Source of the DNA: Candidatus Saccharimonadota bacterium
GTDB lineage: Bacteria; Patescibacteriota; Saccharimonadia; Saccharimonadales; Saccharimonadaceae
Assembly: GCA_017479205.1 (NCBI GenBank)
Contig: JAFVCN010000023.1
Span: 1-41,784 of the forward strand
Length of the DNA: 41,784 nucleotides
Reading direction: 5' to 3'
The notes beneath the pieces are model-generated. The model saw nothing but the letters and a program-made list of their open reading frames with translations, was not told the origin of the DNA and did not search any database. How positions within the stretch are numbered: position 1 is the first letter of the stretch; every line of letters begins with the position of its first letter. This document shows positions 1 to 41,784 of the stretch, piece by piece. Both the position numbers and the translations under genes were made by a program.

Positions 1-283
1 CTTCTGCAAAATAATTTTCTAAGGTTAGCCCAGAGTAACGATGGAATTTTCCGGCCGAAATCTTTTGAACTTTAATATAAGGATTTTTCTTTGAACCTAG
101 TTTATCTTCGTCGCCCCAATGAACGCCAATTTCTGTTGTAATCTTTACAACGTTTTTATAGTATTTTTTATCCGTCCAAAATTCAATTTTTGTTCTTGGG
201 CGTTTTTCTAAAATCTCTCGAACGACCGCTACCGCTGGCGTAATGTGCCCACCTGAGCCACCACCCACAACTAGAATTTTCAT
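1..283 (-). CDS. murG: MurG, N-terminal part (cut by window edge)
   Basis: This is the first 94 codons of the UDP-GlcNAc:undecaprenyl-pyrophosphoryl-MurNAc-pentapeptide GlcNAc transferase, which makes lipid II on the inner face of the membrane. The N-terminus reads MKILVVGGGSGGHITPAVAV, and GGGSGGH is the glycine-rich loop of MurG. Only about a quarter of the usual ~350 residues lies in the window. The ATG at 281-283 overlaps the TGA stop of ftsW (ATGA), so the two are translationally coupled. An AGGAGGA-like ribosome site sits just upstream inside ftsW. It is the last visible gene of the transpeptidase-mraY-ftsW-murG run. Confidence 0.93.
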   Translation of the reverse strand, partial: MKILVVGGGSGGHITPAVAVVREILEKRPRTKIEFWTDKKYYKNVVKITTEIGVHWGDEDKLGSKKNPYIKVQKISAGKFHRYSGLTLENYFAE

Positions 284-1530
284 CGTCTCCTCCTATAAGT
301 ATAATTAGTTTGTTCGATTGGTTTTTTATAGACTGGTTTTTCTTCAGATTCTCGTTCGGAATCAATGATAATTTCCCTCGAAGTGTATTGAGAGATTTGA
401 TAAACTAAACCGAGTGCGCCAGCTACTGCCATCATACTAGTTCCACCATAAGAGAGTAGCGGTAGAGTAATTCCGGTTAGCGGAGTGATTCCCGTCATCG
501 ACATAATATTTACAACTAAGTGAGTCATAATCCAGGCAAAAACCCCAACCGCAATTAAGCTCTTTTGGATGTCGCTCGAATAATCCGAGACCTTTAAGAC
601 TCTAAATAAAAGCCAAGCGAATAAGAATAATAAGCCTAGAAGACCAACGAAGCCGAACATCTCCCCAAGGATCGCAAAAACGGAATCGTTGATTGATTCT
701 GGAAGATATCCTGTCGCCTGAACAGAGTTTCCGATTCCTACACCGAATAATCCTCCAGTTCCGATTGCGATTAGTGCATTTTCAATATGATAGGCATCGC
801 CATCCTCTTCTTCTTTTTCAGCACTCGCCGCCGAAAAACCAAGATAAGTCCAAAGCCTTTCGCGCCTATGTGATGAAGTCATAATTGCGCCGACGCCAAG
901 AATCAGAACAGCCAAAAGAACTAGGGCGAAACTCTTAAAAGAAATACCGGAAACAAAGAGAATGGCCAGAGCTATTACAACAATTGGTAAACCAGATCCA
1001 AGATCCTTTTGAATTACGACGACAAACAAGAGAGATAATCCAACCGCTAGAACGAATCTTGTTAAGAACTGCATATTTTTTAGCAGTTCCCCACTCTCGG
1101 CTTTATATTTTGCAAAAATTGAAGCTAGATATAAAACAATTGAAAATTTCAAAAACTCTGCCGGCTGGATTGAAATGCCAGAAACTGAAAACCAGCGACA
1201 TGCTCCAAGCTCACATTTTGCGATTGGTAAATGAGAAAACTGTGCGATTGCTAGAATTAGACATAGGCCTAATGATGCAAAAAAGAGAGCGTTTGTATAT
1301 TTTGCGATTTTTTTATACTCAATTTTATTAAATAAATAAAATGCAAAAATCGCTAATCCTACCGATAATAACTGATGCAAGAAAAAGTAACTATCTGAAT
1401 ACTCCGAGCCATAGGTAGCGTTCAAAAAGTTCGCCCTGGTCGGACCGATTGTATACATAACTAGAAGACCAACAATCATTAAAATAACCGTTAGCACAAT
1501 GATTGATAAATCTCCTTTATGTCTTCGCAA
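280..1530 (-). CDS. ftsW: FtsW/RodA-family lipid II glycosyltransferase
   Basis: This 416-residue polytopic SEDS protein polymerises lipid II into glycan strands with its cognate class B PBP. About ten hydrophobic segments are visible. Family signatures include the QPAEFLK-type segment near residue 121, a large periplasmic loop, and PLLSYGGTSM near the C-terminus. The tail is basic (YTYRRRR). The start is TTG at 1530, chosen because AGGAGGT lies at ideal distance before it and no closer ATG exists. It lies 9 nt after mraY and overlaps murG by 4 nt. FtsW rather than RodA is inferred from the neighbours (mraY, murG, division PBP). Confidence 0.93.
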   Translation of the reverse strand: MRRHKGDLSIIVLTVILMIVGLLVMYTIGPTRANFLNATYGSEYSDSYFFLHQLLSVGLAIFAFYLFNKIEYKKIAKYTNALFFASLGLCLILAIAQFSHLPIAKCELGACRWFSVSGISIQPAEFLKFSIVLYLASIFAKYKAESGELLKNMQFLTRFVLAVGLSLLFVVVIQKDLGSGLPIVVIALAILFVSGISFKSFALVLLAVLILGVGAIMTSSHRRERLWTYLGFSAASAEKEEEDGDAYHIENALIAIGTGGLFGVGIGNSVQATGYLPESINDSVFAILGEMFGFVGLLGLLFLFAWLLFRVLKVSDYSSDIQKSLIAVGVFAWIMTHLVVNIMSMTGITPLTGITLPLLSYGGTSMMAVAGALGLVYQISQYTSREIIIDSERESEEKPVYKKPIEQTNYTYRRRR

Positions 1531-1539
1531 TTTTACCTC

Positions 1540-2592
1540 CTACTTTTGGACAATTCCGCTCGTCATTGCGACAAAAATGCCGATAATCGCAAACACTCCC
1601 GCAATAATCCAAAATCTCATGACAATTTTAGCTTCGCCCCAACCAGTTGCTTCGAGATGATGATGAATTGGTGCTGAAATAAAAATCTTGCGGTGAAAAT
1701 ATTTTTTAGAAATCATTTGGAGTAGACTAGAGCCAGCTTCTATGACTAGTAGAACGCCAATAATCGGTAAAAGAAAGAGCGAATTCGTCATCATAGCGAC
1801 TACACCAAGTCCCGAACCAAGCGCAAAGGAGCCGACATCCCCCATCATAAAACGAGCTGGCGGAACATTAAACCAAACATAGGAAAGTAGCCAGCCTACG
1901 ACCGTCATACAAAAGGCAAAGAGCTGAACCTGACCGCGGAAAAGCGCAATAATTCCGAAAGCACCGTAGGCAATCATCATAAGTCCTCCGGCCAGTCCGT
2001 CTAGACCGTCCGAAATGTTTGTTGCGTTAGAAGTTGCTACGACAGCAAATGCAAAAATTAACATCATTAGCGCTCCGCCAATGTTAATATCCCCTAGATA
2101 AGGAATGTGGATTTCCGTCCAACCTAATTTATAGACAAAATACCAGCCTAGTCCCAGCCCAATCATTGTAATCATAAAGAATTTAACAGGGGCACGTAAG
2201 CCTGCGGCGCCTTTTCCTGTTCCAAAAACGTTAATTAAATCATCGATAAATCCAACTACTCCGCCTCCGAGAAAGCCAGCTAGAGGCAACCATGTTTCTG
2301 CCCTATCCCAGTTACAAGTAAATGTCACAACAAAAACTACGATAATTCCAATAAGCCCCGCCATTGTTGGAAAAACGCGTTTAAATTTATGAGCGTGTAG
2401 TTTCGTCATAATCGGCAGCGCATCGCCAGTTACTGTAGTTTGTTTCTGCTTCTTCCACCATTTATTTTTGTATGCAAAATGCGTATAAACTGGCGTCAAA
2501 AACATTGCTAAAAGAAATGCTCCGAGCGCCAAAATTAGCCCGAAGAATGCTTCCTGAGAGATAGATCCATTTCCTAACATTCTATTAAACAT
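1540..2592 (-). CDS. mraY: MraY, phospho-MurNAc-pentapeptide transferase
   Basis: This integral membrane enzyme makes lipid I from UDP-MurNAc-pentapeptide and undecaprenyl phosphate. It is 350 residues long with about ten membrane segments. Diagnostic motifs are GFIDDLINVF (the DD pair of the family), NATNISDGLDGLAGG, and the PIHHHLEATGW segment near the C-terminus. The outer ATG at 2592 overlaps a TGGTACAAT extended -10 box (2591-2599), so the in-frame ATG at 2580 may be used on transcripts starting here. Transcripts from the upstream transpeptidase could use the outer one. The gap to the transpeptidase stop is 15 nt. Confidence 0.95.
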   Translation of the reverse strand: MFNRMLGNGSISQEAFFGLILALGAFLLAMFLTPVYTHFAYKNKWWKKQKQTTVTGDALPIMTKLHAHKFKRVFPTMAGLIGIIVVFVVTFTCNWDRAETWLPLAGFLGGGVVGFIDDLINVFGTGKGAAGLRAPVKFFMITMIGLGLGWYFVYKLGWTEIHIPYLGDINIGGALMMLIFAFAVVATSNATNISDGLDGLAGGLMMIAYGAFGIIALFRGQVQLFAFCMTVVGWLLSYVWFNVPPARFMMGDVGSFALGSGLGVVAMMTNSLFLLPIIGVLLVIEAGSSLLQMISKKYFHRKIFISAPIHHHLEATGWGEAKIVMRFWIIAGVFAIIGIFVAMTSGIVQK

Positions 2593-2607
2593 TGTACCAC
2601 TTTTTCC

Positions 2608-4347
2608 CTATTTAGTCATCCTTAGATAATCTATCATATAGCTAGACAATTCATCGAAAATCGGTTTTGCGTGAGCAGCGCCATCCATCGCTTTTCCGTC
2701 TTCCCAGAGTTTTGTAACGATAACGTATTCTGGGTCATCATTTTCTGATACTGCACCAAAACCAGCATAAGTAGCAATTGTTTCGTCCATCACATAGGCG
2801 CCATCTCGAATCGCCTGCGCTGTTCCAGTTTTTCCGCCGATATAAAGGCCTTTATCGTAAGGTTTTGCAGAGCTAAAAAGACTTCTAGCTTTTACTAGCA
2901 TTTGTCGCATAGTTTTTGAAGTGGCTGCGGAAATTGCTTCGTGATCAGCGGCAGCATATTCGTTAGCCTTAAACTCGCCGTCAACAATTTCTCCGCGCAC
3001 AACCGTCGGCTTAAAATATTCACCGCCATTAACCACTGCAGAATATGCAACCGCGATTTGCATAGCCGTAATATTCATACCCTGCCCGAAAGTCATATTT
3101 GCGTATCGAGCGTCCGTTCCATTTTCACTATCTGGGGGGATTATAATACCAGAGCTTTCAGCGATTTCAATTCCAGTACTCTTCCCCAGCCAAAACTTGT
3201 TGTAATAATAGTCGAATAGTCTTTCTTTTCCTACTCCAGTAATGTCTGTTTCGGAATCTCCAAGCAGCCTCAAGGCCTGTGTTGAACCAGTATTAAGCGA
3301 GTATGACAAAGCTGTCTGCATCGAAATATTTCCAGTATGGCCTTTAGTTAAGTTGTTAATCGGCCAACCATCTACTATAGTCTGGTCGGTATTATAATAA
3401 GTTGTGTCAGGAGTCATTTTATCCATATCGATAGCGGCCGCCATCGCAAAAGTCTTACAAACCGAAGCCGGCTCATAAGCATCCATCGTAGCATTAGTTT
3501 GAAAAACCTTCGCATCTTCAACCTTACCGTAATTTTCAGCATCGTAGTTAGGAGTACTGGCTATCGCCCAAATCTCTCCGTTTTTTGGATCCATTACAAT
3601 AACCGTACCGTTATTAACTTTGTATTCCTTGGTTTTTGCTTCCAAAATCTGCTCAGCTTTATTCTGAATATTTCGATCAATCGAAAGAACAATATTTTTT
3701 CCGTCTTTTGCGGGGATTTTTACATTATCGTCACCGATTGTAAGCGGAATGTTGTTCACGTCTTTGACGGTTTTCAATACGCCATTTTCGCCAGAGAGTT
3801 CTTCATTTAAAGCGCCCTCAACGCCATATTGCCCTTTTCCTTCCGCATTAACAAATCCAATTAGCCCACTAGCCATTGTGCCTTCAGGATAGACTCGTTT
3901 AGTATTTCCCTGCATCCAAACGCCAGGCAGGCTAGCATCTTTTATCTTCTGCGCAACTTTATATGGGACATTTCTAGCAATAACATAATATCTTGTGAAA
4001 TTATCAGAAAAAACATCTTTAAAGTCAGCTACGATATAATCGCTAGCTTCCGTACGTAAAGTTTTTTCAATTTCATCTTTTGAACTTTTTGAAACCTGCG
4101 GATCTAAAATTACACTCCAGACTTTTTCATTTAAAACAATCGGTACGGGCTCGTCGCCATCCATAACATAAATCTCGCCACGTTTTGCTACAATTGTATT
4201 TTGCATAACGTGCTGGGTTTCTGCTTTTGCAACATATTCATCGTGTTTAATAACTTGAATTTTAAATAACTGCACAACTATTAACGTAAGCGCAGCAACA
4301 AAAACAACTCTCAGCCAATTTGAACGAAGCTTCAAAAAGTCTTTCAT
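2608..4347 (-). CDS. ftsI: Class B penicillin-binding protein (FtsI/PBP2-like transpeptidase)
   Basis: This DD-transpeptidase crosslinks septal peptidoglycan. It has 579 residues from the chosen start: an N-terminal membrane anchor (about 12-32), a PBP dimerisation domain, then the transpeptidase domain. Catalytic motifs are SVCK at S295-K298 (in EPASVCK; families usually show EPGSTFK), SLN at 350-352 and KTG at 506-508. The start is ATG at 4347 rather than the in-frame ATG at 4365. An extended -10 (TGCTATAAT) ends exactly 6 nt before 4347, so the upstream ATG would lie outside the transcript. It ends with TAG, which shows that amber is a genuine stop here. Confidence 0.92.
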   Translation of the reverse strand: MKDFLKLRSNWLRVVFVAALTLIVVQLFKIQVIKHDEYVAKAETQHVMQNTIVAKRGEIYVMDGDEPVPIVLNEKVWSVILDPQVSKSSKDEIEKTLRTEASDYIVADFKDVFSDNFTRYYVIARNVPYKVAQKIKDASLPGVWMQGNTKRVYPEGTMASGLIGFVNAEGKGQYGVEGALNEELSGENGVLKTVKDVNNIPLTIGDDNVKIPAKDGKNIVLSIDRNIQNKAEQILEAKTKEYKVNNGTVIVMDPKNGEIWAIASTPNYDAENYGKVEDAKVFQTNATMDAYEPASVCKTFAMAAAIDMDKMTPDTTYYNTDQTIVDGWPINNLTKGHTGNISMQTALSYSLNTGSTQALRLLGDSETDITGVGKERLFDYYYNKFWLGKSTGIEIAESSGIIIPPDSENGTDARYANMTFGQGMNITAMQIAVAYSAVVNGGEYFKPTVVRGEIVDGEFKANEYAAADHEAISAATSKTMRQMLVKARSLFSSAKPYDKGLYIGGKTGTAQAIRDGAYVMDETIATYAGFGAVSENDDPEYVIVTKLWEDGKAMDGAAHAKPIFDELSSYMIDYLRMTK

Positions 4348-4353
4348 ATCTAT

Positions 4354-4362
4354 ATTATAGCA
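4354..4362 (-). promoter_or_regulatory. Extended -10 box for the transpeptidase gene (leaderless)
   Basis: TGCTATAAT on the minus strand is followed by 6 nt and then the ATG at 4347. Transcription should therefore begin at or within a base of the start codon. GCTTG precedes the TG, as at the ftsA and 40371 promoters. Confidence 0.75.
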
Positions 4363-4364
4363 CA

Positions 4365-4416
4365 AGCGGTATTTCTAAGCGATAGAACATAAAGCTCTAT
4401 CATTTAGAAATCCGCT
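4365..4416. repeat. 52-nt imperfect inverted repeat upstream of the transpeptidase promoter
   Basis: On the minus strand, AGCGG pairs with CCGCT, TTTCTAA with TTAGAAA, and GATAGA with TCTATC around a 9-nt loop. That gives about 18 pairs with two small internal mismatches. It lies between the FKBP stop (4432) and the extended -10 (4354-4362). There is no U-tract, so a classic terminator is unlikely. It could be a 3'-end structure of the FKBP mRNA or a protein-binding site occupying the -35 region. Confidence 0.6.
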
Positions 4417-4431
4417 AATGCCGAATTAAAA

Positions 4432-5169
4432 TTATTCTTCCGTAGAATTTAATAGGTCTTGGTTTTGAGAATAATAGAGAACGTAGTATTGATTCATAAG
4501 CTCGTTATATTCGGCTAATTTTTTAGTGTAGTTATCGCCTGGATCAACTGCCATGATAATGAATTTGAGCGGAGAATTTGTACCGCCACAAATCTCCTTC
4601 GTTTCTCCATAAGCAAGTTCGCCAGGAATCGAGATCTCGCGAACTCCGCCAATCTTCATTCCGACTACACCATCTTCCCAGCCCTGAACAAACTGGCTCT
4701 CTCCGTTTGTATAAGCAATCGGATCGATTAAAGTCGTTGGATTTTCCCAGCTATCAAAGGACGAATCAAAAACGCTTTCATCCGCGCACCAACCGATGTA
4801 GTAGCTATAGTATGAGCTTTCAGCTGTAATTTCTTCCCCACTTCCAGTTTCTAAATCGGAAGTAGTTAGGCCGGCATTATTAACTGTAGCAGCGTTATAA
4901 GAACGAACCTTCGAGCGATAGTTGCTCATTTTTTCATAATACTGCCCAGAAAGTTCAGTAACAATAGCCTCGAGTTCGGAGCGTTTTGCAGTTAGTTCTT
5001 CTTCGACTTTCGCCAGCTCTTTCGATGCCTGTTCGTTAGTTTTCTTTGAGTTCTGGTTTGATAGTACGATTAAGGCATAAACCGCAACTGTTGAGAATAA
5101 CAAAAGGAACGCGATAATCCCGATTACAATTCGTTGCTGCCAACTTGTTTTTAACTGTTTGCTTTCCAT
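4432..5169 (-). CDS. Membrane-anchored FKBP-type peptidyl-prolyl isomerase
   Basis: This 245-residue protein has an N-terminal transmembrane helix (about 13-34) and a charged coiled coil (about 40-85). An FKBP domain occupies about 105-215. Family landmarks are VFDSSFDSW (the VFDSS strand), FVQGWEDGVVGMKIGG, and REISIPGELAYG, matching the conserved Gw-gl-gM-vGe-r-IP-aYG pattern. It should catalyse prolyl isomerisation or act as a chaperone outside the membrane. The start has AAGGAGGT a few bases before the ATG. It lies 23 nt downstream of pheT and is probably in the phe operon. Confidence 0.88.
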   Translation of the reverse strand: MESKQLKTSWQQRIVIGIIAFLLLFSTVAVYALIVLSNQNSKKTNEQASKELAKVEEELTAKRSELEAIVTELSGQYYEKMSNYRSKVRSYNAATVNNAGLTTSDLETGSGEEITAESSYYSYYIGWCADESVFDSSFDSWENPTTLIDPIAYTNGESQFVQGWEDGVVGMKIGGVREISIPGELAYGETKEICGGTNSPLKFIIMAVDPGDNYTKKLAEYNELMNQYYVLYYSQNQDLLNSTEE

Positions 5170-5192
5170 ATTACCTCCTTAAACTTCCAGAT

Positions 5193-7661
5193 TTAAACCG
5201 TCAAAGCGCCAAGTCCTGAAGTTTCCTTTTCAATATTTTCCATTATATCAGAGATTTCGTTCGACTCCAAAGTTTTCTCTGTATTTGAGAATGAAAGGTG
5301 GAACGAAATATTTTTCGACGTTTTATCGTCGCCCTGATAAATCGAAACTGGATTAAGCTTATAGACTAAATTGTCGCTGCTCATAAGACTCTTAATAATT
5401 GCTTCTTCAAGATCGCCATATTTCATTTCAGATTTAACTTTTAAAGTTAAATCACGTTCTACGAATGGATATTTTGAGAGTTTTAGATTTGCCGAGATAC
5501 TACTAGGAACGTTTACAACTTTGCCAAGATTAAGCTCGAAACCCGAAGCCTTTTTAATCTTAAAGTTCTTTAAAATTCGTCCTTTAATTTCTCCAACAAC
5601 ACCTATCGTTTTACCATCCAAAGTAATTTTTGCCGAACGGACTTTTTCAAAATATGGGAACTCTTTAACGTTATTTTCTTCAAGTTTAAATTCAAGATGT
5701 AATCTTCTACCGAGTTCAAGCAGCTTATTTTTAACGTCGTAGAAATCTCCGGTCGAGACTAGCGCGAGATGATTCTCGATTTCCGGAACCTGCTCGGCGG
5801 TTTCGCCTAGGGATTTTCTGGTAATTTGATTAAATTCGTAGAGTGAAAAATCTTTATAGCCGCTACGGATATTTTCATACATTTTGTCGATTAAACTTGG
5901 GCAGATTGACTGTCTAAAAACTTGTAGCTCTGGAGAAATCGAATTGACAATTTCATAAGAATCGTTAAAGTCTTCGCCAACTTTTTCCTGTAAATCTTTT
6001 GAGACAAAAGAGTAAGTTAAGACTTCGTGCGCGCCAATTCTATCCGACAAAACCCCTCGTATCTCGCGCTTCAAATCAAATAGCTGATTTCTGTCAGCGC
6101 CGATAAATGGGCGCATCGGTAAGCTCATCGGGATATTATCATATCCTCTTAATCTTCCGACTTCTTCGATAATATCTTCTTTAATATGAATATCAGTTCT
6201 CCATTTTGGAGCAATTACACTAAGGTTATCATCTTCTCCAAACGCAACTTTAAAGCCGACATTTTCTAGAGTTTCTTTAACTTCTGAAGTGGTATATTTT
6301 GTTCCGAGTAAATTATTTATATCACTAAGCGAAAGTTCGATTAAAATATCTTCATCAGCATAGCTTTCAGAGATTTCAAAATCGACGATCTTTTTCGGAT
6401 CATCCACTAACATAGCTGCACAGCGTGCTAGAGCCGGAATCGTTCCAATCTTTGGTTGTCCTTTTGTGAATCTTGTGATTGCTTCACTAAAAATGCCGTG
6501 AGCCATTTGCATTTTTCGCTCATTATAGAGGCTAAACGTCGCCGATTCGATAATGACTTTTTTCGTATGCTCGTCAATTTCGGTCGATTCCCCACCCATC
6601 GCACCAGCGAGCGCTACCGGAGTTTCATTCGAGCAGATTACAATATCTGATTCGAGAAGTTCAATCTCTTTATCGTCTAATAACTTTAATTTTTCGCCTC
6701 TTTTCGCAGCTCGCACGATAATTTTTGGATCGCTACTGCCGCCAACTTTAATAAATTTATCATAGTCGAAAGCGTGTAAAGGCTGTCCGGTCAAAAGCAT
6801 TGTAATATTTGTAGCATCAACAATTTTTGAGATTTTCTTCATGCCAGCTTTTGCAAGAAAAACGTCATTTAGAGTTAAATAATTATTTTTATCTAGCGCG
6901 GTTTCTAGATTTGAGTTTTTAACTTCAAAAACTCCAGCCGTGTATAACGGACAGAGATTTGTATCTTCTACTTCAATCCAGATTTTTTCCTCGTCGGAAA
7001 CATGTTCAGCAAAATCAGACGAAGATAAGGTCGTTGTAATATCTAAGTCCTTAAATTTTAATTCTGGCTCCTCGAATTTAAGGCCTAGAATACCTGCCAC
7101 TTCCCTAGCAAAACCAATTAGCCCAAAAGTGTCTGGACGATGAGTTAAAGATTTATTTTCAATATCAAGAATAATATCGTTTAGCTCAAATTTTTCAGCA
7201 AAATCGTCTCCTGCTTTTGCAAAATCAGGATCGATTTCGACAATTCCAGAATGGTCATCGCCAAGATCGATTTCATCAAGACCGGCCAACATACCGTTGG
7301 ACTCGTATCCGCGCATTTTACGAACACCAAGTTCAAAATTTTCGCCACCATAAGTTTGAGGAACGATACAACCAGGTTTTAGCCAAACTGCGAGCATACC
7401 TTTTTTAACATTAGGCGCGCCACAAACAACCTGGATTAGTTCTTTTTCGCCGGCGTTAATCTGACATAAATGAAGATGAGTTTCTGGGATAGCTTCACAG
7501 GAGACAACCTCAACAATTTTAATTCCCTTATATTTTTTCGATAAATCAATTGTACCTTCAACTTCAACTAATCTTGAGCCAATTAACTTTACTAATTCTT
7601 CCGTACTAACTTCCGACGGAATTTTAACTAACTTTTTAATTTCATTTAAACTAACTAACAT
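5193..7661 (-). CDS. pheT: Phenylalanyl-tRNA synthetase beta subunit
   Basis: This 822-residue subunit works with PheS as an alpha2beta2 enzyme that charges tRNA-Phe. In order there is an EMAP/Myf-type tRNA-binding domain (about 40-155, with HLHLCQINAG and VVCGAPNV), the B3/B4 editing region, a B5 DNA-binding-like domain (about 410-485), the catalytic-like core, and a C-terminal anticodon-binding FDX-ACB domain (about 725-820, with KYPFVERDLTLKV). Length and order are normal. The ATG overlaps the pheS TAA by one base (TAATG) and is preceded by GGAGGAA. Confidence 0.96.
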   Translation of the reverse strand: MLVSLNEIKKLVKIPSEVSTEELVKLIGSRLVEVEGTIDLSKKYKGIKIVEVVSCEAIPETHLHLCQINAGEKELIQVVCGAPNVKKGMLAVWLKPGCIVPQTYGGENFELGVRKMRGYESNGMLAGLDEIDLGDDHSGIVEIDPDFAKAGDDFAEKFELNDIILDIENKSLTHRPDTFGLIGFAREVAGILGLKFEEPELKFKDLDITTTLSSSDFAEHVSDEEKIWIEVEDTNLCPLYTAGVFEVKNSNLETALDKNNYLTLNDVFLAKAGMKKISKIVDATNITMLLTGQPLHAFDYDKFIKVGGSSDPKIIVRAAKRGEKLKLLDDKEIELLESDIVICSNETPVALAGAMGGESTEIDEHTKKVIIESATFSLYNERKMQMAHGIFSEAITRFTKGQPKIGTIPALARCAAMLVDDPKKIVDFEISESYADEDILIELSLSDINNLLGTKYTTSEVKETLENVGFKVAFGEDDNLSVIAPKWRTDIHIKEDIIEEVGRLRGYDNIPMSLPMRPFIGADRNQLFDLKREIRGVLSDRIGAHEVLTYSFVSKDLQEKVGEDFNDSYEIVNSISPELQVFRQSICPSLIDKMYENIRSGYKDFSLYEFNQITRKSLGETAEQVPEIENHLALVSTGDFYDVKNKLLELGRRLHLEFKLEENNVKEFPYFEKVRSAKITLDGKTIGVVGEIKGRILKNFKIKKASGFELNLGKVVNVPSSISANLKLSKYPFVERDLTLKVKSEMKYGDLEEAIIKSLMSSDNLVYKLNPVSIYQGDDKTSKNISFHLSFSNTEKTLESNEISDIMENIEKETSGLGALTV

Positions 7662-8608
7662 TAAAATTCCTCCAAGAAGTTTAATTTTCCGCTTTCAAAA
7701 TATCGAACATCATTTAGCATATATTTCATCATAACTAGACGATCGATTCCGCCACCCCACGCAAAACCTTTATATTTATCAGGATCAATTCCGGCGGCCT
7801 TTAGAACATTTGGATGAATCATTCCGCAACCTAAAAGTTCAAGCCAACCATCACCTTTTCCGCTAAGAGTTTTTGGTTTTTCAACTAAAAGCTCGAAGCT
7901 AGGTTCAGTAAACGGAAAGTAACCTGGCTGGGTTTTAATTTTAAGGCTCTGGCCATAATAAGTTTCAAAGAAGTTCTTAAAGATTCCGAGCAGCTCTCCC
8001 ATAGTTGCTTCTTTTGCAACATAGACACCCTCACATTGATAAAATGTGTGTTCATGAGTCGGGTCGACATCTTCATTTCTAAAAACTCGGCCCGGAATAA
8101 CTACAGCAATTTGTCCGCCTTTTTCAAGACGTTCTTTATAAGTCGAAAGCGCACGATTCTGCATCGCAGAAGTATGGGCAATCGGAATAAAGCCTTCGCT
8201 CGTTCTAAAAGTATCATATCCATCTCGAGCCGGATGACCTTTTGAGAAGTTTAAAGAATCAAACATATGAAATTCGTCATCAAGCTGTCTTGGCTCCATA
8301 ACATTAAAGCCCATTGCCTGATAAATGTCGACAACATGATCAAGCTCGGTCATAAGCGGATGTTTTGAGCCGGTATTTTTAAACTCTGTTTTTTTCGCGT
8401 TAATATCAAAAGGAGCGGTTATATCGAGCGGTTCAACTTTAGCATCTTCCGCCGCCTCTTCTAACGCTTTAATTTTAGCAAGAATTTCCTGCTTCTTTTT
8501 ATTCATCTCAATACCAAAAGCTTTACGTTCCTCGACTGGAATCGTTTTTATTTTGGCATACTCTTTATTGAGCTCATTCAAGCTCTTCTTTAACTTCTCA
8601 ATTTCCAT
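7661..8608 (-). CDS. pheS: Phenylalanyl-tRNA synthetase alpha subunit
   Basis: This class II catalytic subunit has 315 residues. An N-terminal coiled coil (about 1-55) is shorter than in many bacteria. The catalytic domain carries the class II motif 2 region (GRVFRNEDVDPTHEHTFYQ), FPFTEPSFEL, the GWLELLGCGM substrate pocket, and motif 3 (GFAWGGGIDRLVMM). It is translationally coupled to pheT. The start at 8608 is supported by a TATAAT box ending 7 nt upstream, which implies a leaderless mRNA and a transcription unit separate from polA. Confidence 0.95.
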   Translation of the reverse strand: MEIEKLKKSLNELNKEYAKIKTIPVEERKAFGIEMNKKKQEILAKIKALEEAAEDAKVEPLDITAPFDINAKKTEFKNTGSKHPLMTELDHVVDIYQAMGFNVMEPRQLDDEFHMFDSLNFSKGHPARDGYDTFRTSEGFIPIAHTSAMQNRALSTYKERLEKGGQIAVVIPGRVFRNEDVDPTHEHTFYQCEGVYVAKEATMGELLGIFKNFFETYYGQSLKIKTQPGYFPFTEPSFELLVEKPKTLSGKGDGWLELLGCGMIHPNVLKAAGIDPDKYKGFAWGGGIDRLVMMKYMLNDVRYFESGKLNFLEEF

Positions 8609-8615
8609 TAAAATA

Positions 8616-8621
8616 ATTATA
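8616..8621 (-). promoter_or_regulatory. -10 box for pheS (leaderless)
   Basis: TATAAT on the minus strand lies 7 nt before the pheS ATG. No TGn extension is present. It separates pheST from polA, whose stop is at 8650. Confidence 0.65.
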
Positions 8622-8649
8622 CTCTTTTCCCCTTAAAATTACAATAAAT

Positions 8650-11094
8650 TTATAGCTCTCCCCAGTTTTTTCCAGTTGTGACTTCTACGGCAAGCTTAAC
8701 AGAAATGGATGGCGCAATATTTTCCATTTCGTGTGTTAAAATATCTGAAACTTCTCCCGCTAAGTTTTCATCACATTCCACAATTAACGAATCGTGAATT
8801 TGCAAAATCAAATCTGCTCCGTCCGGCAGAGCTCGATCAACTTTTATCATGGCCTGTTTCATTAAATCGGCTTCAGTTCCCTGTATCGGCATATTTTCCG
8901 CCGCGCGCTCCGCGGCATTACGAATGATAAAATTAGAAGAATGGACATCTGGAGTCGGGCGGCGACGACCATAAAATGTTTCAACATAGCCAAGCGTTTT
9001 TGCCTGCTCTAAAACATTATCAAGATAATTTTTAATCGGACTGCGAACTTTAAAATAATCTTCAATAAACTGTTTTGCTTCGTAAAAGCTCATATTGGCT
9101 GCGTCGGAAAGACCTTTTGGACTCATACCATACATAACGCCAAAATTAATCACTTTCGCCGCTCGACGCTGATTTTTTGTGACTGCGTCAAAAGGTACAT
9201 TAAATACTTCTGAAGCAGTTTTTGTATGAATATCAACGCCAGAATTAAAATTATCCATTAACTTTTGGTCGTTCGCTAAGAATGCCGCTAGACGCAATTC
9301 GAACTGAGCATAGTCAGCCGAAACAAATATTTTGCCCGGCCTTGCAACAAAACCTTTTCGGATTTCTTTGCCAATTTCCGTTCGGACTGGAATATTTTGT
9401 AAATTTGGATTTACAGAAGAAAGGCGACCTGTCGCAGTTACATCTTGAGTAAAAGTAGTATGGATTACATCTTCTTTATCGGCAAGCGTCGGCAGGGGTA
9501 AGATATAAGTCGAGAGTAATTTGGCGTTTTCTCGATACTCTTGAATAAGCGGGATAATTTCATGTTCGTCTTTTAACTTATCTAGCTCTTTCGCTCCGGT
9601 CGAGAATCCTCTAGAAGTTTTTTTAATTCCCTTCGTAGGAAGGTTTAATTTTTCAAAAAGAATACTAGACAGTTGAATCGGCGAGTTTAAGTTAAATTCG
9701 GTTCCCGCTACTTCGAAAATTTTTCTTTCGACTTTTGAAACTTTTTGTTCAAATTCAACTTTTAGTTTTTCAAAATGTTTTCTATCGATTTTAATACCGC
9801 GTTTTTCCATCTTATACAAAACTGGAATCATTGGTAGATCTTCTTCATGATAGACTTTTGCCAATTTTGCGTTTTCTGGCTTCAAGGAAAGTTCATACTT
9901 TTGTTTTTTATATTTCTTCTCGAGCTCTTCATCAAAAGATAGTCCTAGCTGAGAATCGTCAGTTTTCTTTCGCAGAGGATTAAGTAAAAATTCCGCCTGA
10001 TTTAAATCCCAAAAATTGCCATTTGAATCTAATATTTTCTGCGCAAATTCTGCATCAGAATGCATTTTAGTTTTAATATCTTGCGCAATGATTAAATCTT
10101 TCGGGACTTCGATTTTTGAAAGATTAAATTGTTCGTTTTTAGTATCAGGTTCTTCCGCTTTAGGCGCTTTTTTATTATCCATAATTTTATTGATTCGCTC
10201 TACTACATCCTGATGCGCACCCTCTGGATCTAATTTATCTAGCTCGTCGTTATATTTTCGAACTAATGAGAAAAACTCTAAATTCTTTAGTGCGCTGACA
10301 ATTCTCTTTTTGTCTATTATTAAATCTGGAATATCATCTATCTTAACTGGAGCGTCGGTCATAATTTTTGCGAGCTGATAAGACATATATGCCGAATCCT
10401 TACCCTCAATTAGTTTCTTCTGTGTTGCTCCGGTAATTTCATCAATATGCTGGTAAATTCCATCAAGACTACCGTATTCTGCTAATAATTTTACAGCACC
10501 TTTTTCGCCAATACCTGGCACGCCTGGAATATTATCCGAATTATCGCCTTTAATCGATTTTAAATCCAAGAATTGTTTTTTATTAATTCCATATTTTTCT
10601 TCTACGGCCGGAACGTCCATTTCCTCGAGCTTCGAGAAGCCCTTTAAGAGCCGGTACATTCTGACGTTTTCATCTACGACTTGTAGCATATCTAAATCTG
10701 AAGATACAATATATACATCCCAGTCTTTTGCTTGACGAGCGAGAGTACCGATAATATCATCCGCTTCATAGTCGTCGCATTCCATAAATCCCCAACCAAG
10801 CGCATAAATCAAATCTTTAAGTAACGGTATCTGCGCAAAGAAATCTTCTGGCGGTTTTACGCGTCCCGCCTTATACTCTCCATAAATCGCTAAACGTTTT
10901 CTGGTAGAAGTTTTTGCCTTATCCCAAGCTACAACCACTTTATTAGGAGAGAGTTTTCGCACAATCTCCATAGCGATTGTCGCAAATCCGTATACTCCAG
11001 AAGTAGGCGTTCCGTCAGCACGGGAAAGATTCCCCATCGCGTAATATCCACGATAGAAGACGCTTTTACCGTCTATGATTACCAACTTCTTCAT
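8650..11094 (-). CDS. polA: DNA polymerase I with vestigial proofreading domain
   Basis: This 814-residue family A polymerase should act in Okazaki fragment processing and repair. Residues 1-285 form the 5'-3' flap nuclease (YEADDIIGTLA, KGDNSDNIPGVPGIGEKGA). The polymerase domain runs from about 425 to the end. It shows motif A (DYAQFELRLAAFL), the O-helix (RRAAKVINFGVMYG) and motif C (QIHDSLIVEC). Only about 130 residues separate the two. None of the acidic 3'-5' exonuclease motifs (such as DTETD) is visible, so proofreading is almost surely absent. The start follows TAGGAG, whose TAG is also the stop of the upstream kinase gene, so the two are co-transcribed. Confidence 0.95.
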   Translation of the reverse strand: MKKLVIIDGKSVFYRGYYAMGNLSRADGTPTSGVYGFATIAMEIVRKLSPNKVVVAWDKAKTSTRKRLAIYGEYKAGRVKPPEDFFAQIPLLKDLIYALGWGFMECDDYEADDIIGTLARQAKDWDVYIVSSDLDMLQVVDENVRMYRLLKGFSKLEEMDVPAVEEKYGINKKQFLDLKSIKGDNSDNIPGVPGIGEKGAVKLLAEYGSLDGIYQHIDEITGATQKKLIEGKDSAYMSYQLAKIMTDAPVKIDDIPDLIIDKKRIVSALKNLEFFSLVRKYNDELDKLDPEGAHQDVVERINKIMDNKKAPKAEEPDTKNEQFNLSKIEVPKDLIIAQDIKTKMHSDAEFAQKILDSNGNFWDLNQAEFLLNPLRKKTDDSQLGLSFDEELEKKYKKQKYELSLKPENAKLAKVYHEEDLPMIPVLYKMEKRGIKIDRKHFEKLKVEFEQKVSKVERKIFEVAGTEFNLNSPIQLSSILFEKLNLPTKGIKKTSRGFSTGAKELDKLKDEHEIIPLIQEYRENAKLLSTYILPLPTLADKEDVIHTTFTQDVTATGRLSSVNPNLQNIPVRTEIGKEIRKGFVARPGKIFVSADYAQFELRLAAFLANDQKLMDNFNSGVDIHTKTASEVFNVPFDAVTKNQRRAAKVINFGVMYGMSPKGLSDAANMSFYEAKQFIEDYFKVRSPIKNYLDNVLEQAKTLGYVETFYGRRRPTPDVHSSNFIIRNAAERAAENMPIQGTEADLMKQAMIKVDRALPDGADLILQIHDSLIVECDENLAGEVSDILTHEMENIAPSISVKLAVEVTTGKNWGEL

Positions 11095-11101
11095 AAAACT
11101 C

Positions 11102-11680
11102 CTAGAATTCTATTTTCTTTAAAACTTCATCTACGTTTAGATTTAAATCTTCTACACTCGAATTATTCAGAACATAGTAATCCGCCATCGCGATCGGTCC
11201 GCCTTTTTCAAGATTTTCAATCTCTGAGCGATCTCGTTCTTGGATTTCTTCTGTATTAAACGGTCTTTCAACACGCTTTCCGACGCGTTTATGTCTTAAT
11301 CCTTTATCTACGACTACGGCAAGTACACTAACCTGTCCAGGAAATTCATGTTTTAGGGTTTTATATTCAGTCCAAGTGTAAAGACCATCTAGGATAATTC
11401 TCTTTTGTCCTGCTAAAATTAGATCTTTAGTTTCGGCAATTACCTGATTTACTACCCAATCTTTTCCTTCAGTTTCTCGAATCATCTCACGGAACTTCTT
11501 TTCGCTTTCGCCGTCCGGAGTACGTTCAATTCCCCGTCGCTCCATTTCCTTATAAATCATTCCACCAAAATAAACTTTCGGAAAACCTTTTGAAGTTAGA
11601 TGATCTACTACGACCGACTTTCCCGATCCGCTCATTCCGACGATTGCCAAAATTTTAATATCTTTCTCTTTCGTATCCAT
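11102..11680 (-). CDS. P-loop kinase resembling archaeal dephospho-CoA-kinase-like UPF0200 proteins
   Basis: This 192-residue protein has a Walker A motif GMSGSGKS (15-22). It also has YFGGMIYKEMERRGIERTPD, a DGLYTWTEY segment, an RVGKR-type lid, and a C-terminal ADYYVLNNSS segment. The order and wording (GMSGSGKS, G-MIYKEMERRGIE-TPD, ERDRSEIE, AMADYYVLNN) recall archaeal UPF0200 / dephospho-CoA-kinase-like proteins more than bacterial CoaE. Substrate unknown. The start at 11680 is preferred over the ATG at 11746, because an extended -10 (TGTTATACT) ends 6 nt before it and the longer form would overlap the upstream gene. polA follows 7 nt downstream. Confidence 0.75.
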   Translation of the reverse strand: MDTKEKDIKILAIVGMSGSGKSVVVDHLTSKGFPKVYFGGMIYKEMERRGIERTPDGESEKKFREMIRETEGKDWVVNQVIAETKDLILAGQKRIILDGLYTWTEYKTLKHEFPGQVSVLAVVVDKGLRHKRVGKRVERPFNTEEIQERDRSEIENLEKGGPIAMADYYVLNNSSVEDLNLNVDEVLKKIEF

Positions 11681-11686
11681 ACCTAT

Positions 11687-11695
11687 AGTATAACA
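11687..11695 (-). promoter_or_regulatory. Extended -10 box for the kinase-polA operon (leaderless)
   Basis: TGTTATACT on the minus strand is followed by 6 nt and the ATG at 11680. It sets the kinase start codon. Confidence 0.7.
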
Positions 11696-11699
11696 CAAC

Positions 11700-12140
11700 T
11701 CACTCCACTTTAATCTTGTATCGACCAATTCCGCAGCTATAGGCATTTCCGCGGATATTTCTCATGGATCTATTCTCACAAAGTTTCATGTTAAATAGCA
11801 TCATCTGGACTTCGTCATAACCCATGATCCTAATAAAAGAAAAACCGCGACCAGACATTTTAGCTAATGGTCTTGAGAGAATATATAAGAATTTATCATC
11901 TATAACAACATATCTATTTGAAAAACGATTCGTTTCAATAACACTTAAGCCTTTTCTAAAAACTTTACGCCTGCGATAATTCCGCATACTTGAGATTTTT
12001 GGCTTGTTTCTTGAATAAATTTTTACCTCAGCACTCGTTTCCGCAAAAATAAACAAATTCAAAGTTTCGTCTGTTACTGAATCATCGACTAACCGAATTG
12101 TATTTTCCGCGCTGTGCAAAATACCCAGAATGTTCGGCAT
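11700..12140 (-). CDS. Small basic protein of unknown function
   Basis: I do not recognise this 146-residue protein. It has no signal peptide or membrane helix. The middle is strongly basic (RNYRRRKVFRKG, about 53-64), flanked by beta-rich hydrophobic strands (LNLFIFAET, RYVVIDDKFLYILS, FSFIRIMGY). The C-terminus has two cysteines (C121 and C135). Late segments such as YVVIDDKFLYIL could suggest a nucleic-acid-binding fold, but this is a guess. The start has GGAGG just before the ATG. It has its own promoter (12197-12225), and its stop lies 20 nt before the kinase start. Confidence 0.65.
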   Translation of the reverse strand: MPNILGILHSAENTIRLVDDSVTDETLNLFIFAETSAEVKIYSRNKPKISSMRNYRRRKVFRKGLSVIETNRFSNRYVVIDDKFLYILSRPLAKMSGRGFSFIRIMGYDEVQMMLFNMKLCENRSMRNIRGNAYSCGIGRYKIKVE

Positions 12141-12196
12141 TTTTCCTCCATAACATTTGGGTATTTTAGTTTTTATCTTTCTTAAAAATCCTCTTT

Positions 12197-12225
12197 ATTT
12201 TAACAAATTCATCTCTGTTTTTCAA
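12197..12225 (-). promoter_or_regulatory. Sigma70-type promoter of the 12140 gene
   Basis: TTGAAA (12220-12225), a 17-nt spacer and TAAAAT (12197-12202) on the minus strand imply a leader of about 50 nt containing a GGAGG ribosome site before the ATG at 12140. Confidence 0.55.
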
Positions 12226-12227
12226 GC

Positions 12228-13838
12228 TTAAGCGTTTTTCTTATAATTCGCTCCAGGCTTCTGTAAAGGTTGTTCTTGCTCCCAAGGTCTTTTCATATTA
12301 TTATGCTCAACCTGCGCAAGAGCCTGCTGTTCTTCAAAGGCTCTTTTATTCTTTTTATTCTTACTTAAGATAATAAACACTATAATTAGAGCAATAACAA
12401 ACGCAACGCCAGCTGCTCCAAGTAACCAATAAAGCCAAGTTTTATCTTCTTTGACTTCTACTTCCGCCTCTGTTTCAGATTCGCTATCACGAGTATATTC
12501 TGGAGGAGTATCCTGGTTAATTGTAGCCTCCGTACCGCCGACATAGAGCTTATGTCCGTTTGCATAGATGTTTGAATTTTCCGCATCTTCATTAGTTAAA
12601 CTCGAAATGTAACTATCTCCAGTTAGAACAACGATTGAAGTTTTGTCCATGACCAGATTAATTTCCTTCGCGGTTTTCGCTCTATTAATCGTTCCCATAA
12701 GATAGGCTTTTTCGGTTAGATTGGCGGTTAAAGTCGAAACATCGTCAATGACGAAATCTCCAAAAATGCCATCGTTTTTAGCATATAGAGTTACATTACC
12801 ACCGTTTTTACCGCTAGTTCCCCATTTTCCGCTAGTCGCTTTTAAGAACGCCCCGTCTGTATCGTTATTAACATAGGTATTATTTTCAAGTGTAATAATT
12901 GCGGAAGTGTTCGTTACAAAGAAAATCTCCCCCTTGTTATTGGTAACTTTTGAATTTGTCATTGTAAAGTTACCGGTTCCCTCGTCAGCATCTCCAGACA
13001 TTGACTGGTAAATGAAAAAGGCTTTATAAGTTTCGGAGTTTCCGTTAAGTTTTGTATTTGTAACTGTTATATCATCATTATCAAGAGTTACAGAATTTTT
13101 ACCTTCAATTACAGCGCCTTCACTAGCTGTCGAAATTAAAGTTGCATTAGAGACTGTAACATTAGCAGTTGAGTAGATGACTGGCGAACCAGTACCAGAA
13201 ACTTCGTAATTTCCGCCTTTTACAGTCATGGTTCCGCCACCTCGATCTGAACGAATTGCTGCCGAAGAATTCCCGGAAGTAGAGATATTAAGGTTTGTTG
13301 CGGTCAAGGTTCCTCCGCCGGTTACCATGATTCCGCCAGAGTTATTCGCGCTAGTTTTAATTGCAGTATCAGCAATATCAATTGTGGAATCGCCATAGGC
13401 AAAAACTGCATTTGCGTGGGCTCCATTAGTCGTAATGGTTCCGCCGTTAATTTTAATTTTTGAAGAATCATAGGAGAGTGCTGCTGCGTTTGTACCGTAA
13501 AAATCTGCGTTATCGCCACTATTATCGTCACCGGATTTTACGATTGTTGGATTACTGAGGTTAACTGTTCCACCCGAAACTAAAACTGCATTTTCTCCTG
13601 CAGTTGTAGAAGTATAAGAGCCATCAGCCTCCGAGGCAGTTTCCGAGAAAGTAACTGCTCCTTTATAAGATTTTGTATCAAACGAACTGCTTGAGCCACC
13701 TGGCTTATTAGAAGAACTGCTGTTTGGCTTTGTTGGCGGTTCGGCATAGACTAGATTACTCGTAAGAAAACCTGCCGTGATTGACGCCATAAGCGCACTC
13801 GAAATAAGCGCACATCTTACAATAACTTTTTTTCTCAT
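12228..13838 (-). CDS. Membrane-anchored beta-helix surface protein
   Basis: This 536-residue protein has a signal peptide (MRKKVIVRCALISSAL, cleavage probably after VYA near residue 33) and a Ser/Asn/Gly-rich linker. A long run of short beta-repeats follows, rich in G-G-T, N, S and T (for example KINGGTITTNGAHANAVFA, LTATNLNISTSGNSSAAI), typical of right-handed parallel beta-helices of adhesin-like proteins. A C-terminal transmembrane helix (about 470-492) leads to a basic cytoplasmic tail, so it is anchored without an LPxTG motif. The start at 13838 is preferred over 13874 because TGTTATAAT at 13857-13865 and AGGAGG both lie between them. Likely role: surface contact, inferred. Confidence 0.8.
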   Translation of the reverse strand: MRKKVIVRCALISSALMASITAGFLTSNLVYAEPPTKPNSSSSNKPGGSSSSFDTKSYKGAVTFSETASEADGSYTSTTAGENAVLVSGGTVNLSNPTIVKSGDDNSGDNADFYGTNAAALSYDSSKIKINGGTITTNGAHANAVFAYGDSTIDIADTAIKTSANNSGGIMVTGGGTLTATNLNISTSGNSSAAIRSDRGGGTMTVKGGNYEVSGTGSPVIYSTANVTVSNATLISTASEGAVIEGKNSVTLDNDDITVTNTKLNGNSETYKAFFIYQSMSGDADEGTGNFTMTNSKVTNNKGEIFFVTNTSAIITLENNTYVNNDTDGAFLKATSGKWGTSGKNGGNVTLYAKNDGIFGDFVIDDVSTLTANLTEKAYLMGTINRAKTAKEINLVMDKTSIVVLTGDSYISSLTNEDAENSNIYANGHKLYVGGTEATINQDTPPEYTRDSESETEAEVEVKEDKTWLYWLLGAAGVAFVIALIIVFIILSKNKKNKRAFEEQQALAQVEHNNMKRPWEQEQPLQKPGANYKKNA

Positions 13839-13856
13839 ATTCCTCCTATTTGTTCT

Positions 13857-13865
13857 ATTATAACA
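13857..13865 (-). promoter_or_regulatory. Extended -10 box for the beta-helix protein (short leader with SD)
   Basis: TGTTATAAT on the minus strand is followed by about 18 nt containing AGGAGGA (13841-13847) and then the ATG at 13838. Unlike most unit-heading genes here, this one keeps a Shine-Dalgarno leader of about 12 nt. Confidence 0.65.
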
Positions 13866-13902
13866 GATAGCCATAAGAATTACAAAAAATTGGAATAAAA
13901 AA

Positions 13903-13978
13903 TGGAGCCATTGACTGGGATCGAACCAGCGACCTGCTCGTTACGAATGAGCTGCTCTACCAACTGAGCTACAATGGC
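13903..13978 (-). tRNA. tRNA-Thr (CGU anticodon), CCA encoded
   Basis: The cloverleaf is complete: acceptor GCCATTG/CAATGGC, D stem GCTC/GAGC, anticodon loop TTCGTAA (CGT), T arm GCTGG-TTCGATC-CCAGT, discriminator T, then CCA. The last anticodon-stem position is an A31xC39 mismatch instead of a Watson-Crick pair. A T-rich run follows the CCA. Confidence 0.95.
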
Positions 13979-14013
13979 ATTTCCCTTATCTTATCATATT
14001 TTCGAGAATCGGT

Positions 14014-14952
14014 CTAGTTATTAACTCGGTGATGGACGGTTGGAGAATTTTCATCAAGCGTTTTAAATTCATAGCCATTTTTTAAGCCATATTGAATAAT
14101 CTTTTCAACTGCATTGACCGAAAAATCTTTTGTGTCATGTTGTAAGACTACCGAAAAACTGCCATCTCCACGTCCATTAACAGCATTAACGACATTTCGA
14201 TAAACTGCGTCCGTTGTCGAAACATTATTACTAGCATCTCCGCTCGAAACGTTCCAGTCAAAATATCTATATCCTCGTTTTTCGACTTCAGAAGTTAAAG
14301 CCGTCATAATTCCTTTATTATAGCGCGCACTGATTGAATTTGAGGCTCCGCCTGGAAAACGAATTATTTTTGGACTCTTTCCAGTTATTCTTGCGACTCT
14401 CGCCGAGACCGTATTAAGATCATTAAAATAAGTATCCATGCTACGATAAATTTCATAGTTATGGGAACAGGTATGGAGGGCGACCGTATGACCTTCGTTC
14501 GCTTCCCTTAAAATCATTTCATCCGAGCCTTTACAAGTTACGAAGAAGGTTGCCTTAACATTATATTTCTTTAAAACGTCTAGCAATTTTGGAGTATAGC
14601 CGCTCGGCCCATCGTCAAAAGTTAAATAAACTATTCTCTTTCCACTAACTGACGGGATTTCGGACGGCTGCGCTGTTTCATTAGAAACTGGTGGAGTCTC
14701 CTCAATTTCAAGCTTGTGTCCTTCTGATACGGAGCTTAATTCAACAAAATCTGAAACTTCGGTTTCAATTCCGTCAACAATTTTAACTTTCGAATCGGTC
14801 TTACTACTCCTATCTCCGCCAATATATTGCACGCTTGAAATAATTAAAGCGGTAAAAAGCGCCGACATGAAAAAGGTAAAAACTGGCTGAAGACTGAGTC
14901 TTCGTCGTCGAGCTCTACCCTGTTCAATGATATAATCGACGTCTTTCTTCAT
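14014..14952 (-). CDS. Membrane-anchored polysaccharide (peptidoglycan) deacetylase
   Basis: This 312-residue protein has an Arg-rich cytoplasmic start (RARRRRL), one transmembrane helix (about 24-44), a Ser/Thr/Glu linker and a NodB-type CE4 domain (about 105-300). All five CE4 motifs are visible: TFDDG (111-115, with the catalytic Asp and metal Asp), HTCSH (metal histidines), RFPGG, DWNVSSGD and LQHD. It should remove N-acetyl groups from cell-surface glycan, most likely peptidoglycan, and so alter lysozyme sensitivity. Substrate is inferred. It starts 14 nt after parB but has its own -10 box 8 nt before the ATG. Confidence 0.9.
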   Translation of the reverse strand: MKKDVDYIIEQGRARRRRLSLQPVFTFFMSALFTALIISSVQYIGGDRSSKTDSKVKIVDGIETEVSDFVELSSVSEGHKLEIEETPPVSNETAQPSEIPSVSGKRIVYLTFDDGPSGYTPKLLDVLKKYNVKATFFVTCKGSDEMILREANEGHTVALHTCSHNYEIYRSMDTYFNDLNTVSARVARITGKSPKIIRFPGGASNSISARYNKGIMTALTSEVEKRGYRYFDWNVSSGDASNNVSTTDAVYRNVVNAVNGRGDGSFSVVLQHDTKDFSVNAVEKIIQYGLKNGYEFKTLDENSPTVHHRVNN

Positions 14953-14960
14953 CTACTTTT

Positions 14961-14969
14961 ATTATATCA
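14961..14969 (-). promoter_or_regulatory. Extended -10 box for the deacetylase
   Basis: TGATATAAT on the minus strand lies 8 nt before the ATG at 14952, giving a leader of one or two bases. It lies partly inside the 3' end of parB. Confidence 0.6.
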
Positions 14970-15806
14970 CGCTAGTTTTTCAAGTAATTTTTTGAGTTCT
15001 TCGTCGTTCTTACAGGTAATCTTAACCGATCTGCCAGAAATTTTTACTTTCGCTGCATATTTTTTAGATAAATTATCTTCTTGCTTTGTGTAAATTGAAG
15101 TTTTAATCGCTCTTACTGAAGATTTCTTCTTCTGCTCGCTCATTACTTTTTCAACTTTTCGAGCCGTCCAGCCCTCTTCAATAATTAGAGGTAAGTATTT
15201 CGAAATTAGTTCTGGATCTGCGTTAATTAAAGGCCTCATTACACCTTCGGTTAATTTATGTTCAACCATTGCCTTTTTAGCATCTTCTGGCAGATTTAAG
15301 AGCCTCATTGTATTTATAACCGAACTTTCACTTTTTCCGACTCGATTTGCGATTTCTTTAGGCTCTAAGTTAAACTGAGTTTTTAATTTTGCGTAGGCGG
15401 TCGCCATTTCAATCGCGTTTAAGTCTTCCCTTTGAGCATTTTCGATAATTGAAAGCTCTAAACGGTTTTGAGTATCGAGAGTTCTAATAATAGCCGGAAT
15501 AGTAGAGAGCCCCGCTTTCTTCGAAGCGCGCCACCTTCTTTCACCAGCAACAATCTTATATTTCTCCCCCTCTTTAACAACTACAATCGGCTGGAGTACT
15601 CCATGTTCCTTAATCGAGCTTGCTAGAGCTTCTAGGGCTTCCTCGGAAAATTCTTTTCGAGGCTGCTCCTCGTCGCGAATTACGTCCGAAATAGGTAGCT
15701 CTTTTAAACTACTTTCTTTTGCGTCTTCGTTCGCCGTAACATCAAAATCAGTATTAACAAAATCTGTTGGGATTAAACTTTCAAACCCTCTTCCTAGTCC
15801 TGCCAT
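14967..15806 (-). CDS. parB: ParB/Spo0J chromosome-partitioning protein
   Basis: This 279-residue CTP-dependent DNA clamp loads at parS and works with ParA. The start MAGLGRGFESLIP is typical of Spo0J/ParB. The N-terminal domain carries QPRKEF and the CTP-binding GERRWRA box (88-94), followed by NAQREDLNAIEMA. A helix-turn-helix (about 140-190, including IANRVGKSESSVINTMRLL) and a C-terminal dimerisation segment follow. AAGGAGGT precedes the ATG. It lies 33 nt behind parA in the same transcript. I saw no canonical 16-bp parS palindrome in the window. Confidence 0.94.
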   Translation of the reverse strand: MAGLGRGFESLIPTDFVNTDFDVTANEDAKESSLKELPISDVIRDEEQPRKEFSEEALEALASSIKEHGVLQPIVVVKEGEKYKIVAGERRWRASKKAGLSTIPAIIRTLDTQNRLELSIIENAQREDLNAIEMATAYAKLKTQFNLEPKEIANRVGKSESSVINTMRLLNLPEDAKKAMVEHKLTEGVMRPLINADPELISKYLPLIIEEGWTARKVEKVMSEQKKKSSVRAIKTSIYTKQEDNLSKKYAAKVKISGRSVKITCKNDEELKKLLEKLA

Positions 15807-15839
15807 TTTACCTCCTTTTTGTTTCCACCCGTTTAATTA

Positions 15840-16637
15840 TTATTTTGTTCTTTCAATTACTTCTCTAGCTAGGTTTCGATAAGCTTTCGCACCCTTACTA
15901 AACTTATCGTAGGCTCCAACTGGTACACCGTGACTTGGAGCTTCTGCAACGCGGACATTTCTTGGGATAGTAGTTTTGAAGACTTTATCTTTGAAGTATT
16001 TTTCAACTTCTTCTAGTACCTGAATCGAGAGAGATGTTCTCTTATCATACATGGTCGCAAGGACGCCAAGCAGCTTCAGGTTTGGGTTCATGCGTTCTCG
16101 GATTAGTTTCATAGTTTCGAGAAGCTGAGAAACTCCTTCCATTGCATAAAACTCTGTTTGTACTGGCAATAAGAGATAGTCAGCGGTAATCATACCGTTA
16201 ACCGTCAAAAGCGATAAACTTGGAGGAGAGTCAATAATAATATAATCATAATTTCCCTCAATCATCTTTACAGCCTCTTTCAGGCGCATAAAACGACTAT
16301 TATCTTTTGTAAGTTCTACCTCGGCATTTGCAAGCTGAGGAGTTGTCGGAGCGATATCTAGATTTTTATATTTAGTTTCCTGAATAATCGGAAGTAATCC
16401 AATTGTACCGAGCATAACTTCTGTCATCGATGCGCCAGCAACATTGGAGCCAGGTTCATACGCCTTTTCGAGCGCAGCCTTATCAATCCCAAGACCGCTA
16501 GTTGCATTTCCCTGCGGATCAAAATCGATCAAAAGAGTTTTAAATTTTTCTTTTGCTAAATAAAATGCTAAGTTGACCGCTGTCGTGGTTTTTCCCACGC
16601 CGCCTTTTTGGTTAGTAATACAAATAACCTTCGCCAT
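15840..16637 (-). CDS. parA: ParA/Soj partitioning ATPase
   Basis: This 265-residue ATPase has the deviant Walker A KGGVGKTT (11-18), DFDPQGNATSGLG, and the Walker B DYIIIDSPPSLSLLT. It should bind DNA nonspecifically as an ATP dimer and move ParB-parS complexes. Length and motifs match chromosomal Soj. It heads the parA-parB unit. An extended -10 (TGGTATAAT) lies 9 nt before the ATG with no Shine-Dalgarno sequence, so the leader is two or three bases. Confidence 0.95.
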   Translation of the reverse strand: MAKVICITNQKGGVGKTTTAVNLAFYLAKEKFKTLLIDFDPQGNATSGLGIDKAALEKAYEPGSNVAGASMTEVMLGTIGLLPIIQETKYKNLDIAPTTPQLANAEVELTKDNSRFMRLKEAVKMIEGNYDYIIIDSPPSLSLLTVNGMITADYLLLPVQTEFYAMEGVSQLLETMKLIRERMNPNLKLLGVLATMYDKRTSLSIQVLEEVEKYFKDKVFKTTIPRNVRVAEAPSHGVPVGAYDKFSKGAKAYRNLAREVIERTK

Positions 16638-16646
16638 AATACTTTG

Positions 16647-16655
16647 ATTATACCA
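16647..16655 (-). promoter_or_regulatory. Extended -10 box for parA-parB
   Basis: TGGTATAAT on the minus strand lies 9 nt before the parA ATG, in the gap between trpS (ends 16690) and parA. Confidence 0.65.
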
Positions 16656-16689
16656 TAAAAATGCTTATACTAAAACTTTTTCACAAAAA

Positions 16690-17727
16690 CTATCTTAAGC
16701 TGACGGCTTTTTGAACTGATAGAAGTTTTTTGTTAGCGACTTCGTTTGCATACTTTTCGCCACTTTCTAAAATTTCGTACACTTTCTCGTCTGAAATTTC
16801 TGCAACTTTTGCCTGAAAATCCGCAAGATACCCCGATACACTCGCTGCAACTTTTTTCTTCAAATCACCATAATGGGTTTCGCCCGCCCAAGTCGAAATT
16901 ACGTCCTGGAGAGGCACGCCAGTTACTAATGATTCAATCTGAAGTAGATTCGAAATACCAGGTTGATTCATCATATCAAATGAAATCTTACCAAGACTGT
17001 CTGTCTGAGCCGACATAATTTTCTTCGTAACCTTTGCCGGATCGTCGTTCATCATAATTTTTGAATTTTCCGATTCTGCAGATTTACTCATTTTCTTCTC
17101 TGGATTCTGTAAGTCGCGGATTCTAATTCCTGAAGCCTTATCTGATTCCTGCGAGATTTCCATAAATTTAGCCTGATCAGAGGTTTTAGCTGGCAGGATA
17201 AATGTTTCACCAAATTTATGATTAAATCTCTCTGCGATATTACGCGTTAATTCTAAATGCTGAAACTGATCTTCTCCGACTGGAACATAAGTAGCATCAT
17301 AAAGTAGAATATCTGCTGCCATAAGAATTGGATAGTCGAAGATACCGACGTTTGTGCCTAAATCTCCGTTGTGAGACTTTTCTTTATACTGAATCATACG
17401 GCTAGTTTCTCCCATAGTCGCAACACAGTTTAGAATCCAACAGAGTTCGCTATGTGCAGGAACATAACTCTGTCTGTAAATATGGACATTTTCATTTAGC
17501 TCTAGCCCTGCTGCAAGATAATATTTAATTTCTTTGACTAAATTTTTTTGTAATTCTCCGTCAATGTCAGAAATAATTGTATGTAAATCTGGAATAAAAA
17601 TATTGATTTGATTATTTTTAGAATATTTATTAGCAAGCCTCGTCATCGGAAGTAGAGCGCCTAAAAAGTTCCCTAGTGTCATTTCCGAGTTTACTCGAAT
17701 TCCAGTTAGAATTGTCTTATTTTCCAT
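16690..17727 (-). CDS. trpS: Tryptophanyl-tRNA synthetase
   Basis: This 345-residue class I synthetase is of normal length. The first signature is TLGN (17-20, in EMTLGNFLGAL), replacing HxGH as in many bacterial TrpRS. The second is KKMSKS near residue 213. Other landmarks are NCVATMGETSRMIQYK, YPILMAADILLYDA and VPVGEDQFQHLELTR, all specific for TrpRS. The start is supported by TAAAAT ending 6 nt before the ATG, which implies a leaderless mRNA. Confidence 0.96.
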   Translation of the reverse strand: MENKTILTGIRVNSEMTLGNFLGALLPMTRLANKYSKNNQINIFIPDLHTIISDIDGELQKNLVKEIKYYLAAGLELNENVHIYRQSYVPAHSELCWILNCVATMGETSRMIQYKEKSHNGDLGTNVGIFDYPILMAADILLYDATYVPVGEDQFQHLELTRNIAERFNHKFGETFILPAKTSDQAKFMEISQESDKASGIRIRDLQNPEKKMSKSAESENSKIMMNDDPAKVTKKIMSAQTDSLGKISFDMMNQPGISNLLQIESLVTGVPLQDVISTWAGETHYGDLKKKVAASVSGYLADFQAKVAEISDEKVYEILESGEKYANEVANKKLLSVQKAVSLR

Positions 17728-17733
17728 ATCTTA

Positions 17734-17739
17734 ATTTTA
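17734..17739 (-). promoter_or_regulatory. -10 box for trpS (leaderless)
   Basis: TAAAAT on the minus strand is followed by exactly 6 nt and the ATG at 17727. Confidence 0.6.
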
Positions 17740-17756
17740 CCTTATCTTTTAGTTAG

Positions 17757-17785
17757 TTGCAATAAAGAATAATTTTTGATAAAAT
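17757..17785 (+). promoter_or_regulatory. Promoter of tRNA-Ala
   Basis: TTGCAA (17757-17762), a 17-nt spacer and TAAAAT (17780-17785) preceded by TGA give a full extended sigma70 promoter. Predicted transcription starts near 17792, about 68 nt before the mature tRNA. Confidence 0.65.
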
Positions 17786-17797
17786 GGTAGAAACTTT

Positions 17798-17829
17798 GGG
17801 GCTTTCCGGCCTTTTAGGCCTCTCGCCCC
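17798..17829 (+). other. GC-rich hairpin in the tRNA-Ala 5' leader
   Basis: GGGGC (17798-17802) pairs with GCCCC (17825-17829), and GGCCT (17808-17812) with AGGCC (17816-17820), around a TTT loop with an internal loop. It is strikingly GC-rich for this region and has no U-tract. It would form in the pre-tRNA leader, and may be a processing element or small RNA; its role is unknown. Confidence 0.55.
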
Positions 17830-17859
17830 GGCATTTGCAGAATTTATATCTACTCATTT

Positions 17860-17936
17860 GGGGCGTTAGCTCAGTTGATTAGAGCGCTTCAATGGCATTG
17901 AAGAGGTCATGAGTTTGAGTCTCATACGCTCCACCA
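17860..17936 (+). tRNA. tRNA-Ala (GGC anticodon), CCA encoded
   Basis: Acceptor GGGGCGT/ACGCTCC, D arm GCTC-AGTTGATTA-GAGC, anticodon arm CTTCA-ATGGCAT-TGAAG (anticodon GGC), T arm ATGAG-TTTGAGT-CTCAT, discriminator A, then CCA. Position 19 is A instead of G, and position 56 is T instead of C, so the universal G19-C56 tertiary pair is replaced by A19-U56. Confidence 0.95.
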
Positions 17937-17950
17937 TACCAAGAGAATAC

Positions 17951-17979
17951 AAAAAGAGAGTTTTACTCTCATTTTTTGT
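17951..17979. terminator. Bidirectional terminator between tRNA-Ala and the LtaS-like gene
   Basis: GAGAG-TTTTA-CTCTC is flanked by A-rich and T-rich runs, so it gives a U-tail on both strands. It serves tRNA-Ala (plus) and the convergent 17989 gene (minus). Confidence 0.7.
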
Positions 17980-17988
17980 GGAAGCATA

Positions 17989-19962
17989 TTAACGATACCA
18001 ATATCTCTTGCCACCCAAGACGTCATAAACGTAAAGATTGTAATCTTTCAAGATATTAGACTCGGCAGGATTATTTGCCCCGAAGTAGATTTGAGTTAGG
18101 ATCGGTTCAGCTGCGCAAACTTTACTTGCCAGGTTAATAAAGCTGGCTTTCTTAAGCCCTAGTAAATTAAACATAGTCGGGACAAAACAGTTCGGGGTAG
18201 TTGTTGGTAGAGTGATTCCCTTAATTCCGCCAAAAGATTGAATCTCCTTGTTCTTAATAGACGAGTCATCAAGGTCGAAGTTTGCCCAGACGAAATAAGG
18301 AGTTATCTGTGATAAATCGGAGATTTCTTTTGACTCGGCATCTTTTACTCTATTAAAGATGCCTGGACTATGGTCGCCATAGAACAGAATGACAGTTTTT
18401 TCATCTGATTTAGATAAACCATCTAGGAATTCAGATAAATAATAGTCTGAATTATGAAGAGTTTCTAGGAAGACTTCGACTTGGGACTTTTCATCCTCTT
18501 CAAAAGGAGATAAGTTCTCGCCTGCTTTTGGGGCGTCTGCGACTCGATAGCTTCTTGTTGTATAGCCATAGGCATCATATCCCATGTGATTCTGCATTGT
18601 AATTAGCGAAATCATAGTCTTCTTATCATGTTCAGAGATGGTTTTCAAAACTTCTTTGTAGGCTGAACGGTCATTAATATATGGACGGCTATCATCTACA
18701 TCTTTAAAATGCATTTCGCTTTCTGTAATAAACTCATCAAATCCTTCACTTACTAACGCGATATTTCGCTTATACATTCCGCCATTAAATGGGTGAATCG
18801 CTACGGTATCATAGCCAGCCTCTTTTGCGACTGATGCGATAGATGGAATACTTTTAACATGGGATAGGACATCATTATACGGAACGGTATTCATAAAATA
18901 ATTGGACATTGCGGTATCTGCTTCAAATTCAATATTCGCTGTTCCTCCACCATAATCCGTCGAATACATTTGTCCGGTAGCAACACGAGAGTTATTCTTG
19001 TCGCTAGAGATAAGTTTTTTCAAAGTTGGAGTTATCTCGTCCGTAACCGGAACCCCCATAGAATTAGTTTTTAAATCTGGATTTTTTGAATATGGATAGT
19101 AGGCTGAGATTATTTCAGGATCATAGAAAGTTTCGTTTAGAATCATAACGATATTATAATCGCTATCAGACAGGTTCTTCCCTGCGTCGTCGTTGTATTT
19201 TTCTTTGATTTCTGAAATCTTTTCTTTCGAATAGCCATCAGGCTCTTCAACTTCAATTTTCTTAAGATTATACAGAAAGCCTAATACTGGGCCATTTAAA
19301 TCGTAGTTACCTTTTTGGTTCCAAGCGATAAAATACGAGTCAAGATTAGGCAAATCTATATTTTTACTGCCTGGATGATTTCTAACAAAATCAGTCGATA
19401 TCATAAAACCAGTAATTCCAATTACTACCATCAAAACTCGAACTAGACGGAAATTTTTTGTATATTTATTTCCATTTTCATCTTTAGCCGAGCCAAAAAT
19501 CTTTCGACTAATGATATTCAACACAATCGCTAGTGTGAAGATTAAAACGCAGGCTAAAATCATTTTAATTAAGCTTGAAACATCAATAAATCTCGTTAAT
19601 GTTCCTGCTTGGCCGGTTAGGGCAAAATCCTCTGGAAGGAGCGGCTGCATTCGAAAAAGCATCTTTTGAGTAGAGATATAGGATAAAATAACTGCGCCGA
19701 TAAACGTAATAGCAGGACCAGTCCAAGCAGTTTTAAAAAATGCTGAAATTATCAGTTCGATGAAGAAAACGATCATCGCACTATAAAAGAAAACCTTCAT
19801 TCTCCAGCCAAAGGCAAAATCTATTGCGGTATCGGTTTCTTTCCAAACATAGCTCCATTCAATGAAAAACATTATTAAGATTGAAGTTATTATCAACAAA
19901 AAGAGTCTTAATAAAATTCTGACTGGTTTTTCTTTTAGTAGTGTCCCCACTTTCTCTTTCAT
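17989..19962 (-). CDS. LTA-synthase-like membrane sulfatase/phosphatase-superfamily enzyme
   Basis: This 657-residue protein has five N-terminal membrane segments and an extracellular catalytic domain of the alkaline phosphatase/sulfatase superfamily. Landmarks are MILNETFYDP (first metal site), YGGGTANIEFE with the presumed nucleophile T341, HPFNGGMYKRN, ITMQNHMGY and LFYGDHSPG (metal ligands). These match LtaS-type phosphoglycerol transferases more than true sulfatases. It probably transfers glycerol-phosphate or a similar group to a surface polymer; the substrate is inferred. The start at 19962 is preferred over the in-frame ATG at 19989 because TGCTAAAAT ends 7 nt before it. The hydrophobic core begins after either start. 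Confidence 0.85.
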   Translation of the reverse strand: MKEKVGTLLKEKPVRILLRLFLLIITSILIMFFIEWSYVWKETDTAIDFAFGWRMKVFFYSAMIVFFIELIISAFFKTAWTGPAITFIGAVILSYISTQKMLFRMQPLLPEDFALTGQAGTLTRFIDVSSLIKMILACVLIFTLAIVLNIISRKIFGSAKDENGNKYTKNFRLVRVLMVVIGITGFMISTDFVRNHPGSKNIDLPNLDSYFIAWNQKGNYDLNGPVLGFLYNLKKIEVEEPDGYSKEKISEIKEKYNDDAGKNLSDSDYNIVMILNETFYDPEIISAYYPYSKNPDLKTNSMGVPVTDEITPTLKKLISSDKNNSRVATGQMYSTDYGGGTANIEFEADTAMSNYFMNTVPYNDVLSHVKSIPSIASVAKEAGYDTVAIHPFNGGMYKRNIALVSEGFDEFITESEMHFKDVDDSRPYINDRSAYKEVLKTISEHDKKTMISLITMQNHMGYDAYGYTTRSYRVADAPKAGENLSPFEEDEKSQVEVFLETLHNSDYYLSEFLDGLSKSDEKTVILFYGDHSPGIFNRVKDAESKEISDLSQITPYFVWANFDLDDSSIKNKEIQSFGGIKGITLPTTTPNCFVPTMFNLLGLKKASFINLASKVCAAEPILTQIYFGANNPAESNILKDYNLYVYDVLGGKRYWYR

Positions 19963-19969
19963 TGGGATT

Positions 19970-19978
19970 ATTTTAGCA
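19970..19978 (-). promoter_or_regulatory. Extended -10 box for the LtaS-like gene
   Basis: TGCTAAAAT on the minus strand lies 7 nt before the ATG at 19962. A second TAAAAT abuts the upstream ATG at 19989, leaving no room for a start there from that box. Confidence 0.5.
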
Positions 19979-20014
19979 AATTTTTTCATATTTTACAACT
20001 AACCATAAGCATTA

Positions 20015-20023
20015 TGATATAAT
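20015..20023 (+). promoter_or_regulatory. Extended -10 box for the 20030 gene (leaderless)
   Basis: TGATATAAT is followed by exactly 6 nt and the ATG at 20030. Confidence 0.7.
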
Positions 20024-20029
20024 AAAAAT

Positions 20030-20464
20030 ATGAAGATTATTAAGCGACATAGTCGTTTCACTTCAAAATTAATGATAGCGTTAATTTTTGTTGCTCTTGC
20101 TGTTGCTGTCGGGGCAGTTGTGATTGCAAACCTTCGCGATAAAAACTTTTTCGTTAACCAAAAATTTGAAGAACTTTCTCGAAATTACTATGAAGAAATA
20201 CTTTATCCTCAATTTATTGAAGAACATAAGGACGATACTTTAGAAAAAGCGTTCGAGAAATATTTAAATAATGGTTTTACAGTTCATCTTCGCCAAATTC
20301 TAAATTATGAATTTTTGAATCATAACAATGATTATCGTGCGGTTTTTGAAGGTGACAATTTCTCGTGCAATACGAATGCTTCCGCTGCGACTTTCATTCC
20401 TCGCGCCCCTTATGGTAAAAAAGATTATGAAGCAAAATTCAATCTTCTCTGTACAAACGATTAA
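20030..20464 (+). CDS. Small membrane-anchored extracytoplasmic protein, function unknown
   Basis: This 144-residue protein is not one I recognise. A basic start (MKIIKRHSRFTSK) and one transmembrane or uncleaved signal helix (about 14-33) precede an extracellular domain of about 110 residues. That domain is rich in aromatic and charged residues (FEELSRNYYEEILYPQFIEE). Two cysteines near the C-terminus (C114 and C141) could form a disulfide. The start is fixed by the leaderless promoter. tRNA-Leu lies 22 nt downstream with its own -10 box, so the genes are probably not linked in function. Confidence 0.75.
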   Translation: MKIIKRHSRFTSKLMIALIFVALAVAVGAVVIANLRDKNFFVNQKFEELSRNYYEEILYPQFIEEHKDDTLEKAFEKYLNNGFTVHLRQILNYEFLNHNNDYRAVFEGDNFSCNTNASAATFIPRAPYGKKDYEAKFNLLCTND

Positions 20465-20472
20465 AAAATTGT

Positions 20473-20478
20473 TATAAT
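20473..20478 (+). promoter_or_regulatory. -10 box for tRNA-Leu / tRNA-Ser
   Basis: TATAAT lies 8 nt before the mature tRNA-Leu. TGTACA at 20450-20455 is a weak -35 at 17 nt. The two tRNAs are 6 nt apart and should share this promoter. Confidence 0.6.
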
Positions 20479-20486
20479 ATTTTTAT

Positions 20487-20571
20487 GCCCGGATGGTGGA
20501 ACTGGTAGACACGTATGCCTTAGGAGCATATGTCTTACGACGTGCAGGTTCAAGTCCTGTTCCGGGCACCA
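20487..20571 (+). tRNA. tRNA-Leu (UAG anticodon), CCA encoded
   Basis: Acceptor GCCCGGA/TCCGGGC, anticodon arm TATGC-CTTAGGA-GCATA (anticodon TAG), a long variable arm, T arm GCAGG-TTCAAGT-CCTGT, discriminator A and CCA. It reads CUN leucine codons. It is not an amber suppressor, which would need the anticodon CUA. Confidence 0.96.
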
Positions 20572-20577
20572 GTCATT

Positions 20578-20667
20578 GGAAGGGTGTCCGAGTGGTTTAA
20601 GGAGCACGCCTGGAACGCGTGTATAGGGGCAACCCTATCGGAGGTTCGAATCCTCTCCCTTCCGCCA
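20578..20667 (+). tRNA. tRNA-Ser (GGA anticodon), CCA encoded
   Basis: Acceptor GGAAGGG/CCCTTCC, anticodon arm CACGC-CTGGAAC-GCGTG (anticodon GGA), a class II variable arm (ATAGGG-GCAA-CCCTAT), T arm GGAGG-TTCGAAT-CCTCT, discriminator G and CCA. Confidence 0.96.
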
Positions 20668-20673
20668 ATAAAG

Positions 20674-20697
20674 ACAAGTAAAAAAGCTTGTTTTTTT
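20674..20697 (+). terminator. Terminator after tRNA-Ser
   Basis: ACAAG (20674-20678) pairs with CTTGT (20687-20691), followed by a T run. The stem is short but well placed after the tRNA pair. Confidence 0.5.
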
Positions 20698-20729
20698 ATA
20701 GGCTTTTATGAATTCTAAAAAATTTTATG

Positions 20730-20735
20730 TATAAT
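20730..20735 (+). promoter_or_regulatory. -10 box for the ABC transporter (leaderless)
   Basis: TATAAT is followed by exactly 6 nt and the ATG at 20742. The in-frame ATG at 20727 lies upstream of this box and so outside the transcript. Confidence 0.7.
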
Positions 20736-20741
20736 AAGGTT

Positions 20742-21911
20742 ATGTTAACGGTTAAAAATATTTCTAAAATTTACGAAACGGAGGGCATAGAGTTAAAAGC
20801 TCTTGATAATGTTTCCGTTAGTTTGCGCAAAAATGAATTTGTTTCCATCCTTGGTCCCAGTGGATCTGGAAAAACAACTTTACTTAATATTATCGGAGGT
20901 CTTGATCGCTACACAAAAGGCGATATTATAATTGACGGCATTAGTACAAAAAATTATACAGACCGAGATTGGGATACCTACCGTAATCATCGTGTAGGTT
21001 TTGTTTTCCAAAGTTATAATTTAATACAACATCAGACAGTTCTTTCAAATGTCGAGCTGGCGTTAACTCTTTCTGGTGTTTCCCCGTCCGAACGTAAAGA
21101 ACGAGCTAAAAATGCTTTGGATAAAGTCGGGCTCGGAAAACATATTAATAAGCGCCCAAGCCAGCTTTCTGGCGGACAGATGCAACGCGTTGCAATTGCA
21201 CGCGCGCTCGTAAATAACCCAGATATTGTACTAGCCGATGAACCAACTGGCGCGCTCGATTCTAAAACTAGCGTTCAAATTATGGATCTACTCAAAGAGA
21301 TCGCAAAGGATAAACTTGTCGTTATGGTAACTCATAACCCTGAACTCGCTAAAGATTATTCTACCAGAATTATCAATGTTAAAGACGGAAAGATTGTTGG
21401 CGATACAGATCCGTATGATGATAAGAACGAAGAAAGAGACGAGAGCAAGAGAAAGCGTACCTCTATTAGTCTTCTCACGGCTTTTCAGCTCAGTACAAAT
21501 AATCTCCTAACTAAATGTGGTCGTACAATATTAACAGCGATTGCTGGTAGTGTCGGTATTATCGGAATTGCCCTAATTCTTGCACTAGCTAATGGTGTTA
21601 ATCAATACGTAAATAATCTTGCGGGTCTAGGTTCTGTTCCATCGCCGATTACTGTCGACAGGGTTTATCTTCAGTCCGATAGTTTCTCTATAGCAAATGT
21701 TAAAACTGACGACTCAAATGCTAATGGCGAGATTGTTGCAGAAGATGACATTAAAGATAATTTAAGCATATCTAAACAAAACCAGGTACGATTTAATGAT
21801 ACTGCTGGTCTAAAGAAATATATTGACGAGAATTCTGAAACTATAAATAATATAACCGATTCGGTTTCTTACAGCTATGATGTAGATGTAAATGTTTACG
21901 ACAAGGATTAG
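20742..21911 (+). CDS. MacB-like ABC transporter, ATPase plus first membrane helix (5' part, ends at in-frame amber)
   Basis: This part covers 389 codons before a TAG. Residues 1-235 are an ABC ATPase of the MacB/LolD type: Walker [10 protein letters not shown], the signature [15 protein letters not shown], Walker [13 protein letters not shown], and the switch VTHNPEL. A linker then leads to one transmembrane helix (about 263-287, [18 protein letters not shown]) and the start of an extracytoplasmic domain. The reading frame continues without another stop into the 22026 ORF, so together they encode a 745-position fused ATPase-permease. The family exports peptides, lipids or antibiotics or works in mechanotransmission; the substrate is unknown here. 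Start chosen from the leaderless promoter. Confidence 0.9.
21909..21911 (+). other. In-frame amber codon interrupting the ABC transporter
   Basis: TAG at codon 390 is followed in the same frame by 38 sense codons (starting NGEIIKVNPFEDN) and then the 22026 ORF. The codons around it encode a plausible extracytoplasmic domain. One substitution from AAG, CAG or GAG would explain it. Confidence 0.9.
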
Positions 21912-22025
21912 AACGGCGAGATTATTAAAGTAAATCCTTTTGAAGATAATTCCCTAAGCTCAATATTATCAAGCGGCAGTGATTTAGGAGCAGAAGTCCA
22001 GCTAAAAGATTTCTTAAGTTCTTCT

Positions 22026-22979
22026 ATGAAAGAATTTATTTCGGAGACTCCTTATGAAATTCTTTCTGGCAGTTTTCCTAAATCAGCGAACGAACTAGTA
22101 TTAGTAGTTGACGGCGATAAAAAATTTAAATTAAGTAATGCCTATACTTTGAATCTTGCAGATAGAACAAAGCTCGACACCTTTATTTATAATATTAATC
22201 ATAATATTGAACTCGTATCTGGAAATGTCGGGTTTTCTTATGATGATATTATCGGAAAAAGTTATCGCGTTAGCTTAAATGGCGAAAGTTATGACGATGC
22301 GTTCGAGGCTAAGATTGTTGGCGTTGTAAAAGCTAAAAAGGCCGATGACGAAAGCGGTTTTCTAGCTTATACACACGGACTCATAGAAAAGATTTTACAG
22401 GCGTCAGGAAAAGATAATGGCACTCCAGAAAAAATCAGTCTTTATCCAAAAACTGAAGACAAAAAGAAAGAAGTGATCGCGTTCTTGGATAAATACAATG
22501 AAGGAAAAGAGGAGAAGATTTATTATCAGGATGCGACAGCCGAGATAATAAAGACTATTAAAACTGCGGTTAATTTAATTTCTTATGTACTGATCGCTTT
22601 TGTTGCTATTTCCCTGATTGTATCTAGCATTATGATCGGAATTATTACTTATATTTCAGTCCTTGAGCGCACGAAAGAAATCGGAATTCTGCGCGCAATT
22701 GGAGCTAGTAAGCGCGATGTTGTACGCGTCTTTAGAGCTGAAACTATTATCGAAGGATTAGTTGCGGGATTGATTGGGGTAATTGTCGCTTATTCACTTT
22801 GCCTTTCAGTCAACACCATTGTTTCTGCACTTGCAAAAATTGACAACATTACTCAGTTCTCTATTGTTCAAGCAATCATATTAATTCTAATTAGTATAGG
22901 GTTAACGGTTTTCGCGGGAGCTATACCAGCGAGCCGCGCAAGTAAAAAAGACCCTGTTGAGGCCTTACGTAGCGAATAA
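22026..22979 (+). CDS. MacB-like ABC transporter, permease C-terminal part (3' part)
   Basis: This part has 317 residues: the rest of the extracytoplasmic MacB-type domain and an FtsX-like permease domain with three membrane helices (near 187-212, 236-262 and 280-302). The FtsX signature ISVLERTKEIGILRAIGASKRDV and the C-terminal ASRASKKDPVEALR are intact. No Shine-Dalgarno sequence or promoter precedes the ATG at 22026, so separate translation is doubtful. It would be reached by readthrough of the TAG at 21909, or the gene is a recent pseudogene. Absence of further stops or frameshifts argues for recent mutation, sequencing error or functional readthrough. Confidence 0.85.
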   Translation: MKEFISETPYEILSGSFPKSANELVLVVDGDKKFKLSNAYTLNLADRTKLDTFIYNINHNIELVSGNVGFSYDDIIGKSYRVSLNGESYDDAFEAKIVGVVKAKKADDESGFLAYTHGLIEKILQASGKDNGTPEKISLYPKTEDKKKEVIAFLDKYNEGKEEKIYYQDATAEIIKTIKTAVNLISYVLIAFVAISLIVSSIMIGIITYISVLERTKEIGILRAIGASKRDVVRVFRAETIIEGLVAGLIGVIVAYSLCLSVNTIVSALAKIDNITQFSIVQAIILILISIGLTVFAGAIPASRASKKDPVEALRSE

Positions 22980-22990
22980 TCACTACAACA

Positions 22991-23020
22991 AAAATTCCTC
23001 TCTTAGGAGAGGAATTTTTT
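22991..23020. terminator. Bidirectional terminator between the ABC transporter and rplU
   Basis: AAAATTCCTCTC (22991-23002), a 4-nt loop and GAGAGGAATTTT (23007-23018) form a 12-bp perfect stem with a U-tail on each strand, between convergent genes. Confidence 0.85.
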
Positions 23021-23022
23021 AA

Positions 23023-23331
23023 TTATTTAATCGAGGTGATTTCGATTACGCTATATTTCTGGCGATGGCCAGTTTCTTTATGAACGCGTTTCTTCGAATG
23101 ATAACGAATTACGCGAACTTTGTCTCCAGCGATTTTTTCTTCAACGACTTTAGCTGAAACTTTTACGCCTTTGACTTCCGGAGTACCAACGGTAGTTTTA
23201 TCGCCGTCAATCACAAGTAAAGCACCAGTTTCGAGCGTCTTCGTTCCTGCCGGGAGGAGGTCCACCCGTAGGGTCTCTTTCTCAGCGACGACATACTGTT
23301 TTCCGCCGATGAGTACAACTGCTTTCTTCAT
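23023..23331 (-). CDS. rplU: Large-subunit ribosomal protein bL21
   Basis: This 102-residue protein is the normal size for bL21. It shows GGKQYVVAEKETLRVDLLP at the start and VRVIRYHSKKRVHKETGHRQ near the end, the usual rRNA-binding segment. The ATG follows AAGGAAAT. The common partner rpmA (bL27) is not next to it; the transcript ends at the hairpin just downstream, so rplU stands alone here. Confidence 0.96.
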   Translation of the reverse strand: MKKAVVLIGGKQYVVAEKETLRVDLLPAGTKTLETGALLVIDGDKTTVGTPEVKGVKVSAKVVEEKIAGDKVRVIRYHSKKRVHKETGHRQKYSVIEITSIK

Positions 23332-23396
23332 TATAATTTCCTTGTATTAAAAAATTAATAAACTATGAACAATTTTATCACACTTCTTTCAAAAAA

Positions 23397-24674
23397 TCAA
23401 GACAGCTTCGAGCGAACGGCAAGGTAATATGTTGTTCTCTCAAGAGATTCTTCAAGCGAGCCAGAGTCTTTACCGATAAAGTTTCCGAACCTTGAGATTT
23501 CATACTCTTCAATTGAAGACAGTAGGTCTTGAATTTTTACTTTATCAACCCAAGTAGTTTTTCCGAGAGAAATTAAGGTATAGGCACCCTGCAATTTCCC
23601 CTCTAGAGCTACTCCTGACGATTCTAGTAAAACCCTAGCTTCGGATTCAGACATTTTGGATTTTTCTTCAAAAGAAATTATTCGCTGATATTTTTCTTTA
23701 CTCTCCTTTAGTAAAAATCTTAATCGTCTTTCGACATAAGTTTTTACAGCATTATAAACTGATTGTTCGTAGAGCATGGCTCGATCCGAGAACCAATTAA
23801 CAAATTCTTGAGACACGCTAACTCCAGTCGATTCGAAAAATCCATTTTGCCATCCCGCAGCGATATTAGTTTCAAGCAAAATATATTTTCCAGTTTCATC
23901 ATCACGCACAATGTCCATTCCAGCATATTCAAGTCCTGAAATTTTTGCTGCTCGAACAGCCAACTCATTAATTTCTTTTAATACTTCCGGATCTTCTTCG
24001 CCCCAATGTTGTAGGCCTCCAGAACGAGATCTAAAATTCGAAGCATCCTGCATATCGCCTTGCTTTCGCATTGCTCCAAGCGCAACTCCACCTAGAACAA
24101 AGACTCTCCAGTCATACGACGATTTAACATAGGTTTCCGTAGAGAACTCATAGTAATTTTGATCAAATTTTTCAATATCTTCTGCGGATTTAATTAGTAA
24201 AATTCCCTCGCCACGAGTACCTAAATCTGGCTTCAAAAGAAATGGGTATTGAAGTCTTCCCCGCTCTAGTAAATCATAAAGATTGACTTTGGAAAGAGCC
24301 ATGTGCATTTCTAGAGTATGTTCCCTAAGGACTGGATCTAGCTGAAATAATCCATGCTGAAAGAACTTATTTGAAGTACAAATTCTTCCGCCGGTCGGAT
24401 TAGCATTAATTAGTAGCTTTCCAGATTCATGGAGATATGAGATTACGCGTTCGGTTTCATACATACTCTTCATATCTACTGGTCCACGCCAAATTACACA
24501 ATCCCCAAAAACTCGGTCGAGCGTTCCGTTTGCGATATCAACAGAACTAATAGTTTTTAAAATATTCGCTTTAAAACCGCTTTTTATCGCCGTATCGCGA
24601 ATCTCCTCCGCTATCGGCTGGTTACAATCTCTACCCTCAATAATAGTTAGCGTCTTTTCTATTTTCTCACCCAT
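23397..24674 (-). CDS. ATP-grasp ligase of RimK / glutathione-synthetase type
   Basis: This 425-residue protein has an N-terminal pre-ATP-grasp region. The ATP-grasp fold follows, with PFLLKPDLGTRGEGILLI (ATP-binding loop and lysine), STETYVKSSYDWRVFVLGG, GALGAM-type strands, AGMDIVRD, and ILLETNIAAGWQ (metal-binding E and N). The last ~130 residues are an added helical domain. ATP-grasp enzymes join a carboxylate to an amine through an acyl phosphate; the substrate is unknown. The start at 24674 is preferred over 24719 because TGCTATAAT lies between them, 9 nt before the ATG. Adjacency to surface-protein genes might suggest protein or glycan modification, but this is speculative. Confidence 0.8.
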   Translation of the reverse strand: MGEKIEKTLTIIEGRDCNQPIAEEIRDTAIKSGFKANILKTISSVDIANGTLDRVFGDCVIWRGPVDMKSMYETERVISYLHESGKLLINANPTGGRICTSNKFFQHGLFQLDPVLREHTLEMHMALSKVNLYDLLERGRLQYPFLLKPDLGTRGEGILLIKSAEDIEKFDQNYYEFSTETYVKSSYDWRVFVLGGVALGAMRKQGDMQDASNFRSRSGGLQHWGEEDPEVLKEINELAVRAAKISGLEYAGMDIVRDDETGKYILLETNIAAGWQNGFFESTGVSVSQEFVNWFSDRAMLYEQSVYNAVKTYVERRLRFLLKESKEKYQRIISFEEKSKMSESEARVLLESSGVALEGKLQGAYTLISLGKTTWVDKVKIQDLLSSIEEYEISRFGNFIGKDSGSLEESLERTTYYLAVRSKLS

Positions 24675-24683
24675 ATTATTCTT

Positions 24684-24692
24684 ATTATAGCA
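24684..24692 (-). promoter_or_regulatory. Extended -10 box for the ATP-grasp gene
   Basis: TGCTATAAT on the minus strand lies 9 nt before the ATG at 24674. Confidence 0.65.
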
Positions 24693-24717
24693 TAAGGACT
24701 TTAAAATAAAAAGAAGC

Positions 24718-24773
24718 ACAGGATGCGGTTTTTCCTCATCCTGTACTCCTTTAAGCAGTTTTTGAAAGGAGTA
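24718..24773 (-). terminator. Tandem hairpins terminating the LPKTG-protein transcript
   Basis: In minus-strand order, a 9-bp perfect stem (TACTCCTTT/AAAGGAGTA, 24744-24773) is followed directly by an 8-bp perfect stem (ACAGGATG/CATCCTGT, 24718-24744) and a T-rich tail. The second hairpin is the likely terminator. The first also contains an AGGAG-like sequence, probably by chance. Confidence 0.75.
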
Positions 24774-24789
24774 ATTAGTTAGCGTCTAA

Positions 24790-26064
24790 TTATTTAGAAA
24801 GTTTTTTGAGTTGACGACGAGAAGCGATATAATATGCACCCCCAATACCGATTCCAGCGACAACAATAGTTCCCATTACGATTTCCGTCGGGCCCGTTTT
24901 TGGAAGCTCGCCCGGAGCACAATCACGATGAACTGTAATTTCTACTTTGTCATAACCTGTACCGTTCGCCGTAGCGACCGAAGCATTATTGTAGACTTTA
25001 GTATCTCCACATGGGAAGATATTTTTATCATCTGCAACTTCAACTTTATAAGTTAGATACATTGATTCGTCTGGTCTATAATCGCCAAGATTAATTCCGC
25101 CATCAAATAATTTGTCCGAGACAAAGTTGCCGTTTTCATTAAATGAGGCTTTGAAGAATGAAGTACCAGCAACATATTTTAGACCTTCTGGCATATTATC
25201 ATAAACGATAATAGATTTCTGATTAATTGTACCAGTGTTTTTATAGTCGATACGAAAATCTAATGTATCGCCAGGATTAACTGTGATTTTTTCAGTATAA
25301 TTCTGTTCTTTTTCTTTCGAAACAGTTTTCGAAATTTCAAAGTTTGGCTGATCGACGACAAAGCGATAAGTAACATAACCAGAATATTCGTTACAACCAG
25401 GAAGGGTTCCCCAAAGGTCATTCCAATATCCAAGTTTTGCACCTTGAGAACCAAACATTGCTTCGGAACTTAAAATCTGTCCGTCGATATTACCAAGGCT
25501 ATGGATAGTTGCTGAGTTAGCAACGTAGCGTGTTAAAACGGTAGATTTAGAATATGCATAGGCGATATCCCAAACTTCGCTCGGATCTGAGTTTGATGCA
25601 GAAATGATACCTTTAATAATACCATTTGTTCCAGCATTAACTCTTTCTGGCTGTTCGACACGAAGACGAACGTCAGTAGCGATACCAGCACCGCCGTATT
25701 CTGAACCGTTTAATTTAGATTTTGCGTTGTTATGGAACCAGATTGAGACCTCGTATTCTTGACCTACTTCTAGTTCAACTTTATCGACCAATTCGTCAGT
25801 TGTACCAGCTTTTCTGATACGGACGAAGTTTCTCTCATCACCGATTTTTGGGTTATCGGTAATTGAGTTAAATGTAACTTTTTCGGCCGGTTCCGCCCAA
25901 GTATAAGTTGGACGTTCTGGGCCCCAAGCTGTTGATGCTGCGCTGGCGTTACTTAGGGGCGTGACCGCCGCTACTGCTCCGCCGAACAGCAACAAAGCCG
26001 GAAGGAACTGACGGGCTGAACGCCTCATCGTTTCCCAGGTTTTTGTTTTTGTTTTTGTTCGCAT
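24790..26064 (-). CDS. LPKTG-type cell-surface protein with DUF11-like repeat domain
   Basis: This 424-residue protein has a long basic signal peptide (MRTKTKTKTWETMRRSARQF, hydrophobic core LPALLLFGGAVAAV, cleavage near ASA at about 43). A beta-rich ectodomain follows. A DUF11-like / isopeptide-type module lies at about 245-375 (ISKTVSKEKEQNYTEKITV, DTLDFRIDYKNTGT, VYDNMPEGLKYV). The C-terminus is a sorting-signal arrangement: LPKTG (387-391), a hydrophobic helix and a basic tail. Sortase anchoring to the wall is likely; no sortase gene is in the window. The N-terminal TKTKTKT is encoded by a tandem ACAAAA-type hexamer. It is 63 nt after the giant coiled-coil gene, so probably co-transcribed. 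Confidence 0.85.
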   Translation of the reverse strand: MRTKTKTKTWETMRRSARQFLPALLLFGGAVAAVTPLSNASAASTAWGPERPTYTWAEPAEKVTFNSITDNPKIGDERNFVRIRKAGTTDELVDKVELEVGQEYEVSIWFHNNAKSKLNGSEYGGAGIATDVRLRVEQPERVNAGTNGIIKGIISASNSDPSEVWDIAYAYSKSTVLTRYVANSATIHSLGNIDGQILSSEAMFGSQGAKLGYWNDLWGTLPGCNEYSGYVTYRFVVDQPNFEISKTVSKEKEQNYTEKITVNPGDTLDFRIDYKNTGTINQKSIIVYDNMPEGLKYVAGTSFFKASFNENGNFVSDKLFDGGINLGDYRPDESMYLTYKVEVADDKNIFPCGDTKVYNNASVATANGTGYDKVEITVHRDCAPGELPKTGPTEIVMGTIVVAGIGIGGAYYIASRRQLKKLSK

Positions 26065-26127
26065 TTTCGGGCTCCTTTCTTCCCTTTTAATTTGAACCTA
26101 TTTTAATTCCCCCTGCGCGTTTTTATT

Positions 26128-29100
26128 TTATTCTCCGTTATCAAAACGATTCATTGCTTCATTAACATAATTTTGATTTTCTTCTGGAGTATTGTTGTCT
26201 GCTGCTGATTCCTGATTTGCTTCAGAATCATTGATAGCATTTACTTCTTCTGGAGTTGAAGGTTCTTCAATATTCTGTGTACCTTCCTCATTCGAGACTT
26301 CATCTCTCCAGCCAGAAGTATCTTCGCTGTAAGTTGCATCTGTTGGCTCAGTTGCATCCTCATTTTTTTCTTCTACTGGAATCGTGATATTCTCAGCTGA
26401 ACTGCCAGGAGTGTTGTCGTTTACATAACCGTTTTCTTCTCCAGCTTCGCTTCTTGGAGTCTCGTCTTCTGGAGTTACCTCTCGCTGCGTCCAACCGTCG
26501 CCTTCTTCGCCAGGAAGAATATCGGTTTTACCATCATATTCCGTAGTAGCTTTTTCATTAGTTTCTTTTTCAGAGGTAACTTTTTCGTTAGTAATCTTCT
26601 CGTCCGTAATTTTCTCGTTCGTTACTTTCTCGTTTGTCGTTTTTTCATTTGTAGTCTTCTCGTTCGTTGTCTTCTCGTTCGTTGCCTTCTCGTTTGTCTC
26701 TTTTTCAGAAGTCTCTTTGGTTGTTTTTTCGTCTGTTTCCTTTGTCGTCTTTTCGTCGGTTTCCTTAGTTGTTTTTTCATCAGTTTCTTTAGTGGTCTTC
26801 TCGTCGGTTTCCTTCGTAGTTTTCTCGTCTGTTTCTTTAGTGGTCTTCTCGTCCGTTTCCTTCGTTTCCTTTTCTGACGTTGTTTTTTCATCAGTTTCTT
26901 TGGTTTCTTTCTCGGAGGTCTCTTTTGTCGTCTTTTCGTCGCCCGTATCTGGGTTATCGACAGTAATAAGGATTACCTGGCCACATTTTAGAGAAATTTC
27001 GATATCGTATTTCTCCATAATCTTTTTAGCTTCATCTTCTGAAGCACCTGCTGGGATAACTCCGACTGCGCGTAGATATCTGTCTTTATATCCGCCAGCT
27101 TCGTTAGAATTTAGCTTTTCTGAAGTAACAGCATAGAAATCTTCTTTTGCTGGGTTAGTTTCATCCTGCCAGACATATTGGAGAGAGCCATCAACATCTA
27201 CGATGTATAATGAACCATGCGACTCGCCCTGTTCGTGCTTAACTAATTTTACTTCTTGTCCATCAAAGAGATCGTTAAGGACATTAACTGACGAACCGTG
27301 CATTAACTCTCGTGCGTCTTCGTCGCTCTGCGCGATTTGCATAACGTGGTTCATTTCGTTAAGATTTGTGATTCCGTCGGTATCGCCATTAAGAACGAAG
27401 TCCGAACCGGCCATCATCGCAAATTGTCCAGCTTCAGCAAAGTCTGAAGAGCGACCGTAGAGATTCTCAAGTCCCTGCTCGCCGATTTCAGCTTTAGTCA
27501 TATTACCAGCATTCTGCATATCATAGAGCTTTGAAACGATATTATATTTACCTTGTTTTAAGCCCATTTCATCGCCAACTTCAGTATAGAAGTCGGATTC
27601 GCCATCCCAAAGATCAGTAGAGGTGTCAATCTCAAGGTTTTCTCCATCGACAATTACATTAATCGACTTCAAAGTTTCGTCTTCCATATCTGCTTCAAGC
27701 GACTGTTCTGAAGCTTTTTGTAAGAGCTGTTCCTGTCTTTGAGCATCAGCATCAGATCCAGTATTAGACTTAGTATCTACGTTATCTGACGCTTCGCTGA
27801 CAATCGCTTCTTGTGGAGCTGTTGGCTGGTTGACTGGAGGAATTGTAGCGCAACCTGCAAGACCTCTCATGACAGATAGGCCAAGCATAACTGTCATAAC
27901 TGCCTTTTTCCAGCCATGAAGTCCATATTTTTTCGCAGCGTTCTTCTTACCTTCTTTAGTACGATTTGAGCGATTAAAGAAGCCTTTGAGCTTCGAGAAT
28001 AAGCCTTTCTTTTCTGGAGCAACGTCTTCTTCGCCGTCTTCCATCATTTTGCCGACATCTTCCGCAGTCTTCTTCTGTTGTTCTGCGAGAATTTTATCTG
28101 CATTATCAGCGCTATAATTAAGTTTATCTTCATAAAGTGCGCGTACTGCCTTATCGAAATCTTCCTGAGAACCGAAGTACCTTCGGAAATCTTCATCACT
28201 GGCATACTCATCATAGAATTTTTGCCATTCTTCATCGCCAGCTTGTTCTGCGGCTTTATTTAGATTATCCTCACGAGCTTTAATTAATGCATCCATATCT
28301 TCTTTGAAAGCTGGATGTTTTTCAAGCCAATCGAGCGCAGCAGGATTGCCCTTTTCAATTTCTGCGGCTAGTTCTTTCTGAGCTAGATCCTGTTTAGCAT
28401 ACCAGTTTGCCATATTAAGTAGGCTTTCTGGATCCATTTTTTCTGGATCAGCGATGTCATTAAATGAACCTTCTAGGGCTTGGGCCTTAGGACTGTTATC
28501 TACTTTTGTGCGATATTCAGCAAGATATTTTGCAGGATTATCGATTTTATCTTGTGCCGCTTTTAGAGCTTCCTGATATTCTTCTTCTGTATTATATCCA
28601 TCATCAATATCATGAAGCCACTTTGCACTCTCAAGTTCCCTCTTTCCATCTTCAATAATCTGATTTAAAACAGTTCCGACTTGTTCAGCATCCTGATCTG
28701 CACGGTTCTGAAGTGCATCAAGTCTGCCTTCCGCTGCGGCTTGATGAGCTTTTCTAACTTCTTCAGCATACTCTTCTTCAGAGAATTCGCCATCTAATTT
28801 GCGAGTTTGAAGATCATCTAATTTATCTGCTAGAGCTTGTTCAATATTTTGGTCTGCAGCTTCCTGAGCGTTTGCCCCGCCAGAAAGCGCTTCGAGTCTT
28901 GCTTCAGCATCGCTTAATTTTGCGTCAAGCTCGGCTTTTTTCTTATCGTATTCTTCACCCCAAATATTGCCGTCATCTTTCTGCATCTCAAGTCCTTCAA
29001 TCGCCTTCTTAATATCGGCAATTTCAAGCTGGACTGCTTCTCTCTGCTGATCAACTTCGCCAGAAAGAAGTACATTCTCAGCGCTTCTTTCTTCGCCATA

Positions 29101-29511
29101 TTTATTATTAATCTTATCGATTTCTGCCCGATATTCTTCTTCAGCAGTCGTGAAAGTTCCGTTCTCTTTCTGCTCGCCACCAAGCTGTCCATCAAGTTTT
29201 CTAGTTTCTAGCTCATCAAGCTTATTCGCGCGTTCCTGATTTCTACGGGTAATATCATTGAAAGTTTCAACAGTCGAGAGGAAGGCTCCGCTTTTCTCTG
29301 CCTGAGCTTCGAGTTCTTCATCGTTCATAGAGTTTAAGCTCTCGAGTAGAGAAGTTGCACTTGCTAGTTTCTGCTTTAGTTCAGGGTGCTGATTTAAGTA
29401 TTCAAGCGCTTCCGGAACATTATTTTTTACGCGTTCTGCGAAAGTTGGCATATCATTCATAGCATCATCCGTATTAATTGATTGTCCTGGCTGAAATTCT
29501 GAATTGCTCAT
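26128..29511 (-). CDS. Giant coiled-coil protein with mid-protein membrane segment and KETDEKT repeats
   Basis: I do not recognise this 1127-residue protein. Residues 1-510 are acidic, highly helical and lack a signal peptide. They contain repeated units resembling SHOCT-type helices (KLDELETRKLDG, KLDDLQTRKLDGEFSEEEY, DIDDGYNTEEEYQEAL) and two VPEALxYLxxHPELK-like motifs. A basic stretch leads to a hydrophobic segment (about 535-553) ending in LAGC (C554), like a misplaced lipobox. A folded domain (about 590-850) follows, then a repeat stalk (about 858-985) of TKETDEK heptads and TNEKx pentads, and an acidic tail. Predicted topology: N-terminus inside, stalk outside (inference). It follows GAGGAGG and directly abuts the 29512 gene. 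Confidence 0.75.
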   Translation of the reverse strand: MSNSEFQPGQSINTDDAMNDMPTFAERVKNNVPEALEYLNQHPELKQKLASATSLLESLNSMNDEELEAQAEKSGAFLSTVETFNDITRRNQERANKLDELETRKLDGQLGGEQKENGTFTTAEEEYRAEIDKINNKYGEERSAENVLLSGEVDQQREAVQLEIADIKKAIEGLEMQKDDGNIWGEEYDKKKAELDAKLSDAEARLEALSGGANAQEAADQNIEQALADKLDDLQTRKLDGEFSEEEYAEEVRKAHQAAAEGRLDALQNRADQDAEQVGTVLNQIIEDGKRELESAKWLHDIDDGYNTEEEYQEALKAAQDKIDNPAKYLAEYRTKVDNSPKAQALEGSFNDIADPEKMDPESLLNMANWYAKQDLAQKELAAEIEKGNPAALDWLEKHPAFKEDMDALIKAREDNLNKAAEQAGDEEWQKFYDEYASDEDFRRYFGSQEDFDKAVRALYEDKLNYSADNADKILAEQQKKTAEDVGKMMEDGEEDVAPEKKGLFSKLKGFFNRSNRTKEGKKNAAKKYGLHGWKKAVMTVMLGLSVMRGLAGCATIPPVNQPTAPQEAIVSEASDNVDTKSNTGSDADAQRQEQLLQKASEQSLEADMEDETLKSINVIVDGENLEIDTSTDLWDGESDFYTEVGDEMGLKQGKYNIVSKLYDMQNAGNMTKAEIGEQGLENLYGRSSDFAEAGQFAMMAGSDFVLNGDTDGITNLNEMNHVMQIAQSDEDARELMHGSSVNVLNDLFDGQEVKLVKHEQGESHGSLYIVDVDGSLQYVWQDETNPAKEDFYAVTSEKLNSNEAGGYKDRYLRAVGVIPAGASEDEAKKIMEKYDIEISLKCGQVILITVDNPDTGDEKTTKETSEKETKETDEKTTSEKETKETDEKTTKETDEKTTKETDEKTTKETDEKTTKETDEKTTKETDEKTTKETSEKETNEKATNEKTTNEKTTNEKTTNEKVTNEKITDEKITNEKVTSEKETNEKATTEYDGKTDILPGEEGDGWTQREVTPEDETPRSEAGEENGYVNDNTPGSSAENITIPVEEKNEDATEPTDATYSEDTSGWRDEVSNEEGTQNIEEPSTPEEVNAINDSEANQESAADNNTPEENQNYVNEAMNRFDNGE
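26560..26940 (-). repeat. Codon-scrambled heptad/pentad repeat region of the giant protein
   Basis: In protein order, about seven copies of a 7-residue unit (TKETDEK) are followed by about ten copies of a 5-residue unit (TNEKT, TNEKV, TNEKI and similar). Adjacent 21-nt copies encode the same residues but differ at many synonymous third positions, for example TCG, TCA, TCT and TCC complements in the same place. Confidence 0.85.
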
Positions 29512-29910
29512 TTATTTGTCCTCCTCTAAAGCAAGATATTTTTCACGAAAGGCCGTCATCGCTTCTTCAGTAATCGTCTCCACATCGATTCCTGATTCAG
29601 CAATGATACCTTCAATTTCTTCATCACTAGCACCGTTATCAATTGCGCTTTCAAGTTTCTGTGCAGATTCTTCAGGTAAAGCATTTACAAGTTTGCGATT
29701 AATTGCATTCTCAAGTTTTTCTAAGAGAACGCCACGCAAAGCATCATTAGGCTCTACACCTTTATCTAGAATCATCTGTTCAACATAAATAGCTGTAAGC
29801 TGATCTTGGGTTAGATCCTCGATTATTTCGTCTGGAAGGTCTTGTCCTTCCGGTAGGTTTTTGAGCTGCTCAAAAGCCCTGGTTAGTTTTTCGTCTTCTT
29901 GTGGTGTCAT
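29512..29910 (-). CDS. Small acidic helical protein, partner of the giant protein
   Basis: This 132-residue protein is soluble, acidic and mostly helical. Two helix-rich halves can be seen: LPDEIIEDLTQDQLTAIYVEQ and LPEESAQKLESAIDNGASDE, both beginning LP(D/E)E. The second resembles the DUF5663-type module I associate with Candidate Phyla Radiation proteins; that identification is tentative. It has no signal or cysteine. Its TAA is directly followed by the ATG of the 26128 gene, whose ribosome site (GAGGAGG) lies in its last codons, so the two are tightly coupled and may bind each other. A consensus promoter lies about 60 nt upstream. Confidence 0.75.
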   Translation of the reverse strand: MTPQEDEKLTRAFEQLKNLPEGQDLPDEIIEDLTQDQLTAIYVEQMILDKGVEPNDALRGVLLEKLENAINRKLVNALPEESAQKLESAIDNGASDEEIEGIIAESGIDVETITEEAMTAFREKYLALEEDK

Positions 29911-29971
29911 AGTGTGGAGAAACCTTTCTTTTTTAGTGTTTTTATATTAATATATGACTTTTTCTGACCTC

Positions 29972-30000
29972 ATTTTAACGCTAATGTTTAATTATGTCAA
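29972..30000 (-). promoter_or_regulatory. Consensus promoter of the 29512-26128-24790 operon
   Basis: TTGACA (29995-30000), a 17-nt spacer and TAAAAT (29972-29977) on the minus strand. The -35 box directly abuts the terminator hairpin at 30001-30030. The transcript would have a leader of about 55 nt, unlike the leaderless genes. Confidence 0.8.
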
Positions 30001-30030
30001 CAAAAAATCGGAATTTTTTCCGATTTTTTG
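30001..30030 (-). terminator. Terminator of the small ORF transcript
   Basis: CAAAAAATCGGAA (30001-30013) and TTCCGATTTTTTG (30018-30030) form a perfect 13-bp stem with a 4-nt loop, starting 17 nt after the stop of the 30047 ORF. It is symmetric and could act in both directions. Confidence 0.85.
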
Positions 30031-30046
30031 TATAAAGGTTAAATTT

Positions 30047-30163
30047 TTAGCTAATTATCGTAGCAAGATGTCCTAATCTTTTAGCTATTCTAGCTTTTGC
30101 TTCAGGAGAGATCTCTTGCTTCGATATATAATTGGCCTCGTTTTCATAAAATTCGAAACCCAT
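30047..30163 (-). CDS. 38-residue small protein
   Basis: ATG at 30163 is preceded by AAGGAG about 10 nt upstream, and the ORF ends in TAA just before a strong terminator. The product starts MGFEFYENEANYISKQ and continues with a likely amphipathic helix (ISPEAKARIAKRLGHL) and a hydrophobic end (ATIIS). It has no signal peptide or cysteine and I recognise no family. Coding status rests on the ribosome site, the discrete transcription unit (promoter 30684-30712, terminator 30001-30030) and normal-looking composition in a region otherwise full of stops. It could be a regulator or membrane-associated peptide; no function can be assigned. Confidence 0.55.
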   Translation of the reverse strand: MGFEFYENEANYISKQEISPEAKARIAKRLGHLATIIS

Positions 30164-30677
30164 ATTTATTATTCTCCTTATTTACCTATTTTTATTTTTA
30201 TTATTTTAATGTTTACTTTTTATATAATGTGCGTATTACTATTTTATTTTTGTTGATGTAATATTTTTATATATTGAATACATTTTTTATAGTTCTTATC
30301 TGTTCTATCTTATCTATAATGGTTGAATAATTTTTGTATTCAATTCTCTGTTATCTTTTCTTTTTTGCCTGAACATTTTTCGATTCGTTTCAAACCGATA
30401 TATTGTCATCGCCCAGGACGGTTGTTGCTATCCCGACCAAGATTTTAAGATTGTCTTACATTGGTATCTCCTTTTGCCTTAAAGTTTGTATTTTTACCTC
30501 AGACTTATATTCTTCTCCTTTCGTTAATCTTTTGGTATTTTTGTCTTTCGTATAGGCGTTTTTCCTTTCTTTTTATTTTTATTATTTTCGACTCGTTCTT
30601 TGTCTTTGTTTAGGTTCGACCGTTTTTATTTATATTTGGGTTAGATTTGATTTATTTTTTGTTTTCTTTTCTAACTT
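30164..30677 (-). ncRNA. Putative ~510-nt A-rich untranslated RNA / long leader
   Basis: This stretch lies between the promoter at 30684-30712 and the 38-codon ORF. It is very A-rich on the transcribed strand and has stops in all frames. It contains several AAAGGAG-like motifs, one followed by ATG-TAA (30456-30461), and a more GC-balanced core at about 30380-30470. Near its 3' end are alternative stems (30273-30344). It could be a long regulatory 5' leader, a stand-alone RNA, or decayed coding sequence. I see no known RNA family (no tmRNA, RNase P, 6S or SRP landmarks). Confidence 0.35.
30456..30472 (-). other. Start-stop element (AUG-UAA) with strong Shine-Dalgarno
   Basis: On the minus strand AGGAG (30468-30472) is followed by 6 nt, ATG (30459-30461) and at once TAA (30456-30458). 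A ribosome initiating here would terminate immediately. Confidence 0.4.
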
Positions 30678-30683
30678 GTTTTA

Positions 30684-30712
30684 AGTGTATCATACTTATG
30701 CTTATTTGTCAA
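30684..30712 (-). promoter_or_regulatory. Strong sigma70 promoter of the small-ORF transcription unit
   Basis: TTGACA (30707-30712), a 17-nt spacer and TACACT (30684-30689) on the minus strand. It directs transcription leftward into the A-rich region and the 38-codon ORF. Confidence 0.75.
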
Positions 30713-30780
30713 CACTTTTTATGAAACATTTTTCATTTTTAGCAAATTAACAGAGGTAGAAAATCCTCAAAAAGTCCAGA

Positions 30781-30866
30781 AAAAACGCCTGGTTTAGTTT
30801 TTCTTCGACTTAAAATACTTCGCTAGTAAAGTAATAAACCGAGAAGATACACTAAAATAGGCGTTT
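30781..30866 (-). terminator. Extended terminator structure of ileS
   Basis: AAACGCCTGGTTTAGT (30784-30799) pairs with ACTAAAATAGGCGTTT (30851-30866) at 14 of 16 positions. It encloses further short stems (TCTTC/GAAGA, TACTT/AAGTA). On the minus strand the arm nearer 30784 is followed by a six-U tract, as expected for intrinsic termination after the ileS stop at 30872. Confidence 0.7.
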
Positions 30867-30871
30867 AGTTT

Positions 30872-33800
30872 TTAGGCTTTTTCTAGAGAGATAGTAATAT
30901 TATCGTCGCCAATCTTAACGATTTCGTCGTATTCAAAGTTCTCTGCTGAAGCGTCCGTAGTAAACTCTTCTGCTAAGACTTCGTTCATGATCATTGGTTT
31001 TAGATCGTCTGAAACGAAGCAAGAAACCGAAAGTTTAATTCTATCATCAACATTAAGTCCAGCTTTTTTCCTTGCCGACTGAATAAAGCGGATTAGCTCA
31101 CGCGCGAATCCTTCCGCCCTTAGTTCTTCCGTTAATTCTTTATCGAGTTTCATGGCGGAACCGTTTGTAACATGTTTAACGTTTACTTCTTCCGCAATAA
31201 TCGCCTCATAGAACTCTTCAAGTTTATCTCCGTCGTAAACAAGCTCGGAAAGCGGCTGACGAACTTTTATTTGTTCTTCAGTATCAGATTTTTGCATTCT
31301 AAGCGCTAGGCCTTCGGTAATAATCTCACGTGTTCTACTCATCTCGCTTAAGATTTCATCATCAATCTTACCAGCTTCAGGCCAATCTAGAAGATGGACT
31401 GAAGAATTAGAACCAGTCATCTTCTGGTATAGCTCTTCCGATAGGAACGGTACAAACGGAGCAAGAATCTGCGCAAGATAGACTAGTACGAAATATAGGG
31501 TCGAGTAAGCCTCAAGCTTGTCGCCATCATCTTCTGACTTCCAGAAACGACGACGTGAGCGTCTAACAAACCAGTTAGAGAGGTCGTCAATAAACGGTAG
31601 AACTCCTGAAATTGCGCTTGGTATATTATATACTCTCATACCAGCGTCAATCTGGTTTCGAAGCTGATAGACTCTAGATACAATCCATTTATCTAAAATA
31701 TTTTCAAACTTATCCGGACTGATTGCTCGATCCGAGTCGAATTTATCTACCTCGGCATAGGTTGTAAAGAAGTCATAGACGTTCCAAACCATCGAAAGCT
31801 TTCTTGCAACATCACTAACATCTTTATCGAGCAAAGCAAAGTCTTCTCCAGCGAGTACTGGCGAGCCTAGCAATAAGAATCTTAGCGAATCAGCCGAGAA
31901 CTTGTCCATCAACTCGTTTGGATCAGTATAGTTTCCGAGCGATTTACTCATTTTTCTGCCGTCATTACCAGCGAGCGTACCGGTTGTAATAACGTTTTTA
32001 TAAGCGTTATGACCGAAGAGCGCCGTATTTACGACATGAACATAATAGAACCATGCTCGAACCTGTCCAACATATTCTACAATGAAATCAGCTGGATAAT
32101 TCTTTTCGAACTTTTCTTTATTCTCGAACGGATAATGTAACTGTGCAAATGGCATAGAGCCAGATTCAAACCAACAGTCTAGCACCTTCTCGATTCTCTT
32201 AAAATGCTCTCCGTCGATATCAAATTCGATTTCATCAACCCAAGGCCTATGATAATCCTCTAGTCTAACGCCAGATAACTCATATAGTTCATCATAAGAG
32301 CCTACAACCTTAACGGTTCCCTTGTCGCCCTTCCAAACTGGCATTGCTGTCGCCCAGAAACGATCGCGAGAAAGATTCCAATCTGGCGCCGCTTCGATAT
32401 TCTTTGCGAAGCGTCCATGCTTTAGGTGTTCCGGGAACCAGTTTACATTTTCATTCTCGTCGAGCATTAACGTTTTTGAACCAGTTACATCAAAGAACCA
32501 GCTCGGAAATGCACGATACATAATTCTCTGTTTCGAGCGAGGGTTAAACGGATATTCGTGCTTAATATATTCGATTTTATAAACGATTCCTTTTTCTTCG
32601 AGAATCTTAGCAATGAATTTATTAGCTGCCCAAATCTCCATACCGTTTTCATCCGTATCACGGACTCCAAGCTCATGAAGTTTCTCGCTCATCTCTGGCA
32701 GATAATAGCCGTTTTCATCAAGTACATCAACAAAATCGACATCCTCGCTAGTTGCAAGAGCATAATCGTCTTCGCCATAGGCCGGAGCGATATGAACAAT
32801 TCCGGTACCCTCTTCGCTTGAAACAAAATCCGCCCCATGAACCTTGTAGGTACCCTGATTTCGTTTATCTAAACCATTGTCGCCACCAGTTAAGATTTTA
32901 CCTTTTTCATCAACTGTTTCAATAATTGGCTCATACTCTAATCCAACAAGCTTTGAACCTTTAAATTTTTGTTCAGGCACGATATCACTAAATAATTTTG
33001 TTGCTAATTTTACGGCCAAGATTAATTTTTTACCATCAACCTCATAGATTCCGTACTCCATTTTTGGATTAACTGCAAGAGCTAAGTTTGCGGGTAGTGT
33101 CCAAGGAGTAGTTGTCCACGCTAGTAAGGCGATTTTGTCATTTGCGTTAGTTTGAGCTTTATTCAAAGGAGCAGCGGAAGGAGACGTATTAGAGATACGT
33201 TGACTAAGCAGCGTATCTGCTGACGCAGAAGAAAGCCAAAATAACGTAAATGCCGACGGGTCTGTTACGGTCTGATATGCATCATTATCCATCGTAACTT
33301 CCGCTTTTGAAACTGGAGTACAGAATTTAGTGTCGTACATTAAGACCTTACGACCTTCGTAGATTTTTCCCTTTTTATATAGAGTCTTAAACGCCCACCA
33401 AACCGATTCCATAAAATCTTTATCCATCGTACGATAAGCGCCTTTAAAGTTTACCCAGCGCCCAACTCTAGCGATTGTCGACTCCCAAGTTTCTGAATTT
33501 GCTACCATAGATTCTCGAGCCTTAGTAATATAAGTTTCGAGTGGCCATTTTGTACCAATTTCACGCCTGTCTGTAATTCCAAGCTGTTTCTCAACAAAAT
33601 TCTCTGCTGGAAGACCATGACAGTCCCAACCCCATCTTCTCTCAACTCGATAGCCGTTCATAGTCCAAAACCTAGGAACAGCGTCTTTAACGATTGAAGA
33701 AAGTAAGGTTCCATGATGTGGATTTCCAGTAATAAATGGAGGTCCATCATAGAAGACATAACTTCTGTCCACATCTCTATTTTCAACGGATTTTTCAAAT

Positions 33801-33880
33801 GTATGATCTTTTTGCCAAAAATCCAAAACTGCTTTTTCATATTCTAGGGCTCTACGCCTCTCGCCTGCTTTATATTTCAT
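30872..33880 (-). CDS. ileS: Isoleucyl-tRNA synthetase
   Basis: This 1002-residue class I synthetase resembles the type 2 (eukaryote/archaea-like) IleRS. The first signature is HHGT at 55-58 (in GNPHHGTLL), where HxGH is usual. The second is KMSKS at 643-647. LLAWTTTPWTLPANLA marks the editing domain, and EYVGQVRAWFYYVHV lies in the catalytic core. The C-terminal anticodon-binding region is present. An unusual Ser/Ala/Asn-rich segment (about 215-248) sits in the editing domain just before the WTTTPWT motif. GTGGAGA precedes the ATG. It is transcribed alone or after the HD gene, and ends at the structure at 30781-30866. Confidence 0.96.
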   Translation of the reverse strand: MKYKAGERRRALEYEKAVLDFWQKDHTFEKSVENRDVDRSYVFYDGPPFITGNPHHGTLLSSIVKDAVPRFWTMNGYRVERRWGWDCHGLPAENFVEKQLGITDRREIGTKWPLETYITKARESMVANSETWESTIARVGRWVNFKGAYRTMDKDFMESVWWAFKTLYKKGKIYEGRKVLMYDTKFCTPVSKAEVTMDNDAYQTVTDPSAFTLFWLSSASADTLLSQRISNTSPSAAPLNKAQTNANDKIALLAWTTTPWTLPANLALAVNPKMEYGIYEVDGKKLILAVKLATKLFSDIVPEQKFKGSKLVGLEYEPIIETVDEKGKILTGGDNGLDKRNQGTYKVHGADFVSSEEGTGIVHIAPAYGEDDYALATSEDVDFVDVLDENGYYLPEMSEKLHELGVRDTDENGMEIWAANKFIAKILEEKGIVYKIEYIKHEYPFNPRSKQRIMYRAFPSWFFDVTGSKTLMLDENENVNWFPEHLKHGRFAKNIEAAPDWNLSRDRFWATAMPVWKGDKGTVKVVGSYDELYELSGVRLEDYHRPWVDEIEFDIDGEHFKRIEKVLDCWFESGSMPFAQLHYPFENKEKFEKNYPADFIVEYVGQVRAWFYYVHVVNTALFGHNAYKNVITTGTLAGNDGRKMSKSLGNYTDPNELMDKFSADSLRFLLLGSPVLAGEDFALLDKDVSDVARKLSMVWNVYDFFTTYAEVDKFDSDRAISPDKFENILDKWIVSRVYQLRNQIDAGMRVYNIPSAISGVLPFIDDLSNWFVRRSRRRFWKSEDDGDKLEAYSTLYFVLVYLAQILAPFVPFLSEELYQKMTGSNSSVHLLDWPEAGKIDDEILSEMSRTREIITEGLALRMQKSDTEEQIKVRQPLSELVYDGDKLEEFYEAIIAEEVNVKHVTNGSAMKLDKELTEELRAEGFARELIRFIQSARKKAGLNVDDRIKLSVSCFVSDDLKPMIMNEVLAEEFTTDASAENFEYDEIVKIGDDNITISLEKA

Positions 33881-33922
33881 ATTTTCTCCACTAATTATTA
33901 ATAAAATTTCTGGGGTTCTGGC

Positions 33923-34597
33923 CTACGCTTCTTGAAAGTTTACTTTTCGCGTAGGCTCCATAATTGCAGTTTTTATAATTTCATCTTTAAATATCTCGTA
34001 AATATTTCCGTTGATTTTTTCGTCAAAATAATCTTTTAGGGCATAGAGTTTTATAAGTCCAGATTGAGGATTAGAAACTGGATGGCGAAGTAAAATATCA
34101 CAAAATCTGTCATCAATTGTCATAACGCCTTTCCAGCTAACCATATTATCTGCAAGCTGGACTAGTTTATCGTAATCGTCATATTCATTTTCAGAAAGAA
34201 AATCTAATAATAACTTTTTATCTTCAGGACGCAGCCTATCATCAAAACCACCTTTTTCAACCTCTTCAATATTATAAAAAGTATGAGTTAGGGCAGTTCG
34301 CGCCGCTTCAGGAAAGCCTTTTTCCATCAAGAGATGATAGCCGTCGAAAGGATGAGTCATTCCCTCGGTTTTTCTACCATTAATTTCGATTTTAATCTCT
34401 GCATCTCTTTCGATTGATTTATAAAAATCATGCAAAAGACCCTTTGCATAAGCAAGGTCAGAATCCATATTTGCTCTTTTAGCTATTTCCTCGCAAACTC
34501 TCGCTACATCCTTTGAATGCCTCTGCCAATCCTCAGATGCGCGAGGTTGATTTAACGCCCAAGAAAACAGCTCGTCTGCTTTTTTCCTGTACTCCAT
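33923..34597 (-). CDS. HD-domain phosphohydrolase
   Basis: This 224-residue protein has an HD-superfamily metal site: H27 (in QRHSKDVARV), H56-D57 (GLLHDFYKS) and a later D within DKLVQLADNM. The MTHPFDGYHLL and THTFYNIEE segments supply further histidines. Members hydrolyse nucleotides, cyclic dinucleotides or (p)ppGpp; the small size and HD-plus-distal-D pattern resemble YqeK-like or general HD hydrolases, but the substrate is not clear. The start is supported by TGATATAAT ending 7 nt before the ATG. The gap to ileS is 42 nt. Confidence 0.8.
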   Translation of the reverse strand: MEYRKKADELFSWALNQPRASEDWQRHSKDVARVCEEIAKRANMDSDLAYAKGLLHDFYKSIERDAEIKIEINGRKTEGMTHPFDGYHLLMEKGFPEAARTALTHTFYNIEEVEKGGFDDRLRPEDKKLLLDFLSENEYDDYDKLVQLADNMVSWKGVMTIDDRFCDILLRHPVSNPQSGLIKLYALKDYFDEKINGNIYEIFKDEIIKTAIMEPTRKVNFQEA

Positions 34598-34604
34598 TAG
34601 ATCT

Positions 34605-34613
34605 ATTATATCA
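34605..34613 (-). promoter_or_regulatory. Extended -10 box for the HD hydrolase (leaderless)
   Basis: TGATATAAT on the minus strand lies 7 nt before the ATG at 34597. Confidence 0.7.
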
Positions 34614-34629
34614 CATTTTCAAAAAAGTA

Positions 34630-34896
34630 TCAGGCATCTCTTAAGGTATAGGTTACCTCTTCAAATTGAGGGAGTTTCCCGGCCCATTTTTGAACAATTT
34701 TAGAGTCATCTTCTCTTAAAACGCAGACACAAGGATATTGAATAATCTCGTGATGTGTAGCGAACATCTCTCCAGAAATTGTTTCTGGATCTTCAATTGT
34801 GACTTCTATGCCAGTTTCCCTCTGAAATTCCGAGACCCAATCCATTGATTCTCTTGTATATTCAGTATTCTGGCGAGTTACCATTACCACCCTCAT
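34630..34896 (-). CDS. Thioredoxin-fold-like small protein lacking CXXC
   Basis: This 88-residue protein has a beta-alpha-beta pattern: MRVVMVTRQ strand, a helix with SMDWVSEFQRE, EVTIED strand, IIQYPCVCVLREDD (a Tyr-Pro that fits the cis-proline of thioredoxin folds), then VQKWAGKLP. The site where CPxC would be expected reads NTEYTR, so no dithiol is possible there. Its only cysteines are the two in YPCVCVL. Fold assignment is by pattern only. It follows nrdR by 10 nt with AAAGGAT before the ATG, so it belongs to the ftsZ-nrdR operon. A NrdH-like link to ribonucleotide reduction is tempting but unproved. Confidence 0.55.
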   Translation of the reverse strand: MRVVMVTRQNTEYTRESMDWVSEFQRETGIEVTIEDPETISGEMFATHHEIIQYPCVCVLREDDSKIVQKWAGKLPQFEEVTYTLRDA

Positions 34897-34906
34897 AATA
34901 TCCTTT

Positions 34907-35374
34907 CTAGCTAGCCGAAACTTCGGTTTTCATTTCGCGCTGGCGTCTAATTATGTTTTCAAAGTCTTCGAGCGTTTTAAATTCGAGAAAAACTGAAGCA
35001 AACCGTACATAAGCTACCTCATTTACCTCCGCTAAGACATCTAAAATTGCTTGTCCAATTTCTTTCGACTTAATTTCATCTCGTCCGAGAGCATACACCC
35101 TTTCGACAACTTTATTGACGACATCTTCAACTTCCATATCTGAATTGAAGAATTTTCCGACACTTCTTCTAACCGCCGTGAGGAGTTTATCGCGGTCAAA
35201 CTGTTCCCTATTTCCACTACTTTTAAGGACTACTAGGGCCGGCATCTCAATTCGCTCATAAGTTGTAAATCTTCGCCCTTCTGGCGTTACGCGACGACGA
35301 CGAATCATAGTTCCATCAGGCGTCTCACGGCTTTCGAGGACTTTACTGTCTCCGATACTAATTTTTTCAGCCAT
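34907..35374 (-). CDS. nrdR: NrdR-type regulator lacking the zinc-ribbon cysteines
   Basis: This 155-residue protein matches NrdR, the ATP/dATP-sensing repressor of ribonucleotide reductase genes. It has IRRRRVTPEGRRFTTYER (the post-zinc-ribbon signature, about 25-41), a full ATP-cone (about 48-140, FDRDKLLTAVRRSV) and VAYVRFASVFLEFKTLEDF. The four zinc cysteines (CPxC and CxxC) are all missing and the protein contains no cysteine at all. The N-terminus is also about three residues shorter than usual. AAGGAGT before the ATG leaves no room for a longer start. It lies 20 nt after ftsZ. DNA binding must be altered or use a metal-free fold (inference). Confidence 0.88.
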   Translation of the reverse strand: MAEKISIGDSKVLESRETPDGTMIRRRRVTPEGRRFTTYERIEMPALVVLKSSGNREQFDRDKLLTAVRRSVGKFFNSDMEVEDVVNKVVERVYALGRDEIKSKEIGQAILDVLAEVNEVAYVRFASVFLEFKTLEDFENIIRRQREMKTEVSAS

Positions 35375-35394
35375 GTTACTCCTTTTTTTCTTAT

Positions 35395-36579
35395 TTATTT
35401 TTTACCGCGTAAACGAGCGCGCAAAGATGGAGGAATATCAAGATCATCTTCATCTTCTACTGGCTTATTGACATTTTCCCAAGAGCTAGGAGCCGGTTCT
35501 TCATGCTTTTCTGGAGCCGAATCTTCACGATTTACATTATTCTCCGAAGAAACACCATAAGTACTACTGGTTTCACGCGCAAGCGATTCGCGTTCTGCCA
35601 TAATAGCTTCTTCAGCGCGTTTCTGGCGATAGTAGTCGGAATCAAATCCGGTAGCGACAACAGTAATGACAATTTCATCATTAAGTTCTGGACGAATTGA
35701 TGCACCAAAGATAATGTTTGCGTCTGGAGAAACTGCACCGGTAATTTCTTCTGCAGCTTCCTGAATCTCGCTCATAGACATATCGTAGCCACCAGCAACC
35801 GAGAAGAGAACGCCTCTTGCACCGTCAATTTTAACCTCAATAAGCGGAGATTCAATCGCCTGACGAGCAGCTTCTTTAGCACGATTCTCGCCGCTTGCAC
35901 GACCGATACCCATTAAAGCAGAACCAGCGTTCTTCATAATTGCTTTAACATCGGCAAAGTCGAGGTTAATTAGAGCGTGTTCGGTAATAAGTTCGGAGAT
36001 TCCTTGGACACCCTGTCGTAGAACATCGTCCGCAATCTTAAAGGTTTCAAGAAGCGGAGTTCTTGGATCAATTGTTTGAAGCAAACGATCGTTCGGGATA
36101 GTAATTAGAGCATCTACTTCCCCAGAAAGCTCGCTAACGGCAACATCAGCATTATTTTTTCGCTGTGCACCTTCAAAGGTAAATGGTTTTGTAACAACGC
36201 CAACAGTTAGAATATCTCTATCTTTCGCTTCTTTAGCAACAATCGGACCAGCACCAGAACCAGTTCCACCACCAGCGCCGAGAGTAATGAAGACCATATC
36301 TGCGCCTTCAAGCGCTTTTCCGATATTTTCACGACTTTCTTCAGCCGCTTCACGGCCTTTATCAGGATCCCCGCCTGCGCCAAGTCCCTGTCCGATATGG
36401 ACTTTTGTGTCCGCTTCAGAATGTTTTAGGGCTTGAGCATCGGTATTAATGGCTACGAACTCAACTCCGTTTAACCCGACCTCTTTCATTCGGTTAATCG
36501 CAGAGCCACCGGCTCCACCAACGCCCACAACTTTAATGCTTGCTGTACTTTCCACCTCTGTAGGTTTTATCTCAGGCAT
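35395..36579 (-). CDS. ftsZ: FtsZ cell-division GTPase
   Basis: This 394-residue tubulin homologue polymerises into the Z-ring. It has GVGGAGGSAINRM near the start, the tubulin signature GGGTGSGAGP (near 101-110), and NLDFADVKAIM (T7 loop) for GTP hydrolysis. The C-terminal peptide LDIPPSLRARLRGKK is the usual FtsA-binding tail after an acidic, variable linker. GAGG lies about 9 nt before the ATG, and a separate promoter precedes it (36614-36642). It is followed by nrdR and the thioredoxin-like gene. Confidence 0.97.
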   Translation of the reverse strand: MPEIKPTEVESTASIKVVGVGGAGGSAINRMKEVGLNGVEFVAINTDAQALKHSEADTKVHIGQGLGAGGDPDKGREAAEESRENIGKALEGADMVFITLGAGGGTGSGAGPIVAKEAKDRDILTVGVVTKPFTFEGAQRKNNADVAVSELSGEVDALITIPNDRLLQTIDPRTPLLETFKIADDVLRQGVQGISELITEHALINLDFADVKAIMKNAGSALMGIGRASGENRAKEAARQAIESPLIEVKIDGARGVLFSVAGGYDMSMSEIQEAAEEITGAVSPDANIIFGASIRPELNDEIVITVVATGFDSDYYRQKRAEEAIMAERESLARETSSTYGVSSENNVNREDSAPEKHEEPAPSSWENVNKPVEDEDDLDIPPSLRARLRGKK

Positions 36580-36613
36580 CTTATTTTCCTCACTTTAATA
36601 TAAAACTACTTCT

Positions 36614-36642
36614 AGTTTAACACAAATAAAATTTGTATTCAA
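36614..36642 (-). promoter_or_regulatory. Promoter of ftsZ with palindromic spacer
   Basis: TTGAAT (36637-36642), a 17-nt spacer and TAAACT (36614-36619), extended by TGT, on the minus strand. The spacer contains the palindrome ACAAAT-TTT-ATTTGT. The leader is about 28 nt and carries the ribosome site. Confidence 0.6.
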
Positions 36643-36662
36643 GAGTTTTCTCTATACACTGG

Positions 36663-37877
36663 CTACTTCTTATGTTTCTTGAATAGACCAAATAGCGAGA
36701 AAGGCTTTTTATCTTCATCTTCTATGCCAGAGAATTTTCCATCATCGGCCATCGAAAGAGCTAGACCAATTGCGGTAGCATATTCTGGCTTCTCAATATC
36801 TTCAACAACGCCAGTTAACCCCATGCCTGGGACGCCGATTCTAGTCGCCATTTTTAGGGTTTCTTTCGCAAAACCTGCTAGGCCCTTCATTTTAGCCCCC
36901 GCACCAACAATAACAGCTCCTTCTGGCAATTTTCCAGCGTAGCCAGCCCGAGATAGATGTTCTATGACGTGTTCAAAAATATCGACTAGTCTATCTCTAA
37001 CAATTTCATTAACTTCAGACTTAGAGAATGTGATGCTCTCTCCGCCTACCTTCATAGTAATTTCTTTAGCGGTAGGGATAAAATCAGCTGTAACATGTTT
37101 TAGTTTAATTTCTTCTGCTGCATCAGTGTTAATTTCTAACGAAATTGCTAGGTCTTTCGTAATATTATTCGCTCCGGCAGAAATTACTCCGATATATTGT
37201 AAATCTCCCTCCTCGTAAACGGAAACTGAGGTTGTCGAAGCGCCAAGATCGATAACAGCAACACCATTTTCCATCTGTTTTTCAGTTAAGACTGCTCTTG
37301 CGGCCGCCATTGAAGTCGGCATAAATCTAAGAACTCTTAAATTCGCCGAGGACATAGCTCTACCTAGAGCATCTACGCTCGGCTTCAATCCAGAAATAAC
37401 ATTAGCGATAATCTCAATTTTATTCGCAGTCATACCAAGCGGACTTCTAATTCCGCCTTGTCCATCTAAAATATAATTCAGCGGTACAACATCTAGAACT
37501 TCTCTGTTATTGGTAATTTTTCCGCTCATAGCGGTATCTTCAAGTCTATCTAAATCGCCGTTTGTAATCGGAGCAGTAGCAGAAACAGCAATCATTCCAC
37601 TGACTTTTTCTGAAGAGATGTGAGCTCCGTTAATCGAAACGTATGCCGAATCAACATTTACTCCGCTCATACTCTCGACCGACTTTAAGGCTTTATCAGT
37701 CGCTTCTGCTGGGCCAGCTAGGTTAGTTACGATTCCCTTATGCATTCCGCGTTCGTTTTTTGCTTCACCATAACCAATCACAGAAACAGAATCCTCGCCC
37801 TTTAACTCGAGAGCGACGGCTCGAACAGTCTCAGTACCAACATCAATCCCGAAGGCATATTTCGATTGTTCTTCCAT
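36663..37877 (-). CDS. ftsA: FtsA, membrane tether of the Z-ring
   Basis: This 404-residue actin-like protein has FGIDVGTETVRAVA (phosphate 1), the SHS2-like 1C region (SAYVSINGAHISSE), VIDLGASTTSVSVYEEG (phosphate 2) and AVIVGAGAKMKGL (adenosine). The C-terminal FSLFGLFKKHKK is the amphipathic membrane-targeting helix. The start at 37877 (MEEQSKYAF) is chosen over 37943, since a TGGTATATT box ends 6 nt before it and the longer version would overlap map. Divergent from map, with only 57 nt between the start codons. Confidence 0.95.
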   Translation of the reverse strand: MEEQSKYAFGIDVGTETVRAVALELKGEDSVSVIGYGEAKNERGMHKGIVTNLAGPAEATDKALKSVESMSGVNVDSAYVSINGAHISSEKVSGMIAVSATAPITNGDLDRLEDTAMSGKITNNREVLDVVPLNYILDGQGGIRSPLGMTANKIEIIANVISGLKPSVDALGRAMSSANLRVLRFMPTSMAAARAVLTEKQMENGVAVIDLGASTTSVSVYEEGDLQYIGVISAGANNITKDLAISLEINTDAAEEIKLKHVTADFIPTAKEITMKVGGESITFSKSEVNEIVRDRLVDIFEHVIEHLSRAGYAGKLPEGAVIVGAGAKMKGLAGFAKETLKMATRIGVPGMGLTGVVEDIEKPEYATAIGLALSMADDGKFSGIEDEDKKPFSLFGLFKKHKK

Positions 37878-37883
37878 ATTTCT

Positions 37884-37892
37884 AATATACCA
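37884..37892 (-). promoter_or_regulatory. Extended -10 box for ftsA (leaderless)
   Basis: TGGTATATT on the minus strand is followed by exactly 6 nt and the ATG at 37877. GCTTG precedes the TG. Confidence 0.7.
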
Positions 37893-37919
37893 CAAGCGTT
37901 TTAGTTTCGCAAATCTATG

Positions 37920-37928
37920 TGATATAAT
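37920..37928 (+). promoter_or_regulatory. Extended -10 box for map (leaderless)
   Basis: TGATATAAT is followed by exactly 6 nt and the ATG at 37935. Divergent with the ftsA promoter. Confidence 0.75.
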
Positions 37929-37934
37929 ATTTTT

Positions 37935-38696
37935 ATGGATCAAGAAAAAATTTCTGCAATGCGCGAAGGCGGTAAGATTTTAGGTGAGATTCTCGCTGAA
38001 CTTAGAGAATACGCCGATGTTGGTATGACAAAACGTGAATTAGATCGCTGGACTAGAAAAAAGATAGAATCTCGTGGTGCAACTTGTTCTTATGATGAAC
38101 TGGAGGAGAACTTCCCTGGTTGTATCTGTATTTCGGTTAATGAAGAACTTGTGCATGGCGCGCCAGATAGTGATTACGTTTTAGAAGACGGAGATAAAGT
38201 TAGTTTTGATTTAGTTATTAAATATAAAGGCTATCATACTGATGCGGCCTTTACGAAGATTGTCGGACACGCTAATCCGGCGGTAAAACAGATGGTAAAA
38301 ACGACCGAAGCGGCGCTTTGGGCTGGTATTGACGCTGTTGCTCCTGGAGTACATCTTGGGGATGTCGGTTTTGCGGTAGAAAGAGTGCTTAGAAGGGGTA
38401 AATTAGGCGTAATTGAAAATTACATCGGCCATGGTATCGGAAAAGAAATGCATATGCCGCCTGAAGTTCCAAATTACGGAAAACGCGGTAAGGGTTATGT
38501 CTTAAAACCTGGCGATTGTATCTGTATCGAGCCAATGTCTTCGCTCGGAAAACCGAATAATTTTGTCGATAAAGATGATGGTTGGAGTGTAATTATCGCT
38601 GATGGCTCTGTTGGGTGCCACTGCGAGCATACCATCTTAGTAACTGAAGATGGTCATGAAGTTCTAACTCTACCAAATTGTCCAGACAAAAGATAA
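37935..38696 (+). CDS. map: Methionine aminopeptidase, type I
   Basis: This 253-residue enzyme removes the initiator methionine from new proteins. The metal ligands are visible: two Asp in KVSFDLVIKYKGYHTDAAFT, His in GHGIGKEMHMPPEVPNYG, Glu in CICIEPMSS and Glu in CHCEHTILVTEDG. Substrate histidines are in NEELVHGAP. Length is standard. No Shine-Dalgarno sequence is present; the start is fixed by the leaderless promoter. It ends 3 nt before the stop of the convergent kinase gene, with no hairpin terminator between them. Confidence 0.96.
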   Translation: MDQEKISAMREGGKILGEILAELREYADVGMTKRELDRWTRKKIESRGATCSYDELEENFPGCICISVNEELVHGAPDSDYVLEDGDKVSFDLVIKYKGYHTDAAFTKIVGHANPAVKQMVKTTEAALWAGIDAVAPGVHLGDVGFAVERVLRRGKLGVIENYIGHGIGKEMHMPPEVPNYGKRGKGYVLKPGDCICIEPMSSLGKPNNFVDKDDGWSVIIADGSVGCHCEHTILVTEDGHEVLTLPNCPDKR

Positions 38697-38699
38697 AAA

Positions 38700-39218
38700 T
38701 TATTGAACAAATTTTTTATACAAAGTATAGATTCTCTCTGTTATTTCGGGGATTTCTCCAACGCCATTAACGTGATAAATCGGTATATTTTTTGATTTTA
38801 AGAGCTCCTCGTATTCTGGCATTCGCTCTTCATACATATCTAATTTTTTATTCCAATTTTCAAGCTGATCGTCGTCTCTTCCTCTAGAAGATAAGCGCTT
38901 TATCGACTCCTCTCTTGGAACATCAATAATGATTACACCGCCAGTTTCGTTCGATAAAATCTCTGAACCCTTACTATCTCGAGTCCATGGCTGTCCATCT
39001 AAAATTACTGGTATTCCCTGTTTTTCATATATAGCGACTTCTTCTAGAGTAGCTAGAGCTAGTTCATCTTCTGGAACCATCGCCGCAGTTTTAGTATATT
39101 CATAAAACTTTTCTCGACAAATCTGGCCGAGCGAAAGCGCCTTTCCGCCGATTTTTTCGGCTAAAAGATTCCCTTGAGTGGATTTCCCTGAACCTGCTGG
39201 TCCATAAATCATAATCAT
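38700..39218 (-). CDS. Adenylate-kinase-like P-loop nucleotide kinase (divergent paralogue)
   Basis: This 172-residue protein has Walker A GPAGSGKSTQ near the start, LSLGQICREK, a LID-like SSRGRDDDQ and a helical C-terminus. The family motif DGFPRT appears as DGQPWT, so the conserved Phe and Arg that hold AMP and the phosphates are changed. It overlaps the next kinase gene by 4 nt (ATGA), so they are translationally coupled. Similar length and layout suggest tandem duplication. It may phosphorylate a different nucleotide or regulate its partner (inference). Confidence 0.75.
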   Translation of the reverse strand: MIMIYGPAGSGKSTQGNLLAEKIGGKALSLGQICREKFYEYTKTAAMVPEDELALATLEEVAIYEKQGIPVILDGQPWTRDSKGSEILSNETGGVIIIDVPREESIKRLSSRGRDDDQLENWNKKLDMYEERMPEYEELLKSKNIPIYHVNGVGEIPEITERIYTLYKKFVQ

Positions 39219-39742
39219 TTTGGAATTACTCCTGAAATCGCCTGTGCGACACGCTTATAGACCTCGTCTGGAGAGCCTACACCATCTACCGTCACGATTT
39301 TTGCGCCATTACCGATTAGATAAGCCATAATTTCCGCCTTTGTCTGCTCATACATAGCGTAACGCTCTTCTATTATCTCTTTTGTATCCTGATCGCGTCC
39401 ACGCATAAAGAGGCGTTTTTGGACTTCTTCCATCGGGACGGTTAGCTCGACGATTAAATCTACTTTTTCTCCGCGGGATAACATAATCTCCGCCTGCTTA
39501 AGGGTTCTCGGAAAACCGTCTAGAATCGCGTTAGGAACGCCTGAAAGACGCGAAAAAACTAATCCGGCAACCATCTCATCATCAAATAATTGTGCCGTTT
39601 TAAGACGTTCTACAACCCAAGGTTCCCTACTTTGTCTTAAAATTTCGCCTGACGAAATCCACGGCCAACCTAAATCGCCAGCCAGTCTATTCCCGACTGT
39701 TGATTTTCCTGAACCTGGACCTCCGATAAAAATTATTCTCAT
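39215..39742 (-). CDS. adk: Adenylate kinase (short-LID form)
   Basis: This 175-residue enzyme should convert ATP + AMP to 2 ADP. It has Walker A GGPGSGKSTVGN, SSGEILR (AMP site), the hallmark DGFPRTLKQAE, and a short LID with FMRGRDQDTKEIIEERYAMY. It is shorter than the usual ~215 residues because the long zinc-type LID is absent, as in short adenylate kinases. AAGGGAAG precedes the ATG. Followed by the coupled paralogue. Confidence 0.85.
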   Translation of the reverse strand: MRIIFIGGPGSGKSTVGNRLAGDLGWPWISSGEILRQSREPWVVERLKTAQLFDDEMVAGLVFSRLSGVPNAILDGFPRTLKQAEIMLSRGEKVDLIVELTVPMEEVQKRLFMRGRDQDTKEIIEERYAMYEQTKAEIMAYLIGNGAKIVTVDGVGSPDEVYKRVAQAISGVIPK

Positions 39743-39750
39743 TTCTTCCC

Positions 39751-40371
39751 TTACGCTAGCTTAAAAATTGAGTTTAAAATTAACATAATTAGAGGAATAA
39801 TACTAATCGCCGTAAAAACTAAATCTAAAATCGCGTATTTTTTAATCTTGTCGTTCATCGAGCTGAGCGATCTTGTTGCGAAGAAAACGCTGACTACAGA
39901 GCCAAAGAAAAGAATTCCGTAAATCCACCCCATAAACCAATTCGTACGATATAATGTCGTGATTAGAGTAATCATATAGATTACCGAGAAAGCCGCCGAG
40001 ACAGCGGAAATGCCAAAAAATATCTTTGTTGTACTTCCGGAAACTGGCCTTTTCATAATTGAACCTTTTTTAGCCGTTTCTCCGTTCGAGAAGAAGCCGG
40101 TTATATTCATATCTGGGCGAATAGCAGATTCTGAACCTACTGCTTCCGTAGAAGATTCAGCAGCTCCTGAAGCAGTCTGTTTCGCCTGTAGTTCAGCCTG
40201 TTTTTTCTGCATCAAGGCGTCCTGCTCCAGAGGATCAACATAATAATCTTCCTTCTGTTCTTTTAGCGCCGCTGAAGCTGTTTGTACTGCGGCAGCATTA
40301 ACTGATTTAACTGCATTCTCACCTTGCCCACTTAAAGTTGTCGGGGCTATTTCTGGAGCTTCTTTATCCAT
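39751..40371 (-). CDS. Membrane protein with long Ala/Gln-rich cytoplasmic N-terminus, function unknown
   Basis: I do not recognise this 206-residue protein. Residues 1-110 are hydrophilic and low-complexity (Ala, Gln, Glu, Ser), with no signal peptide. Three hydrophobic helices follow (about 117-138, 145-165 and 178-204), the last ending in LNSIFKLA. The start is fixed by a TGTGATACT box that ends 6 nt upstream. It lies 8 nt before adk, so all three genes are probably one transcript. Possible roles include scaffolding, but nothing specific is visible. Confidence 0.7.
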   Translation of the reverse strand: MDKEAPEIAPTTLSGQGENAVKSVNAAAVQTASAALKEQKEDYYVDPLEQDALMQKKQAELQAKQTASGAAESSTEAVGSESAIRPDMNITGFFSNGETAKKGSIMKRPVSGSTTKIFFGISAVSAAFSVIYMITLITTLYRTNWFMGWIYGILFFGSVVSVFFATRSLSSMNDKIKKYAILDLVFTAISIIPLIMLILNSIFKLA

Positions 40372-40377
40372 AAGTTA

Positions 40378-40386
40378 AGTATCACA
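40378..40386 (-). promoter_or_regulatory. Extended -10 box for the membrane protein-adk operon (leaderless)
   Basis: TGTGATACT on the minus strand lies 6 nt before the ATG at 40371. GCTTG precedes it, as at ftsA and the transpeptidase gene. Confidence 0.55.
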
Positions 40387-40416
40387 CAAGCACTATGATT
40401 TTGTCGATTTTTCAGA

Positions 40417-40422
40417 TATAAT
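40417..40422 (+). promoter_or_regulatory. -10 box for the DUF2130 gene (leaderless)
   Basis: TATAAT is followed by exactly 6 nt and the ATG at 40429. No TGn extension is present. Confidence 0.65.
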
Positions 40423-40428
40423 AATGTT

Positions 40429-41586
40429 ATGTCAGAGATAAAATGCCCAAAATGTGGAACAACTTTTAAGATTGATGAAAATTCGTACGCAGAGATTGTT
40501 AAACAGGTACGAGATGCGGAATTTTCTAACGATATTGAGCAGAAAGTTCACGATGCTACCGAAGTTTTGCATGCTAAATCTGCCGCGGAATACTTAAAAT
40601 TAAAAAACGAGAAAGATGCTGAAATTTCAAGACTTGAAGCGAAGATTTCCAGTTTTGAAACTGAGAAAAAACTAGCCGTGTCTGAAGCGGTTTCTAAAAT
40701 TAAGAAAGAAAATAATGAGTTGAAAAGTCGATTTGACCTTGAGAAGGCCGAGAATAAATCGAAAGAAGTCATCTTAAAAGAAAAGTACGAAGGGGCGTTA
40801 AAACTTAAGGACGAACAGATTGAACAGCTGAAGGATTTTAAGTCAAAACAATCAACAAAAATGGTTGGAGAAAGCCTTGAACAGTTTTGCCATGATGAGT
40901 TTGATAAAATTCGTGCAACTGCCTTTCCGAATGCTTATTTTGAAAAAGATAATGATGCAAAAAGTGGTTCAAAGGGCGATTTTATCTTTCGTGAATCTGA
41001 AGACGGAGTTGAATTTATCTCTATTATGTTTGAGATGAAGAATGAGATGGACACCACGGCGACAAAACATAAAAACGAGGATTTCTTCAAAGAACTCGAC
41101 AAGGATAGACGTGAAAAAGGCTGTGAGTATGCAGTTTTAGTCAGTATGCTTGAAGCCGATTCTGAACTTTATAATACGGGTATTGTTGATGTTTCACATC
41201 GTTATCCAAAGATGTATGTAATTCGGCCACAATTCTTTATTCTAATGATTACATTGCTTCGAAATTCCGCAAGAAATAGCCTATCCGCAAAGAAAGAATT
41301 AGTCCTTGCTAAGGAACAAAATATTGACATTACTCATTTTGAAGAGAATATCGAGGCTTTCAAAGAAGGATTTGCGCGTAATTTTACGCTTGCTTCAAAA
41401 AAGTTTCAAAGTGCAATTGCTGAAATTGATAAAACTATTGATCACCTTCAGAAAACTAAAGAAGCGTTGTTATCATCTGAAAATAATTTAAGATTAGCAA
41501 ACAATAAGGCCGACGATTTAACAATTAAGCGTCTAACGCGCGGCAATCCAACTATGAAGGCAAAGTTCGACGCTTTAAAGAAATAA
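40429..41586 (+). CDS. DUF2130-family protein with zinc-finger start and nuclease-like core
   Basis: This 385-residue protein starts with a half zinc ribbon (CPKC at C6 and C9). A long coiled coil (about 35-140) and a conserved core follow. The core carries SKGDFIF (D184) and FEMKNE (E202-x-K204), the D...ExK layout of PD-(D/E)XK nucleases, then [13 protein letters not shown] and [14 protein letters not shown] second coiled coil closes the protein. This order matches DUF2130. Nuclease activity is inferred from the motif and has not been shown for the family as far as I know. It is monocistronic, leaderless and ends at a strong bidirectional hairpin. Confidence 0.85.
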
Positions 41587-41601
41587 AGTTAGACCGACAA
41601 A

Positions 41602-41627
41602 AAATTTCCCCTAAGGGGAAATTTTTT
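41602..41627. terminator. Bidirectional terminator between DUF2130 gene and rpsU
   Basis: AAATTTCCCC (41602-41611), a 3-nt loop and GGGGAAATTT (41615-41624) form a perfect 10-bp stem. It is followed by T's on the plus strand and has an A-run giving U's on the minus strand, between convergent genes. Confidence 0.88.
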
Positions 41628-41784
41628 ATTTAAGTCCGAGCTTAATTCGTTCGGTTTTCTCCGCCTTACGAATCTCGCGAAGAATAGCCTTGCGACGGCG
41701 CTCTCGCTTCGAAATTGGCTTCGAGAAGCGAAGCTGAGACTTAGCAAGCGGCATAACTCCGCTCTGTAGAACCTTACGATTAAA
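41626..41784 (-). CDS. rpsU: Small-subunit ribosomal protein bS21, C-terminal part (cut by window edge)
   Basis: The last 52 codons are visible and start inside the gene: FNRKVLQSGVM, then LRFSKPISKRERRRKA and the basic tail KAEKTERIKLGLK ending in TAA. The spacing of FxRKV-xxxG and F-KP-x-KR-RRRKA is that of bS21. It assists mRNA binding on the 30S subunit. The N-terminus lies beyond the window. Confidence 0.8.
   Translation of the reverse strand, partial: FNRKVLQSGVMPLAKSQLRFSKPISKRERRRKAILREIRKAEKTERIKLGLK

Follow-up and report, generated by a model that had tools for sequence, protein, structure and literature searches.

Why would a Saccharibacteria genome place several hundred nucleotides of untranslated RNA in front of a very short gene? 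This question is raised by a minus-strand unit in the window (the whole 41,784-nt stretch of DNA that was analysed), where an RNA of about 677 nt, bounded by a promoter at 30712–30684 and a terminator at 30030–30001, contains only one real ORF, of 38 codons (Table 1). The preceding leader of about 514 nt is A-rich and lacks a convincing ORF. The genome that harbors this unit comprises 738 kb in 41 contigs and is about 90% complete. Among named relatives, its best matches are Candidatus Saccharibacteria MAGs, many of them from ruminant guts (goat, sheep, deer and others). To our knowledge, gene regulation in Patescibacteria has been little explored. In the open-access literature on Saccharibacteria RNA, we found nothing relevant with such a design.

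Support for a discrete transcription unit

The initial annotation regarded this region as a discrete transcription unit with a TTGACA-17-TACACT promoter, a leader, a 38-codon ORF behind AAGGAG as the only convincing ORF and a perfect 13-bp terminator touched by the –35 box of the next operon. Each of these elements was found in place, including the TTGACA of the next operon (30000–29995), which directly adjoins the terminator of the unit. A scan of the window with the promoter consensus, however, returned 9 promoter-like sites compared with 7.8 expected, which is no better than chance, and the case for the unit accordingly rests on relatives. We judged the promoter and terminator sites to be real because the promoter and 5΄ end are conserved (the promoter is 80–98% identical in the nearest relatives) and because the ORF evolves as a coding sequence.

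The folding of the window transcript was more stable than that of shuffled sequences (z = –4.8, from 20 shuffles only and with the terminator included). A consensus alignment fold of the leaders of the clade yielded no common structure (energy 0); therefore, we do not claim the good folding score as evidence of a conserved fold. Rfam searches returned tRNAs only for the whole window at the gathering threshold, and only sub-threshold chance matches for the unit at a lax threshold, with no riboswitch, T-box or sRNA family.

A AGCATAAG-like word was also observed in the –35/–10 spacer of the unit's promoter (30712–30684; listed with 30000–29972). In relatives, the word recurs in the downstream gene's promoter spacer and also 5΄ of the –35 box. 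It could be the target of a shared regulator or belong to a second promoter.

Table 1. Positions of the unit's features and adjacent genes in the window
Feature	Position	Strand	Basis or remark
Promoter TTGACA-17-TACACT	30684–30712	–	TTGACA 30712–30707, TACACT 30689–30684; long promoter conserved genus-wide
Predicted RNA start	about 30677	–	likely start
5΄-terminal hairpin GTTAGA...TCTAAC, A-rich loop	30640–30675	–	stem frequency in units and compensatory changes
First SD element AAAGGA...CCTATACGAAAGA, motif 1	30544–30568	–	third-codon stop lost in the window copy
Second SD element AAAGGAGAAGAATATAAGTCTGA, degenerate motif 1	30499–30521	–	about 45 nt from each neighbour, as the intact middle copy of L028
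Start-stop: SD AAAGGAG, ATG 30461–30459, TAA 30458–30456, context CCAATGTAA	30456–30474	–	sole SD-ATG-stop of the window, both strands
Leader hairpin TTGAATA-CAAAAAT-TATTCAA	30323–30343	–	aligned in the clade as TTGTATA...TATACAA; similar hairpin in L149
SD AAGGAG of the small ORF	30174–30179	–	sequence
38-codon ORF MGFEFYENEANYISKQEISPEAKARIAKRLGHLATIIS	30047–30163 (stop included)	–	homologues, dN/dS, predicted C-terminal helix
Intrinsic terminator, perfect 13-bp stem, 4-nt loop	30001–30030	–	most relatives with a terminator at the same place
ileS, isoleucyl-tRNA synthetase, named from sequence	30872–33880	–	constant upstream neighbour
DUF5663-like gene, outside the unit	29512–29910	–	just below the Pfam cut-off; own promoter at 30000

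Conservation of the unit among relatives

A search with the unit gave a match in 20 out of 40 genomes, mostly to the promoter and 5΄ end and nearly always beside ileS. In a set of 81 loci (80 fetched ileS loci and the window), a profile of the promoter and 5΄ end matched downstream of ileS in 71, usually at a short distance from this gene and in a few loci at one to two and a half kilobases. The consensus of this region was ctGTtaAtTTGACaA - AAGCATAA - TaTTGAC - AAGTGTGcTA - AGTTAGAaAAtAAAAnAAAaAatctAaCAA. An 84-position model of the promoter and 5΄ end (R1) gave at least a weak match in each of the 174 genomes of the genus, and in most of them a full-length one. Outside the genus, the model was strong in two sister genera: g32, whose loci were already among the fetched ileS loci, and g42, in which locus L149 has the unit 3΄ of an ileS with 60% identity. 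Inspection of nine weaker matches in other genera revealed none beside ileS and none resembling the unit. The nucleotide and model searches of relatives that had been asked for at the outset thus indicate that the unit is conserved genus-wide and in sister genera. Because the rows are related sequences, our counts overstate the number of independent events, and many relatives are MAGs with incomplete contigs.

The initial annotation also connected the RNA with the giant surface-protein operon downstream. The DUF5663-like gene, the first gene of that operon in the window, lies 3΄ of only 48 out of 71 units, and the unit also occurs where this gene is missing, as in all g32-type loci. A function linked to the giant gene is therefore not general; the connection is local to the window, and ileS is the constant neighbour in the loci examined. 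This view is favoured by the locus search itself, which was anchored on ileS; copies away from the ileS locus were sought with the R1 model only, and many short matches there corresponded mainly to the generic promoter part.

Several further features of the neighbourhood were observed. Long imperfect inverted repeats of 100–200 nt, differing per genome, lie between ileS and the promoter in five loci (L003, L007, L020, L024 and L112) and look like REP- or MITE-type elements. In the window, a 1127-aa protein without a Pfam match (26128–29511) has tandem repeats of the TKETDEK type and a hydrophobic stretch resembling a lipobox, which is located mid-protein and not at the N terminus. An ABC transporter ATPase-permease is apparently split into two same-strand ORFs (20727–21911 and 22026–22979), for which a frameshift or an assembly error is possible.

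Within the unit, conservation was uneven. Between the window and its nearest relatives, identity was 67–89% in the ORF and 37–45% in the leader. The commonest layout in relatives is a hairpin, ORF1, motifs and a terminator, and the order with motifs first and the ORF last was found in the window's clade only. It had been proposed that the long untranslated RNA was kept for a function. Comparison of the sequences makes it very likely that the untranslated part is functional, but the sequence of the leader is not conserved. Its kept features are the 5΄ hairpin, the SD/start-stop motifs and one clade hairpin, and the long form is peculiar to the small clade of the window.

The 5΄ hairpin and the small protein

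The 5΄ hairpin begins about 2 nt from the predicted RNA start, and a stem of at least 6 pairs was present in 54 out of 70 units, compared with about 3% of shuffles. We evaluated covariation in 28 distinct sequences having the 27-nt form of this hairpin. Three of the seven pairs were changed on both sides in a compensatory manner, 93.9% of the cells were paired (89.0% in shuffles), and a covariation score as high arose in 1 out of 500 shuffles. A second hairpin of the TTGTATA...TATACAA type (TTGAATA...TATTCAA in the window) characterizes the leaders of the window's clade and, although few sequences are involved, also lies 3΄ of the start-stop in L149.

The ORF at the end of the leader has homologues in 8 genomes at E < 1e-18 and in 47 out of 174 genomes when weaker matches are included; the window's clade contains close homologues. 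Comparison of the window with its relatives (seven clade sequences) gave dN/dS values of 0.03–0.12 where computable, and 409 out of 684 differences fell at third codon positions, although these pairs are not independent. Substitution patterns of this kind clearly point to a small-protein gene under purifying selection. More distant units encode longer proteins that share a core, E..Y.S....S.E...I, and a Pfam search of the small ORFs found no family above the cut-off. For the 38-aa protein, AlphaFold2 predicted, with moderate confidence, one C-terminal helix (residues 20–37; mean pLDDT 76, pTM 0.34). These results add a genus-wide family of small proteins, from 38 to about 100 residues in length, without a Pfam match.

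SD sequences followed by a start and a stop codon

Two motifs, CC(A/G)AUGUAA and CCUAUA(A/C)GAUAG, recur 3΄ of SD sequences, with one to three such sites per unit. An SD sequence with a motif occurred 80 times in 33 kb of units, compared with about 0.9 times in dinucleotide shuffles. Wherever SD-CCRATG was found, a stop codon followed immediately (42/42 sites; TAA 39, TAG 3). The motif patterns were derived from the same sequence set, although the stop after AUG, the flanks and the sister genus g42 serve as partly independent checks. The density of SD-ATG-stop was 1.07 per kb in units and 0.0067 per kb in flanking strands totalling 1.65 Mb (160 times denser in units), and none was present on the antisense strand of the units. 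Similarly, an SD-associated ATG was followed by TAA or TAG in 36 out of 102 cases in units, compared with 11 out of 828 in flanks. The unit of g42 retains SD-ATG-TAA without the CCR context.

The spacing between motif sites was mostly 39–62 nt. A few gaps of 93–99 nt would fit a missing middle copy of the motif. In the window, three SD sites lie about 45 nt apart; the third alone is a start-stop, and motif 1 is present in degenerate form at the first two. A well-spaced start codon is often missing from motif 1, and many units have a single site; the SD sequence is retained at the motifs, with variable spacing. In relatives, the motif sites are usually 3΄ of the small ORF, and only in the window's clade do they lie in a long leader. 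An open frame around the start-stop of the window, which has no start codon, was judged to be a chance occurrence.

These comparisons indicate that SD-AUG-stop is under constraint. The arrangement of an SD sequence and then a stop has been retained throughout the genus and in two or more sister genera, probably as a means of keeping ribosomes on the RNA for its protection or regulation. An SD sequence before AUG-stop that is kept across several genera would represent a natural bacterial example, of a rare kind, in which non-productive initiation is under selection, and the start-stop offers a testable element for studying how mRNA fate in Patescibacteria depends on ribosome binding without translation.

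A start-stop probably older than the second small ORF

In a subset of relatives, a second small ORF (ORF2, ERMTNVK...YELAIL) reads across the start-stop in another frame. It lies 3΄ of ORF1 in L093, L096, L086, L089 and others, and encodes a hydrophobic sequence of about 32–40 aa (...ERMTNVK...YELAILLxSxL); L067, L092 and L100 have another version, YRIDPLYY.IVYHIIL. In the ileS tree (FastTree), ORF2 was confined to one nested clade, and the start-stop was also present outside that clade, namely in the window's clade, g32 and g42. This distribution suggests that the start-stop is older and that ORF2 was laid over it later, with repeated loss or gain; because the deep forks of the ileS tree are partly open, this order is likely rather than proven. 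With its overlapping frames, the locus lends itself to studies of how small genes are born.

The same distribution bears on the idea that the leader is decayed coding sequence, left over from the two small ORFs (first and second) seen in relatives, as might be supposed from relatives in which ORF1 is near the 5΄ end and from those in which ORF2 crosses the motif. We consider this highly improbable, since ORF2 is found in one nested clade only, SD-AUG-stop occurs beyond it, and the SD, AUG and stop are retained where no frame is open. Decay, which had been named in advance as grounds for abandoning a functional reading, is thus not what the relatives indicate.

Possible roles of the start-stop element

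The reading that we prefer, to which we assign a little less than an even chance, is that the RNA is the mRNA of a small protein whose untranslated part would dock ribosomes in cis and be shielded by them from RNase Y and RNase J. We infer both ribosome binding at the SD sites and the resulting stabilization in cis. In this account, the small-protein gene downstream of ileS is transcribed independently, and its RNA begins within a few nt of a hairpin. Ribosomes would be received at as many as three SD sites spaced by about 45 nt, one of which precedes AUG-UAA. A ribosome initiating at AUG-UAA would have a stop codon in its A site at once, so that neither elongation nor a peptide would be expected; it would have to be released, and the site would then reload. 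Ribosomes that are parked or cycling there would, with help from the 5΄ hairpin, most likely protect the A-rich RNA against RNase Y and RNase J, both of which are encoded in the window's genome, and keep the small-protein message abundant.

A ribosome covers about 34–38 nt of mRNA (PMC8708949); because the site spacing of 39–62 nt exceeds this cover, docking of neighbouring ribosomes appears feasible. An SD sequence without a productive ORF stabilizes the cry3A mRNA, where 30S subunits are held against RNase J (STAB-SD; PMC4113751), and the two-codon minigene of axe-txe raises expression in cis only, an effect that the authors propose to arise because bound ribosomes protect the mRNA (PMC8708949). 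However, sites located 3΄ of the ORF, as in most relatives, cannot block 5΄–3΄ decay upstream of themselves. In addition, the CCR before AUG and the motif CCUAUA(A/C)GAUAG go beyond the needs of ribosome binding alone, and the conserved CCR and UAAGAUAGA bases point to an additional partner. The frequent lack of a well-spaced start codon at motif 1 and the many single-site units also speak against this account.

This surplus of conserved bases beyond the SD and start (CCR and UAAGAUAGA), together with the existence of two motif types, could alternatively mean that an RNA-binding protein or nuclease binds or cleaves the SD/AUG-stop and CCUAUAAGAUAG motifs and so matures or represses the mRNA, in which case the resemblance of these motifs to start sites would be secondary. 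We regard this as unlikely: the SD is kept despite variable spacing, AUG is invariably followed by a stop that varies only from TAA to TAG, the sister genus retains SD-AUG-UAA without CCR, and CsrA, the obvious GGA-binding candidate, was not found in any of 12 genomes. The position of the start-stop 5΄ of the ORF in the window's clade would suit a regulatory minimal ORF, at which release and reinitiation tune translation of the small ORF to a signal such as the supply of initiator tRNA or release factor, and eukaryotic start-stop uORFs act in this manner (PMC5972666). Such a role is nevertheless improbable, because about 296 nt separate the start-stop from the start of the small ORF, which is far for reinitiation, and because the start-stop is 3΄ of the ORF in most relatives.

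The RNA might instead act in trans as a sponge for ribosomes or initiator tRNA. It would then be an abundant decoy that reduces translation, and the small protein would be a passenger or partner. Conservation of the promoter and 5΄ hairpin and arrays of SD sites without productive ORFs would be expected of such a decoy. We find it quite improbable in view of the clear purifying selection on the ORF, the many units with one site and the axe-txe minigene, which acts only in cis where studied (PMC8708949). A regulatory RNA of a new kind, abundant and 5΄-protected, whose tandem SD-AUG-stop sites capture initiating ribosomes without peptide synthesis and which acts in trans on translation, would be a long shot; if true, it would operate in a host-dependent, slow-growing bacterium. 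A sponge of the CsrA type was considered separately and rejected, since CsrA was found in 0 out of 12 genomes with positive controls, the window's genome being about 90% complete.

Comparison with known systems

The unit resembles STAB-SD of Bacillus thuringiensis cry3A in having SD sequences in an untranslated leader far from an ORF, for which holding of 30S subunits and a block to RNase J have been proposed. STAB-SD lies near the 5΄ end and presupposes a 5΄–3΄ exonuclease in the host; in the window's clade, the SD sequences of the non-coding leader begin about 110 nt from the 5΄ end, and RNase J is present in the genome. Unlike STAB-SD, the SD here precedes AUG-stop, forms arrays of up to three sites and lies 3΄ of the ORF in most relatives.

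Bacterial minigenes such as mg2 of axe-txe likewise combine an SD with a minimal ORF, and ribosome occupancy is thought to protect their mRNA in cis; phage lambda bar is also a bacterial minigene. Described minigenes consist of AUG, a sense codon and a stop, whereas here the stop directly follows AUG and this order is conserved across genera; a two-codon minigene is not what any of the 42 SD-CCRAUG sites encodes, as all have TAA or TAG directly after AUG. An AUG followed directly by a stop is shared with eukaryotic start-stop uORFs (e.g. NIP5;1), which differ in their initiation mechanism, and most copies here are not upstream of the main ORF. Finally, RNAs of the CsrB/RsmZ type also contain many GGA motifs per RNA. 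Their GGA motifs are located in hairpin loops, whereas those of the present unit lie in an SD-start-stop context, in genomes where CsrA was not found.
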